In this document: positions 1-35,397 of the stretch, one piece after another
How the letters are laid out: every line of letters begins with the position of its first letter
Numbering within the stretch: the stretch's first letter is position 1
Origin: a virus
DNA length: 35,397 bases
IMG/VR virus record: IMGVR_UViG_3300035703_000248
Span: 1 to 35,397 of that record
Reading direction: 5' to 3' (one strand)
The notes under the pieces: model-generated
Seen by the model: the letters and a program-made list of their open reading frames with translations, nothing else
What the model was told of the DNA's origin: nothing
Database searches by the model: none
Program-made: the position numbers and the translations under genes

Positions 1-29
1 TTGACGTTCTAGCTTTGTCGCGCTATGTT
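1..29 (+). promoter_or_regulatory. Sigma-70-like promoter of the plus operon
   Basis: The -35 hexamer TTGACG (1-6) and -10 hexamer TATGTT (24-29) are separated by exactly 17 bp. Transcription should start near 35-37, giving a leader of about 35 nt before the ATG at 72. The promoter is repeated at 35256-35284. It overlaps almost completely with an opposing promoter for the minus operon. The only mismatch between the two terminal copies lies in the spacer at position 16. Confidence 0.75.
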
Positions 30-36
30 GTCAACA
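26..36. promoter_or_regulatory. Palindromic operator candidate over both promoters
   Basis: TGTTG-T-CAACA is a perfect dyad with 5-bp arms around one central base. It covers the -10 element of the plus promoter (24-29) and the -35 element of the minus promoter (29-34), so one bound repressor could block both. The obvious candidate ligand is the HTH protein encoded directly downstream; that is inference. The dyad recurs at 35281-35291. A wider inverted pair, GTTGAC (35255-35260) and GTCAAC (30-35), flanks the promoter core. Confidence 0.5.
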
Positions 37-40
37 CTGA

Positions 41-57
41 GTCGTTAAAAAAACGAC
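41..57. promoter_or_regulatory. A-loop dyad/hairpin just upstream of the first RBS
   Basis: GTCGTT (41-46) and AACGAC (52-57) are perfect inverted repeats around a five-A loop. The element lies in the 5' leader of the plus transcript, and its right arm abuts the Shine-Dalgarno AGGAG (58-62). It could be a second operator or a leader hairpin affecting translation of the HTH gene. There is no U-run, so it is not a terminator for the plus strand. It is repeated at 35296-35312. Confidence 0.45.
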
Positions 58-71
58 AGGAGACATGTAAG

Positions 72-542
72 ATGCTGACACTAAAAGAGATTCGCAGCGC
101 CCTTGCCGACCGAAGGCTCGACGTGGTGGCCGAAGCGACCGGGCTTCACCCGAACAGCATCGCCAGGATTCGGGACGGGAAGAACGACAGCCCGAGACCA
201 GAAACGATCGATGCGTTGTCGCGCTACCTGATGCAGAGCGTAAAGCCGGCGACCGGATGCTACATGGCTGAAATTGTGGAGGCAGAGCTAATCAAGAGGG
301 TTGGTGTTGGGCAAGTCGCCGTGGTGACCTACAAGCTTTTTGAAACGGGGAAGTTTGCTAGCGTTTGTTACGTCGTTAAAAGTGACGACGAAAAGAAACA
401 GTCTGATGGGCGCACGTCGCTTGCTGGTCTTTGTCGCTCGATTGGCATGACGCGCATCGTCAACCTCGACGAACTCGTGGGCAAATGTCTCCGCATTTGC
501 TTCTACGAAGAGATCGTGCACAAGAAGGTGCAAAATGGCTGA
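72..542 (+). CDS. HTH regulator fused to a DUF669-like (SSB-like) domain
   Basis: This 156-aa protein is probably the phage's transcriptional switch. Residues 1-53 form a small helix-turn-helix domain of a type common in phages; the segment around residues 16-36 (AEATGLHPNSIARIRDG) is the likely DNA-reading unit. Residues 62-148 align by eye with residues 23-113 of the phage's own DUF669 protein (minus strand, 33333-33803). Shared landmarks are the G-x-Y-x-A start, LA-x-LCR-x-x-G near the middle and D-x-L-x-G near the end, about 28 identities in about 86 columns. The start is ATG 72 because AGGAG lies 9 nt upstream and because an upstream TTG at 15 is lost in the second terminal copy. The gene overlaps the primase by 8 nt. 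DUF669 proteins usually sit in phage recombination modules, so this fusion is unusual; ssDNA or partner binding is inferred. Confidence 0.8.
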   Translation: MLTLKEIRSALADRRLDVVAEATGLHPNSIARIRDGKNDSPRPETIDALSRYLMQSVKPATGCYMAEIVEAELIKRVGVGQVAVVTYKLFETGKFASVCYVVKSDDEKKQSDGRTSLAGLCRSIGMTRIVNLDELVGKCLRICFYEEIVHKKVQNG

Positions 543-2559
543 CCTAACACGCTACTTCGGCGGCCAGCCGTTCGTGCCGACCAACGTCGTTCCGCTTCGC
601 CAGCCGGAGGCGCCGGACGTGCAAGCGGCAGACGCGATGCGTGCGGCAGGCATCGAACCGCCGCCGCAGTTGCACTTCGATGGGAAGGTGCACCGCTTCT
701 CGACCGACAAGAAGCGCGACAAGTCGGGCTGGTACGTCTTCTTCCCCGACGGCATCCCGGCGGGGCGCTTCGGTGACTGGCGCACGGGGCTCGACGTGCC
801 TTGGCGAGCGGAGGCCGGGCGCGAGCTCACGGACGCTGACCACATGGCGTACGCGAACCGGATTCGCGAGGCGCAGAAGGCGAGGGACGCGGAGCGCGAG
901 CGGGCGCAAGCCATCGCCGCCGACATGGTGGATTCCATCTGGGCGAGCTGCGCAGGTGCCGACGATGCGCACCCGTACCTGACCCGGAAGGGCATCCGGG
1001 CGCACGGCCTTCGCATCACCTCCGACGGTCGACTCGTCGCTCCGCTCTACGACGGTGAGGGGTCGCTCTCGTCGCTCCAGTACATCGACCACGCGGGCGG
1101 CAAGCTCTACCACCCCGGCGGCGCCGTCGGCGGGCGCTTCAACATGCTCGGCACGCTCGACGAGCCGGGGCCGCTCTACGTCGCCGAGGGCTTCGCCACC
1201 GCTGCCACCGTGCACGAGGTGAGCGGTCGCCCCGTCGTCGTGGCGTACAGCGCGAGCAACCTCGTGCCCGTTGTCGGAATCTGGCGCGAGAAGCTCGGCG
1301 CCTTTGCGGAGATCGTCATCGTGGCCGACAACGACGCGGGGGGAGTGGGGCAGCGGTACGCCGAGCAGGCATCGGCGAAGCACGGGGCGCGGGTCATCAT
1401 CCCGCCGGAGCTCGGCGACGCGAACGACTACCGCGCCGCGGGTCACGACCTCGCCTCGCTGCTTGCACCCGCCCGCGATGAGTGGCTGATTCCCGCCGAC
1501 GACTTCGCCTCGAAGCCCGCTCCGATTGCGTGGCTCGTCAAGGGCTGGTGGCAGGCCGACGCGCTCATCATGGTCCATGGCCCAAGCGGCGGCGGGAAGA
1601 CCTTCGTCGTGCTCGATTGGGCGCTCAGGATGGCGGCGGGAATCGACGACTGGCACGGCGCGAAGGTTCGTCCCGGCCCCGTCGTCTACCTCGCCGGAGA
1701 GGGGCACCACGGCCTTCGCAGCCGCGTCGCGGCCTGGAAGCAGCACCACGGCGCGAAGCGTCTTGATATGTGGCTCTCAAAGGCCGGGTGCGACCTCAAC
1801 ACGCCGGAGGGCTACCAGCGCGTAGCCGACGCCATCCGGGCGCTGAAGGTGCTTCCGCGCGTCATCATCGTCGACACGCTGCACCGCTTCCTTCGCGGCG
1901 ACGAGAACAGCGCCCAGGACGCGAAGACGATGCTCGACGCCTGCGCGCGCCTCATGGCCGAGTTCGCTTGCTCCGTCGTGCTCGTGCACCACACCGGCGT
2001 CTCCGATGAGGCGCAGCACCGGGCTCGAGGTAGCTCGGCGTGGCGCGGTGCGCTCGACATCGAGATCAGCGTCGTTCCGCCGAAGGGCGACGGCCCCATT
2101 GAGATCGTGCAGCGCAAGAGCAAGGACGCCGAACTGGCGAAGCCGATGCACGTCGAGCTTCACCAGGTCGAAATCACGGGGTGGCTCGACGAGGATGGTC
2201 AGCCGGTGACGAGTGCCGTCATTGTGGCGGGCGATGAGCCCATGCCCAAAATCAAAGTCGACGGCAAGCTCGCAGAGTCGCGCTCCAGCTTCGAGCGCGC
2301 TTGGTGGGATTCAGGCTGCGAGCTTCGCAACGGAGTTCCGTATCTCTCGCGCTCTGCCCTGCGTGAGCACATGATGAAGAACAAGAAGAGCGAGAGCTAC
2401 ATCAGGCAGGCGATGAAGCCGAGCGGAGGGAAGTTCATTCAGTCGCTGACTGATTCCGGCATCATCGCGGAGCATGAACACGGGTGGATTGTGTGCGATA
2501 ATGTAAACGCAAGTGGGTTGCTCATTGCGTTGAGAGGAGTGGTACCAGATGGTACCTGA
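535..2559 (+). CDS. Toprim primase fused to RepA/DnaB-like helicase
   Basis: This 674-aa bifunctional replication protein should make RNA primers and unwind DNA at the phage fork. The N-terminal part resembles phage primase N-termini without a CHC2 zinc finger. A Toprim domain spans roughly 150-305, with the catalytic glutamate in VAEG (E218) and the DxD metal motif D265/D267. A RecA-like helicase follows: Walker A GPSGGGKT at 349-356, Walker B VIIVD ending at D447, and an HH motif near 485. The last ~90 residues look like a winged helix. The start overlaps the HTH gene by 8 nt, so the two are probably translationally coupled. The C-terminal tail reads into the GGTACC repeat array, so the last residues are encoded by repeat DNA. 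No DNA polymerase gene is present, so host polymerase is presumably recruited. Confidence 0.88.
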   Translation: MADLTRYFGGQPFVPTNVVPLRQPEAPDVQAADAMRAAGIEPPPQLHFDGKVHRFSTDKKRDKSGWYVFFPDGIPAGRFGDWRTGLDVPWRAEAGRELTDADHMAYANRIREAQKARDAERERAQAIAADMVDSIWASCAGADDAHPYLTRKGIRAHGLRITSDGRLVAPLYDGEGSLSSLQYIDHAGGKLYHPGGAVGGRFNMLGTLDEPGPLYVAEGFATAATVHEVSGRPVVVAYSASNLVPVVGIWREKLGAFAEIVIVADNDAGGVGQRYAEQASAKHGARVIIPPELGDANDYRAAGHDLASLLAPARDEWLIPADDFASKPAPIAWLVKGWWQADALIMVHGPSGGGKTFVVLDWALRMAAGIDDWHGAKVRPGPVVYLAGEGHHGLRSRVAAWKQHHGAKRLDMWLSKAGCDLNTPEGYQRVADAIRALKVLPRVIIVDTLHRFLRGDENSAQDAKTMLDACARLMAEFACSVVLVHHTGVSDEAQHRARGSSAWRGALDIEISVVPPKGDGPIEIVQRKSKDAELAKPMHVELHQVEITGWLDEDGQPVTSAVIVAGDEPMPKIKVDGKLAESRSSFERAWWDSGCELRNGVPYLSRSALREHMMKNKKSESYIRQAMKPSGGKFIQSLTDSGIIAEHEHGWIVCDNVNASGLLIALRGVVPDGT

Positions 2560-2655
2560 TGGGTACCTGATGGTACCTAGGTACGGGGTGGCAAAGGCGT
2601 CTAGATGGGTACCAGATGGTACCTCCTCCCCTATAGGGGAGGTACCAAAGGTACC
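2541..2655. repeat. Phased GGTACC palindrome array
   Basis: Eight exact GGTACC palindromes start at 2541, 2551, 2562, 2572, 2608, 2618, 2641 and 2650, plus a degenerate GGTACG at 2580. Several spacings are 10-11 bp, one helical turn, so many sites face the same side of the helix; the local unit is about GGTACC(A/T)GAT. The array begins in the last codons of the primase-helicase and fills most of the 151-bp gap before the small terminase gene. By eye I found no other GGTACC in the window. Candidate roles are a terminase recognition (pac) site, an origin or an operator. I see no convincing promoter in the rest of the gap (2656-2710). Confidence 0.85.
2625..2642. other. 18-bp perfect palindrome inside the GGTACC array
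   Basis: CCTCCCC-TATA-GGGGAGG is a perfect dyad. Flanking GGTACC sites at 2618 and 2641 extend the symmetry if a 3-nt bulge is allowed. It could extrude as a cruciform or bind a dimer. No T-run follows on either strand, so it is not a standard terminator. Confidence 0.6.
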
Positions 2656-2710
2656 CTCGACGATGCGCGCGAAACTGGTCCGTGTTACGGTTTGACGCAG
2701 AGGGCATGAG

Positions 2711-3172
2711 ATGAAGAAGTCCAACGGCAAAGATGGAAAGGCGCCTGTGAGCAAGCGTCGCACACCGGAGCAGCTGGAGACGCAAAAGCAGGCCGTCCTC
2801 GACGGCATGGCGAAGGGTCTCTCTGCGTACAAGGCGACGCAGGCCGCGGGCGTTCCTTGGGGCACTTGGACCGAATGGGTTGCGACGGACCCGCAGCTTG
2901 CCGTCAAGTACACGCGCGCGAGGGAAACGCTCGTCGAACGCATGGCGCAAGAGCTCGCCGACATCGCCGACGAGCCGCCTCCGCTTGGCCCCGACGGGAA
3001 GGTCGACTCCGGCTGGATTCAGAAGCATCGGCTCCAGGTCGACACGCGGAAGTGGCTCTTGAGCAAGCTCGCACCTCGCAAGTACGGCGAGCGGCTCGAG
3101 GTCGCGGGCGACGCTTCCGCGCCGCTCCAGGCAGCCGTCACGGTGTCTTTCGTGAAGCCGGGGGACAAGTGA
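2711..3172 (+). CDS. Terminase small subunit
   Basis: This 153-aa protein should recognise the packaging site and load concatemeric DNA onto the large terminase. It has a basic N-terminus and a helix-turn-helix region around residues 29-57 (GLSAYKATQAAGV, then WGTWTEW). A helical segment after that would form the oligomerisation core, with a short C-terminal tail that may contact the large subunit. Length and position directly before the large subunit fit Sf6-type small terminases. ATG 2711 follows a GAGGG purine-rich site. The adjacent GGTACC array is a natural candidate for its DNA target, but no binding can be read from sequence alone. Confidence 0.75.
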   Translation: MKKSNGKDGKAPVSKRRTPEQLETQKQAVLDGMAKGLSAYKATQAAGVPWGTWTEWVATDPQLAVKYTRARETLVERMAQELADIADEPPPLGPDGKVDSGWIQKHRLQVDTRKWLLSKLAPRKYGERLEVAGDASAPLQAAVTVSFVKPGDK

Positions 3173-3233
3173 CGCATCTGGCGACGCGACGCGTTTACGG
3201 CCCATCCTGGCGCCAGCGACGCGGGGCGAAGCG

Positions 3234-4457
3234 GTGAGCGGCTCCGTTAGCTTGCCCGACTGGGCTTCGGTGCTCTTCGACGAGGAGCCGCGCAACATCG
3301 CCGTGCGTGGCGGTCGCGGCGGCGGCAAGTCGCGCAGCATCGCGACGGCGCTCGTGCTCCGCGCTGCGCAGAAGCCGCACCGCATCCTTTGCGCGCGCGA
3401 GATCCAGAAGTCGATCAAGGATTCGGTGAAGCGCCTACTCGACGACGAGATCGAGCGCGCGGGCCTTCGCGCGTTTTTCACGTCGACCGACACGGAGATT
3501 CGCGGGGCGAACGGGTCGCTCTTTCTCTTCGCTGGCCTTCGAACGAACGTCGACTCGGTGAAGTCGATGGAAGGCATTACCATCTGCTGGATCGAAGAGG
3601 CGCAGAGCGTCTCGCAGGCGAGCCTCGACGTGCTTATCCCGACGATCCGACAGCCGGGCTCGCAGCTGATCTTCAGCTGGAACCCGAAGGCCGCAACCGA
3701 TCCCGTCGACGCGATGTTCTCAGGCGAGACGATGCCGCCGCGCTCGAAGCTCGTCACAGTGAATTACGACGCGAACCCCTGGTTCCCCGAGGTCCTCCGC
3801 GCGGAGCTCGAGTACGACCGCAAGCGCGACCCCGACAAGTTCCGCCACGTCTGGGAAGGCGAGTACCTGCGCAACTCGGAGCGCCGGGTCTTCAAGAATT
3901 GGCGCGTCGAGGAGTTCGAGGCCCCGCGCGATGCGGTGTTCCGCTTCGGCGCCGACTGGGGCTTCGCGGTCGATCCGACGGTGCTCGTGCGCTGTTACGT
4001 CGAAGGCCGGACGCTCTACGTCGACCACGAGGCGTACGGCGTCGGCGTCGAGATCGTCGACACGCCAGCGCTGTTCCTCACGGTGCCAGGCTCGGAGACG
4101 TGGCCCATCGTCGCCGACTCGGCGCGCCCCGAGACCATCGCGCACATGCGCAAGCATGGCTTCCCGAAGATCATGCCCGCGGTGAAGGGGCCGTGGTCGC
4201 TCGAAGAGGGCGTCGAGTGGCTGAAGTCGCACGACATCGTGGTTCACCCGCGCTGCGTGCACCTCATCGACGAGCTGACGCTGTACAGCTACAAGGCCGA
4301 CCCGCTGACGGGCGCCGTCCTTCCGGTGCTCGACGACCGCGATAACCATGTGATCGACGCCCTGCGCTACGCCTGCGAGGGCGCGCGCCGGGTGCAAGCG
4401 GCGAAGCCCGTGCAACTCCAGCCGCCGCAACCCGTGGCGCACGCTTGGCGTCGGTGA
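3234..4457 (+). CDS. Terminase large subunit (packaging ATPase/nuclease)
   Basis: This 407-aa motor pumps DNA into the prohead and cuts concatemers. The N-terminal ATPase has Walker A GGRGGGKS at residues 26-33 and a Walker B/catalytic region WIEEAQ at 119-124. The C-terminal RNase-H-like nuclease carries its expected acidic residues at D241 (ADWG), D295 (VADS), D370 and D375 (DNHVIDALRYA). The whole resembles the Terminase_3/PBSX-Sf6 family rather than P22 gp2 in length. The GTG start at 3234 is the only reasonable in-frame start after the small-subunit stop, with a G-rich site just upstream. The 61-bp gap before it holds no recognisable feature. Confidence 0.92.
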   Translation: MSGSVSLPDWASVLFDEEPRNIAVRGGRGGGKSRSIATALVLRAAQKPHRILCAREIQKSIKDSVKRLLDDEIERAGLRAFFTSTDTEIRGANGSLFLFAGLRTNVDSVKSMEGITICWIEEAQSVSQASLDVLIPTIRQPGSQLIFSWNPKAATDPVDAMFSGETMPPRSKLVTVNYDANPWFPEVLRAELEYDRKRDPDKFRHVWEGEYLRNSERRVFKNWRVEEFEAPRDAVFRFGADWGFAVDPTVLVRCYVEGRTLYVDHEAYGVGVEIVDTPALFLTVPGSETWPIVADSARPETIAHMRKHGFPKIMPAVKGPWSLEEGVEWLKSHDIVVHPRCVHLIDELTLYSYKADPLTGAVLPVLDDRDNHVIDALRYACEGARRVQAAKPVQLQPPQPVAHAWRR

Positions 4458-4469
4458 TACGGGGGAGAC

Positions 4470-6518
4470 ATGGCCGAGACGAAAGAAGCGAAGCTCGCAC
4501 GCATCCACGACGAGGCCCTGCGCCGCTTCAACACGATCCAGTTCGCCCTGCAGGACGAGCGGCAGCAGTGCCTCGACGACCGGCGCTTCTACTCGATCGC
4601 GGGCGCGCAGTGGGAGGGGCCGCTGCAAAAGCAGTTCGAGAACAGGCCGCGCCTCGAGGTGAACAAGGTCGCGCTCTCCGTGATGCGCATCATCAACGAG
4701 TATCGCGCGAACCGCATCACGGTCGACTACGTGCCGAAGGACGGACGCGAGGCCGACAAGCTCGCCGACCTCTGCGACGGACTGTATCGCGCCGACGAGC
4801 AAGACTCGGTGGCGGATGAAGCGTACGACAACGCGTTCGAGGAAGCCGTCGGCGGCGGGATGGGAGCCTGGCGCCTTCGCACGGTGCTCGAAGACGAGCT
4901 CGACCCGGAGAACGAAAAACAACGCATACGCATCGAGCCGATCTTCGACGCGGACACGAGCGTGTTCTTCGACCTCGACTCGAAGCGGTACGACAAGAGC
5001 GATGCGAAGTACTGCTTCGTCATCTCGTCGATGACGCCCGAGGAGTACATCGCGCAGTTCGACGACGACCCGACGAGCTGGCCGAAGCAAATCTACGACA
5101 CGTTCTTCGACTGGTGCTCGCCTGACGTGGTGTACATCGCGGAATACTACCGCGTCGAGGAACGCACGGAGACGCTGCGCGTCTTCCGTCTACTCGACGG
5201 CTCGGAGCAGACGTACACCCGCGCCGACTTCGACGAGGACGAGTCGCTCGAACAGATGCTCGCTTCGACCGGCGCCGTCGAGCTCCCGTCGAAGCGTCGC
5301 AAGACGCGCCGCGTGCACAAGTACCTCCTCTCCGGCGGTCGCGTGCTCGAAGACTTCGGCCTCATCGCGGGACCGAACATTCCGATCATCGTCACGTACG
5401 GCAAGCGCTGGTTCGTCGACAACATCGAGCGGTGCATGGGGCACGTTCGCCTCGCGAAAGACGCGCAGCGCATCGCGAACATGCAGCGTTCGAAGCTCGC
5501 CGAGATCTCCGCGCTCTCGTCGGTCGAGAAGCCGCTCTTCGACCCCGAGCAGGTCGCCGGTCACCAGTGGATGTGGGAGCAGGACAACCTGCGCAACTTC
5601 CCGTACCTGCTCTTGAACCGCCTGACGAACCCCGACGGCTCGCAGGCGCTCAGCGGGCCGCTCGGCTACACGAAGCCGCCGCAGGTTCCGCCCGCGCTCG
5701 CGGCGCTGATTCAGATCGCCGAGCAGGACATGAAAGACGTGCTCGGTAACGCTGAGGCGGGCGAGCAGGTGCGCGCGAACGTCGCAGCCGAGGCGATCGC
5801 CGCCGTTCAGCAGCGGCTCGACATGCAGACGTTCATTTACGTGAGCAACTTCTCGAAGGCGATGAAGCGTTGCGGCGAGGTGTGGCTCGGCATGGCGCGC
5901 GAGGTCTACGTCGAAGAGGGGCGGTCGATGAAGACCGTCGACGCCGAGGGCGGCGCGTCCGCCGTCGAGCTCCTCCAGCCGACCATCGGCGAGACGGGCG
6001 CCGTCGAGATGGCGAACGACCTATCGCGCGCACGCTTCGACGTGAGCGTCGAGGTCGGGCCGTCGTCGCAGAGCAAGCGCAGCGCGACGGTGCGCACGCT
6101 CACGCCGCTTATCGCGGTGGCCTCCGACCCGCAGACGAAGGCCGTCCTCGAATCCATCGCGATGATGAACATCGAGGGCGAGGGCATCTCCGACGTGCGC
6201 GCGTTCTTCCGCAAGAAGCTCGTGCAGATGGGCGCGATTCAGCCGACCGAGGAAGAGGCGCAGCAGATGGCGGCTGCCGCCGCAAACGCGCAGCCCGACC
6301 CGCAAGCGCTCTACCTGCAAGCCGCCGCGCAAGAGGCGCAAGCGAAGGCGATGAAGGCTCAGGCCGACACGGCGCTCGCGCTCGCTAACAGCGAGAAGAC
6401 GAAGGCCGAAACGGTCAAGACGCTTGCAAGCGTCAACATTTCCGCACAGGATCAGGCTATCAAGACTGCCGAAGCGATAGCGCGAGCCACTACCGCGCGA
6501 CCCGCCCCGCAGTCGTAA
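4470..6518 (+). CDS. P22-like portal protein
   Basis: This 682-aa protein should form the dodecameric DNA entry/exit channel at one capsid vertex, docking the terminase during packaging and the gp4-like tail factor afterwards. The N-terminal region (about 20-80: QFALQDERQQCLDDRRFYSIAG, then LEVNKV) and the acidic core match the P22-type portal family. Length is close to P22 gp1 (725 aa). The last ~90 residues are Ala/Gln/Lys-rich and helical, as expected for a portal barrel. A GGGGGAG site precedes ATG 4470. It lies between the terminase and scaffold genes, the usual head-gene order. Confidence 0.9.
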   Translation: MAETKEAKLARIHDEALRRFNTIQFALQDERQQCLDDRRFYSIAGAQWEGPLQKQFENRPRLEVNKVALSVMRIINEYRANRITVDYVPKDGREADKLADLCDGLYRADEQDSVADEAYDNAFEEAVGGGMGAWRLRTVLEDELDPENEKQRIRIEPIFDADTSVFFDLDSKRYDKSDAKYCFVISSMTPEEYIAQFDDDPTSWPKQIYDTFFDWCSPDVVYIAEYYRVEERTETLRVFRLLDGSEQTYTRADFDEDESLEQMLASTGAVELPSKRRKTRRVHKYLLSGGRVLEDFGLIAGPNIPIIVTYGKRWFVDNIERCMGHVRLAKDAQRIANMQRSKLAEISALSSVEKPLFDPEQVAGHQWMWEQDNLRNFPYLLLNRLTNPDGSQALSGPLGYTKPPQVPPALAALIQIAEQDMKDVLGNAEAGEQVRANVAAEAIAAVQQRLDMQTFIYVSNFSKAMKRCGEVWLGMAREVYVEEGRSMKTVDAEGGASAVELLQPTIGETGAVEMANDLSRARFDVSVEVGPSSQSKRSATVRTLTPLIAVASDPQTKAVLESIAMMNIEGEGISDVRAFFRKKLVQMGAIQPTEEEAQQMAAAAANAQPDPQALYLQAAAQEAQAKAMKAQADTALALANSEKTKAETVKTLASVNISAQDQAIKTAEAIARATTARPAPQS

Positions 6519-6554
6519 GGCACCCGGCGAGCCTATCGCCGAGCAGAGGGCACG

Positions 6555-7433
6555 ATGGAAGACACCGAGGAGACGACCGAAGAGACGACCGCAACCGAGA
6601 CGCCCGAGGGCGAGACGCCCGAGGCACCGCAGGCCGACGAGACAACGCCGGAGGCCGAAGCGGCAGACGAGGACGCGATCGAGGATGAGGTCGAGGTCAG
6701 CATCGGCGACAAGCCGGCGCAGGCCGAGGAGCCGAAGCAAGCCGCCCCCGCGTGGGTGCGCGAACTCCGGCGACGAGAGAGGGAGCTTCAGCGCGAGGTG
6801 CGCGAGCTTCGAGCGAAGGTGCAGACGCCGCAGCAGGACGAGACCAAGCCGCCTGCGCTCGGCGCGAAACCCAAGCTCGAGGATCACGATTACGACGCCG
6901 AGAAGTTCGAAGCAGCTCTCGCGGCATGGTTCGAGCGGAAGCGGCAAGCTGACGAGCACGCCGCGAAGCAGAAGCAGGCCGAAGAGCAGCAGAAGCAGGC
7001 ATGGCAGGCACGCCTCGACGCCTACGGGAAGGCGAAAGCCTCCCTCCGCGTGCGCGACTACGAGGACGCCGAAGCAAGCGTCACCGAGTCGCTTAACGTC
7101 ACGCAGCAGGGCATCATTGTCAGCGGCGCCGAAAACCCTGCACTCGTCACCTACGCCATCGGAAAAGACCCGGCCAAGCTCAAGGAGCTCGCCGCCATCA
7201 GTGACCCCGTGAAGTTCGCCTTCGCGATCGCCAAGCTGGAGACGCAGTTGAAAGTGAACCCACGCAAACCCGCCGCCGCCCCGGAAACCGTCGTCAAGTC
7301 GACGACTCGCCTCGCGGGCGGCTCTCACGACCAAGTTCTCGAACGCCTGCGCGAAGAGGCCGACAAGACCGGAGATCTCACGAAGGTCATCGCCTACAAG
7401 GCGAAGTTGAAGGCACAAGCGCAGACGAAGTAA
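6555..7433 (+). CDS. Scaffolding protein
   Basis: This 292-aa protein probably guides coat assembly and leaves the prohead before DNA packaging. Residues 1-60 are almost entirely acidic, Thr and Ala residues. A long charged coiled-coil region follows (about 70-170), and the C-terminus is basic (TKVIAYKAKLKAQAQTK). P22 scaffold (303 aa) likewise binds coat through a basic helical C-terminus. Position between portal and coat is the classical scaffold location. Sequence identity to known scaffolds is not obvious by eye, so the call rests on composition, length and synteny. Confidence 0.8.
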   Translation: MEDTEETTEETTATETPEGETPEAPQADETTPEAEAADEDAIEDEVEVSIGDKPAQAEEPKQAAPAWVRELRRRERELQREVRELRAKVQTPQQDETKPPALGAKPKLEDHDYDAEKFEAALAAWFERKRQADEHAAKQKQAEEQQKQAWQARLDAYGKAKASLRVRDYEDAEASVTESLNVTQQGIIVSGAENPALVTYAIGKDPAKLKELAAISDPVKFAFAIAKLETQLKVNPRKPAAAPETVVKSTTRLAGGSHDQVLERLREEADKTGDLTKVIAYKAKLKAQAQTK

Positions 7434-7472
7434 TTTCAACGTCAAACGACGTACAGTTCAAGGAATACGACA

Positions 7473-8807
7473 ATGGCCAACGCATTTTCCAAAGAAGAGA
7501 AGGTCGCTTTCGAGCAGCTCCTCGAGGGCTTCAATGACGCGCTCGTGATGAGCCGCAACGTCTCGATCTACAACTACAACCAGACCGACGCGGCCCGCAC
7601 GACCGCGATGCCGTCGAGCGTCTCGCCGAACTACGGCACCGTGTGGCGCCCGCAGCCGTACATCATGACCTCGGTCACGAGCACGCCCGGCGTCGCGATC
7701 ACCATCTCGGACAAGACGCAGCTCACGGTGCCCGCGAGCATCACGAACCTCAAGACCTCGGCTTGGGGTATGACCTCCGTCGAGCTCCGCGACGCGCTTC
7801 AGGAAGGCCGTCTCGCTCAGGGCGCGAACCAGAAGCTTGCCTCCGACATCAACGTGGCGCTCATGCAGTCTGCGACCTCGCTCGGCTCGCTCGTCGTCAC
7901 GACCGGCGGCCCCGCTGGCTCGTTCGACGACATCGCGCTTTGCGACTCGCTCATGAACGAGACGGGCGTCCCCGGTGACATGCGTTACCTCTCGCTCTCC
8001 TCGCGCAGCTACAACGGCCTCGCGGGCAACGTTGCCGGCTCTATCGGCACGATGGCGCGCTCCTTCGGCGCGAACAACCGATCCGACAAGGCGTTCGAGC
8101 GCGCGTTCGTCGGCATGGTGTCGAGCTTCGACACCTACAAGCAGGATTACGCGCTTCGCCTCACCGGCAACACGACGGCGGTCGGCGCGGCGACCATCGA
8201 CACGACCGGCGGCACGGGCACCATCGCGAACTACGTTCCGAAGGCGACCGACACGAGCGTCGCGGGCATCCTCAACGTTGACAACCGCTTCCAGACGGTC
8301 GCGGTGAGCAACGCTGCCCTCTTCAACGTGGGCGACGCCTTCAGCATCGAGGGCATCGAGGCGGTTCATCTCATCACCAAGCAGCCGACCGGTCAGCCGA
8401 AGACGTTCCGCGTCGTCTCGAAGCCGGGCGGTAACAACATCGTGATCACCCCGCCGATCATGAGCGCGTCGGGCGTCGGCACGACCGAGGCCGAGAAGCA
8501 GTACAAGAACTGCGAGCGCGCTGGCGTCGGCCTCGCTGCCGCCGACATCACGTTCCTCAACACCGCGACCGCCGACCTCAATTGCTTCTGGCACCGGTCG
8601 GCGATCGAGCTCCTCCCCGGTCGCCTCGCGATCCCGGAGAACGCCGGTGTCGCCGTCATGCGCGCGTCGACCGACCAGGGCATCGAGGTCGTGATGCAGA
8701 AGCAGTTCAACCTGCTCTCGAGCCTCACCGAGTACCGCGTCGACGTGCTCTTCGGCACGGCGGTTCTCAATACCGAGATGTGCGGCGTGCTACTTTTCGA
8801 CCAGTGA
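7473..8807 (+). CDS. Major capsid (coat) protein, P22 type
   Basis: This 444-aa protein is the main icosahedral shell subunit. It resembles the P22 coat family (430 aa), including a NVDNRFxTV-type segment around residues 270-278 in the part that corresponds to P22's telokin-like insertion. The N-terminus (ALVMSRNVSIYNYNQTDAA) and a shell-lining WRPQPY segment near 57-62 also fit. An AAGGA site lies upstream of ATG 7473. A strong intrinsic terminator starts 45 bp after the stop, which should keep coat mRNA abundant relative to the downstream tail genes. Confidence 0.92.
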   Translation: MANAFSKEEKVAFEQLLEGFNDALVMSRNVSIYNYNQTDAARTTAMPSSVSPNYGTVWRPQPYIMTSVTSTPGVAITISDKTQLTVPASITNLKTSAWGMTSVELRDALQEGRLAQGANQKLASDINVALMQSATSLGSLVVTTGGPAGSFDDIALCDSLMNETGVPGDMRYLSLSSRSYNGLAGNVAGSIGTMARSFGANNRSDKAFERAFVGMVSSFDTYKQDYALRLTGNTTAVGAATIDTTGGTGTIANYVPKATDTSVAGILNVDNRFQTVAVSNAALFNVGDAFSIEGIEAVHLITKQPTGQPKTFRVVSKPGGNNIVITPPIMSASGVGTTEAEKQYKNCERAGVGLAAADITFLNTATADLNCFWHRSAIELLPGRLAIPENAGVAVMRASTDQGIEVVMQKQFNLLSSLTEYRVDVLFGTAVLNTEMCGVLLFDQ

Positions 8808-8852
8808 TTTCCAACTGATTCGAGAGGTGGGCTACCACTGAATCGAGAAAGG

Positions 8853-8882
8853 AGGAGCGGCTTCGGTCGCTCCTTCTTTTTT
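8853..8882 (+). terminator. Intrinsic terminator with UUCG tetraloop after the coat gene
   Basis: A 9-bp stem, AGGAGCGGC paired with GTCGCTCCT (one G-U pair), closes on a cUUCGg loop at 8862-8865 and is followed by six Ts at 8877-8882. This is a textbook rho-independent terminator. The tail genes continue on the same strand with no clear promoter between, so partial read-through is the likely way they are expressed. Confidence 0.88.
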
Positions 8883-8908
8883 CTCTTGCGCGTGCTACCG
8901 TGCACGCC

Positions 8909-9052
8909 ATGCCGCTCGTCAAAGGATACTCGAAGGGCTCCGTCTCGAAGAACATCAAGACGGAGATGAAGGCAGGCAAGCCGCAGAAGCAGGCGGTCGC
9001 GGTCGCGCTTTCGACGGCGCGCAAGGCGAAGTCCGCGAAGAAGGGGAAGTGA
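8909..9052 (+). CDS. Small basic phage protein (47 aa)
   Basis: This ORF starts MPLVKGYSKGSVSKNI and ends in a Lys/Ala-rich tail (KAKSAKKGK). The MPL-KG-S--SVSKNI--EMKAGKP-KQAVAVAL pattern recurs in many phage genomes as a short protein of unknown function, which supports it as real despite its size. It is very basic and probably helical. It lies between the coat terminator and the next gene, with one base separating it from the following ATG. I see no clear Shine-Dalgarno sequence, so translation may be weak or depend on read-through mRNA. No function is assigned. Confidence 0.7.
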   Translation: MPLVKGYSKGSVSKNIKTEMKAGKPQKQAVAVALSTARKAKSAKKGK

Positions 9053-9053
9053 A

Positions 9054-9386
9054 ATGCCCCTCGTCTACCGCAAGACCAAGCACGGCCTCGAGTACCGCAA
9101 CGAAGCCCCGCACCTCGTCGCAAAGCGCGTCGCCGAAGGCTGGAGCACGAGCAAGGCCGACGTTCTCGCGCCGAAGCCCGCTCAGCCTCCCGTGCCCGTC
9201 GCCGCTGCTGACGCGCCCGAGATTGCTGCGCCCGTAGCCGACGACCTTCCGGTAACCGTCGACGACGACGCGCCGCCGACGCGCGCGGAGCTCGAAGCGA
9301 AGGCCGCGGAGCTCGGCATCAAGATCGACAAGCGTTGGAGCGACAAGACGCTTGGCGAGCGCATCGACGAAGCGCTGAAGGGCTAA
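9054..9386 (+). CDS. Small structural-region protein with HeH/LEM-like C-terminus
   Basis: This 110-aa protein shares the MPL-Y opening with its small upstream neighbour. Residues 1-35 form a compact basic segment, 40-75 are Ala/Pro-rich with an acidic patch, and the last ~35 residues (PTRAELEAKAAELGI, then SDKTLGERIDEAL) look like a short HeH/LEM helix-extended-loop-helix motif. Such motifs occur in small phage proteins near head genes and may bind DNA or act as head-tail accessories. It sits between coat and the gp4-like tail factor with 3-nt spacing to the next gene. Its role in the virion is unknown. Confidence 0.65.
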   Translation: MPLVYRKTKHGLEYRNEAPHLVAKRVAEGWSTSKADVLAPKPAQPPVPVAAADAPEIAAPVADDLPVTVDDDAPPTRAELEAKAAELGIKIDKRWSDKTLGERIDEALKG

Positions 9387-9389
9387 CCT

Positions 9390-9872
9390 ATGGGCTACAC
9401 GAAGCGGCAGTACATCGAGGCGGCGCTGACCGAGATCGGCCTCGCCGACTACGTCTTCAACTCGACGCCGCAAGACCTTCAGACGGCGCTGCGTCGCCTC
9501 GACGGCATGATGGCCGAGTGGAACGAGCGCGGCATCCGTCTCGGCTACCCGCTTCCGCTCTCGCCTCAGCAGAGCGACCTCGACTCGCAGACCGGCGTGC
9601 CCGACCGCGCGAACGAGGCGATCGTGTGCAACCTCGCGTGCCGCATCGCCCCGAGCTACGGCAAGCAAGTGCTGCCCGCGACGATGGCGACCGCGCGCGA
9701 AGCCTACAACACGATCCTCGTTCGCGCCGCGATGCCGCAAGAGCAGCAATACCCGAGCACGATGCCCGCAGGCGCCGGAAACAAGCCCTGGCAGTGGCAG
9801 GGCAGCCCGTTTCTTCCGCAGCCCGTCGACCCGCTCCTCGCGGGCAACGACGCGCCGATCGATTTCGAGTAA
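9390..9872 (+). CDS. P22 gp4-like head-to-tail adaptor
   Basis: This 160-aa protein should bind under the portal after packaging and close the head-tail junction. It matches the P22 tail accessory factor family in length (P22 gp4 is 166 aa) and in its helical pattern: TKRQYIEAALTEIG near 3-17, LQTALRRLDGMMAEWNERG near 29-48, and a run of hydrophobic helices with a PSYGKQVLP segment near 90. The tail is Pro-rich (PFLPQPVDPLL). It directly precedes the fibre-like genes and, further on, the gp10-like hub, as in P22 apart from the inserted island. Confidence 0.85.
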   Translation: MGYTKRQYIEAALTEIGLADYVFNSTPQDLQTALRRLDGMMAEWNERGIRLGYPLPLSPQQSDLDSQTGVPDRANEAIVCNLACRIAPSYGKQVLPATMATAREAYNTILVRAAMPQEQQYPSTMPAGAGNKPWQWQGSPFLPQPVDPLLAGNDAPIDFE

Positions 9873-9881
9873 GGGTCTACG

Positions 9882-11303
9882 ATGCCAACGATCAATCAGC
9901 TCGCGCAACTCAACACGCTCTCGGGCTCCGACCAGATCCCGGTATACTCCGCAAGCAACGGTGACGCGCGCAAGGCGTCGATCTCGACGCTGCTCACGTA
10001 CATCGAGCAGGCGTGGATGTCTCCGGCCTTCGAGCGCGTCACCGCGTCGCCGACGCTCTCGGGCTTCACGCTCACGCTGCCGACCGGCGCGAACTCGCTC
10101 TTCGTGCTACTGACGCCGACGGGCACGATGGCCACGGGTACGATCGTCCTCCCGCCCGCGGCGAGCGCGGCAGACGGTCAAGAAATCGTGCTCTTCACCT
10201 CGCAGGAGGTTACCGCGCTCACGTTCACGCTCAACGGCGCGACGGCGGTGAACGGCGCCCCTACGGGCATCCAGGCCGGCGCCTCGCTGACGCTGCGCTA
10301 CGACGTGCTCTCCGTCGCTTGGTATACCATCGAGAAGCCGTCGAGCGTTGGTTCGGGCACGGTGAACTTCCTCCCAAAGTGGACGGCGCCAACGACGCTC
10401 GCCAACTCGATCGTGCGCGACAACGGCACCGAGGTCTCGATCGGCGGCAACATCCTCCCCGGGCTCAAACTTGCGGTGTACGGAAATCAGTTCAACATTC
10501 AGACGGACGCAGACACGGCGATGTCCGTCTGCAACGCGGCGAGCACGGCGCCCCGCACGGCGCTCTTCGAGGCGTCAAACTACACCGACGGCACGACGGG
10601 CACCGCAGGCTTCCGCTCCAACATCGCGCGCGGAACGCTGCTCACCCCCGCGGCGGTCCTCTCCGGCGACGACCTCGGCGCGGTCATCTCGCGCGCGCAC
10701 GACGGCACGGGCTTCTTCGAGGCCGGGCGCATTCAGTTCGACGCGCAATCCAACTGGGCGGCGGCTCGCTCGAGCTCGCTGACGTTCTCGACGTGCGCAA
10801 GCGGCATCGTTGGCGATCGCCTCTTCATCTCGCCGACGGGCAACGTGCAGCTCGCGACGAACAACACGAGCTTCATCGCCGGCGGCACGGGGCAGGGAAT
10901 CAAGCTCCCGGCAACGCCTGGCAACCCTGACCCGAACACGCTCGACGCCTACGACGAGGGCACCTTCACGCCGGTCTACAACGGCGCGGGCGTGGCTGGC
11001 ACCGTTACGTTCTCGGGGCGCTATCAGCGCACGGGCAATCAGGTGACGACGGAGATCACGATCACGACCGCGGCGGCCTCGACGCTCACCTTCACGTCGG
11101 CGACCGATTATTTCGACAACTTCCCCGCTGCGGTAACGCCCTCGGTCGACACCGTCACCGGCTCCCCGGTCGGTGATAGCTGGTTCCTCGTCGCCGCGCG
11201 GGTCGGTGCGCTCTTCCGCGCGGTCTTCCAGAAGGCAACCTCGCCAGCGTATACCGTCGCTGCGAACTCGTCCGTTCGCTACTCGTTCACCTACATGATC
11301 TGA
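9882..11303 (+). CDS. Tail-fibre-like structural protein A
   Basis: This 473-aa protein is beta-rich, Gly/Thr/Ser/Ala-rich and low in charged residues, typical of a virion fibre or appendage. An N-terminal segment (MPTINQLAQLNTLSGSDQIP) resembles attachment segments of phage fibres. A middle region (about 165-330) carries fibre-type turns (SIGGNILPGLKLAVYG, LFISPTGNVQLAT). The C-terminal ~120 residues start with GTGQGIKLPATPGN and an LDAYDEGTFTP motif often seen in phage fibre tips. The KLPATPGN module is shared with the smaller protein encoded at 11624-12445, so the two are partial paralogues. Role in receptor binding is inferred. Confidence 0.65.
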   Translation: MPTINQLAQLNTLSGSDQIPVYSASNGDARKASISTLLTYIEQAWMSPAFERVTASPTLSGFTLTLPTGANSLFVLLTPTGTMATGTIVLPPAASAADGQEIVLFTSQEVTALTFTLNGATAVNGAPTGIQAGASLTLRYDVLSVAWYTIEKPSSVGSGTVNFLPKWTAPTTLANSIVRDNGTEVSIGGNILPGLKLAVYGNQFNIQTDADTAMSVCNAASTAPRTALFEASNYTDGTTGTAGFRSNIARGTLLTPAAVLSGDDLGAVISRAHDGTGFFEAGRIQFDAQSNWAAARSSSLTFSTCASGIVGDRLFISPTGNVQLATNNTSFIAGGTGQGIKLPATPGNPDPNTLDAYDEGTFTPVYNGAGVAGTVTFSGRYQRTGNQVTTEITITTAAASTLTFTSATDYFDNFPAAVTPSVDTVTGSPVGDSWFLVAARVGALFRAVFQKATSPAYTVAANSSVRYSFTYMI

Positions 11304-11313
11304 GGCCAAACCC

Positions 11314-11622
11314 ATGAGCTACTACACCCAGCCATTCGCGCCCGACTACGGTAAGGGCGTCCTCGTTGCTCCTGGCGTTGCGAGCGCCGTGCAGGCGTTC
11401 CCGAACAACTCTTCGGCGGTCGAGATCACGAACCTCTCGGCGGTGCGTTGCTCGATTCGCTTCGGCGAGACGAACTCGCTCACCGCGTCGCTCAACGCGG
11501 ATTACACGATCCTTCCCGGCCAGACGAAGACCATCACGAAGCAGCGCGGCTACCAGTTCTTCGCGCACATCGCGGCGGCTGCGGGCGGCTCGCTCCAGGT
11601 CATCCCCGGCGAGGGCTTCTGA
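11314..11622 (+). CDS. Small beta-sandwich-like virion accessory protein
   Basis: This 102-aa protein has alternating hydrophobic strands and short polar turns (AVEITNLSAVRCSIRFGE, then ILPGQTKTITK), suggesting a single beta-sandwich. It has no signal peptide or membrane segment. It lies between two fibre-like genes, so it may decorate or anchor the fibre. A similarly sized protein at 15237-15557 has a comparable strand pattern with an ILPGET in place of ILPGQT; the two may be distant paralogues. I do not recognise a specific family. Confidence 0.6.
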   Translation: MSYYTQPFAPDYGKGVLVAPGVASAVQAFPNNSSAVEITNLSAVRCSIRFGETNSLTASLNADYTILPGQTKTITKQRGYQFFAHIAAAAGGSLQVIPGEGF

Positions 11623-11623
11623 T

Positions 11624-12445
11624 ATGGCGCTCAAAGCAGTATCCGCACCGCTCGGCTCTCCCGTCGGCGGCTCCGGCACCCCCGGCACGATCCCGGTGTG
11701 GAGCGGCACTGGGACGACGCTCGGTGACTCTCCGCTGACCGTAAGCGGCTCCAACGTGACCGGCGCGGGGGCCATCCGCGCCACCGGCACGTCGGCAGGC
11801 GCTCCCGCCTTCACGGGCAGCGACACCGACACCGGCATATACTTCCCGGCGGCGAATCAGGTGCGCTTTTCGACCGGCGGATCGCTTGCGATTGCAATCG
11901 ATGCGTCGCAGAACGTCGGCATCGGCACGGCGAGTCCGGTGAGCCGTCTTGACGTGGCGGGCACCATCACCTGCGACGACGCGGGAACCGGCCTCAAGCT
12001 CCCCGCGACGCCGGGCAACGGGGACAGGCAGACGCTCGACAGCTACCAGGAACTTGACAAGGGCGTTGCGTCGTATGACTGGACGCCAACCGTTACATTT
12101 GGGACGGGCGGAACCGTGACGTACACGGTCGACCAATCGAGCGCGACACGCATCGGTCGCATGGTATTTTTCTTCGCACAAATTTCGTACACGGTGACCG
12201 CGGCCCCAACGGGCGGAGATCTTTCGTTTACACTTCCCGCGACCGGCGCGGGGTTCAATCAAACCGTTGGAGTCGGGAACGCAAACGCGACGGCTGCCGG
12301 CGACGCGGGTCCATTTTTTATGGTGTTAGGCTCGTCAGCAACCAGCGCACTCGTGCGCACTCGCTCGGGCACTGCTGCAAATCAGCTTGCAGCACGTCTC
12401 ACGACCAGCTCAACCTTTACCGTCTCTGGCGCATATCAGGTGTAA
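11624..12445 (+). CDS. Tail-fibre-like structural protein B
   Basis: This 273-aa protein has the hallmarks of a phage fibre. A low-complexity N-terminus (SPVGGSGTPGTIPVWSGTG) is followed by a NVGIGTASPVSRLDVAG motif near 100-118, common in trimeric fibres. A GLKLPATPGN segment near 128-137 is shared with protein A. The C-terminal ~130 residues are a beta-rich tip. ATG 11624 follows the previous stop by one base. From about 12060 the DNA looks less GC-rich than its surroundings, which may indicate a recently exchanged tip domain; I judged this by eye only. Confidence 0.65.
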   Translation: MALKAVSAPLGSPVGGSGTPGTIPVWSGTGTTLGDSPLTVSGSNVTGAGAIRATGTSAGAPAFTGSDTDTGIYFPAANQVRFSTGGSLAIAIDASQNVGIGTASPVSRLDVAGTITCDDAGTGLKLPATPGNGDRQTLDSYQELDKGVASYDWTPTVTFGTGGTVTYTVDQSSATRIGRMVFFFAQISYTVTAAPTGGDLSFTLPATGAGFNQTVGVGNANATAAGDAGPFFMVLGSSATSALVRTRSGTAANQLAARLTTSSTFTVSGAYQV

Positions 12446-12447
12446 TC

Positions 12448-12786
12448 ATGTTTGCAATTATTCAGACCGTTTCCACATGGCCACAGGCCTCGACGAGGCT
12501 CACGATCGATAACGTGAGCATTGTCCCTGCAACATCGGCGCTCTTCTGGTGGCACCTCAAGACCAGCGATGGGGCGGAGATGCAGTCCGGGGCGCTGAGT
12601 TTGACAGGCGACGCCTACGCCGCGTGGGGCACCGACGACGATTACCTCTACACCTACACCGCGACCGCACTCGGCCTGACCATCGTCGAGATCGTCCCCG
12701 ACGCGCCGCCTGCGCCGCCGCTTCCCGATATGAGCGTGCCGCCGATGGCCGATGCTCCCGTCGCCCCTGCGCCGTCGAACGACTGA
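12448..12786 (+). CDS. Small protein of the fibre island, unknown function
   Basis: This 112-aa protein begins two bases after the fibre-like gene B. Residues 1-80 contain regular hydrophobic strands (LTIDNVSIVPATSALFWWHL and a DDDYLYTYTATALGLTIVEIV run). The last 30 residues are a Pro/Ala-rich tail. This layout suits a small virion or fibre-assembly protein. The stop overlaps the next ATG by one base (TGATG). I do not recognise the family; a fibre chaperone or decoration role would be guesswork. Confidence 0.6.
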   Translation: MFAIIQTVSTWPQASTRLTIDNVSIVPATSALFWWHLKTSDGAEMQSGALSLTGDAYAAWGTDDDYLYTYTATALGLTIVEIVPDAPPAPPLPDMSVPPMADAPVAPAPSND

Positions 12787-13052
12787 TGGCCAGCACGAAG
12801 GCCGCGCTCAAGTGCAACAGCCCGAAGCGAACGCCGGGCCATCCGAAGAAGTCGCACGTCGTGAAGGCGTGCGAGGGTGGCAAGGAGAAGCTGATTCGCT
12901 TCGGGCAGCAGGGCGTCAGCGGCTCGCCTCCGACGAAGGGCGAGAGCGAAGCCGACAAGAAGCGCCGCGCGTCCTTCAAGGCTCGCCACGCGAAGAACAT
13001 CGCCAAGGGTAAGATGTCGGCGGCCTACTGGGCCGACAAAGTGAAGTGGTGA
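12786..13052 (+). CDS. Small basic phage protein with YWADKVKW end
   Basis: This 88-aa, strongly basic protein contains KLIRFGQQGVSGS and then a block reading KKRRASFKARHAKNIAKGKMS followed by AAYWADKVKW, with two cysteines near the N-terminus (C10, C29). The IRFG / RR-SFKARH / AYWA-K-KW pattern recurs in many unrelated phages as a short conserved protein of unknown function. ATG 12786 overlaps the previous stop and the gene ends one base before the gp10-like gene. Charge suggests nucleic acid contact or packaging with virion DNA; that is inference. Confidence 0.7.
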   Translation: MASTKAALKCNSPKRTPGHPKKSHVVKACEGGKEKLIRFGQQGVSGSPPTKGESEADKKRRASFKARHAKNIAKGKMSAAYWADKVKW

Positions 13053-13053
13053 A

Positions 13054-14457
13054 ATGGCCGCGATCCCCCTCCTCGCAGGAATCTACACGACGACGACGCC
13101 CGACTTTCGGACGGCGTACCCGGTGAACATGGTGCCCGTGCCGAAGGCGACGGGCATCAGCGAGGCGTACTTGCGCCCCGGCGACGGCATCGTGAGCGAC
13201 GGAGTGGGGCCGGGCGTCGACCGTGGCGGCATCAACTGGAACGGCAGCCTGTACCGCGTCATGGGCTCGAAGCTCGTGCGCATCGGCCCCGACGGCATCG
13301 TGAACGAGCTCGGTGACGTTGGCCCCGGCGGCCTCGTCACGTTCGATTACTCGTTCGACCGTCTGGCCATCGCGTCCGGCGGGCGTCTCTACTACCTTAC
13401 CGGCTCCTCGCTCGCGCAGGTGACCGACCCCGATCTCGGCGTCGTCGTCGATTTCTGCTGGGTCGACGGCTACTTCATGACGACGGATGGCGAGTTTCTC
13501 ATCGTCACGGAGCTCAACGACCCGTTCGCCGTCAGCCCGCTCAAGTACGCGAGCAGCGAGGCCGACCCCGACCCCGTCGTCGCGCTGGTGAAGGTGCGCA
13601 ACGAAGTCACCGCGCTCAACCGCTACACGATCGAAGTCTTCGACAACGTGGGCGGCGTCGGCTTTCCGTTCCAGCGCATCGAAGGCGCGCAGATCATGAA
13701 GGGTTGCGTCGGCACCTTCGCCTGCTGCGCCTACCAGGAGGCGATCGCGTTCCTTGGCGGCGGGCGCAACGAAGCGCCGGCGGTGTACATCGGAGGGAAC
13801 GCGCAGGCGAACAAGCTCTCGACGCAGGAGATCGACGAGATCCTCGCGACGTACTCCGAAGCGCAGCTCGCGGGCGTGAAGCTCGAAGCGCGCAACGACA
13901 AGGCGCACACGTTCCTTTACGTTCACCTGCCCGACCGCACGCTCGTCTTCGACGGCGAGGCGTCGAAGGCGCTCGGCCCCCCGGTGTGGTTCGTGCTCAC
14001 GAGCGCGCTTCAGGGTCTCTCGACGTACCGCGCGCGAAACTTCGTCTGGGCCTACGATCGTTGGTGCGTCGGCGACCCGTCGAGTTACGCCTTCGGTCAC
14101 TTCGTGCAGACGGTCTCGACGCACTGGGGCGAGCGCGTGCGGTGGGAGCTGACGACGCCGATCGTCTTCAACGAGGGCAACGGCGCCATCTTCAACGAGC
14201 TCGAGCTGATCGCGCTCCCCGGCTCCGTCCCCTTCGGCACCGACCCGCTCATCTCGACGAGCTACAGCCTCGACGGGCTCTCGTGGTCGGTCGACCACAC
14301 CATTCGCGTCGGCGCCTTCGGCGCTCGCCAGCACCGCATCGCGTGGCGTCGCCAGGGCTCGATGCGTCGCTTCCGCATTCAACGCTTTCGCGGCGACTCG
14401 TGGGCGCATCTGCCCATCGCGCGCCTCGAAGCCGCCCTCGAACCGCTGGCTTGGTGA
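13054..14457 (+). CDS. P22 gp10-like tail hub / packaged-DNA stabilisation protein
   Basis: This 467-aa protein should form the hexameric hub below the gp4-like adaptor and hold packaged DNA in. Length matches P22 gp10 (472 aa). The N-terminus (RTAYPVNMVPVP near 20-31, then LRPGDGI) is typical of this family. It is followed by repeated propeller-like strands (RLAIASGGRLYYLTG, then FCWVDGYFMTTDGEFLIVT). The C-terminus is rich in aromatic and Arg residues (RIAWRRQGSMRRFRIQRFRG). It is directly followed, with a one-base overlap, by a needle-position gene, as in P22. Confidence 0.87.
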   Translation: MAAIPLLAGIYTTTTPDFRTAYPVNMVPVPKATGISEAYLRPGDGIVSDGVGPGVDRGGINWNGSLYRVMGSKLVRIGPDGIVNELGDVGPGGLVTFDYSFDRLAIASGGRLYYLTGSSLAQVTDPDLGVVVDFCWVDGYFMTTDGEFLIVTELNDPFAVSPLKYASSEADPDPVVALVKVRNEVTALNRYTIEVFDNVGGVGFPFQRIEGAQIMKGCVGTFACCAYQEAIAFLGGGRNEAPAVYIGGNAQANKLSTQEIDEILATYSEAQLAGVKLEARNDKAHTFLYVHLPDRTLVFDGEASKALGPPVWFVLTSALQGLSTYRARNFVWAYDRWCVGDPSSYAFGHFVQTVSTHWGERVRWELTTPIVFNEGNGAIFNELELIALPGSVPFGTDPLISTSYSLDGLSWSVDHTIRVGAFGARQHRIAWRRQGSMRRFRIQRFRGDSWAHLPIARLEAALEPLAW

Positions 14458-15230
14458 TGGCGATTCGGCGCCTCAACCTCACCCGCGACCAGCTCGCAAA
14501 GTTCCTCACCGAGCACGAGCAGATCAGGCAATTCGAGCTGCTCTTCTCGGCGGTCGACGAGATCCAGACGACGGGCCTCGACGCGGTGACGTTCGACGCC
14601 GGCGCGGCGCTCGCGGGCGTCAACAAACTCGCCGGTGTCGTCGCGCAATTGGCCCAAGACGGGGCGATCGAAGCCTCAAACGCCCTCGCCATCGCCCAGG
14701 CCGCAGAGCGCGCTTTAAACGCCGTCTCCGAGCTGGCGATGGTCGGTGCGACGTTGCCGCCGATCGTGCCGCTGAAGCGCAAGGGGCTCGGCACGTTCTC
14801 TTCGAACGTTGACCAGGTGGCCCTGCTGCCGAACGTCGCTTACCCCGTCACATTCGACACGGTGGACGTAGAACGCGCCGTTTGGCGCGACTCGGTGAAC
14901 ACCTCGCGCATCTACGTCGCTGACGGAGCGTTCTACAACTTCCAGTTCTCCGCGCAGCTCGACAACACCGACCCGAACGCGCACAACATGTGGATTTGGC
15001 CGCGCATCTCCGGCGTGGACGTGCCCGATTCGGCCTCTCAGGTGCGGATTCAGGGCAACAACGCGGAACTCGTCGCGGCGTGGAATTGGGTGCTAGAGCT
15101 GAAGCCCGGCGACTACTTCGAGCTCATGTACGCCGTGAGCGACGTTGCGCTTCGCATGGAGCACTTTCCCGCAGCGGGTGTAGTCCCCGAGATCCCCTCC
15201 GTCATCCTGACCGTAACCAACGACATCTGA
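14457..15230 (+). CDS. Tail-needle-position protein with jelly-roll-like C-terminus
   Basis: This 257-aa protein sits where P22 encodes the tail needle gp26 (233 aa), directly after the hub. The N-terminal ~30 residues (AIRRLNLTRDQLAKFLTEHE) are a conserved phage motif. Residues ~40-95 are helical and Ala/Leu-rich. From about residue 105 the sequence becomes beta-rich with aromatic residues (FYNFQFSAQLDN, NMWIWPRISG, WNWVLELKPGDYFELMYAV), a pattern seen in C1q/TNF-like knobs. P22-related Sf6 carries a TNF-like knob on its needle, so a plug-and-knob role is plausible but rests on synteny and fold impression rather than on clear identity. Confidence 0.55.
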   Translation: MAIRRLNLTRDQLAKFLTEHEQIRQFELLFSAVDEIQTTGLDAVTFDAGAALAGVNKLAGVVAQLAQDGAIEASNALAIAQAAERALNAVSELAMVGATLPPIVPLKRKGLGTFSSNVDQVALLPNVAYPVTFDTVDVERAVWRDSVNTSRIYVADGAFYNFQFSAQLDNTDPNAHNMWIWPRISGVDVPDSASQVRIQGNNAELVAAWNWVLELKPGDYFELMYAVSDVALRMEHFPAAGVVPEIPSVILTVTNDI

Positions 15231-15236
15231 GGCGCC

Positions 15237-15557
15237 ATGGCCGTCACCCCTTCCGAAATCATCGCTCCGGCCTTCGTGCCGAACGTCAAGGGCACCGCGT
15301 ACACGTCGACCGCGGCGAAGACGCGCATCGACTACATGGCGTGGACGAACACGACGGCGAACAACGTGACGCTCACCATCTGGCTCGGGCCGATCGGCGC
15401 GTCGGAGCGCATCGACGCGAAGACCATCCTCCCCGGTGAGACGTATCTTTGCCCCGAGGTCATCGGCGCACTGCTCATGCCCGGCGAGTTGATTCAGTGG
15501 CAGTGCAGCGCGGCGACGGCCCTCTATGGTTCCTGCAACGGAGTGCAGTTCACATGA
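15237..15557 (+). CDS. Small beta-rich virion-region protein
   Basis: This 106-aa protein contains evenly spaced hydrophobic strands (IDYMAWTNTTANNVTLTIWLG, then KTILPGETYLCPEVIG) and two C-terminal cysteines. It resembles small head or tail decoration proteins that adopt one beta-sandwich. It lies six bases after the needle-position gene, and its stop overlaps the start of the next gene in an ATGA arrangement, suggesting coupled translation. The similar-sized protein at 11314-11622 may be a distant paralogue. No family is recognised. Confidence 0.6.
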   Translation: MAVTPSEIIAPAFVPNVKGTAYTSTAAKTRIDYMAWTNTTANNVTLTIWLGPIGASERIDAKTILPGETYLCPEVIGALLMPGELIQWQCSAATALYGSCNGVQFT

Positions 15558-15928
15558 TGATGCTCGGAATCCCCGTCGAAAAGCCGTTCCCGTCCACGAG
15601 CGAGAACAAGAAAAACACGCTGATGGTCATTCAGGACTGGATGCTCGGCCCCGAGCAGCCGTCGAACGAGCGCGGCGCAAATGGCGAGTACTGGCGCGGT
15701 CTCGCGAAGGCGATGCAGGTCGACGAGGCCGAGGCTCGCCGTCGCCGCTGCTCGAATTGCGAGTACTACGACAACACGCCGGACACGCAGCTCAAGATGG
15801 AGCGCATCCCGTGGAACCAGTGGGACGTGGGCGCTGGCTTCCGTGGATTCTGCACGAAGTTTAGCTTCTGCTGCCACGACCTTCGCTCGTGCCAGGCGTG
15901 GGAAGAGAAGGAGTTTGAGGGCGACTGA
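15554..15928 (+). CDS. Cys-rich protein of the ejection gene cluster
   Basis: This 124-aa protein has a CSNCEYYDN motif near residues 72-80 and a second cluster (GFCTKFSFCCHDLRSCQAW) near 100-118, together six cysteines and one His that could bind zinc. Similar RRCSNCEYFD / CHDLR-C-AWE proteins occur in other phages near tail genes, without known function. ATG 15554 overlaps the previous stop (ATGA), and two further in-frame ATGs follow at 15557 and 15560. Its stop overlaps the next start (TGATG). A virion-linked zinc protein is the best description. Confidence 0.65.
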   Translation: MMMLGIPVEKPFPSTSENKKNTLMVIQDWMLGPEQPSNERGANGEYWRGLAKAMQVDEAEARRRRCSNCEYYDNTPDTQLKMERIPWNQWDVGAGFRGFCTKFSFCCHDLRSCQAWEEKEFEGD

Positions 15929-16386
15929 TGGGTGCCGTCGATTCGTCGAGCGCGCTGGAGTACCAGCTACGCGAAGCCCTCGAGCTACCAGCGCCTGCGC
16001 GCGAGTGGCTCCTGCTCGTGTGGCGCTCGATCCAGGCGTTCGACGACTTCGCCGACGGTGACGCGGTGCCGCGAGCGGAGCTCGACGCGCTCATCTGGAA
16101 TTCGCTCGTTGCGCTGCCTTGCCACCCGTTCTTTCTCGCGCACGCGAACGCGCTAGGCGGGGCGCTCTCGACGATGATCTTGAAGTGGCAGGCGTCCGAC
16201 TTCGTGGAGCGCGGCGGCTACGCCGACGCCAAGTCTTTCATGTGGCGCGCGGGCTTCTACGACGTGGTGCTCGTCGTGCTGAATCTCTGCTACGGTCCAA
16301 CCGTCGCCAAGTCGAAAGCGCACCTCGTCATGCACCTCTACGGCGAGACGCTCGACGACTATCTGAAGGAGTTCGAACATGCCTGA
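15928..16386 (+). CDS. Unknown helical protein in the P22 gene 14 position
   Basis: This 152-aa mainly helical protein lies directly before the gp7-like ejection gene, the place of P22 gene 14 (172 aa), whose product is needed for ejection-protein function. I do not see sequence identity with gp14, so equivalence is positional only. Visible features are WLLLVWRSIQAFDDFADGD near 27-45, a hydrophobic stretch (FYDVVLVVLNLCYG near 110-123) and LYGETLDDYLKEFEHA at the end. Similar proteins with the DDFADGD and LYGE-L-DYLKEF elements appear in other podovirus-like genomes. It overlaps gp7 by 8 nt. Confidence 0.6.
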   Translation: MGAVDSSSALEYQLREALELPAPAREWLLLVWRSIQAFDDFADGDAVPRAELDALIWNSLVALPCHPFFLAHANALGGALSTMILKWQASDFVERGGYADAKSFMWRAGFYDVVLVVLNLCYGPTVAKSKAHLVMHLYGETLDDYLKEFEHA

Positions 16387-17044
16387 TCCCATTTCAGCTT
16401 CCGTCCTTGGAGGTTCTCTCATCACTGGGGTCGGCAGCTACTTCGCACAAACCAGCGCCGCCGAAGAGGCTTCCGGCGCTCAGCGCGAAGCGTCGCAGGC
16501 TGCGATCGCCGAGCAGCGTCGCCAGCAGGCCGAGATGGAGCGCCTCCTCGCTCCGTACATGCAGGCGGGGCAAGGCGCGCTCGGCGCGCAGCAGGCGCTC
16601 CTCGGTCTCGGTGGGCCCGAAGCGCAGCAGGCCGCGATCGCGCAGCTCGAAGCGTCGCCGCAGTTTCAAGCGATGGTGCAGCAGGGCGAAAGCGCAATCC
16701 TTCAGAACGCATCGGCGACCGGCGGCCTTCGTGGCGGCAACACGCAAGCGGCGCTCGCGCAGTTCCGCCCCGCGATGCTCTCGCAGCTCATTCAGCAGCA
16801 GATGGCGCAGCTCGGCGGCCTCGCAGGCATGGGGCAGCAGAGCGCACTCGGCGCCGCAGGCTACGGCCAGCAGGGCGCGCAGGGCGTGATGGGTCAGCTT
16901 GGCGCAATCGGGCAAGCGCAAGCCGGCTCCGCGCTCGCGCAGGGGCAAGGCATGGCGAACATCTTCGGCGGCGTCGGCGGTGGCCTTGGTATGCTCGGCG
17001 GCCTCGGTGCGATGGGCAAGGGGCCGTTCGCCCCTAAGGCGTGA
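16379..17044 (+). CDS. P22 gp7-like DNA ejection protein
   Basis: This 221-aa protein is probably packed in the head and ejected with DNA to help form the conduit across the envelope. It has a hydrophobic N-terminus (SASVLGGSLITGVGSYF), an Ala/Gln-rich helical middle and a SPQFQAMVQQGESAILQNAS motif near 97-116 followed by ATGGLRGGN, all typical of the gp7 family (P22 gp7 is 229 aa). The C-terminus is Gly/Gln/Met-rich (about 155-221). It overlaps the upstream gene by 8 nt and opens the three-gene ejection block. Confidence 0.82.
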   Translation: MPDPISASVLGGSLITGVGSYFAQTSAAEEASGAQREASQAAIAEQRRQQAEMERLLAPYMQAGQGALGAQQALLGLGGPEAQQAAIAQLEASPQFQAMVQQGESAILQNASATGGLRGGNTQAALAQFRPAMLSQLIQQQMAQLGGLAGMGQQSALGAAGYGQQGAQGVMGQLGAIGQAQAGSALAQGQGMANIFGGVGGGLGMLGGLGAMGKGPFAPKA

Positions 17045-17056
17045 ACGAGGAACATC

Positions 17057-18373
17057 ATGGCACAGCCTTTCAGCTACATGCTCAACGTGCCCGACCCCGC
17101 AGCCGCGGTGACGGGCGGTCTTCAGCAGGGCGTTCAGCTCGCGTCGATGATGGAGCGCGCCGATCTCATCTCCGCGCAGAAGCGGCAGACGGAGCTCGAG
17201 AACGCCGCGCTTCGCGCAAAGGCGCAGCTTCAGGCAGACCAGCAAGCGGCGATCAAGGCGTTCTACGATCTTCCGTCCAACCTGCGCACGGCGGACGATT
17301 ACGAACGGCTCACGGCGACACTCCCGAAGGAGCAGGCCGAGAACATTCGCGCGGGCTTCGAGGCGAAGTCAAAAGAACAGCAGCGTCAGGAGCTCCTGTT
17401 CGGCGGGCGGGTGTTCAGCGCGCTTCGTTCCGGCGACCGCGAGACGGCGAACACGCTTCTTCGTCAACGCGCTGAAGCGTCGCGCAACGCTGGCGACGAG
17501 GCGAACGCGAGGGCGTACGAGAACGCCGCCGAGATGGCAGCGATCTCCCCAGATCAGGCTGAACTCTTCGTGGGCACGACTCTCTCAGCGTTGCCGGGTG
17601 GAAAAGATTTCATCAACAACGTCGCAGCACAGTCGGAGATGCGAACGAGCGAAGCCATGGCCCCTGGCAAGATCGCCAAGGCCGTCGCCGAGGGCAAGAC
17701 GGCCGAGATCATTGCAGCGACCGAACAGAAAATGCGCGACGCTGAGATCGCGCTTAAAGGCGCGCAAGGCACGGCAGCGAAGGCGGCTGCTGGCGCGTCG
17801 TACGCAAGCGCAAAGAGAACGCTTCGCGACATTCAGCACATCGACGCGATGGAGCCGGGACAAGTCGCGCTTCTCGCCGCGCAGACGCAAAGCGAACTCG
17901 CTGAAGCCGCAAAGAAGCGCGGCGAAGGCGGCGCTTCTGGCGCGCTCGACGCAGGGCAGCGAGTGCTTGATACCGTGTCCTCCCTTCGCGGCATGGGCGG
18001 CGGCAGCTTCAAGGTTCTCGGTGATATCGCAGGCCCCGTTCAAGCAAAGTTGCCGACACTCAAAGGGCCGTCGGCAGACGCCGAAAGCGCGATTGAGACG
18101 CTGAAGTCTCAAGTGTTCCTTCAGCAAATCAAGAACATGAAAGGCATGGGCGCGCTTTCCGAAAAAGAGGGCGACAAACTCACGGCATCTGTTGCAAACC
18201 TGAGCCTCACGCAGTCGCCCGAGCGTCTTCAGAAAAACATCGAGTACATCGAAGCGACTACGCGCAAGGCGATGGAAAAAATGCAGTCGATGGGAAGCAG
18301 CGGCGCAGGCGCTGCGGCTCCTGCGGCTGGCGTCTTCGACGCTGCTGATGCAATTCTTCGCGGAGGCAAGTGA
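17057..18373 (+). CDS. P22 gp20-like DNA ejection protein
   Basis: This 438-aa protein is dominated by Ala/Glu/Gln/Lys-rich helices. Its N-terminus (PFSYMLNVPDPAAAVTGGLQQG) resembles ejection proteins of P22-like phages. Length (P22 gp20 is 471 aa) and its place between the gp7-like and gp16-like genes support the call. It likely travels into the cell with DNA and forms part of the trans-envelope channel. A GAGGA site precedes ATG 17057. The stop overlaps the next ATG (TGATG). Low-complexity composition makes sequence-level homology hard to judge by eye. Confidence 0.7.
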   Translation: MAQPFSYMLNVPDPAAAVTGGLQQGVQLASMMERADLISAQKRQTELENAALRAKAQLQADQQAAIKAFYDLPSNLRTADDYERLTATLPKEQAENIRAGFEAKSKEQQRQELLFGGRVFSALRSGDRETANTLLRQRAEASRNAGDEANARAYENAAEMAAISPDQAELFVGTTLSALPGGKDFINNVAAQSEMRTSEAMAPGKIAKAVAEGKTAEIIAATEQKMRDAEIALKGAQGTAAKAAAGASYASAKRTLRDIQHIDAMEPGQVALLAAQTQSELAEAAKKRGEGGASGALDAGQRVLDTVSSLRGMGGGSFKVLGDIAGPVQAKLPTLKGPSADAESAIETLKSQVFLQQIKNMKGMGALSEKEGDKLTASVANLSLTQSPERLQKNIEYIEATTRKAMEKMQSMGSSGAGAAAPAAGVFDAADAILRGGK

Positions 18374-20457
18374 TGGCAAGCGCTGAGGACTACGCCGCGT
18401 GGATTGTCGCTAACTCATCGAAGAAGGGCACGCCCGAGTTCGACACGGTGGCGAAGGCATACCGGGCGGCGCGTTCTGCAAGCGTCGCCGAGACGCAGAC
18501 GCAGGCGAAAGCCCCTTCGCCCTCGTCGTTTGAGGGAGCTCGAGAGAGTTACACGAAGTATGGCGGCGGCGCCGTCGCTCCCGCTGGAGCCGAGCCCGCG
18601 CTCGTCACGCCGCGGCCAGGCACGCCCACGGGGCTCCCTGAGGGTGCAGGGAAGGTCGTAGAGCCCGAGACGACGCTCGCCGGCATCGGTGGTGCCATCT
18701 CGCGCGGCATCGCACCTGCTGCCGTCTTGGCTGGCGCTGGCGCCCTTGCGGCCCCGCTTGTCGGTGTCGCCGCACCCGTCGGCGCGGCGCTTGGCGGCGG
18801 CGCCCTTCTCGCGTCGAAGGTGCTCGGCGTTGATCAGCCGTTCGTCGAGAAGCTCAACGAGCTCATGACGCGCGCAGGAGTCGCCGAGCCTCGCACGGCG
18901 ATCGAGCGGCTCTTTCAGTCGGCGGCGGGCAGCGCGGCAGACGTGGCCACCGGCGTCGGCGCAGGCCAGGCGCTCGCGAAGACCGCCGCTCCTCTCGCGC
19001 AGGCTGCGGGCGGCATCCTCGCCGAACAGCCTGCCGCGCAACTTGCGAGTGGCGTCGGCTCCGGCCTCGCGGCGCAAGCAGCCTCCGAGCTTGGTCTCGG
19101 CGCCGGTGGCCAGGCTGCCGCGGCACTCATCGGCGGCATGGCGGGCTCTCGCGCTGCGCGCACGCAGGTCGTTCCAGCAGCGAAGGCGACGGCAGCCGAG
19201 CGCGCCATCGTCGCCGAGGGCGAGAAGATCGGAGTGCCCGTGCTCACGAGCGACGTGGCCCCACCGCGCACGTTCATGGGCAAGGCAGCGCAGGCCGCAG
19301 GCGAGCGCGTTCCGTTCGTCGGCACTGGCCCCGTTCGCGAGGCGCAGCAGACGGCGCGGGTTCAGGCGGTGCGCGATGTGCTCACCGAGTACGGCGCAGC
19401 GTCAGCGGCGCAGGCTTCCGACGCCGTGATGGCGGACCTTGCAGCGACACGGCGCGCAGAGCTCGGAAAGCTTACCGGGCTCAAGGGCGAAGTCATCACG
19501 CGGCTTTCGCAGGCTGGAACCGTTCCAGTTCCGGGCGCAACGTCGGCGATTGACCAGCAGATTGCGAAGCTCCGTGGGCTCAAGACGAAGGAACTCGAAC
19601 CCGTCATCGCCCGGCTCGAAGACTGGAAGCAGTCGATCCAGGGGCAGAACCTCACCAACATCGAAGATCTTCGAAAGCAACTCGGCGAGTCGTTCAAGGC
19701 CCCCGAGCTTGCGAGCGTTCGATCGACGGGCGAGAAGTCGCTCTCGTCGATCTACGGCGCGCTTCGCGACGACATGAGCGCCTTCATTCGTGACAACGGG
19801 CAGCCGCAAGACATCGCGAAGTGGCAGGACGCGAACAAGAAGCTCGCGTCGATGACGGGCGAACTCAAGACGGCGGCGCTCAAGACGGCGCTCGACAGGG
19901 GAACCGAATCGCCCGAAGCGATCCGAGGTCTTCTCTTCTCGTCGAAGCCGAGCGACGTTCGCCTCCTTTACCGCAACCTCAGCGACACGGGACGCGCGAA
20001 CGCGCAAGCCGCGCTCCTCGCGCAAGCCGCGGAGAAGGCGACGACGAACGACGTGCTTAGCCCCGAGAAGTTCGTCGCTCAGATCGACAAGCTCGGGCCT
20101 CAGTTCGGCGTCTTCTTCAAGGGCGACGACAAGCGACGCGTCGAAGGACTCACGCGCGTGCTCGGCGCAACGCGACGCGCCGCTGAAGCTGGCGTGATGA
20201 CCAGCTCGGGCCAGCAAGCCGTTCCAGCCGTCACGGCCCTTGCGGCTGGCCAAGTCACCGGAAGCACGCTCGGGAGCCTCGCGGCGCTTACCGGCGCAGG
20301 CGCAGCGGCCCGCCTCTACGAGTCGCCCATGGTGCGGAATCTTCTGCTACGTCTCCCGTCAACCAAGGTCGGGAGCCCCGAGGAAGCCGCCATCCTGAAG
20401 CGGGTTGCCGGTGCGATGACCGCACGCACGACCACCGAGGAGCAGCCGACCCCATGA
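18373..20457 (+). CDS. P22 gp16-like DNA ejection protein
   Basis: This 694-aa protein is the largest ejection-block product (P22 gp16 is 609 aa). The opening motif (DYAAWIVANSSKKGTPEFDTV) is frequent at the start of phage ejection or internal virion proteins. Residues ~100-145 and ~190-250 are long Gly/Ala-rich hydrophobic stretches that could insert into membranes. Residues ~330-560 are helical and charged. I see no clear lytic transglycosylase motif. ATG 18373 is preferred to a GTG three bases upstream because it gives a TGATG overlap with the previous stop. It overlaps the tailspike by 4 nt. Confidence 0.72.
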   Translation: MASAEDYAAWIVANSSKKGTPEFDTVAKAYRAARSASVAETQTQAKAPSPSSFEGARESYTKYGGGAVAPAGAEPALVTPRPGTPTGLPEGAGKVVEPETTLAGIGGAISRGIAPAAVLAGAGALAAPLVGVAAPVGAALGGGALLASKVLGVDQPFVEKLNELMTRAGVAEPRTAIERLFQSAAGSAADVATGVGAGQALAKTAAPLAQAAGGILAEQPAAQLASGVGSGLAAQAASELGLGAGGQAAAALIGGMAGSRAARTQVVPAAKATAAERAIVAEGEKIGVPVLTSDVAPPRTFMGKAAQAAGERVPFVGTGPVREAQQTARVQAVRDVLTEYGAASAAQASDAVMADLAATRRAELGKLTGLKGEVITRLSQAGTVPVPGATSAIDQQIAKLRGLKTKELEPVIARLEDWKQSIQGQNLTNIEDLRKQLGESFKAPELASVRSTGEKSLSSIYGALRDDMSAFIRDNGQPQDIAKWQDANKKLASMTGELKTAALKTALDRGTESPEAIRGLLFSSKPSDVRLLYRNLSDTGRANAQAALLAQAAEKATTNDVLSPEKFVAQIDKLGPQFGVFFKGDDKRRVEGLTRVLGATRRAAEAGVMTSSGQQAVPAVTALAAGQVTGSTLGSLAALTGAGAAARLYESPMVRNLLLRLPSTKVGSPEEAAILKRVAGAMTARTTTEEQPTP

Positions 20458-22307
20458 GCGCCTTTTCCGTCTCCGAGCCATTCCCGACGTTCCACGACCG
20501 CGACGGGCAGCCGCTCGATGGTGGCTTCCTCTACTTCGGCACGGCGGGCCTCCCTGCGGGGGCGAACCAGGTGCCCGTCTACGTCGACGCGGCGCTCACC
20601 ATCCCGGCGGCGCAACCCGTGCGGACGCTGAACGGCTTCCCGCAGTACCAGGGCGCAGCGTGCCGCCTCTACGTCAACGCCGACGACTTCTCGGTCGCGG
20701 TTCACCAGTCGGACAACACGCTCGTTTTCTCGTCGCTTAACGCGACGGTGCGCATCCCGCTCGCGTCGACGACGGGCAGCATCAGCGCCGACCGTGTGGA
20801 GTACACCGAAGGCTCGGCGGGTTCGATCGCGCGCACGCTCACGGGCAAGCTGCAAGAGTCGGTGTCCGTCTTCGACTTCATGACGCCGGCTCAGATCGCC
20901 GACGTGCAGGCGGGAACGCTGCTCTACGACGTAGACTTCGCAATCTACAACGCGCTCGCAGCCTCCGACGACGTGTTCTTTCCCGAGGGCGCCTACCGCG
21001 TGACGAACGACGGCACGGCAACGAGCGGGGCGATCCAGATCGCCAACGGCACGGCGGGAAAGACGCTGCGCGGCGCGGGTCGCGGTAACACGGTCATTCA
21101 CAACTACGGCGCGGGGCCGTGCATCACGTCGGTCGGAAACCCCATCATCGCCAACGTGTCGGTGCACATCTCCGACATGACGATTCAAGGGCAGGCGGGC
21201 ACCGGGCAGGGCATCTTCTGCGACTACACGTCGCAGAGCGCCTTCGAGCGCCTCGAGTTTCTCCAGTGCTCCGACGGCATCAAGATCCAGCGCGGCGCGC
21301 ACAACGTGCTTACCGACATCTGGTCTCGCTCGAACACGTTCGACGGCGCACTTATCGGACAAGAGGCGTACTTCACGACCATCACGGGCGGCACCTTCGA
21401 GGCGAACGGTCGTCACGGTCTCAGCGTTACGGCTGACGGCGCCGCTCCCGCGCAGGCACCTAACGACGTGACGATCACCGGCGCGAGCTTCCGCTCGAAC
21501 GTGCAGCACAACGTCAACGTGGCAGACGGCGCGAACACGGTGCGCCTCTTCGGCTGCGTCCTCCTCACGACCCCGACGGACGCGACGGCGCGACACTTCA
21601 GCGTCGACGGTGGCGCGGGCACGTCGAACGAGTGCCTCGCCTACGGCTGCACCTTCGTCGGTCAGAACTCGTCGTCCTCGGTCGTCGGCGTCTACGGCAA
21701 CGCCTGCGAAGACCTCAGCCTCGACGGCTGCACCATCGACTGCACGGGCTCCGATGCTTATGCGCTCACGGCGACGGCGGTGCGCACCCGCATCGTCAAC
21801 TGCTCGCAGATCGTCGGCGCGAAGATCGACGCGAGCAACGCGACGACGCAGCTCCTCCCCGACGGCGGCGTTTACGCCCTCCGGCGCTCGTCGAGCTACA
21901 CCGGCGCGACGGCCTTCGACTTCGCCTCCGGCTACGGGCGGTTCGATACGACGCTGCTCGCCGATGCGTTTCGGTTCTACGCTCTCCCGCTGGTCACGAT
22001 CTTTCCGGTGATCGACAACACGTCGATCCTTCGGCTCGAATCGTCGCGCCTTTGGGTCAACAGCAATACTGGGAATCTGCAAATCAGCGGATCTGACCCG
22101 ATTAACTCCGGCGACGGCCTCCCGATCGGGCCGGGCGTAAGCTCGCACACCTTCGCGACGCTTCCGGCGTCGCGCCCCGTCGGCACGATGGCTCGCTGCA
22201 CAGACCTCTCGGTCGCTCCCGCCTTCGGTGCCGTCGCCGCCGGCGGTGGCGTCTTCGCCGGCTTCGTCATCTGGAACGGAGCCAACTGGACCGTCTGCGG
22301 CGTGTGA
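20454..22307 (+). CDS. Tailspike with P22-type head-binding domain and beta-helix
   Basis: This 617-aa receptor-binding protein probably trimerises and binds or cleaves surface polysaccharide. The N-terminal ~105 residues contain the P22 tailspike head-binding pattern (GGFLYFGTAGLPAGANQVPV, then ALTIPAAQPVRTLNGFPQYQ). A short linker with KLQESVSVFDFMTP leads into a right-handed beta-helix of pectate-lyase type: repeated short strands such as ISDMTIQGQAGTG, FERLEFLQCSDGI and LDGCTIDCTG between about 180 and 480. A C-terminal beta domain follows. P22 tailspike is 667 aa. Catalytic residues cannot be placed with confidence; lyase or glycosidase activity is inferred. Confidence 0.88.
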   Translation: MSAFSVSEPFPTFHDRDGQPLDGGFLYFGTAGLPAGANQVPVYVDAALTIPAAQPVRTLNGFPQYQGAACRLYVNADDFSVAVHQSDNTLVFSSLNATVRIPLASTTGSISADRVEYTEGSAGSIARTLTGKLQESVSVFDFMTPAQIADVQAGTLLYDVDFAIYNALAASDDVFFPEGAYRVTNDGTATSGAIQIANGTAGKTLRGAGRGNTVIHNYGAGPCITSVGNPIIANVSVHISDMTIQGQAGTGQGIFCDYTSQSAFERLEFLQCSDGIKIQRGAHNVLTDIWSRSNTFDGALIGQEAYFTTITGGTFEANGRHGLSVTADGAAPAQAPNDVTITGASFRSNVQHNVNVADGANTVRLFGCVLLTTPTDATARHFSVDGGAGTSNECLAYGCTFVGQNSSSSVVGVYGNACEDLSLDGCTIDCTGSDAYALTATAVRTRIVNCSQIVGAKIDASNATTQLLPDGGVYALRRSSSYTGATAFDFASGYGRFDTTLLADAFRFYALPLVTIFPVIDNTSILRLESSRLWVNSNTGNLQISGSDPINSGDGLPIGPGVSSHTFATLPASRPVGTMARCTDLSVAPAFGAVAAGGGVFAGFVIWNGANWTVCGV

Positions 22308-22338
22308 CAACCTTCGCCCGATGTTTTAGGCTGAACCC

Positions 22339-22536
22339 ATGACCACCGAACAAGCATTTCAGAACCTCGTCGTCGTCATCATGCGCGCGCAGAAGAGCGG
22401 CGCCCTCGAGCTCCACGAAGCCGTGGCAGTAAGCGAAAGCCTCTCCGTCGTGAACAAGGCGCTCGGGCTCGAAGCCCCGCAGCAGACGGCGCCCGTCGTC
22501 ACCGAGGCCGCAGCCGAAGTGCAGGCGCAGGCGTGA
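22339..22536 (+). CDS. Small acidic helical protein, start of lysis region
   Basis: This 65-aa protein has one amphipathic helical region (AFQNLVVVIMRAQKSGALELHE) and an Ala/Gln/Glu-rich C-terminal tail. It has no convincing membrane segment and no cysteines. It starts 31 bp after the tailspike, behind a weak AGG site, and its stop overlaps the start of the next small gene. It is probably a small regulator or accessory of the lysis cassette, but nothing in the sequence identifies the function. Confidence 0.55.
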   Translation: MTTEQAFQNLVVVIMRAQKSGALELHEAVAVSESLSVVNKALGLEAPQQTAPVVTEAAAEVQAQA

Positions 22537-22769
22537 CGATGGAGATCATGCAGGCGCTCAACTTGGCGACGACGATCGCCGGATTCGCCCTTACGGCGGT
22601 GCGCGTTGGCGCGCTGCTGGCGACCATCGAGACCAAGCTCGACGGCGTCGCCGAGGACGTGGACCGCGTCGAGAAGGCGCTAACGCGCGACGTGGAGCGC
22701 CTCGAACGCATCGTTCAGGCTCACGGCGAGAAGATTGCGCGGCTCGAAGCGAGGCTCCCACATGCATGA
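22533..22769 (+). CDS. Membrane-anchored coiled-coil protein (holin or i-spanin candidate)
   Basis: This 78-aa protein has one N-terminal hydrophobic helix (about 10-31, LATTIAGFALTAVRVGALLATI) followed by a charged coiled coil of ~45 residues with heptad leucines and valines (VDRVEKALTRDVERLERIV). That layout suits an inner-membrane spanin subunit or a small holin. It begins at GTG 22533, overlapping the previous stop, or at ATG 22539. It is followed, with overlaps, by another one-TM protein and a lipoprotein candidate, the usual mix in Gram-negative lysis cassettes. Which protein is the holin cannot be decided from sequence. Confidence 0.6.
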   Translation: MTMEIMQALNLATTIAGFALTAVRVGALLATIETKLDGVAEDVDRVEKALTRDVERLERIVQAHGEKIARLEARLPHA

Positions 22770-22980
22770 GAAGGTTGAGTTGTGGGCGGTGTTCATCTGG
22801 CCCGCTCTCTCGGCGCTGCTCAACATCGTGCTGCGCGCCCGCACCGCGGAGCAGTGGGCCGTCGTGTGCGAGGAGCACCCTCGCCTCGCGGCGATGATTC
22901 GCCTCCTTCGCGCCCTCGGCGTCGACCCGGCGAAGGCGATCCGCTCGGTGCAGGAGCTTGTCGCAGGGGGCTCGCGGTGA
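22762..22980 (+). CDS. Small one-TM protein of the lysis cassette
   Basis: This 72-aa protein starts at ATG 22762 (an upstream in-frame start is less likely because it would read deep into the previous gene). Residues 7-24 (LWAVFIWPALSALLNIVL) form one hydrophobic helix. The rest is basic and helical (ARTAEQWAVVCEEHPRLAAM, then LLRALGVDPAKAIRSVQEL). The RTxEQW---EE-PRLAA--RLLRALGxDPxKA pattern is familiar from lysis regions of other phages. It overlaps its left neighbour by 8 nt and its right neighbour in a GTGA arrangement. Holin or holin-accessory function is inferred. Confidence 0.6.
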   Translation: MHEKVELWAVFIWPALSALLNIVLRARTAEQWAVVCEEHPRLAAMIRLLRALGVDPAKAIRSVQELVAGGSR

Positions 22981-23207
22981 GTGGACCTCTTCGAGCTTTC
23001 GCCCTGGCTTGCGCTTGCCTCCTTTGCGGCGGGTGTGCGCATCGGTGTGTCGTGGCCCATCGGGCGACGACCGCGCTTGAAGTCGCCTGCGCTGCCGCGG
23101 GCGTGGACACAAGCGATCCGATCCTGCTCATCGAGTGCGCGACGGCGACGCATCGGGTAAAGAGCCAGCTCGAACACGGCGCGTGCAAGGCGCACCTCGA
23201 CGAATAG
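22977..23207 (+). CDS. Small exported lipoprotein, o-spanin candidate
   Basis: This 76-aa protein has an N-terminal signal-like stretch (LRAFALACACLLCGGC) ending in a lipobox-like LCGGC with the candidate lipidated Cys at residue 20. The -3 position is Cys rather than the usual Leu, so the lipobox is imperfect. Further cysteines at 24, 37, 51 and 69 could form disulphides in the periplasm. GTG 22977 overlaps the previous stop (GTGA). Position beside membrane coiled-coil proteins and an endolysin fits an outer-membrane spanin, but no Pro-rich Rz1 signature is present. Confidence 0.5.
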   Translation: MSGPLRAFALACACLLCGGCAHRCVVAHRATTALEVACAAAGVDTSDPILLIECATATHRVKSQLEHGACKAHLDE

Positions 23208-23214
23208 GACGACG

Positions 23215-23535
23215 ATGAGCGACGATCGGCAACTTGGCTTCGTGCAGCTCCCGACCTCCGGCGAGGTCGCTGCGGGCGTCGCTCTCGCCGAGGCGTTCGT
23301 TCGCCTCGCGCGGCTCATCTACGACTGGATCACGAGCGACGACACCGAGGCGCCGGTCAACGCCTGCGTGGCTGCTCTCGCCGTGATGGTCGACCGCGAG
23401 CCCGACGCGCGAAAGCGCATCGTTGACGAGTGCGCGAAGAACCCGGTGCTCCGCGTGCAGATGCTCGACATCTGCGGCGCGTACGAGAAGCACTGGCCCG
23501 CGTTCGGCAAGCTGCGCAAGGAGCTCGAAGGGTGA
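23215..23535 (+). CDS. Unknown helical protein before the endolysin
   Basis: This 106-aa helical protein (VAAGVALAEAFVRLARLIYDW near 20-40, then PVNACVAALAVMVDREPDARKRI) has no signal peptide or clear membrane segment. It contains three cysteines (51, 74, 87). It starts seven bases after the lipoprotein candidate, and its stop overlaps the endolysin start in a GTGA arrangement, so the two are likely co-translated. It may be an endolysin partner or inhibitor; nothing in the sequence shows which. Confidence 0.55.
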   Translation: MSDDRQLGFVQLPTSGEVAAGVALAEAFVRLARLIYDWITSDDTEAPVNACVAALAVMVDREPDARKRIVDECAKNPVLRVQMLDICGAYEKHWPAFGKLRKELEG

Positions 23536-24371
23536 CCGCACGCGAGCTTCCTGCTAGGCGCACCGTCGTGTCGCCCGTTGAAGTCTACATGGCCCTGCGC
23601 CTCCAGCTCGAAGCGCAGCTCGGCAAGGAGCAAACGACGCGGGCCGGCGCGATGATTCTCCTCGGGCAGATGGCCCTCGAGACGGGGCGCTTCGAAGCCA
23701 CGATGAATTACAACTTCGGCGGCGTGAAGTGCTCGTCGAGCTGGGCCGGGTGTTGGCAACACTTCACCACCACCGAGCACGTCACCGAGGCCGACGCCGA
23801 GCGTCACCTCGCGATGGCGCCAGCGGGCACGAGGGTCGAGCGCGTGGGCGTCGACGATGACGGGCGCGTCATCCTGCGTTTCAGCGGGAAGCACCCGGTG
23901 AACAAGTTCCGCGCCTTCGAGACGCTTGACGACGCGATGAAGCATCACGTCGCGTTTCTCCTTGGCAAGCGATACCGCAACGCGGTTCACCTCGCGATGG
24001 CGGGGCGCGCCGACGACTACGCGATCGCCCTGCGGTCGGCGGGTTACTACACCGGCGACGCGGCGAGCTACGCGAGGAACGTGCGCCTCCTCGCGAAAGA
24101 ATACGACGGCAAGATGCCGCCCGACCCCGCGCCCGTTGCGCCGCCTACGCGCCCCGCTGACGAGCTCGTGAGCCTCGCGGCGACGGTGCCTGCGCCGGTG
24201 CCTCAAACGCCCGTCGTGACGCCGCCAAGGCCGAGCGACGAGGCGCCCGCTCCGGTCATCGCACCGCCTGCGATGCCGCTTCCGCAGATCGGCACCGGCC
24301 TCACGCGCGAAGAGCCGCGACCCTGGTGGGTGCGGCTCCTGGCGTGGCTCTTTCGGCTTACCTCGCGCTAG
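23532..24371 (+). CDS. Glucosaminidase-like endolysin
   Basis: This 279-aa protein should cut the glycan strands of host peptidoglycan. Residues ~16-160 resemble the FlgJ/LytF-type glucosaminidase fold: a GQMALETGRFEATMNYNFGG segment with E50 as candidate catalytic glutamate, a compact Cys pair around 67-75 (CSSSWAGC), then a YYTGDAASYARNVRLLAKEY helix near 174-193. A Pro/Ala-rich linker (about 197-255) leads to a hydrophobic basic C-terminus (WWVRLLAWLFRLTSR) that may associate with the membrane. No signal peptide is visible, so release probably needs a holin. GTG 23532 overlaps the previous stop; being last of the lysis genes is unusual. Confidence 0.75.
   Translation: MTARELPARRTVVSPVEVYMALRLQLEAQLGKEQTTRAGAMILLGQMALETGRFEATMNYNFGGVKCSSSWAGCWQHFTTTEHVTEADAERHLAMAPAGTRVERVGVDDDGRVILRFSGKHPVNKFRAFETLDDAMKHHVAFLLGKRYRNAVHLAMAGRADDYAIALRSAGYYTGDAASYARNVRLLAKEYDGKMPPDPAPVAPPTRPADELVSLAATVPAPVPQTPVVTPPRPSDEAPAPVIAPPAMPLPQIGTGLTREEPRPWWVRLLAWLFRLTSR
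24368..24371. other. CTAG shared by two convergent stop codons
   Basis: The palindrome CTAG supplies TAG to the endolysin (24369-24371, plus) and TAG to the last minus gene (24370-24368). The two operons therefore meet with no spacer and no visible intrinsic terminator on either side. Confidence 0.9.
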
Positions 24372-24535
24372 TTGTCGATCATGAGGGCGGCGGTCGCGAC
24401 GACGATCGCAAGGTCGCGAAGGAGCCCTCGAATCATCCCCTTGCGCGGCTCTGGGAGCTCGAAGCGCACGGCGTAGCGTGCAGCCGGTTGCGTTTGCGTC
24501 GTTTGCGGTCGGAGGGTGTAGCGCGGTGCCTTCAT
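24368..24535 (-). CDS. Small membrane protein at the end of the minus operon
   Basis: This 55-aa ORF starts at ATG 24535 (MKAPRYTLRPQTTQ). The first half is basic and polar; the second half ends in a hydrophobic helix (GLLRDLAIVVATAALMI, about 38-54) that could insert into the membrane. The upstream gene's stop is four bases away from this start. The frame closes exactly at the convergence point with the endolysin, sharing a CTAG. It could be a lysis-linked or superinfection-type membrane peptide; this is speculative because no family is recognised. Confidence 0.55.
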   Translation of the reverse strand: MKAPRYTLRPQTTQTQPAARYAVRFELPEPRKGMIRGLLRDLAIVVATAALMIDN

Positions 24536-24539
24536 GCGC

Positions 24540-24803
24540 TCACTCTCGCGCGTCTTCGTCGGCGGGAAAAGTTTTCTGCAACTTTCCTCGCAGGGCTGCG
24601 GCGAACTCCACGCTAATCGTCTGCGTGTGCTCGTAGTCCGGCGAGACGAGCTTCGCTTCGCCGTTGCCGAACGAATGGATCGCCCACCCGGTGAGCTCGA
24701 CGAGCGGGGCGAGTTCACGCCGCCAGGATTCGCAGTAAGCCGCCGGCGTCGAGTGCAGCTTGCCGTCGGGGCCGAGGCGCTTCACGGTCGGGAACATGCT
24801 CAC
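24540..24803 (-). CDS. Unknown small protein, late part of minus operon
   Basis: This 87-aa protein starts at GTG 24803, chosen because AGGAGG lies 7 nt upstream and because GTGA overlaps the stop of the preceding gene; ATG 24797 is the alternative. Visible elements are LGPDGKLHSTPAAYCESWRR near 10-29, a WAIHSFGNGEAKL strand region and an acidic C-terminus. It has one cysteine and no membrane segment. No family is recognised. It belongs to the coupled chain of small early genes. Confidence 0.6.
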   Translation of the reverse strand: MSMFPTVKRLGPDGKLHSTPAAYCESWRRELAPLVELTGWAIHSFGNGEAKLVSPDYEHTQTISVEFAAALRGKLQKTFPADEDARE

Positions 24804-25006
24804 GGCGTCGCCTCCTCTTGGCGCGCGGTGCAGCGGTCGCAGACCACCATTCCGAAGTTCCCGATCGCCCGGTACGCCCAGCCCTTCGGCCACTCGACCG
24901 CGCGGCGGCGGCGGCTCTTCGCCGCTTCGACCTCGCGCGTCGGTACGTTGCGGGCGACGCCACACGCGCCGCATTTCCACTCGCTGAAACTTCCCATGGG
25001 CTCCAT
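24800..25006 (-). CDS. Small zinc-ribbon-like protein
   Basis: This 68-aa protein has two Cys pairs, CGAC near residue 12 and CDRC near 56, separated by a basic stretch (KSRRRR) and a WPKGWAYRAIGNFGMVVC segment. The C-x-x-C ... C-x-x-C arrangement fits a one-zinc ribbon. ATG 25006 has GGAAGG 8 nt upstream; a second ATG lies three codons in. It is one of several small Cys-pair proteins in the distal minus operon. Such proteins are often host-takeover factors, but nothing here shows a target. Confidence 0.65.
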   Translation of the reverse strand: MEPMGSFSEWKCGACGVARNVPTREVEAAKSRRRRAVEWPKGWAYRAIGNFGMVVCDRCTARQEEATP

Positions 25007-25007
25007 C

Positions 25008-25628
25008 TTACACGCCTTCCTTTGCCGTTAGCGGCCTTCGCACGACGAGCTTTTCCCAGCGACGGAACCCGCCGCGGCGACCGAACTCGGCGAGGAGCTC
25101 GTCGAACGGGTGCGCCGCCTCGAGGTCGTCGGGCAGTCGCGCGCGCACCACGTCCTGGTCGTATACGAGCGCGCAGGGCGTCTTGGGCATCGCCAGCGCA
25201 GCGAAGAGCACGCGCAGCGGCGGAAGCTCGTGGAGAGGCTTCCAGGGACCGCAGCAGAGCGAGGTGATGGCTACGTCGAGTTTCCACAGGTCGTGCGACA
25301 CGAGCGCGGAGAGGTCGGGCACAGTGACGACGAGGCGCGGCGTCGGGTCGCCCTTCGCGACGACGGAGCACGCCTCGCCGCCCTGCGTCCTGACGTTCAC
25401 CTCGATGCGCTCGGGGCCGAGGCTCCACGTCATCTTCCCGGTGTCGTAGATGATGGTCCCCTTGTCGCGGTCGAAGCGCGGCTCGGAGCGATGGCCCCTC
25501 GCGTACTCGCTCGCCGTCGTCCAGTTCCAAGCGATGCCGTGCGTCTTCGGAATTCGCGTAGCCCACCCGTGATGATAGCTGCGCGCAAGGCGAATCGCCA
25601 TGCGGGCGATCGTGTCGTGGTCGGTCAT
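25008..25628 (-). CDS. Unknown 206-aa early protein
   Basis: This protein starts at ATG 25628 with a GAAGG site 7 nt upstream, overlapping the stop of the preceding gene (ATGA). It has an N-terminal helix (DTIARMAIRLARSYHHGWATR), a middle with regular strands (GTIIYDTGKMTWSLGPERIEVNV), then RLVVTVPDLSALV and a basic C-terminus (GFRRWEKLVVRRPL). It is the longest gene in the distal part of the minus operon. I do not recognise the family and see no catalytic motif. Confidence 0.6.
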   Translation of the reverse strand: MTDHDTIARMAIRLARSYHHGWATRIPKTHGIAWNWTTASEYARGHRSEPRFDRDKGTIIYDTGKMTWSLGPERIEVNVRTQGGEACSVVAKGDPTPRLVVTVPDLSALVSHDLWKLDVAITSLCCGPWKPLHELPPLRVLFAALAMPKTPCALVYDQDVVRARLPDDLEAAHPFDELLAEFGRRGGFRRWEKLVVRRPLTAKEGV

Positions 25629-25933
25629 GTTGTGGCCTTCTTCAGTTGGTCTCTCAGCGATTCGACGAGCCTCCGAAGCTCGTCGCGTTCCTGCATCATG
25701 AGCAGCACGGGGTCGCGCTGCTCCTTGCTCTCTCGCCTCGTCGCGCCGCGCGCGAGTGCGCAGCCGCACGACGTGACGAGACCGGCGCGAAGTAGTGTGC
25801 CGAGCACCGCGCGCTCGCGTCCGCACCTGCATCGCGCTCGCCAGACGGCGCCGCGCCCTGCTGCGCTCGGCACGCGCTCGATGACGCTCAAGCGTCCGTA
25901 CGTATTTCCAAGTTCGTCGACTGCCTTGGGCAT
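25625..25933 (-). CDS. SCGC zinc-knuckle protein 1
   Basis: This 102-aa protein contains a domain common in phage accessory genes: GNTYGRLSVIERV near 10-22, then CRCG, then LLRAGLVTSCGC around 50-62. The last 35 residues form a charged helix (QERDELRRLVESLRDQLKK). Four cysteines in C-x-C and C-x-C pairs could hold one zinc. ATG 25933 is the only start that keeps the whole domain and overlaps the upstream gene by 46 nt. It is a tandem relative of the next gene upstream (25888-26295). DNA binding is plausible but unproven. Confidence 0.6.
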   Translation of the reverse strand: MPKAVDELGNTYGRLSVIERVPSAAGRGAVWRARCRCGRERAVLGTLLRAGLVTSCGCALARGATRRESKEQRDPVLLMMQERDELRRLVESLRDQLKKATT

Positions 25934-26295
25934 TTCTTGCACTTTCGACGCACGCGCCCGAAGCGCAGGTGCGTGTCTCCGATGGTCGACGCCTCGCCGC
26001 AGCGAAGGCAGCGCACGTCCCACGTCGAGAACCGCTGCTTCTCTGCGGCGTGCTCGGCGACGAGCACGAGCTTCAACTCGGCGAAGCGTCGGCGCATTCG
26101 CTCGGCCTTCTCTTCGCGCGCCATGCAGCCGCAGGAGCGCATCCCGCCGCGAATGTGTGTGAGGCTACGCTTCCGCACCTCGGCGCCGCAGTCGCAGGCG
26201 AAGACGGTAGGGCGAACGCTCGTGCACGTCAGCCGGTAGTAGCGCCGCCCGACCTCGAGCGGCGGGAGTTCTTCAACTTTTCGTTGGTACGTCAC
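25888..26295 (-). CDS. SCGC zinc-knuckle protein 2
   Basis: This 135-aa protein carries the same Cys pattern as its downstream neighbour: FACDCGAEVRKRSLTHIRGG followed by MRSCGC around 33-58. It then has a second, different zinc site: CLRCGEAS near 96-103 and CKKC near 119-122. A charged helix (REEKAERMRRRFAELK) separates the two. The GTG start at 26295 is weakly supported (no clear Shine-Dalgarno sequence) and overlaps the end of the small gene upstream by 23 nt. A two-zinc nucleic-acid-binding role is inferred. Confidence 0.55.
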   Translation of the reverse strand: MTYQRKVEELPPLEVGRRYYRLTCTSVRPTVFACDCGAEVRKRSLTHIRGGMRSCGCMAREEKAERMRRRFAELKLVLVAEHAAEKQRFSTWDVRCLRCGEASTIGDTHLRFGRVRRKCKKCPRQSTNLEIRTDA

Positions 26296-26452
26296 AGCAG
26301 GCGTGCCTCGTGGTGAATTGTTCGATCGCGCTCATGAGTTCTGCGGCGCGCACCGGCAGCGCGAGGTGCAACGCGCCCGTGCATCGCCCGCAGTAGATCG
26401 TGACGGTGCGGGAGCCGGGAATCTGGTGGACGGTTAGGTGCTCGCGGGTCAT
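26273..26452 (-). CDS. 59-aa Cys-containing protein
   Basis: This short ORF starts at ATG 26452 in an ATGA overlap with the upstream stop and with a GAGGA site just ahead. It reads MTREHLTVHQIPGSRTVTIY, then CGRCTGALHLALPVRAAELM, and ends near a Cys pair (HACCD). Cys 21/24 and 52/53 plus His 50 could form a small metal site. The overlap with the preceding stop and good start context support it as a real gene. Confidence 0.6.
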   Translation of the reverse strand: MTREHLTVHQIPGSRTVTIYCGRCTGALHLALPVRAAELMSAIEQFTTRHACCDVPTKS

Positions 26453-26640
26453 GGTTCCTCGCCGCTTGGCCTGCTGATGGCCCAGTGGATACCCACCTGC
26501 TTGGCGTGGAAGTCGTACCAGCCCGTCTCGACGTGCTCGACGTAGAGCGCGTCGTTCGGGGCGCGGTAGAAGCCCTCCTCGTCCGGGCCGACCTCTTCAC
26601 GGCGACCGTCTGGGTAGACGGCGAAGACTTTGATCGTCAT
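26449..26640 (-). CDS. Unknown 63-aa acidic protein
   Basis: This 63-aa protein starts at ATG 26640 within an ATGA overlap and ends in another. It opens MTIKVFAVYPDGRREEVGPD and contains two probable beta strands around GFYRAPNDALYVEHVETGWYDF, then an IHWAISRP segment. It is acidic and has no cysteines or membrane segment. A compact beta protein (SH3-like size) is plausible. Function unknown. Confidence 0.6.
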   Translation of the reverse strand: MTIKVFAVYPDGRREEVGPDEEGFYRAPNDALYVEHVETGWYDFHAKQVGIHWAISRPSGEEP

Positions 26641-26945
26641 GGCGCGGCCTCCAGTGCAGCGACGAGCTTGGCCAGCGCCTCGTCGCTGTCGGGATAGACC
26701 GGCGCGACGTTGCCTTTCCACGCCTCCCGCACCAGCGCGAGCAAGCAGCCGATCGTCGCGGGGTCGGAGAGGTCGGGATACGCATCTGGTATCCGATCCC
26801 AGAGATACGAAATCTGATCGCACTCACCGACTGCGAAATCGTCAAACCAAACAACGCGAAATTCCAGTGGCTGGATGTACATCCCAGGCATCCACCGCCA
26901 ATGCTTGCACGCCACCGCGCGGCGGCCGAGGGCTTCGAGGGTCAT
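26637..26945 (-). CDS. Phage accessory protein of the ALGRRAVACKHWRW type
   Basis: This 102-aa protein matches a pattern I recognise from many phages: an N-terminal LEALGRRAVACKHWRWMPGM segment, a variable aromatic middle (FRVVWFDDFAVGE), PDLSDPATIGCLLALVREAW around 57-76, and an Ala/Leu-rich C-terminal helix. The family has no established function. Starts and stops overlap both neighbours by 4 nt, so it is firmly within the co-translated chain. Confidence 0.75.
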   Translation of the reverse strand: MTLEALGRRAVACKHWRWMPGMYIQPLEFRVVWFDDFAVGECDQISYLWDRIPDAYPDLSDPATIGCLLALVREAWKGNVAPVYPDSDEALAKLVAALEAAP

Positions 26946-27177
26946 CGATCCCCCCTCATCGCGCCCTTCAGCGCCTTCACGAGCCCCATCGCGGCCTCGT
27001 AGTGCAGCGTGAGCATCGCGAGGCGGTCGTCGTCCACGAGCACGAGCACGTCGAAGCAGGGGCGGTCCCGGTCGTCGGTGTGCCCGGCCTCGAACGTGAT
27101 GCGCACGGAGGCGGAGCCGCCGTTGTGGTTGGTTGCGCAGTTGTCGATGATGCTTGGTGTCATGGTGAAGTAGCCGC

Positions 27178-27181
<4 letters not shown>
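26942..27181 (-). CDS. Unknown 79-aa protein
   Basis: This protein begins at ATG 27181, overlapping the stop of the Gly/Tyr-rich gene by 4 nt, and ends in another 4-nt overlap. A second ATG at 27163 is possible. The N-terminal ~20 residues include IIDNCATN. The middle has alternating strands (ASVRITFEAG, DVLVLVDDDRLAMLTL), and the C-terminus is a short helix (AAMGLVKALKGAMRG). It looks like a small alpha/beta domain. No family recognised. Confidence 0.6.
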
Positions 27182-27446
<265 letters not shown>

Positions 27447-27450
<4 letters not shown>

Positions 27451-27752
27451 TTGATGCCCCACTGGTCATGGACGGGCACGCAAAAAATCTCTGCTCCGTC
27501 TGGCATATCGACATCGGCGATTGGTCGCAGGTCGCCTTTCTCCGTCTCGATGAGTTTCGCGAAGCCGATGGACTCCCAACGGAATACCCACACAGCTCGC
27601 GAAACCTTGATGCGACCGTTTTCGCGGGTTACGTCGCCCGCAAAGATCCATCCTCGATCGACGACGATAACGCATCGGGTGCCCGTCCGGGCAGGCTTCG
27701 CCTCGCTCTCAGGGATGTACTTGATTCCGTCGATGATGATTTCTTTGGTCAT
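27447..27752 (-). CDS. DUF6948-like small beta protein
   Basis: This 101-aa protein starts MTKEIIIDGIKYIPE and contains CVIVVDRGWIFAGDVTRENG around 27-46 and SRAVWVFRWESIGFAKLI around 51-68, followed by a PIADVDMPDGAEIFCVPV end. The VVVDRGW-FAGDV / SRAVWV-RW pattern matches a phage family I associate with DUF6948; the exact family name is from memory. It is mostly beta and probably compact. It overlaps both neighbours by 4 nt. Function unknown. Confidence 0.7.
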
Positions 27753-28477
27753 TTTCTTGTCTCCAGTGAGTACGTTGCCGCGTCCAACTCCACGCGCAGA
27801 TCGGACACCACGCCCTCTGCGTCCTTGCAGGCTTTGACCGTCCCGTGCTTGACCTCGTAGTGCCCGCCGTCGCCATGGATGATGGCGAGCAGGTTGGAGG
27901 CTGCACGCTGGTTGTCCTCCGCCATCGCCCGGGCCGCAGCGCGAATCAGGTCCATGAGCTTGCCGAAGCTGATCTCCCCGTCGTTGTACTCGTGCAGCAC
28001 CTTGCGCACGCCTTCGTAGCTAAGGCCGTACTCGCGCATTTGCTCGACCTCCTGGCAAATCATCGCGGAGAAGTTCTGCGCAGCGAACGTCTTTAGCCGC
28101 TCGCACTCGGCCTCCAGCCGCGAGCACTCCTCGTGCATGACGCGGCCGAGGTCTTGATAGTCCGCAAGCGCTTGATCGCGCTCGGCCACGATGTTGCGCA
28201 CCATCTCCACCACGTCGAACGAGTCGAGCGCGGGGATCGGCGTGTTTGGAAGCGCGTCGGTCAACGCGCCGTGAATGGCCTTCAGGATGAGGTGAGAGCG
28301 CGCGTAGGCGTCGCGCTCCGCCTCCAGCTCCCGCACGCGGGCGATGAGCGCGAGAACGTCCGCGCGTGCGTCGCTGTTTGCAAGTCGGCCTTCGGGCCAG
28401 CGTCCTTCGATTGCGTCGAGGATTTCTGGAATGGTGCTGGTGAATGGCATTTGCGGCAACGGCTTCCATGGCTTCAT
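27749..28477 (-). CDS. Long coiled-coil early protein
   Basis: This 242-aa protein is mostly helical. After a Pro-rich start (MKPWKPLPQMPFTST) it has a coiled coil near 40-60 (ALIARVRELEAERDAYARSH). A second long coiled coil spans about 85-135 (VEMVRNIVAERDQALADYQD, then RLEAECERLKTFAAQ), and a C-terminal helical domain follows. No enzymatic motif, membrane segment or zinc site is visible. It overlaps the downstream and upstream genes by 4 nt each. It could scaffold other early proteins; function unknown. Confidence 0.65.
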   Translation of the reverse strand: MKPWKPLPQMPFTSTIPEILDAIEGRWPEGRLANSDARADVLALIARVRELEAERDAYARSHLILKAIHGALTDALPNTPIPALDSFDVVEMVRNIVAERDQALADYQDLGRVMHEECSRLEAECERLKTFAAQNFSAMICQEVEQMREYGLSYEGVRKVLHEYNDGEISFGKLMDLIRAAARAMAEDNQRAASNLLAIIHGDGGHYEVKHGTVKACKDAEGVVSDLRVELDAATYSLETRK

Positions 28478-28761
28478 GGCGCCCCCTCCAACAGTTTGCG
28501 CAGCCTTCGCACCTCGGCAACGAGCGCGGGCACGTCGGTGCGGGCGTGGGCGATGAAGGCTCCGTCAAAGCCGAGTCCGTCCTCGCCTTCGGCGTGGTTG
28601 TTGTGAACGCGGGCCAGGAAATGCACCGAGCGTTCCCACCCTGGCTTGAACTCAATCGCGCCACACGGCGGGACCTCCACGTATCCGCATCCATCGTGAT
28701 ACGTCCACGGCCCCGGCGTTGCTGCGTTCGCGCGGCGCTCGATTGCGTCGAGGTCGATCAT
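28474..28761 (-). CDS. Phage accessory protein of the ATPGPW/FIAHARTDVP type
   Basis: This 95-aa protein carries the recognisable phage pattern MIDLDAIERRANAATPGPW at the start and GAFIAHARTDVPALVAEVRR, then LRKLLEG, at the end. The middle includes a variable segment with aromatic residues and two cysteines (C25, C33). The family is widespread in phages and prophages of actinobacteria and proteobacteria and has no established function. It starts at ATG 28761 in a 4-nt overlap with the upstream gene. Confidence 0.8.
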   Translation of the reverse strand: MIDLDAIERRANAATPGPWTYHDGCGYVEVPPCGAIEFKPGWERSVHFLARVHNNHAEGEDGLGFDGAFIAHARTDVPALVAEVRRLRKLLEGAP

Positions 28762-29225
28762 GGCTCCTCCGGAATCGGCAGGGCGCGGATCGTTTGCGCT
28801 GCCTCGGTTCGCGAGATCATGGAGCGCATGATCGGGCGCATTGCGCTCGCACACGCCTCGCGCATGGCCTCCGCCCCACGGCGATAGGCGCATTTGCGGC
28901 ACACGCCGCACGGGCCGGATGGTGGCTCATCGAGCTTGTCTGACTCGCAACAGCCTACGCCGCGAAGCATCTCAACTTCTGCCGTCAATCGCTCCACCTC
29001 GGCGCGCGCTTCGTCGCGCTCGCGATCTGCGCGTAGATATTCACGCTCCAGAATGTCAAACGTGCGCGAGAGCGTGTGCCAGTCTTTCGTCATCCGTTCG
29101 ATTTTGGCGCGCGCTTCGTCGCGCTCGCGCCTGTAGCCGTCGCTCAGCTCCACGAGGACCGAGAGCTTGTCGCGCTCGCGCGTGACCGTCTCGAGCTCCG
29201 CTTCGAGTTCTTCGATCGTCTTCAT
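28758..29225 (-). CDS. Coiled-coil protein with a Cys-rich site
   Basis: This 155-aa protein begins with about 90 residues of coiled coil (MKTIEELEAELETVTRERDK, then repeated RERDEAR-E-ER blocks). It then has a cysteine cluster, CCESD near 92 and CGVCRKCAYRRG around 106-117, and ends in a helix. The three Cys pairs could bind zinc and cross-link the coiled coil. Start and stop are both in 4-nt overlaps. Repetition of RDRERDEARAE-type blocks also makes internal duplication likely. Function unknown. Confidence 0.65.
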   Translation of the reverse strand: MKTIEELEAELETVTRERDKLSVLVELSDGYRRERDEARAKIERMTKDWHTLSRTFDILEREYLRADRERDEARAEVERLTAEVEMLRGVGCCESDKLDEPPSGPCGVCRKCAYRRGAEAMREACASAMRPIMRSMISRTEAAQTIRALPIPEEP

Positions 29226-29500
29226 GCTCCGTGACTCCTCAGATAAGAGACCTCGGCCTCAAACGCCTCGGCGGCGACCCTCCGCGCCGCCGCAAGGCGC
29301 TCGCCGAAGCCGGGGGCCTCGTAGTGCCACGCGGCGTGGTCGGCGTCGCCAAGGTGGCAGACAAGCGCAGCAGTGGCGGCGCTGCGAGCCGCACGGGCGA
29401 TGCGCCCGCGTTTCGTGTCGCGGCGAAGCTGCTGGCCCCACTCGGGGCCGCAGGCGTCGTCGGCGAGTTGGTCGGCGATTGCGAAGGTTAGGAGGCTCAT
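29222..29500 (-). CDS. Unknown helical 92-aa protein
   Basis: This protein starts at ATG 29500, in a TGATG overlap with the preceding 58-aa gene. It is helical and Ala/Arg-rich (MSLLTFAIADQLADDACGPE, RRDTKRGRIARAARSAATAALVC) with a His/Tyr segment (HAAWHYEAPGFG) near 60-71. Two cysteines are present. The stop overlaps the coiled-coil gene by 4 nt. I see no family motif. Confidence 0.55.
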   Translation of the reverse strand: MSLLTFAIADQLADDACGPEWGQQLRRDTKRGRIARAARSAATAALVCHLGDADHAAWHYEAPGFGERLAAARRVAAEAFEAEVSYLRSHGA

Positions 29501-29676
29501 CAGAGGGCCTCGGTCGCGGCGTTGTAGCGCGCCATTTGGCGCTGGCAGCGCTTGCGGTCGTCGGCGTGCATCGCGGCCAACTCGCAGTCGGAAACGCGCA
29601 CCGCGCGCGTCCAGCACTGGTTGTAGACCGACCAGAAGGTGATCGAACCGTCGCGGTGAAGAGTAACCTTGTCCAT
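29500..29676 (-). CDS. Unknown 58-aa protein
   Basis: This short ORF starts at ATG 29676 with an AAAGG site upstream and ends TGATG into the next gene. It opens MDKVTLHRDGSITFWSVYNQ and continues CWTRAVRVSDCELAAMHADD, with three cysteines and a helical end. The start context, tight coupling to the next gene and lack of a competing ORF support it. Function unknown. Confidence 0.6.
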   Translation of the reverse strand: MDKVTLHRDGSITFWSVYNQCWTRAVRVSDCELAAMHADDRKRCQRQMARYNAATEAL

Positions 29677-29714
29677 CGTCGTTGCCTTTCTCAGTTCCCC
29701 GCCCGTTCGGCGGC

Positions 29715-29735
29715 GTCGTCGCGAATCGCGTCGAC
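29715..29735. promoter_or_regulatory. Imperfect 21-bp dyad in a minus-operon gap
   Basis: GTCGTCGCG and CGCGTCGAC are inverted around AAT with one mismatch, containing the perfect core GCGAATCGC. It lies in the 92-bp gap between the VRR-NUC gene and the 58-aa gene, one of the few gaps in the minus operon. It may be an operator or a hairpin that sets mRNA ends; I see no strong promoter beside it. Confidence 0.35.
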
Positions 29736-29768
29736 AAGAGAGACACTACGCGCGAAAAGAACTCTCGT

Positions 29769-30116
29769 CTACCTCTTTTTCACGAAGGCTTCGATTTCTT
29801 CGCGCGCGTGTGAAAAACCACGGCAAACGAGCACCGTGTGCCCGACGGAGCGCAAGTAGGCGTGCCAGTCGCGCTGCTCGGCGGAGACGCTTCCGCCCTC
29901 GGCGCGCTTCATCTCGACCCACAGACACCACGCGGGCACGAAGAGATCCGGCACACCGGCGCTGACGCCTTCGGCCTTCAGTTTCGCGCCGGTCGTCCTC
30001 GACCGCTGCGAGCCGTTCGGAATGGCGAAGATGCGCACGCCGCCTTTGCTGACGAGTCCGTACGTCTGGCGGAACCATCGCACGAGGTTGCGTTGCTCTT
30101 CGTGCTCGGTGGGCAC
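29769..30116 (-). CDS. VRR-NUC endonuclease
   Basis: This 115-aa protein is a small PD-(D/E)XK-fold nuclease of the VRR-NUC family. It has EHEEQRNLVRWFR at 4-16, AIPNGSQRS at 31-39, GVPDLFV with D57, and the E-x-K pair WVEMK (E68, K70). A downstream helix (SAEQRDWHAYLRSVGHTVLV) completes the typical domain. Such phage enzymes are thought to process branched or structured DNA. GTG 30116 is chosen because it lies just past the upstream stop and at the domain start; GTG 30206 would add 30 residues but overlap the previous gene by 88 nt. Confidence 0.85.
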   Translation of the reverse strand: MPTEHEEQRNLVRWFRQTYGLVSKGGVRIFAIPNGSQRSRTTGAKLKAEGVSAGVPDLFVPAWCLWVEMKRAEGGSVSAEQRDWHAYLRSVGHTVLVCRGFSHAREEIEAFVKKR

Positions 30117-30118
30117 TT

Positions 30119-30322
30119 TCAGAATGGGATCAGCTGAAGCCACGCCGGGCACTCGTTTTCGGCTTCGGCGAACTCGCGCGGCGGGCTTTGCTCGAACAGT
30201 CTGCACTTTGCACCTTCTTCCCAGTCGCCAAATTGGCTGGCGTAGTTGTCACAGTTCACGCAGCAGCGCGGCGGATTATTCACGACCGAACGCCACTCTT
30301 GGATCGTCTTCAGCCTCACCAT
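30119..30322 (-). CDS. Small zinc-binding protein
   Basis: This 67-aa protein has CCVNCDNYASQFGD near 20-33, a further Cys (AKCRLF) near 40 and a last one (ENECPAW) near 58. The C-x-x-C ... C ... C spacing suggests one bound zinc. ATG 30322 overlaps the end of the helicase gene by 7 nt, and the stop lies just before the VRR-NUC start. It may assist one of the two nucleases or the helicase beside it. Function unknown. Confidence 0.65.
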   Translation of the reverse strand: MVRLKTIQEWRSVVNNPPRCCVNCDNYASQFGDWEEGAKCRLFEQSPPREFAEAENECPAWLQLIPF

Positions 30323-31917
30323 TCGCGCCTCCGTACTCGAAAGAACTTCCCATCCCGTTCGAACGTCACCACGCGCGGCGGGTTCGCGTCATTCATCGCA
30401 GCGGCGATCGCGTCGATGTTGTTCTCCAGCGCCCAGCCAGGCGAGGTGCCTGCGCTCTGCGCGATGGTCGCGAGCGTGCGGCGCGCCTTGTCGCCAGCGT
30501 AGCCGGGGTGGAGCACCGTGATGTACTCGTCGATGGGCTTCTCGGAGATACTGCCGTAGTAGCGGACGCGCAGCATTTCGAGACCGCTCGACGCGCTGAC
30601 GTGCCTTCGCCACTCCCAGTCGGTGACGATGAGATCCGAGCCCTCCGCGCCCATGATGTCGTCGTTCCGAAGCGCGAACTTCTTCTCCTTCGGCGGCGGG
30701 AACTCGAAGCCGCACGACGGGCAGACGCGGCACGTTGGGTGCACGAGCTCCCCGCACTCGTCGCACACTTTCACCGGCGCTTCGCCGTCGCCTTCGCCCG
30801 CCTTGTCCGGCGGCTGAACGGCGGTGATGGGGCCGTGCGTGGCGACGACGCCCGCGAAGTCGAGGACGAGACAATGGTCGGTGTGCGCCTTCGGCCTGAG
30901 CCCGCGCCCCGCCATCTGAACGTACAGGCTCGGCGAGAGCGTCGGGCGGAGCATCGCGATCAGGTCGATGTTCGGCGCGTCGAACCCCGTCGTGAGCACG
31001 TTCGCGTTCGTGAGGGCGCGCAGCTCCCCGCGCTTAAACGCCGCTAGGACGCGCTGACGCTCCGTCTTCGGCGTCTCGCCTGTCACGCACGCAGCAGCGA
31101 CGCCTTCGGCCTGTAGGGCGTCGCAAACGTGCTTCGCGTGCTCGACGCCGCAGCAGAAGAAGAGCCACGAACGCCGGGTGCCTGCGAGCGCGAGAACCTC
31201 GCGCACGACGGCGGCGTTTTTGTCGGCGGTATCGACCGCCGCTTGCAGCTCGCTCTCGATGTACTCGCCGCCGCGCTTGTGCACGCCGTCGGTGCTCAGC
31301 TTCGCCTGCGTGACCTTCGAGCGCAGCGGGGCGAGGTGCTTTTTGTGCAGCAGCTCTTCGATGCTTACTGGCTCAATCAGTTCAGCGAAGAGCGCCGGTG
31401 CATCGGTGATGAGTCCGTGCCCAAGGCGCCAAGGTGAAGCCGTTAGCCCGACCACGCGGAGCGCCGGGTTAATCCGCGCAAGGTCGCCGATGAACGTGCG
31501 GTAGCCGCCCTCGTCCTTGTGGCTCACCAGGTGGCACTCATCGATGATGACGAGATCGACGTGACCGACCTCGGCGGCGCGCTTGCGGATCGACTGGATG
31601 CCCGCGAAGGTGATGGGCTCGCCGAGCTCCTTCCGACCAATGCTCGCCGAGTAGATGCCCATCGGGGCGCCCGGCCAATGCTGGCGCATCTTCTCCGCGT
31701 TCTGCTCGATGAGTTCCTTCACGTGCGTAAGCATGAGGACGCGCGTCTCTGGCCAGCTCGTGAGCGCGTCGCGGCAGAGCGCGGCGACGATGTGACTCTT
31801 GCCCGCGCCGGTGGGCAGCACAAGGCACGGGTGCCCGGTCGGGTTCGCCTCAAACCAGGCGTAAAGCTGGTCGATGGCGCGTTGTTGGTACTCGCGCAAT
31901 TGAACGGGGCCGGTCAC
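30316..31917 (-). CDS. Superfamily 2 DECH-box helicase
   Basis: This 533-aa ATP-dependent helicase has motif I PTGAGKS at 35-41, motif II DECH at 126-129, motif III LTASPWR shortly after, and the C-terminal motif VI region QMAGRGLRP. It is followed by a four-Cys zinc ribbon (CDECGELVHPTCRVCPSCGF) near 375-396 and a C-terminal domain of about 130 residues. The layout resembles RecG/RadD-like or type III restriction-like phage helicases used in recombination-dependent replication. GTG 31917 overlaps the nuclease stop (GTGA), so helicase and nuclease are likely made together and may act as a resection pair. Confidence 0.88.
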   Translation of the reverse strand: MTGPVQLREYQQRAIDQLYAWFEANPTGHPCLVLPTGAGKSHIVAALCRDALTSWPETRVLMLTHVKELIEQNAEKMRQHWPGAPMGIYSASIGRKELGEPITFAGIQSIRKRAAEVGHVDLVIIDECHLVSHKDEGGYRTFIGDLARINPALRVVGLTASPWRLGHGLITDAPALFAELIEPVSIEELLHKKHLAPLRSKVTQAKLSTDGVHKRGGEYIESELQAAVDTADKNAAVVREVLALAGTRRSWLFFCCGVEHAKHVCDALQAEGVAAACVTGETPKTERQRVLAAFKRGELRALTNANVLTTGFDAPNIDLIAMLRPTLSPSLYVQMAGRGLRPKAHTDHCLVLDFAGVVATHGPITAVQPPDKAGEGDGEAPVKVCDECGELVHPTCRVCPSCGFEFPPPKEKKFALRNDDIMGAEGSDLIVTDWEWRRHVSASSGLEMLRVRYYGSISEKPIDEYITVLHPGYAGDKARRTLATIAQSAGTSPGWALENNIDAIAAAMNDANPPRVVTFERDGKFFRVRRREW

Positions 31918-32939
31918 GCGAGAATCCTCCCGCCGAACTTCGTGCGCAACCGCACCACGTCGGGGTCGACGCACGCCTGCGGGTTCGCGACGATCTCTGC
32001 CGAGCTGAAGCCGCCGGGGCCGTTGACGACCTCGGCGCCGTCAATGATGAAGACGGGCGACCCGTTGTCGTTCATGTAGGCCATGAGCCAAGGCACAAGG
32101 TCAAAGTGCAGCGCATGGCACTCGTGCGCCTCGCGCATCCAGTCGGTGGGCATCACGTTGTCGCCATGCTTTGCGCACGTCCACGTCGACTCCGGCGTGG
32201 CGGTCGAGTGCGCGCAGGTTCGACAGTTCACTTCCTTCGTTACGCGAGAGCCGTGGCAGAGATCGTGCGCCGAGCACCACTTGCATTCGTACCAAGTCGG
32301 GTCAGTCGAGATCGGCGGCGGCATCTCGTCGGCGATGGCGATGCGCTGCCCGCGCTCAATGGCGCGCTCGGCGTGCTCGCGGTCGAGCTTCACGCGCTCG
32401 GTGTAGATACGATCGTCGTCCTTGCAGACTGCAATGTACAGGGCGCGGTCGACGCCGGTGCCGCGCATGTAGATTTGCATTTGCGTGAAGTGCTTCGGCT
32501 GCGACTTCTCGACGCCATCCTTCTCGACCGCCTCCCACGACTTCTTCGAGTGCGTCTTGATTTCGAGGACGTGCGCAGCCTTCGGGGCCTCCGGCACGCC
32601 TGCGGTGATGATGCCGTCGATGCTTCCCGAGACGTGCGAGCCGAACTCCACGCGCGTCTGGTCAGCGCCCGTCGCGCGCACCTTCATTCCGATCGCGCGC
32701 AGGTCTTCGACGACCGTCTCCTCCTCGCGGTGCCCGCGACGGAAGACGCGCAGGATGCGACCGGGAAACTGCTCGCGCACGGCCCACCTGAAGCTGAGCC
32801 AGAGCTTACGCTCGCACTTCTCGCCGAGCGTCGACGCGCCCATGTGCGGGCGAAAGCACTCCTTGTGCGACGCGCGTTTCGCTTCGTGCGCCGCGTCGAT
32901 GAGCGCGGTGATGGTGTTCTGGGGTTCGGGGATCTTCAT
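31914..32939 (-). CDS. Cas4-like PD-(D/E)XK nuclease with Fe-S-type cysteines
   Basis: This 341-aa protein has the RecB/Cas4 nuclease core: D108 in GSIDG, the E-x-K pair LEIK (E126, K128), and QMQIY (Q153-Y157). One upstream Cys (C42) plus C219, C222 and C228 reproduce the C ... C-x2-C-x5-C layout that ligates a 4Fe-4S cluster in Cas4 and AddB. A second cysteine-rich segment follows (CRTCAHS near 239, WTCAKHGD near 256). A C-terminal part of unknown fold ends the protein. ATG 32939 is preferred to an upstream start because it gives the ATGA overlap. It is probably a 5'-to-3' exonuclease supplying ssDNA to the annealing proteins encoded upstream. Confidence 0.82.
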   Translation of the reverse strand: MKIPEPQNTITALIDAAHEAKRASHKECFRPHMGASTLGEKCERKLWLSFRWAVREQFPGRILRVFRRGHREEETVVEDLRAIGMKVRATGADQTRVEFGSHVSGSIDGIITAGVPEAPKAAHVLEIKTHSKKSWEAVEKDGVEKSQPKHFTQMQIYMRGTGVDRALYIAVCKDDDRIYTERVKLDREHAERAIERGQRIAIADEMPPPISTDPTWYECKWCSAHDLCHGSRVTKEVNCRTCAHSTATPESTWTCAKHGDNVMPTDWMREAHECHALHFDLVPWLMAYMNDNGSPVFIIDGAEVVNGPGGFSSAEIVANPQACVDPDVVRLRTKFGGRILA

Positions 32940-33238
32940 GGGTGCTTCTCCGCAATCAGCGTCGAAAGGCGTACGGCAGCCGACGCAATCACCTTCGGCT
33001 CGATTGCGTAATCCACCGCCCACGCATCGAATCGCGCCGCGATCACCGGCGCGGCGTTGTCCATCAGCAGCGTTCCTTCGGTCGTGTTCTCAAGCATTTG
33101 CGCGCGTCGACAAACGCTCGGATGGCATGTAATCCACACGCACCGCGTCTTCCGCGTCTCGGTGTTGAACCACCACGAAACGTAAGCCTCTTGCGCATCA
33201 ACTTTTGCGCGACACAGGTCGCATCGTATCGTCTTCAT
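32936..33238 (-). CDS. Unknown protein with N-terminal zinc-like site
   Basis: This 100-aa protein opens MKTIRCDLCRAKVDAQEAYV, a typical first half of a zinc ribbon, followed by CVWITCHPSVC near 33-43 that can supply the remaining ligands. The C-terminal half is helical (AARFDAWAVDYAIEPKVIAS). ATG 33238 has an AAGG site upstream. It overlaps the nuclease start by 4 nt. It may be a regulator or partner of the nuclease. Function unknown. Confidence 0.6.
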   Translation of the reverse strand: MKTIRCDLCRAKVDAQEAYVSWWFNTETRKTRCVWITCHPSVCRRAQMLENTTEGTLLMDNAAPVIAARFDAWAVDYAIEPKVIASAAVRLSTLIAEKHP

Positions 33239-33267
33239 GTCTGCCTTCTCGTGCTAAGTGGAACAGC

Positions 33268-33304
33268 GAGGACCGCCGACGAACGCCTTCCGGCGGCGGC
33301 CCTC
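33268..33304 (-). other. Intercistronic hairpin in the minus operon
   Basis: On the minus-strand RNA, GAGGGCCGCCG pairs with CGGCGGUCCUC (11 bp with one G-U pair) around a 15-nt loop. The same arms have an A-C mismatch on the plus strand, so the structure is meant for the minus transcript. No U-run follows. It lies in the 94-bp gap between the DUF669 gene and the 100-aa gene and could stabilise the 3' end of the upstream mRNA or attenuate transcription. Confidence 0.45.
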
Positions 33305-33332
33305 ACTTCTTTGCGTGCGCGCTACGCGCGGG

Positions 33333-33803
33333 TCACTTCGCCCACGGGGGCTTCGGCCCGGCCTTCGCCGGTGCGCCCTTCGCAGCAGCGGGAGCCGGCG
33401 TCGCCGAGCCCTCGAGGCTCTTGTGCCCCTGCACCTCGTTCTGCGCCTCGTAGCCGCCCGAGGCCTCGCGCACCTTGAGCTTCACGCTGACGTTCGCTCC
33501 GAGGAGCTGGTCGGTGTCGTTGACGCGGGCGAGGCCAACGCAGCGGCAGAGTTCCGCGAGCTGCTCGCGCCCGATGGATTCAGCCTTCGGGTTCTCGTTC
33601 CTGACGTTATAGTTCGACCACACCTTGCGGCCCGCGCCGCTCGGCCCCGAGATGGTGTACTCCACGCGGAGATACTGCCCCGTTCCGCTCTTGGTCTGCT
33701 TGACCTCGGCGCCGGTGATGCTGGCCGTGTACCAGCCGGGCGCGAGGACCTCGAAGCTCTTCTCGGTTGCGGGAACGTCGGACGGGTTAAAATCGAATTG
33801 CAT
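33333..33803 (-). CDS. DUF669 protein (SSB-like recombination partner)
   Basis: This 156-aa protein matches the DUF669 pattern: FEVLAPGWYTASITGAEVK near 17-35, KVWSNYNVRNENPKAESIG near 60-78, then QLAELCRCVGL and DTDQLLGANVSVKLKV. The C-terminal 35 residues are a flexible Ala/Pro/Lys tail ending in KPPWAK. DUF669 proteins accompany phage single-strand annealing modules and are thought to be OB-fold ssDNA-binding proteins; the binding here is inferred. ATG 33803 directly follows the 133-aa gene. Residues 23-113 align with the C-terminal half of the HTH regulator at 72-542, making the two proteins partial paralogues. Confidence 0.8.
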   Translation of the reverse strand: MQFDFNPSDVPATEKSFEVLAPGWYTASITGAEVKQTKSGTGQYLRVEYTISGPSGAGRKVWSNYNVRNENPKAESIGREQLAELCRCVGLARVNDTDQLLGANVSVKLKVREASGGYEAQNEVQGHKSLEGSATPAPAAAKGAPAKAGPKPPWAK

Positions 33804-33808
33804 GGTCT

Positions 33809-34210
33809 TCAGTCTTTCTTGATGGGGGCAGTGATTGCGAACGACGGGCGACCCGGCGTCGTGGTGATGGCGCCGAGGAGCGGCGCGGTGATGGTCGGCG
33901 CTGCGCTCTTCCAGGCTGCGGCGTTGATGTCGGCGGACCAGCGAAAGAGCGAGCCGAGGTGCTCGGAGAGGCCGTGCTCGGCGGCGAGTTCCTGCAACTT
34001 GTCGGCGTCGACCTTGCGGTTCATGCGGCCAACGACCTTGATGCTGAAGCCTTGCTCGGTTTTCGCGTTCGTCGTGCCTTCCTTGCCTTCCTCGAGCGCG
34101 AGCAGCTCCACGAGGCGGTCTTCGATCGTCCGTCGACGAGCGACCGCGATCGCCTCGTCGGCCTTCGCGTCGCACCACTGGGCGGAGAGTTCGTCGAGCT
34201 CTTGGCTCAC
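33809..34210 (-). CDS. Unknown protein between AAA ATPase and DUF669 genes
   Basis: This 133-aa protein starts at GTG 34210 in a GTGA overlap with the ATPase stop. It begins with an amphipathic helix (ELDELSAQWCDAKADEAIAV followed by RRRTIEDRLVELLAL), then a strand-rich stretch (GFSIKVVGRMNRKVDADKLQ) and a LFRWSADINAAAWK segment, ending in an ITTTPGRPSFAITAPIKK tail. Proteins of this layout (KA-E--A--RR--IE-R, RK-D---L, F-WK-D-) are commonly found in the same slot in other phages. A recombination accessory role is suggested only by position. Confidence 0.65.
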   Translation of the reverse strand: MSQELDELSAQWCDAKADEAIAVARRRTIEDRLVELLALEEGKEGTTNAKTEQGFSIKVVGRMNRKVDADKLQELAAEHGLSEHLGSLFRWSADINAAAWKSAAPTITAPLLGAITTTPGRPSFAITAPIKKD

Positions 34211-34881
34211 GACGCACCGCCGATCTTGCGAATGACCGCGCCGAGGTCCGGCGACTCCCACGTCTCGAGCTTGCCCGAACGGTCCTTCGCGAGCCATGCG
34301 CCGTCGGGCGCACACTGGAGGCCGCGCACTGCGTTGCCTTCCGCGTCACGCTCGACGCGCAAGGCGAGCACCTCGTCGAAGAAGTACGGCAAGGCTTGCC
34401 CCGTCTTGTTCCCAGGCATCCCTGGCGCGTATGTGATCTTCCCGAGTTCGTCCGTCGTCTTGTCGAGCTTTGCCGTGACGTAGACGTGATGCGTCGGCAC
34501 GTCGCGAAAGGCGCGCACGAGCTCGGCGAGCTGGTCCTGCATGGCGCCGTAGGCTTGGCGCGGGTCTTTCGCCGTGCGCTTCTCCGTCGTGAGGATGACC
34601 TCGGCGATTTCAGAGAGCGAGTCGATCGCGACGCTCTCGAAGCCGCGGGCCTCGTCTGACCCGACGAGCCACGAGTAAGCCTCGTGGAGCTCCGCGATGG
34701 TGCTGATCGTGATGTAGGGCACCTCGTCGTCGGCGAGGCTCAGGAGCCCGCCTTCCGCCGAGAGCACGATGGGCTTCGGCAGCGTGCGAATGAGCGACGT
34801 TTTGCCAGCGCCCGCGGCGCCGTACACGAGCACCTTCACCGCGCCCGCGGCGCGAGAGGTGCGTTTGATTGAGATTGCCAT
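34207..34881 (-). CDS. Sak4-like AAA/RecA-type ATPase
   Basis: This 224-aa protein has Walker A GAAGAGKT at 21-28 and a Walker B region ending at D87 (FESVAIDSLSEI), with a VYVTAKLDK segment and an RVERDAEGNAVRGLQC region further on. It matches the AAA_24/Sak4-type phage ATPases that act as single-strand annealing or recombination mediators together with SSB-like proteins. ATG 34881 is preferred over an upstream in-frame ATG because AAAAGG lies just ahead of it and because the longer version would be read through a hairpin. It heads the recombination block AAA - unknown - DUF669 - nuclease - helicase. Confidence 0.82.
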   Translation of the reverse strand: MAISIKRTSRAAGAVKVLVYGAAGAGKTSLIRTLPKPIVLSAEGGLLSLADDEVPYITISTIAELHEAYSWLVGSDEARGFESVAIDSLSEIAEVILTTEKRTAKDPRQAYGAMQDQLAELVRAFRDVPTHHVYVTAKLDKTTDELGKITYAPGMPGNKTGQALPYFFDEVLALRVERDAEGNAVRGLQCAPDGAWLAKDRSGKLETWESPDLGAVIRKIGGAS

Positions 34882-34930
34882 TTGGCCTTTTCTGCTTTCT
34901 CCGTCGGTCGGGGAATCCGGTTGACGGGGT

Positions 34931-34974
34931 GCACCGGCGGGGCATTGAGCCCCGCTCTCCCTCATGGGCGGTGC
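34931..34974 (-). promoter_or_regulatory. Structured leader hairpin before the AAA ATPase gene
   Basis: An inner perfect stem (GCGGGGC, 34937-34943, with GCCCCGC, 34949-34955; 5-nt loop) is enclosed by a second helix (GCACCG, 34931-34936, with CGGTGC, 34969-34974). The two helices could stack coaxially with a 13-nt strand looped out. The element occupies most of the 99-bp gap before the ATPase gene. It may control translation or transcript ends. No U-run is present. Confidence 0.45.
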
Positions 34975-34980
34975 CGATTT

Positions 34981-35208
34981 TCAGGAGTTCAGCCACGCCT
35001 CGTAAGCAGCGCGCATCTCGTTCTCGTTGCCCTCGACGTAGCAGTCGAGCTCGCCGTCGACCTCGATCCAGCCCTCGGGGGTGGCCGCGAGGGATTCGCC
35101 GACCTGTTCCCAGGTGGCGTAGCCGACGGCCTCGCCGCTGGCGTCGATGAGGCGGAAGGGCGAGAACTTCAGCGTGAAGAGTTCGGCGGGGGCGGCTTCG
35201 AGAATCAT
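34981..35208 (-). CDS. First gene of the minus operon, unknown small protein
   Basis: The protein reads MILEAAPAELFTLKFSPFRL, then DASGEAVGYATWEQVGESLA and GWIEVDGELDCYVEGNE. ATG 35208 is chosen because AGGAA lies 7 nt upstream; ATG 35223 would add five residues but has its purine-rich site too close to the start codon. It is acidic, probably alpha/beta, with one cysteine. As the first product from the minus promoter it would appear earliest in infection, so a host-directed or regulatory role is reasonable but not shown. Confidence 0.65.
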   Translation of the reverse strand: MILEAAPAELFTLKFSPFRLIDASGEAVGYATWEQVGESLAATPEGWIEVDGELDCYVEGNENEMRAAYEAWLNS

Positions 35209-35260
35209 CGTTTCGTTCCTCATCGCCTCGGTCGGGTGATTCCGTTTGGGCGATGTTGAC

Positions 35261-35289
35261 GTTCTAGCTTCGTCGCGCTATGTTGTCAA
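35261..35289 (-). promoter_or_regulatory. Sigma-70-like promoter of the minus operon
   Basis: Read on the minus strand, a perfect -35 TTGACA (35289-35284) is followed after 17 bp by TAGAAC (35266-35261) as -10. Transcription would start near 35254 and reach the first minus gene after a leader of about 45 nt. The element overlaps the plus promoter so fully that one RNA polymerase would exclude another. The same promoter is present at 6-34 in the left repeat copy. Confidence 0.7.
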
Positions 35290-35326
35290 CACTGAGTCGT
35301 TAAAAAAACGACAGGAGACATGTAAG

Positions 35327-35397
35327 ATGCTGACACTAAAAGAGATTCGCAGCGCCCTTGCCGACCGAAGGCTCGACGTGGTGGCCGAAGCGACCGG
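35327..35397 (+). CDS. Partial second copy of the HTH-DUF669 gene
   Basis: The ATG at 35327 and the following 71 bases repeat 72-142 exactly and are cut by the end of the window. It encodes the first 23 residues of the HTH domain. It is the redundant end of a circular or permuted molecule and not a separate gene. Confidence 0.9.
   Translation, partial: MLTLKEIRSALADRRLDVVAEAT

Follow-up and report, generated by a model that had tools for sequence, protein, structure and literature searches.

How two halves of a phage genome can be served by one short intergenic region is the question raised by this locus. The window, i.e. the whole stretch of 35,397 nucleotides that was analysed, consists of a circular phage genome of 35,255 bp followed by a 142-bp end repeat. 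Gene calling gave two strand runs, plus from 72 to 24371 and minus from 35208 to 24368, which meet tail to tail, and the promoter site described below is the sole divergent intergenic region between them. The plus run carries the regulator, primase-helicase, terminase, P22-type portal, scaffold, coat, connector, DNA-transfer and endolysin genes. The minus run carries the genes for Sak4, SSB, a Cas4-like exonuclease, a helicase and a protein weakly matching Holliday junction resolvases. The features around the divergent region are:

72-542, plus strand: regulator of 156 aa, the first rightward gene, with a Cro/C1-type HTH (aa 1-53) and a DUF669/SSB-like domain (about aa 61-145)
535-2559, plus strand: primase-helicase (Toprim + AAA), the second rightward gene
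34981-35208, minus strand: first leftward gene, 75 aa, of no family and variable among close relatives
34207-34881, minus strand: Sak4-like ssDNA annealing protein, a conserved leftward gene
33333-33803, minus strand: the phage's own DUF669 protein (SSB), encoded near Sak4
35256-35397, no strand: end repeat, a copy of 1-142 in which a single base differs (T16 versus C35271), within the promoter spacer

Because the sequences of the relatives L006-L008 continue across the join, with C at the mismatch position, the promoter site is internal and complete; T16 represents a variant or an assembly error. Elsewhere in the plus run, all eight GGTACC sites of the genome are packed into the space (2541-2655) from the 3' end of the primase gene to the small terminase gene. 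This cluster includes the palindrome CCTCCCCTATAGGGGAGG, is kept in L008 and is absent in L006; a packaging site, an origin or an operator array are possible.

Two opposed putative promoters were located in the divergent gap:

1-6, plus strand: -35 box TTGACG of the rightward promoter; it occurs again at 35256-35261, within the end repeat
24-29, plus strand: -10 box TATGTT of the rightward promoter, after a 17-bp spacer; start predicted near 36
29-34, minus strand: -35 box TTGACA of the leftward promoter, read directly
6-11, minus strand: -10 box TAGAAC of the leftward promoter, after a 17-bp spacer; start predicted near 35254

The hexamers, the 17-bp spacings and an 11-bp dyad reported by the first-pass annotation are all present where it had placed them. 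Its wording ‘near-consensus’ is generous in the case of the minus promoter, since the -10 box TAGAAC has only 4 of 6 matches; this box is weak, without the final T that most relatives carry. Each -10 abuts the -35 of the other direction, and about 37 bp separate the predicted starts. Genome-wide, only five plus-strand and three minus-strand sites score at least 9/12, and the promoter pair is among them. Compared to dinucleotide shuffles of its own region, the pair reaches z = 5.9, and 0 of 40 shuffles scored as high. Altogether this points to two opposed sigma-70-type promoters within the same 34 bp. Binding of polymerase had also been proposed to be mutually exclusive, and simultaneous binding does appear implausible on steric grounds; for overlapping promoters, PMC4207663 cites such exclusion as demonstrated.

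The same annotation had placed a single operator dyad on both promoters. The dyad exists, but it is only part of a larger inverted repeat centred on position 17.5, with the following elements:

26-36, no strand: 11-bp dyad TGTTGTCAACA (TGTTG-T-CAACA); GTCAACA (30-36) in its right part also forms the right-hand arm of the larger repeat
35254-35260, no strand: left arm TGTTGAC of the larger repeat, equal to -1 to 5 on the circle and mirroring GTCAACA at 30-36
10-13 and 22-25: inner arms TAGC and GCTA of the larger repeat

The full symmetry about 17.5 reads TGTTGAC-N4-TAGC-N8-GCTA-N4-GTCAACA, and two of its bases sit left of the join, at 35254-35255. On this axis 12 of 26 positions pair, as compared to 2-5 on neighbouring axes. 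The arms overlie both -35 boxes, and each arm joins the -35 of one direction to the -10 of the other. Elsewhere in the genome GTGTTGACA, with up to one mismatch, was no commoner than chance. A perfect 13-bp dyad resembling that of the promoter, GTGTTG-G-CAACAC, is found at 23750-23762 inside an endolysin-like gene. Additionally, the predicted rightward leader contains a hairpin, GTCGTT-AAAAA-AACGAC (41-57), directly 5' of the ribosome site of the regulator.

The order Sak4 (minus), HTH (plus) and primase (plus) is shared by Salicola phage CGphi29, Idiomarinaceae phage 1N2-2, MW202867 and a large number of IMG/VR contigs, and Sak4 and primase are divergent in all 138 loci holding both genes. 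The exact pattern TTGAC-N22..27-GTCAA was set aside as a group signature. Because it occurs in only 6 of the 138 loci, a degenerate scorer with shuffled controls was adopted; this scorer also picks matches in coding regions. The intergenic regions were reduced to 48 with little shared sequence, and the best rightward and the best leftward promoter were picked independently in each. In 23 of these 48 regions the -35 boxes were 32-34 bp apart, while 60 rounds of dinucleotide shuffling gave a mean of 0.68 and a maximum of 3; roughly half of the 48 regions are without the geometry under this independent-choice test. An example is Idiomarinaceae phage 1N2-2, with TTGACT-17-TATGAT against TTGACA-17-TAGATT. 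Judged against the shuffles, the promoter geometry is not due to chance, and it appears conserved across a broad phage group.

Two ordinary divergent promoters might nevertheless overlap simply through a short intergenic space, the symmetry being the consensus read twice and no operator being present. The -35/-10 consensus does explain most of the symmetric bases, and bidirectional promoters are common in bacteria (PMC12825309). This explanation is at odds with the 32-34 bp spacing, which is held in diverse phages, and with the conservation of bases outside the -35 (roughly GTG before TTG) on both sides in relatives. The latter is noteworthy because a -35 alone needs no such bases. Arm-to-arm similarity within one phage is only modestly above shuffled pairing and thus weak as an independent operator test. 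A further argument against ordinary promoters is that the type of arm tracks the type of HTH protein, as described in the following.

The HTH proteins of the relatives belong to several families, and most have about 60 aa, as compared to 156 aa in the window. In the case of the window's regulator, the Cro/C1 fold is indicated by Pfam HTH_26/HTH_31 matches near cut-off, by phrog_18104 (E 3e-10) and by a predicted model in which the HTH has a pLDDT of about 90 and finds HTH matches in Foldseek. Of 26 loci with HTH class A (‘HPATVYRF’), 25 have GCAAGC arms, and 36 of the 39 class B loci have GTCAAC arms. Mapped on the primase tree, about 10 independent pairs show class A and the GCAAGC arm changing jointly, and 0 show the opposite (sign test, p about 0.002). 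Overlap counts and gain/loss numbers on the primase tree were discarded; here L094 had been labelled weakly overlapping (15.1) and was separated on inspection. Class C proteins pair with several arm types, and with only 4 independent pairs the relation of their recognition-helix residue to the operator was not significant. Because arm sequence co-varies with HTH type, the HTH protein probably binds the repeat arms; neighbouring HTH gene and arms could also move as one cassette, which would equally yield co-variation. With these observations, we regard two ordinary overlapping promoters without an operator as quite improbable.

We consider it fairly probable that the site is a conserved interlocked bidirectional promoter, autorepressed by its own first gene product. 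For such a mechanism we infer promoter activity, start sites, dual repression, autorepression and steric exclusion as follows. A near-palindromic sigma-70-type promoter would launch the leftward run (Sak4, SSB, exonuclease, helicase), and its rightward output would be the regulator, the primase and then the packaging, head and lysis genes. The Cro-type HTH protein, as first rightward product, would bind the arms over both -35 boxes, so that both directions are damped together and the regulator limits its own synthesis. Between binding events, polymerase would fire in one direction at a time.

The first-pass annotation had interpreted the locus as a compact either/or switch. In a true switch of this type, polymerase competition would produce mutually exclusive leftward and rightward programmes, and the HTH protein would tip the balance. 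Such a reading draws on the full overlap of the promoters and on the conservation of this overlap, and pLS20 shows how a switch can arise when divergent promoters of unequal strength overlap and are combined with a regulator (PMC4207663). However, it needs strong basal firing or an opposing regulator. Regarding the first, the five E. coli bidirectional promoters that have been tested all show too little basal transcription for polymerase competition unless they are activated (PMC12825309). Regarding the second, one HTH regulator was found, adjoining the promoter site, and the scanned proteins of the leftward run included no second or opposing regulator. The site also differs from a lysis-lysogeny switch of the lambda type, with no integrase and no second repressor among the proteins scanned (some small ORFs lay outside the scan). 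Furthermore, one bound regulator should shut both directions and not choose between them, because the symmetric arms cover both -35 boxes.

Close relatives offer an additional view on this point. L006, L007 and L008 are 96-100% identical over the block between about -50 and 150, with both flanks diverged. L013-L017, L019, L020, L024 and L094 have the leftward leader in common with the window, and in the four that were aligned (L013, L014, L024, L094) identity ends exactly at position 1. In L013, L014 and L017 the best-scoring promoters, some with low scores, are separated and back to back: the leftward -10 is in the same place, and the rightward promoter lies directly before the HTH start codon. 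In L015, L019, L020 and L094 the assignment of the rightward promoter is uncertain. As predicted promoters are separated in some close relatives, this group has at least two alleles, of which the interlock is one, and the interlock is not a necessity. Taken together with the arms on both -35 boxes and the failure to find an opposing regulator, the either/or interpretation is not supported in the form proposed, and we regard a true switch as unlikely.

Two further observations concern these relatives. In L014 the likely rightward -10, TATGCT, is about 10 bp before the HTH ATG, and the rightward mRNA may be nearly leaderless. Among L006, L008 and L013-L020, the first leftward gene (34981-35208) and the C-terminal domain of the regulator are both highly variable, and the promoter block between them is nearly identical.

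The C-terminal domain of the regulator had been overlooked in the first-pass annotation. Pfam alone gave no DUF669 hit for it, and a profile comparison gave one. Compared to the DUF669 family including the phage's own protein, hhalign returned 97.6% with 33% identity over 85 columns; the controls (reversed, column-shuffled and 17 other proteins) stayed at or below 4.5%. The copy of the domain in L006 matches by blastp (39% over 87 aa). By sequence, the domain is homologous to the DUF669 family. The predicted fold, of modest confidence (mean pLDDT 69), consists of the HTH and a beta-rich domain, and its matches among viral structures include DUF669 proteins. The top PDB match in Foldseek was Stl2, weak at E 0.003; the Stl2 matches were set aside, with an rmsd of about 11 A, as probably driven by the HTH. 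The HTH-DUF669 fusion occurs in the window phage and three close relatives, and a wider search with two peptide patterns returned only the same three contigs.

In phage HK620 the DUF669 protein is an experimentally shown SSB, which binds its Sak4 only when on ssDNA (PMC5928155). It is of the same family as the regulator's C-terminal domain and the protein at 33333-33803, and is likewise encoded near Sak4 (PMC5928155). In contrast to the window, where one copy is fused to an HTH and is tail-less, the HK620 SSB is a stand-alone protein carrying an acidic tail. SaPI2 Stl2 is similarly an HTH repressor that binds Sak/Sak4 recombinases (PMC11846896; PDB 8Q86, 8RC5), but belongs to a phage satellite and not to the phage itself.

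These parallels raise the idea that the promoter is governed by a replication sensor. Here the SSB-like domain would bind ssDNA, or Sak4 on ssDNA, and this would alter the grip on the promoter, so that replication or recombination feeds back on both transcripts. It would fit with the fusion of HTH and DUF669, with the Sak4 and DUF669 SSB encoded in the opposite run, with the binding of HK620 Sak4 to its SSB on ssDNA (PMC5928155), with DriD as an ssDNA-controlled regulator (PMC12340889) and with the targeting of Sak and Sak4 by the repressor Stl2 (PMC11846896). However, the regulator domain is without the acidic tail used by the HK620 SSB for Sak4, and it diverges quickly among the four phages. 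In addition, most relatives have an HTH protein of about 60 aa, and therefore the promoter itself needs no sensing; the DUF669 domain could serve only dimerisation. Such feedback thus seems unlikely to us. We are similarly doubtful about its most specific form, in which ssDNA, or Sak4 on ssDNA, would release (or recruit) the SSB-fused repressor and intermediates of replication or recombination would directly set transcription of both genome halves.

With autorepression of an interlocked promoter as the preferred reading, the locus may be useful in several ways. To our knowledge, little work has been devoted to how two-way promoters are controlled. A large, mostly uncultured phage group appears to keep interlocked promoters at fixed spacing where the two runs of the genome diverge, and the interlocked and separated versions are natural alleles for probing what the interlock does. 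The SSB-like domain of the regulator would be a testable direct link from ssDNA metabolism to phage gene control, as a second copy of the phage's SSB domain on the regulator suggests that DNA copying could feed back on gene control.

Three further known systems are close. In pLS20, the promoters Pc/Pr with RcoLS20 are also overlapping and divergent, the regulator gene is on one side, and polymerase excludes the other direction (PMC4207663). There, promoter strengths differ several-hundred-fold, and the mechanism includes DNA looping as well as activation by the regulator of its own promoter, whereas the phage site is known from sequence alone. In the case of Tn10 tetR/tetA, as cited in PMC11686294, one regulator encoded on one side uses operators between overlapping divergent promoters to repress both directions. 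TetR has its own fold and a drug ligand; the phage site has a Cro-type HTH protein, with no known ligand, and is in a phage genome. Finally, the bidirectional promoters of E. coli and Salmonella plasmids (Warman, Grainger et al.; PMC12825309, PMC10268837) share with the phage site a pseudo-symmetric DNA to which polymerase could bind in two orientations, one at a time. Judged by sequence, both phage promoters lie within 1-34 and are therefore on the same DNA, as in the definition of Warman et al., under which polymerase bound in one orientation blocks the other. The bacterial promoters differ in having a shared -10 and starts most often 18 bp apart, with 10 and 23 bp also common. In the phage site, the -10 boxes (24-29 and 6-11) are separate, each abuts the opposing -35, the predicted starts are separated by about 37 bp, and the -35 boxes of both directions are strong.

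Follow-up and report, generated by a model that had tools for sequence, protein, structure and literature searches.

The balance between replication and recombination in phages is known mostly from lambda-like circuits. The closest described relatives of the two parts of the protein considered here are the small helix-turn-helix (HTH) regulators of phrog_18104, such as ORF 54 of the isolated Idiomarinaceae phage 1N2-2 (KJ847052), and the single-stranded DNA-binding proteins (SSBs) of the DUF669 family (PF05037), such as the HK620 SSB (HkaK/Abc1). The HK620 DUF669 protein is a tetrameric SSB and stimulates Sak4 via its C-terminal tail (Hutinet 2018, PMC5928155). The SSB of phage N4, a distant DUF669 relative (PMC5928155), activates transcription, and this activity can be separated from its ssDNA binding (PMC2784036); unlike the protein described below, it has no HTH, and its C-terminal activating region is missing in the latter. 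A precedent for an HTH repressor tied to phage recombination proteins is Stl2 of SaPI2, which binds phage Sak and Sak4 (PMC11846896). This is a likeness in working and not in membership: Stl2 is a satellite repressor, and the likeness is confined to the HTH, for which Z values of 6.1-6.8 against Stl were obtained, as for many XRE proteins.

The DNA analysed (the window) comprises positions 1-35,397 of the IMG/VR record IMGVR_UViG_3300035703_000248. A single ORF at 72-542 (plus strand), with an ATG start and the SD motif AGGAG at 58-62, encodes a protein of 156 aa, as the first-pass annotation had proposed. The N-terminal helix-turn-helix claimed there was also recovered, as a 57-residue Cro/C1-type HTH (residues 1-58; 72-245, plus strand) whose residues 1-53 match phrog_18104 (E 3e-10, PHROG profiles). 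The C-terminal part (residues 60-156; 249-539, plus strand), hereafter the C-domain, is a DUF669-like OB domain that ends within strand 5. The protein shares its HTH class with 1N2-2 ORF 54 and departs from the stand-alone form of phrog_18104 regulators (about 57 aa) in its 156 aa and in its in-frame C-domain, present in three alleles. The HTH-OB fusion is a real, rare and well-defined protein, of which the parts are ordinary and the combination is unusual. Matches of the fusion protein to TAL-effector repeats (PDB sequences, E 8e-6) involved the HTH only and were rejected as a chance likeness of a repeated helical motif, and those to ribosome-binding factor A (E 0.08) and PH_PRMT_N (E 0.22) were rejected as noise.

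The fusion gene is followed by a primase-helicase gene (535-2559, plus strand; phrog_2249, E 7e-53; phrog_906, E 1e-44), which overlaps its end by 8 bp (ATGGCTGA). On the minus strand, the recombination operon contains a gene for a Sak4-like annealing ATPase (34207-34881, likely start 34881; phrog_124, E 4e-56), one for a phrog_2480 protein (33809-34201), the true copy of the DUF669 SSB-like protein (33333-33803; PF05037, 44.4 bits) and one for a Cas4-domain exonuclease (31917-32939; phrog_1990, E 1e-95). The position upstream of a primase-helicase gene and opposite an ATPase/DUF669/Cas4-exonuclease operon is the same as that of 1N2-2 ORF 54. Integrase and resolvase models gave no match within the window. 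The gene at the head of the opposite operon (34981-35223, minus strand) begins with MILEAAPAELF in both the window and the related locus L004 and diverges thereafter, and a different gene occupies this place in the related locus L006.

The two ends of the window overlap by 142 bp (35256-35397 repeats 1-142, 141/142 identical) and the contig closes as a circle of about 35.3 kb; because of this overlap, the control region extends across the point at which the circle closes, and it is complete only if 35256-35397 is counted in. The two end copies differ at position 16 versus 35271 (T versus C), and since the relatives have C, the T at the left end is probably an assembly-edge error or a variant. 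Two sigma70-like promoters are predicted in this region, namely TTGACG-17-TATGTT on the plus strand (1-29, equal to 35256-35284), which would serve the HTH-OB/primase operon and was also seen in L004 and L006, and TTGACA-17-TAGAAC on the minus strand (6-34), which would serve the Sak4/DUF669 operon. The two are opposed over the same approximately 35 bp (1-36, or 35256-35291) with an offset of 5 bp, which supports the earlier placement of the fusion gene at a promoter facing the recombination operon. The -10 element of the minus promoter, TAGAAC, is weak, and a stricter promoter scan does not call it. The same opposed geometry, with an offset of 4-6 bp, was found in L007, L072, phage 1N2-2 and Alteromonas phage XX1924, and overlapping opposed promoters appeared in 0-24 of 1000 shuffles; in most GC-rich relatives that carry the HTH alone, the geometry was not recognised. 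The opposed-promoter loci outside the fused phages were L007, L072, L082 (KJ847052) and L095 (MN592896), and the promoter pair separates replication operons from recombination operons of the Sak4 type. In the fused phages, in 1N2-2 and in XX1924, the last with a different HTH, the heptamer TGTTGAC stands inverted at each of the two -35 elements.

A dyad at 26-36 (TGTTGTCAACA), already pointed out in the first-pass annotation, does lie inside the opposed promoters; it overlaps the -10 element of one and the -35 element of the other and is a candidate operator. A second perfect dyad at 41-57 (GTCGTTAAAAAAACGAC), between the promoter and the ribosome-binding site, could be an operator or an mRNA hairpin affecting translation of the fusion gene. 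One further dyad-like site, at 23751-23761, falls within the endolysin gene and was discounted as an operator. In the window (right-end copy), L005 and L006, the 110 bp 5' of the HTH start are identical, and L004 departs from them at one base, against about 20 changes expected in 110 bp at the silent rate of about 18% (P about 1e-8 to 1e-10). The arrangement suggests that the HTH represses the predicted control region via these candidate operators.

The fusion was found in four contigs in total, the window and three others, as three alleles, and two of the other three contigs carry the same allele. Further members were sought in viral contigs by conserved-tail, HTH-pattern and C-domain scans, and none was found beyond these three; none was found in the genome contig collection. 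At the same divergent position, 30 related loci, which were recruited via their DUF669 gene and include some near-duplicates, encode an HTH of 56-59 aa alone, without a C-terminal domain, and further HTH-only cases were obtained by pattern search. The gene order of phage 1N2-2 is the same, and its regulator consists of the HTH alone. The HTH therefore serves without the OB domain in these 30 relatives, and the domain is an addition between HTH and primase; by distribution, the HTH alone is the ancestral state. The statement of the first-pass annotation that no described regulator is known to have this architecture held in the collections searched, in which none was met elsewhere, and a literature search of limited scope returned no HTH-SSB or HTH-OB phage repressor. 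Between HTH and primase of the locus L050 stands a gene of 207 aa (MNFFRGYTKAQTRVVV...), on the minus strand around 4646 and downstream.

The kinship of the C-domain with DUF669, for which about 28 identities in about 86 columns had been counted by eye, was reproduced by BLASTP, in which residues 60-142 of the fusion protein aligned with residues 21-107 of the DUF669 protein of the same phage with 29/87 identical positions and 4 gaps (the E value of 2e-12 refers to a single pairwise comparison). By hhalign, the profile of the fused domain matched a profile of 43 DUF669 proteins from the same phage clade with a probability of 98.2, an E value of 6e-14 and a score of 80.2. The highest score among 100 column shuffles was 24.3 (mean 12.4, sd 3.1), and a score of 17.1 was obtained with the HTH part as a control; the homology is therefore far beyond chance. 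The profile comparison that had been suggested against PF05037 thus stood as far as the DUF669-clade profile is concerned and not for the PF05037 HMM itself, which gave no match to the fusion protein at E <= 10, nor in the own-genome search. The related PHROG model phrog_2300 matched weakly (E 0.008, residues 101-140). The blindness of PF05037 to the fused domain would account for the domain being missed by annotation pipelines.

For the AlphaFold models, the fusion protein and DUF669 were each given an alignment of their own, to keep DUF669 sequences out of the C-domain model. The DUF669 model (mean pLDDT 78.8) has strands at 23-36, 43-52, 60-68, 104-112 and 121-129 and helices at 72-89 and 97-100. 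The fusion model (mean pLDDT 72.8; confidence is weak at 105-115 and 145-156 and moderate in the C-domain) has HTH helices at 4-11, 16-23, 27-34 and 43-54, followed by C-domain strands at 63-77, 80-89, 95-102, 139-145 and 147-151 and helices at 116-123 and 132-135. Both models have the order E-E-E-H-H-E-E, which is the OB-fold strand order of DUF669 SSBs, and both match PrgE, the OB-fold SSB of pCF10: DUF669 with Z 10.7, rmsd 3.5 and 114 aligned residues (Foldseek E 4.5e-6), and the C-domain, of which PrgE is also the best structural match, with Z 8.3, rmsd 3.0 and 82 aligned residues. The shared topology that the first-pass annotation expected from a structural overlay was thus obtained, and several DUF669 proteins were among the viral matches of the fusion-protein model. 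Unlike DUF669 SSBs, the C-domain follows an HTH, is encoded in the opposite operon and falls below PF05037 detection, and it lacks the presumed ssDNA-face residues and the C-terminal tail.

In OB-fold SSBs, ssDNA is commonly held by strands 2-3 and loop 1. In PrgE, it is contacted by loop 1 residues and two tyrosines (PMC11137577). For DUF669, the ssDNA face was assigned from strand alternation in the AlphaFold model and from OB-fold precedent. Among 36 positions invariant in the DUF669 clade, 12 are kept in all three fused alleles (Y25, A27, E33, Y65, V67, G78, R79, L82, A83, R87, G90 and G102, DUF669 numbering) and 24 are changed; we take the 12 for positions in core strands, helices and turns. 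One face of strand 2 (Y44, R46, E48, T50) and one of strand 3 (K60, W62, N64, N66) are lost in all three alleles, with W62 replaced by Ser in each, and K38, G40 and G42 of loop 1 are changed in most of them. The C-terminus of the fusion protein falls at about DUF669 residue 123, inside strand 5, so the DUF669-type tail, which recruits Sak4 in HK620, is absent.

These changes bear on the proposal of the first-pass annotation that the C-domain binds ssDNA and thereby informs the repressor of the replication or recombination state. The domain does belong to an SSB superfamily with an OB fold, and Y65 and a few basic residues are left in it. The replacement of all eight clade-invariant residues of the strand 2-3 face and of most of loop 1, together with a shortened strand 5 and the absent tail, is good but not conclusive evidence against ssDNA sensing; the C-domain has probably lost ssDNA binding, and we judge the proposal to be very improbable.

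The C-domain coincides with an island of allelic divergence (about 200-485, plus strand), in which DNA identity is 52-64%, as against 93-100% on both sides. In HTH and primase, the window, L004 and L006 share about 95% identity, and their fourfold sites differ there by 10-20%, as compared with 59-73% in the C-domain. The dN/dS ratio of the C-domain is 0.19-0.22 where calculable, silent sites are saturated, and neither a stop nor an indel occurs across the three fused alleles. The C-domain is thus under purifying constraint at the protein level, with dN/dS about 0.2. The saturated silent sites and this ratio point to the swapping of old functional alleles by recombination in the homologous flanks, and not to rapid evolution in place; by the same two observations, the island is not the product of fast positive selection. 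The last 11 codons of the fusion gene are identical at the DNA level across alleles, which may be explained by the ribosome-binding site and overlapping start of primase alone.

The constraint also weighs on the idea that the C-domain is a passenger or relic, brought in by mosaic insertion between HTH and primase and in frame only by chance. In its favour, the slot held by the OB domain in the window is occupied in L050 by the 207-aa gene, which is unrelated to the OB domain, and the GC3 of the C-domain is below that of the rest of the genome; the open frame without indels in three alleles, the low dN/dS and the kept fold already disfavour this idea, which we hold to be hardly credible.

As regards origin, the C-domain was annotated as a paralogue of the phage's own DUF669. 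That protein is indeed its best-scoring relative by profile (46.1 bits, as compared with 44-28 for the clade, 32.1 for 1N2-2 and lower values for other phages), and paralogue is a fair label on the present comparisons. Recent copying of the phage's own DUF669 did not stand: GC3 is 0.60-0.65 in the C-domain versus 0.89 in DUF669, and the branch length also rules it out. In the tree, the fused domains cluster together with a support of 100 on a long stem, and the placement of this group relative to the clade DUF669 and its neighbours is tentative (support 71). The true DUF669 is 90% conserved between the window and L004, whereas the likeness among the fused domains is only about 50%; an obligate matched pair with DUF669 is therefore not suggested.

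A conserved HTH and operator region with a C-domain exchanged among old alleles would also fit a bifunctional effector of the AcrIIA15 type, in which the HTH would limit only its own transcription and the C-domain would block or decoy a host factor that varies, such as a defence system that senses SSBs or a DNA-metabolism protein of the host, hence the allele exchange. AcrIIA15 has the same order of parts, an HTH autorepressor followed by an inhibitory C-domain (PMC10901769), and, in the structural comparison of the HTH part, ranked with the best matches (Z 8.2, rmsd 1.9, 56 residues). Phage SSBs are reported to trigger AbpAB and to be linked to Retron-Eco8 (PMC10732053, PMC12887533). The likeness to AcrIIA15, an HTH that may bind its own promoter and then a separate C-domain, is again one of working and not of membership, and the two C-domains are unrelated. 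No PADLOC match was obtained, PADLOC covering defence and not counter-defence proteins, and the genes on both sides of the promoter block are also mosaic, so that no arms race is needed to explain the island. We regard such an effector as a tentative alternative with perhaps one chance in several of being right.

The C-domain may, in another reading, be a simple oligomerisation handle for the HTH, without partner or signal. This would agree with the kept fold core and changed surface, with the tetrameric state of the HK620 DUF669 protein (PMC5928155) and with the lack of an evident dimerisation extension in the bare HTH homologues; a handle alone leaves three deeply divergent alleles on one backbone unexplained, and we consider it unlikely.

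The reading that we prefer, and that we regard as evenly poised between right and wrong, is that of an autoregulatory repressor acting on two mutually exclusive promoters, with a captured OB domain that works through protein contacts. In a phage in which no integrase was detected, the protein would be made early and would bind the control region by its HTH at the candidate operators 26-36 and 41-57. The two promoters being opposed over the same approximately 35 bp, only one would be usable at a time, and the HTH would damp one or both operons, HTH-primase rightward and Sak4-DUF669-exonuclease leftward. A truncated DUF669-type OB domain would long ago have been taken from the lineage of the phage's recombination SSB and inserted between HTH and primase, retaining the fold and not the presumed ssDNA face or tail. 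It would serve self-assembly of the repressor, or binding of a partner such as the phage SSB/Sak4 complex, or both, and with partner binding, repression would vary with the level of the partner. For the fusion protein, operator binding, repression and a partner are what we infer from these comparisons. A stronger version, in which a DNA-blind SSB paralogue reads the SSB/Sak4 machinery by contact and decides between the replication and the recombination promoter, is improbable in our estimation.

The locus offers a natural comparison: one HTH class occupies one divergent position, in some phages joined to an SSB-derived domain and in others alone, and the domain exists in three deeply divergent versions on near-identical backbones. 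What the domain does can therefore be tested directly by part swaps in a reporter. Met65 of the fusion protein (window 264-266) is kept in frame in all three divergent alleles and is preceded, about 6-7 bases upstream, by AGGG (L004 and L006) or CGGA (window); it is a possible internal start, from which the OB domain alone would be produced.
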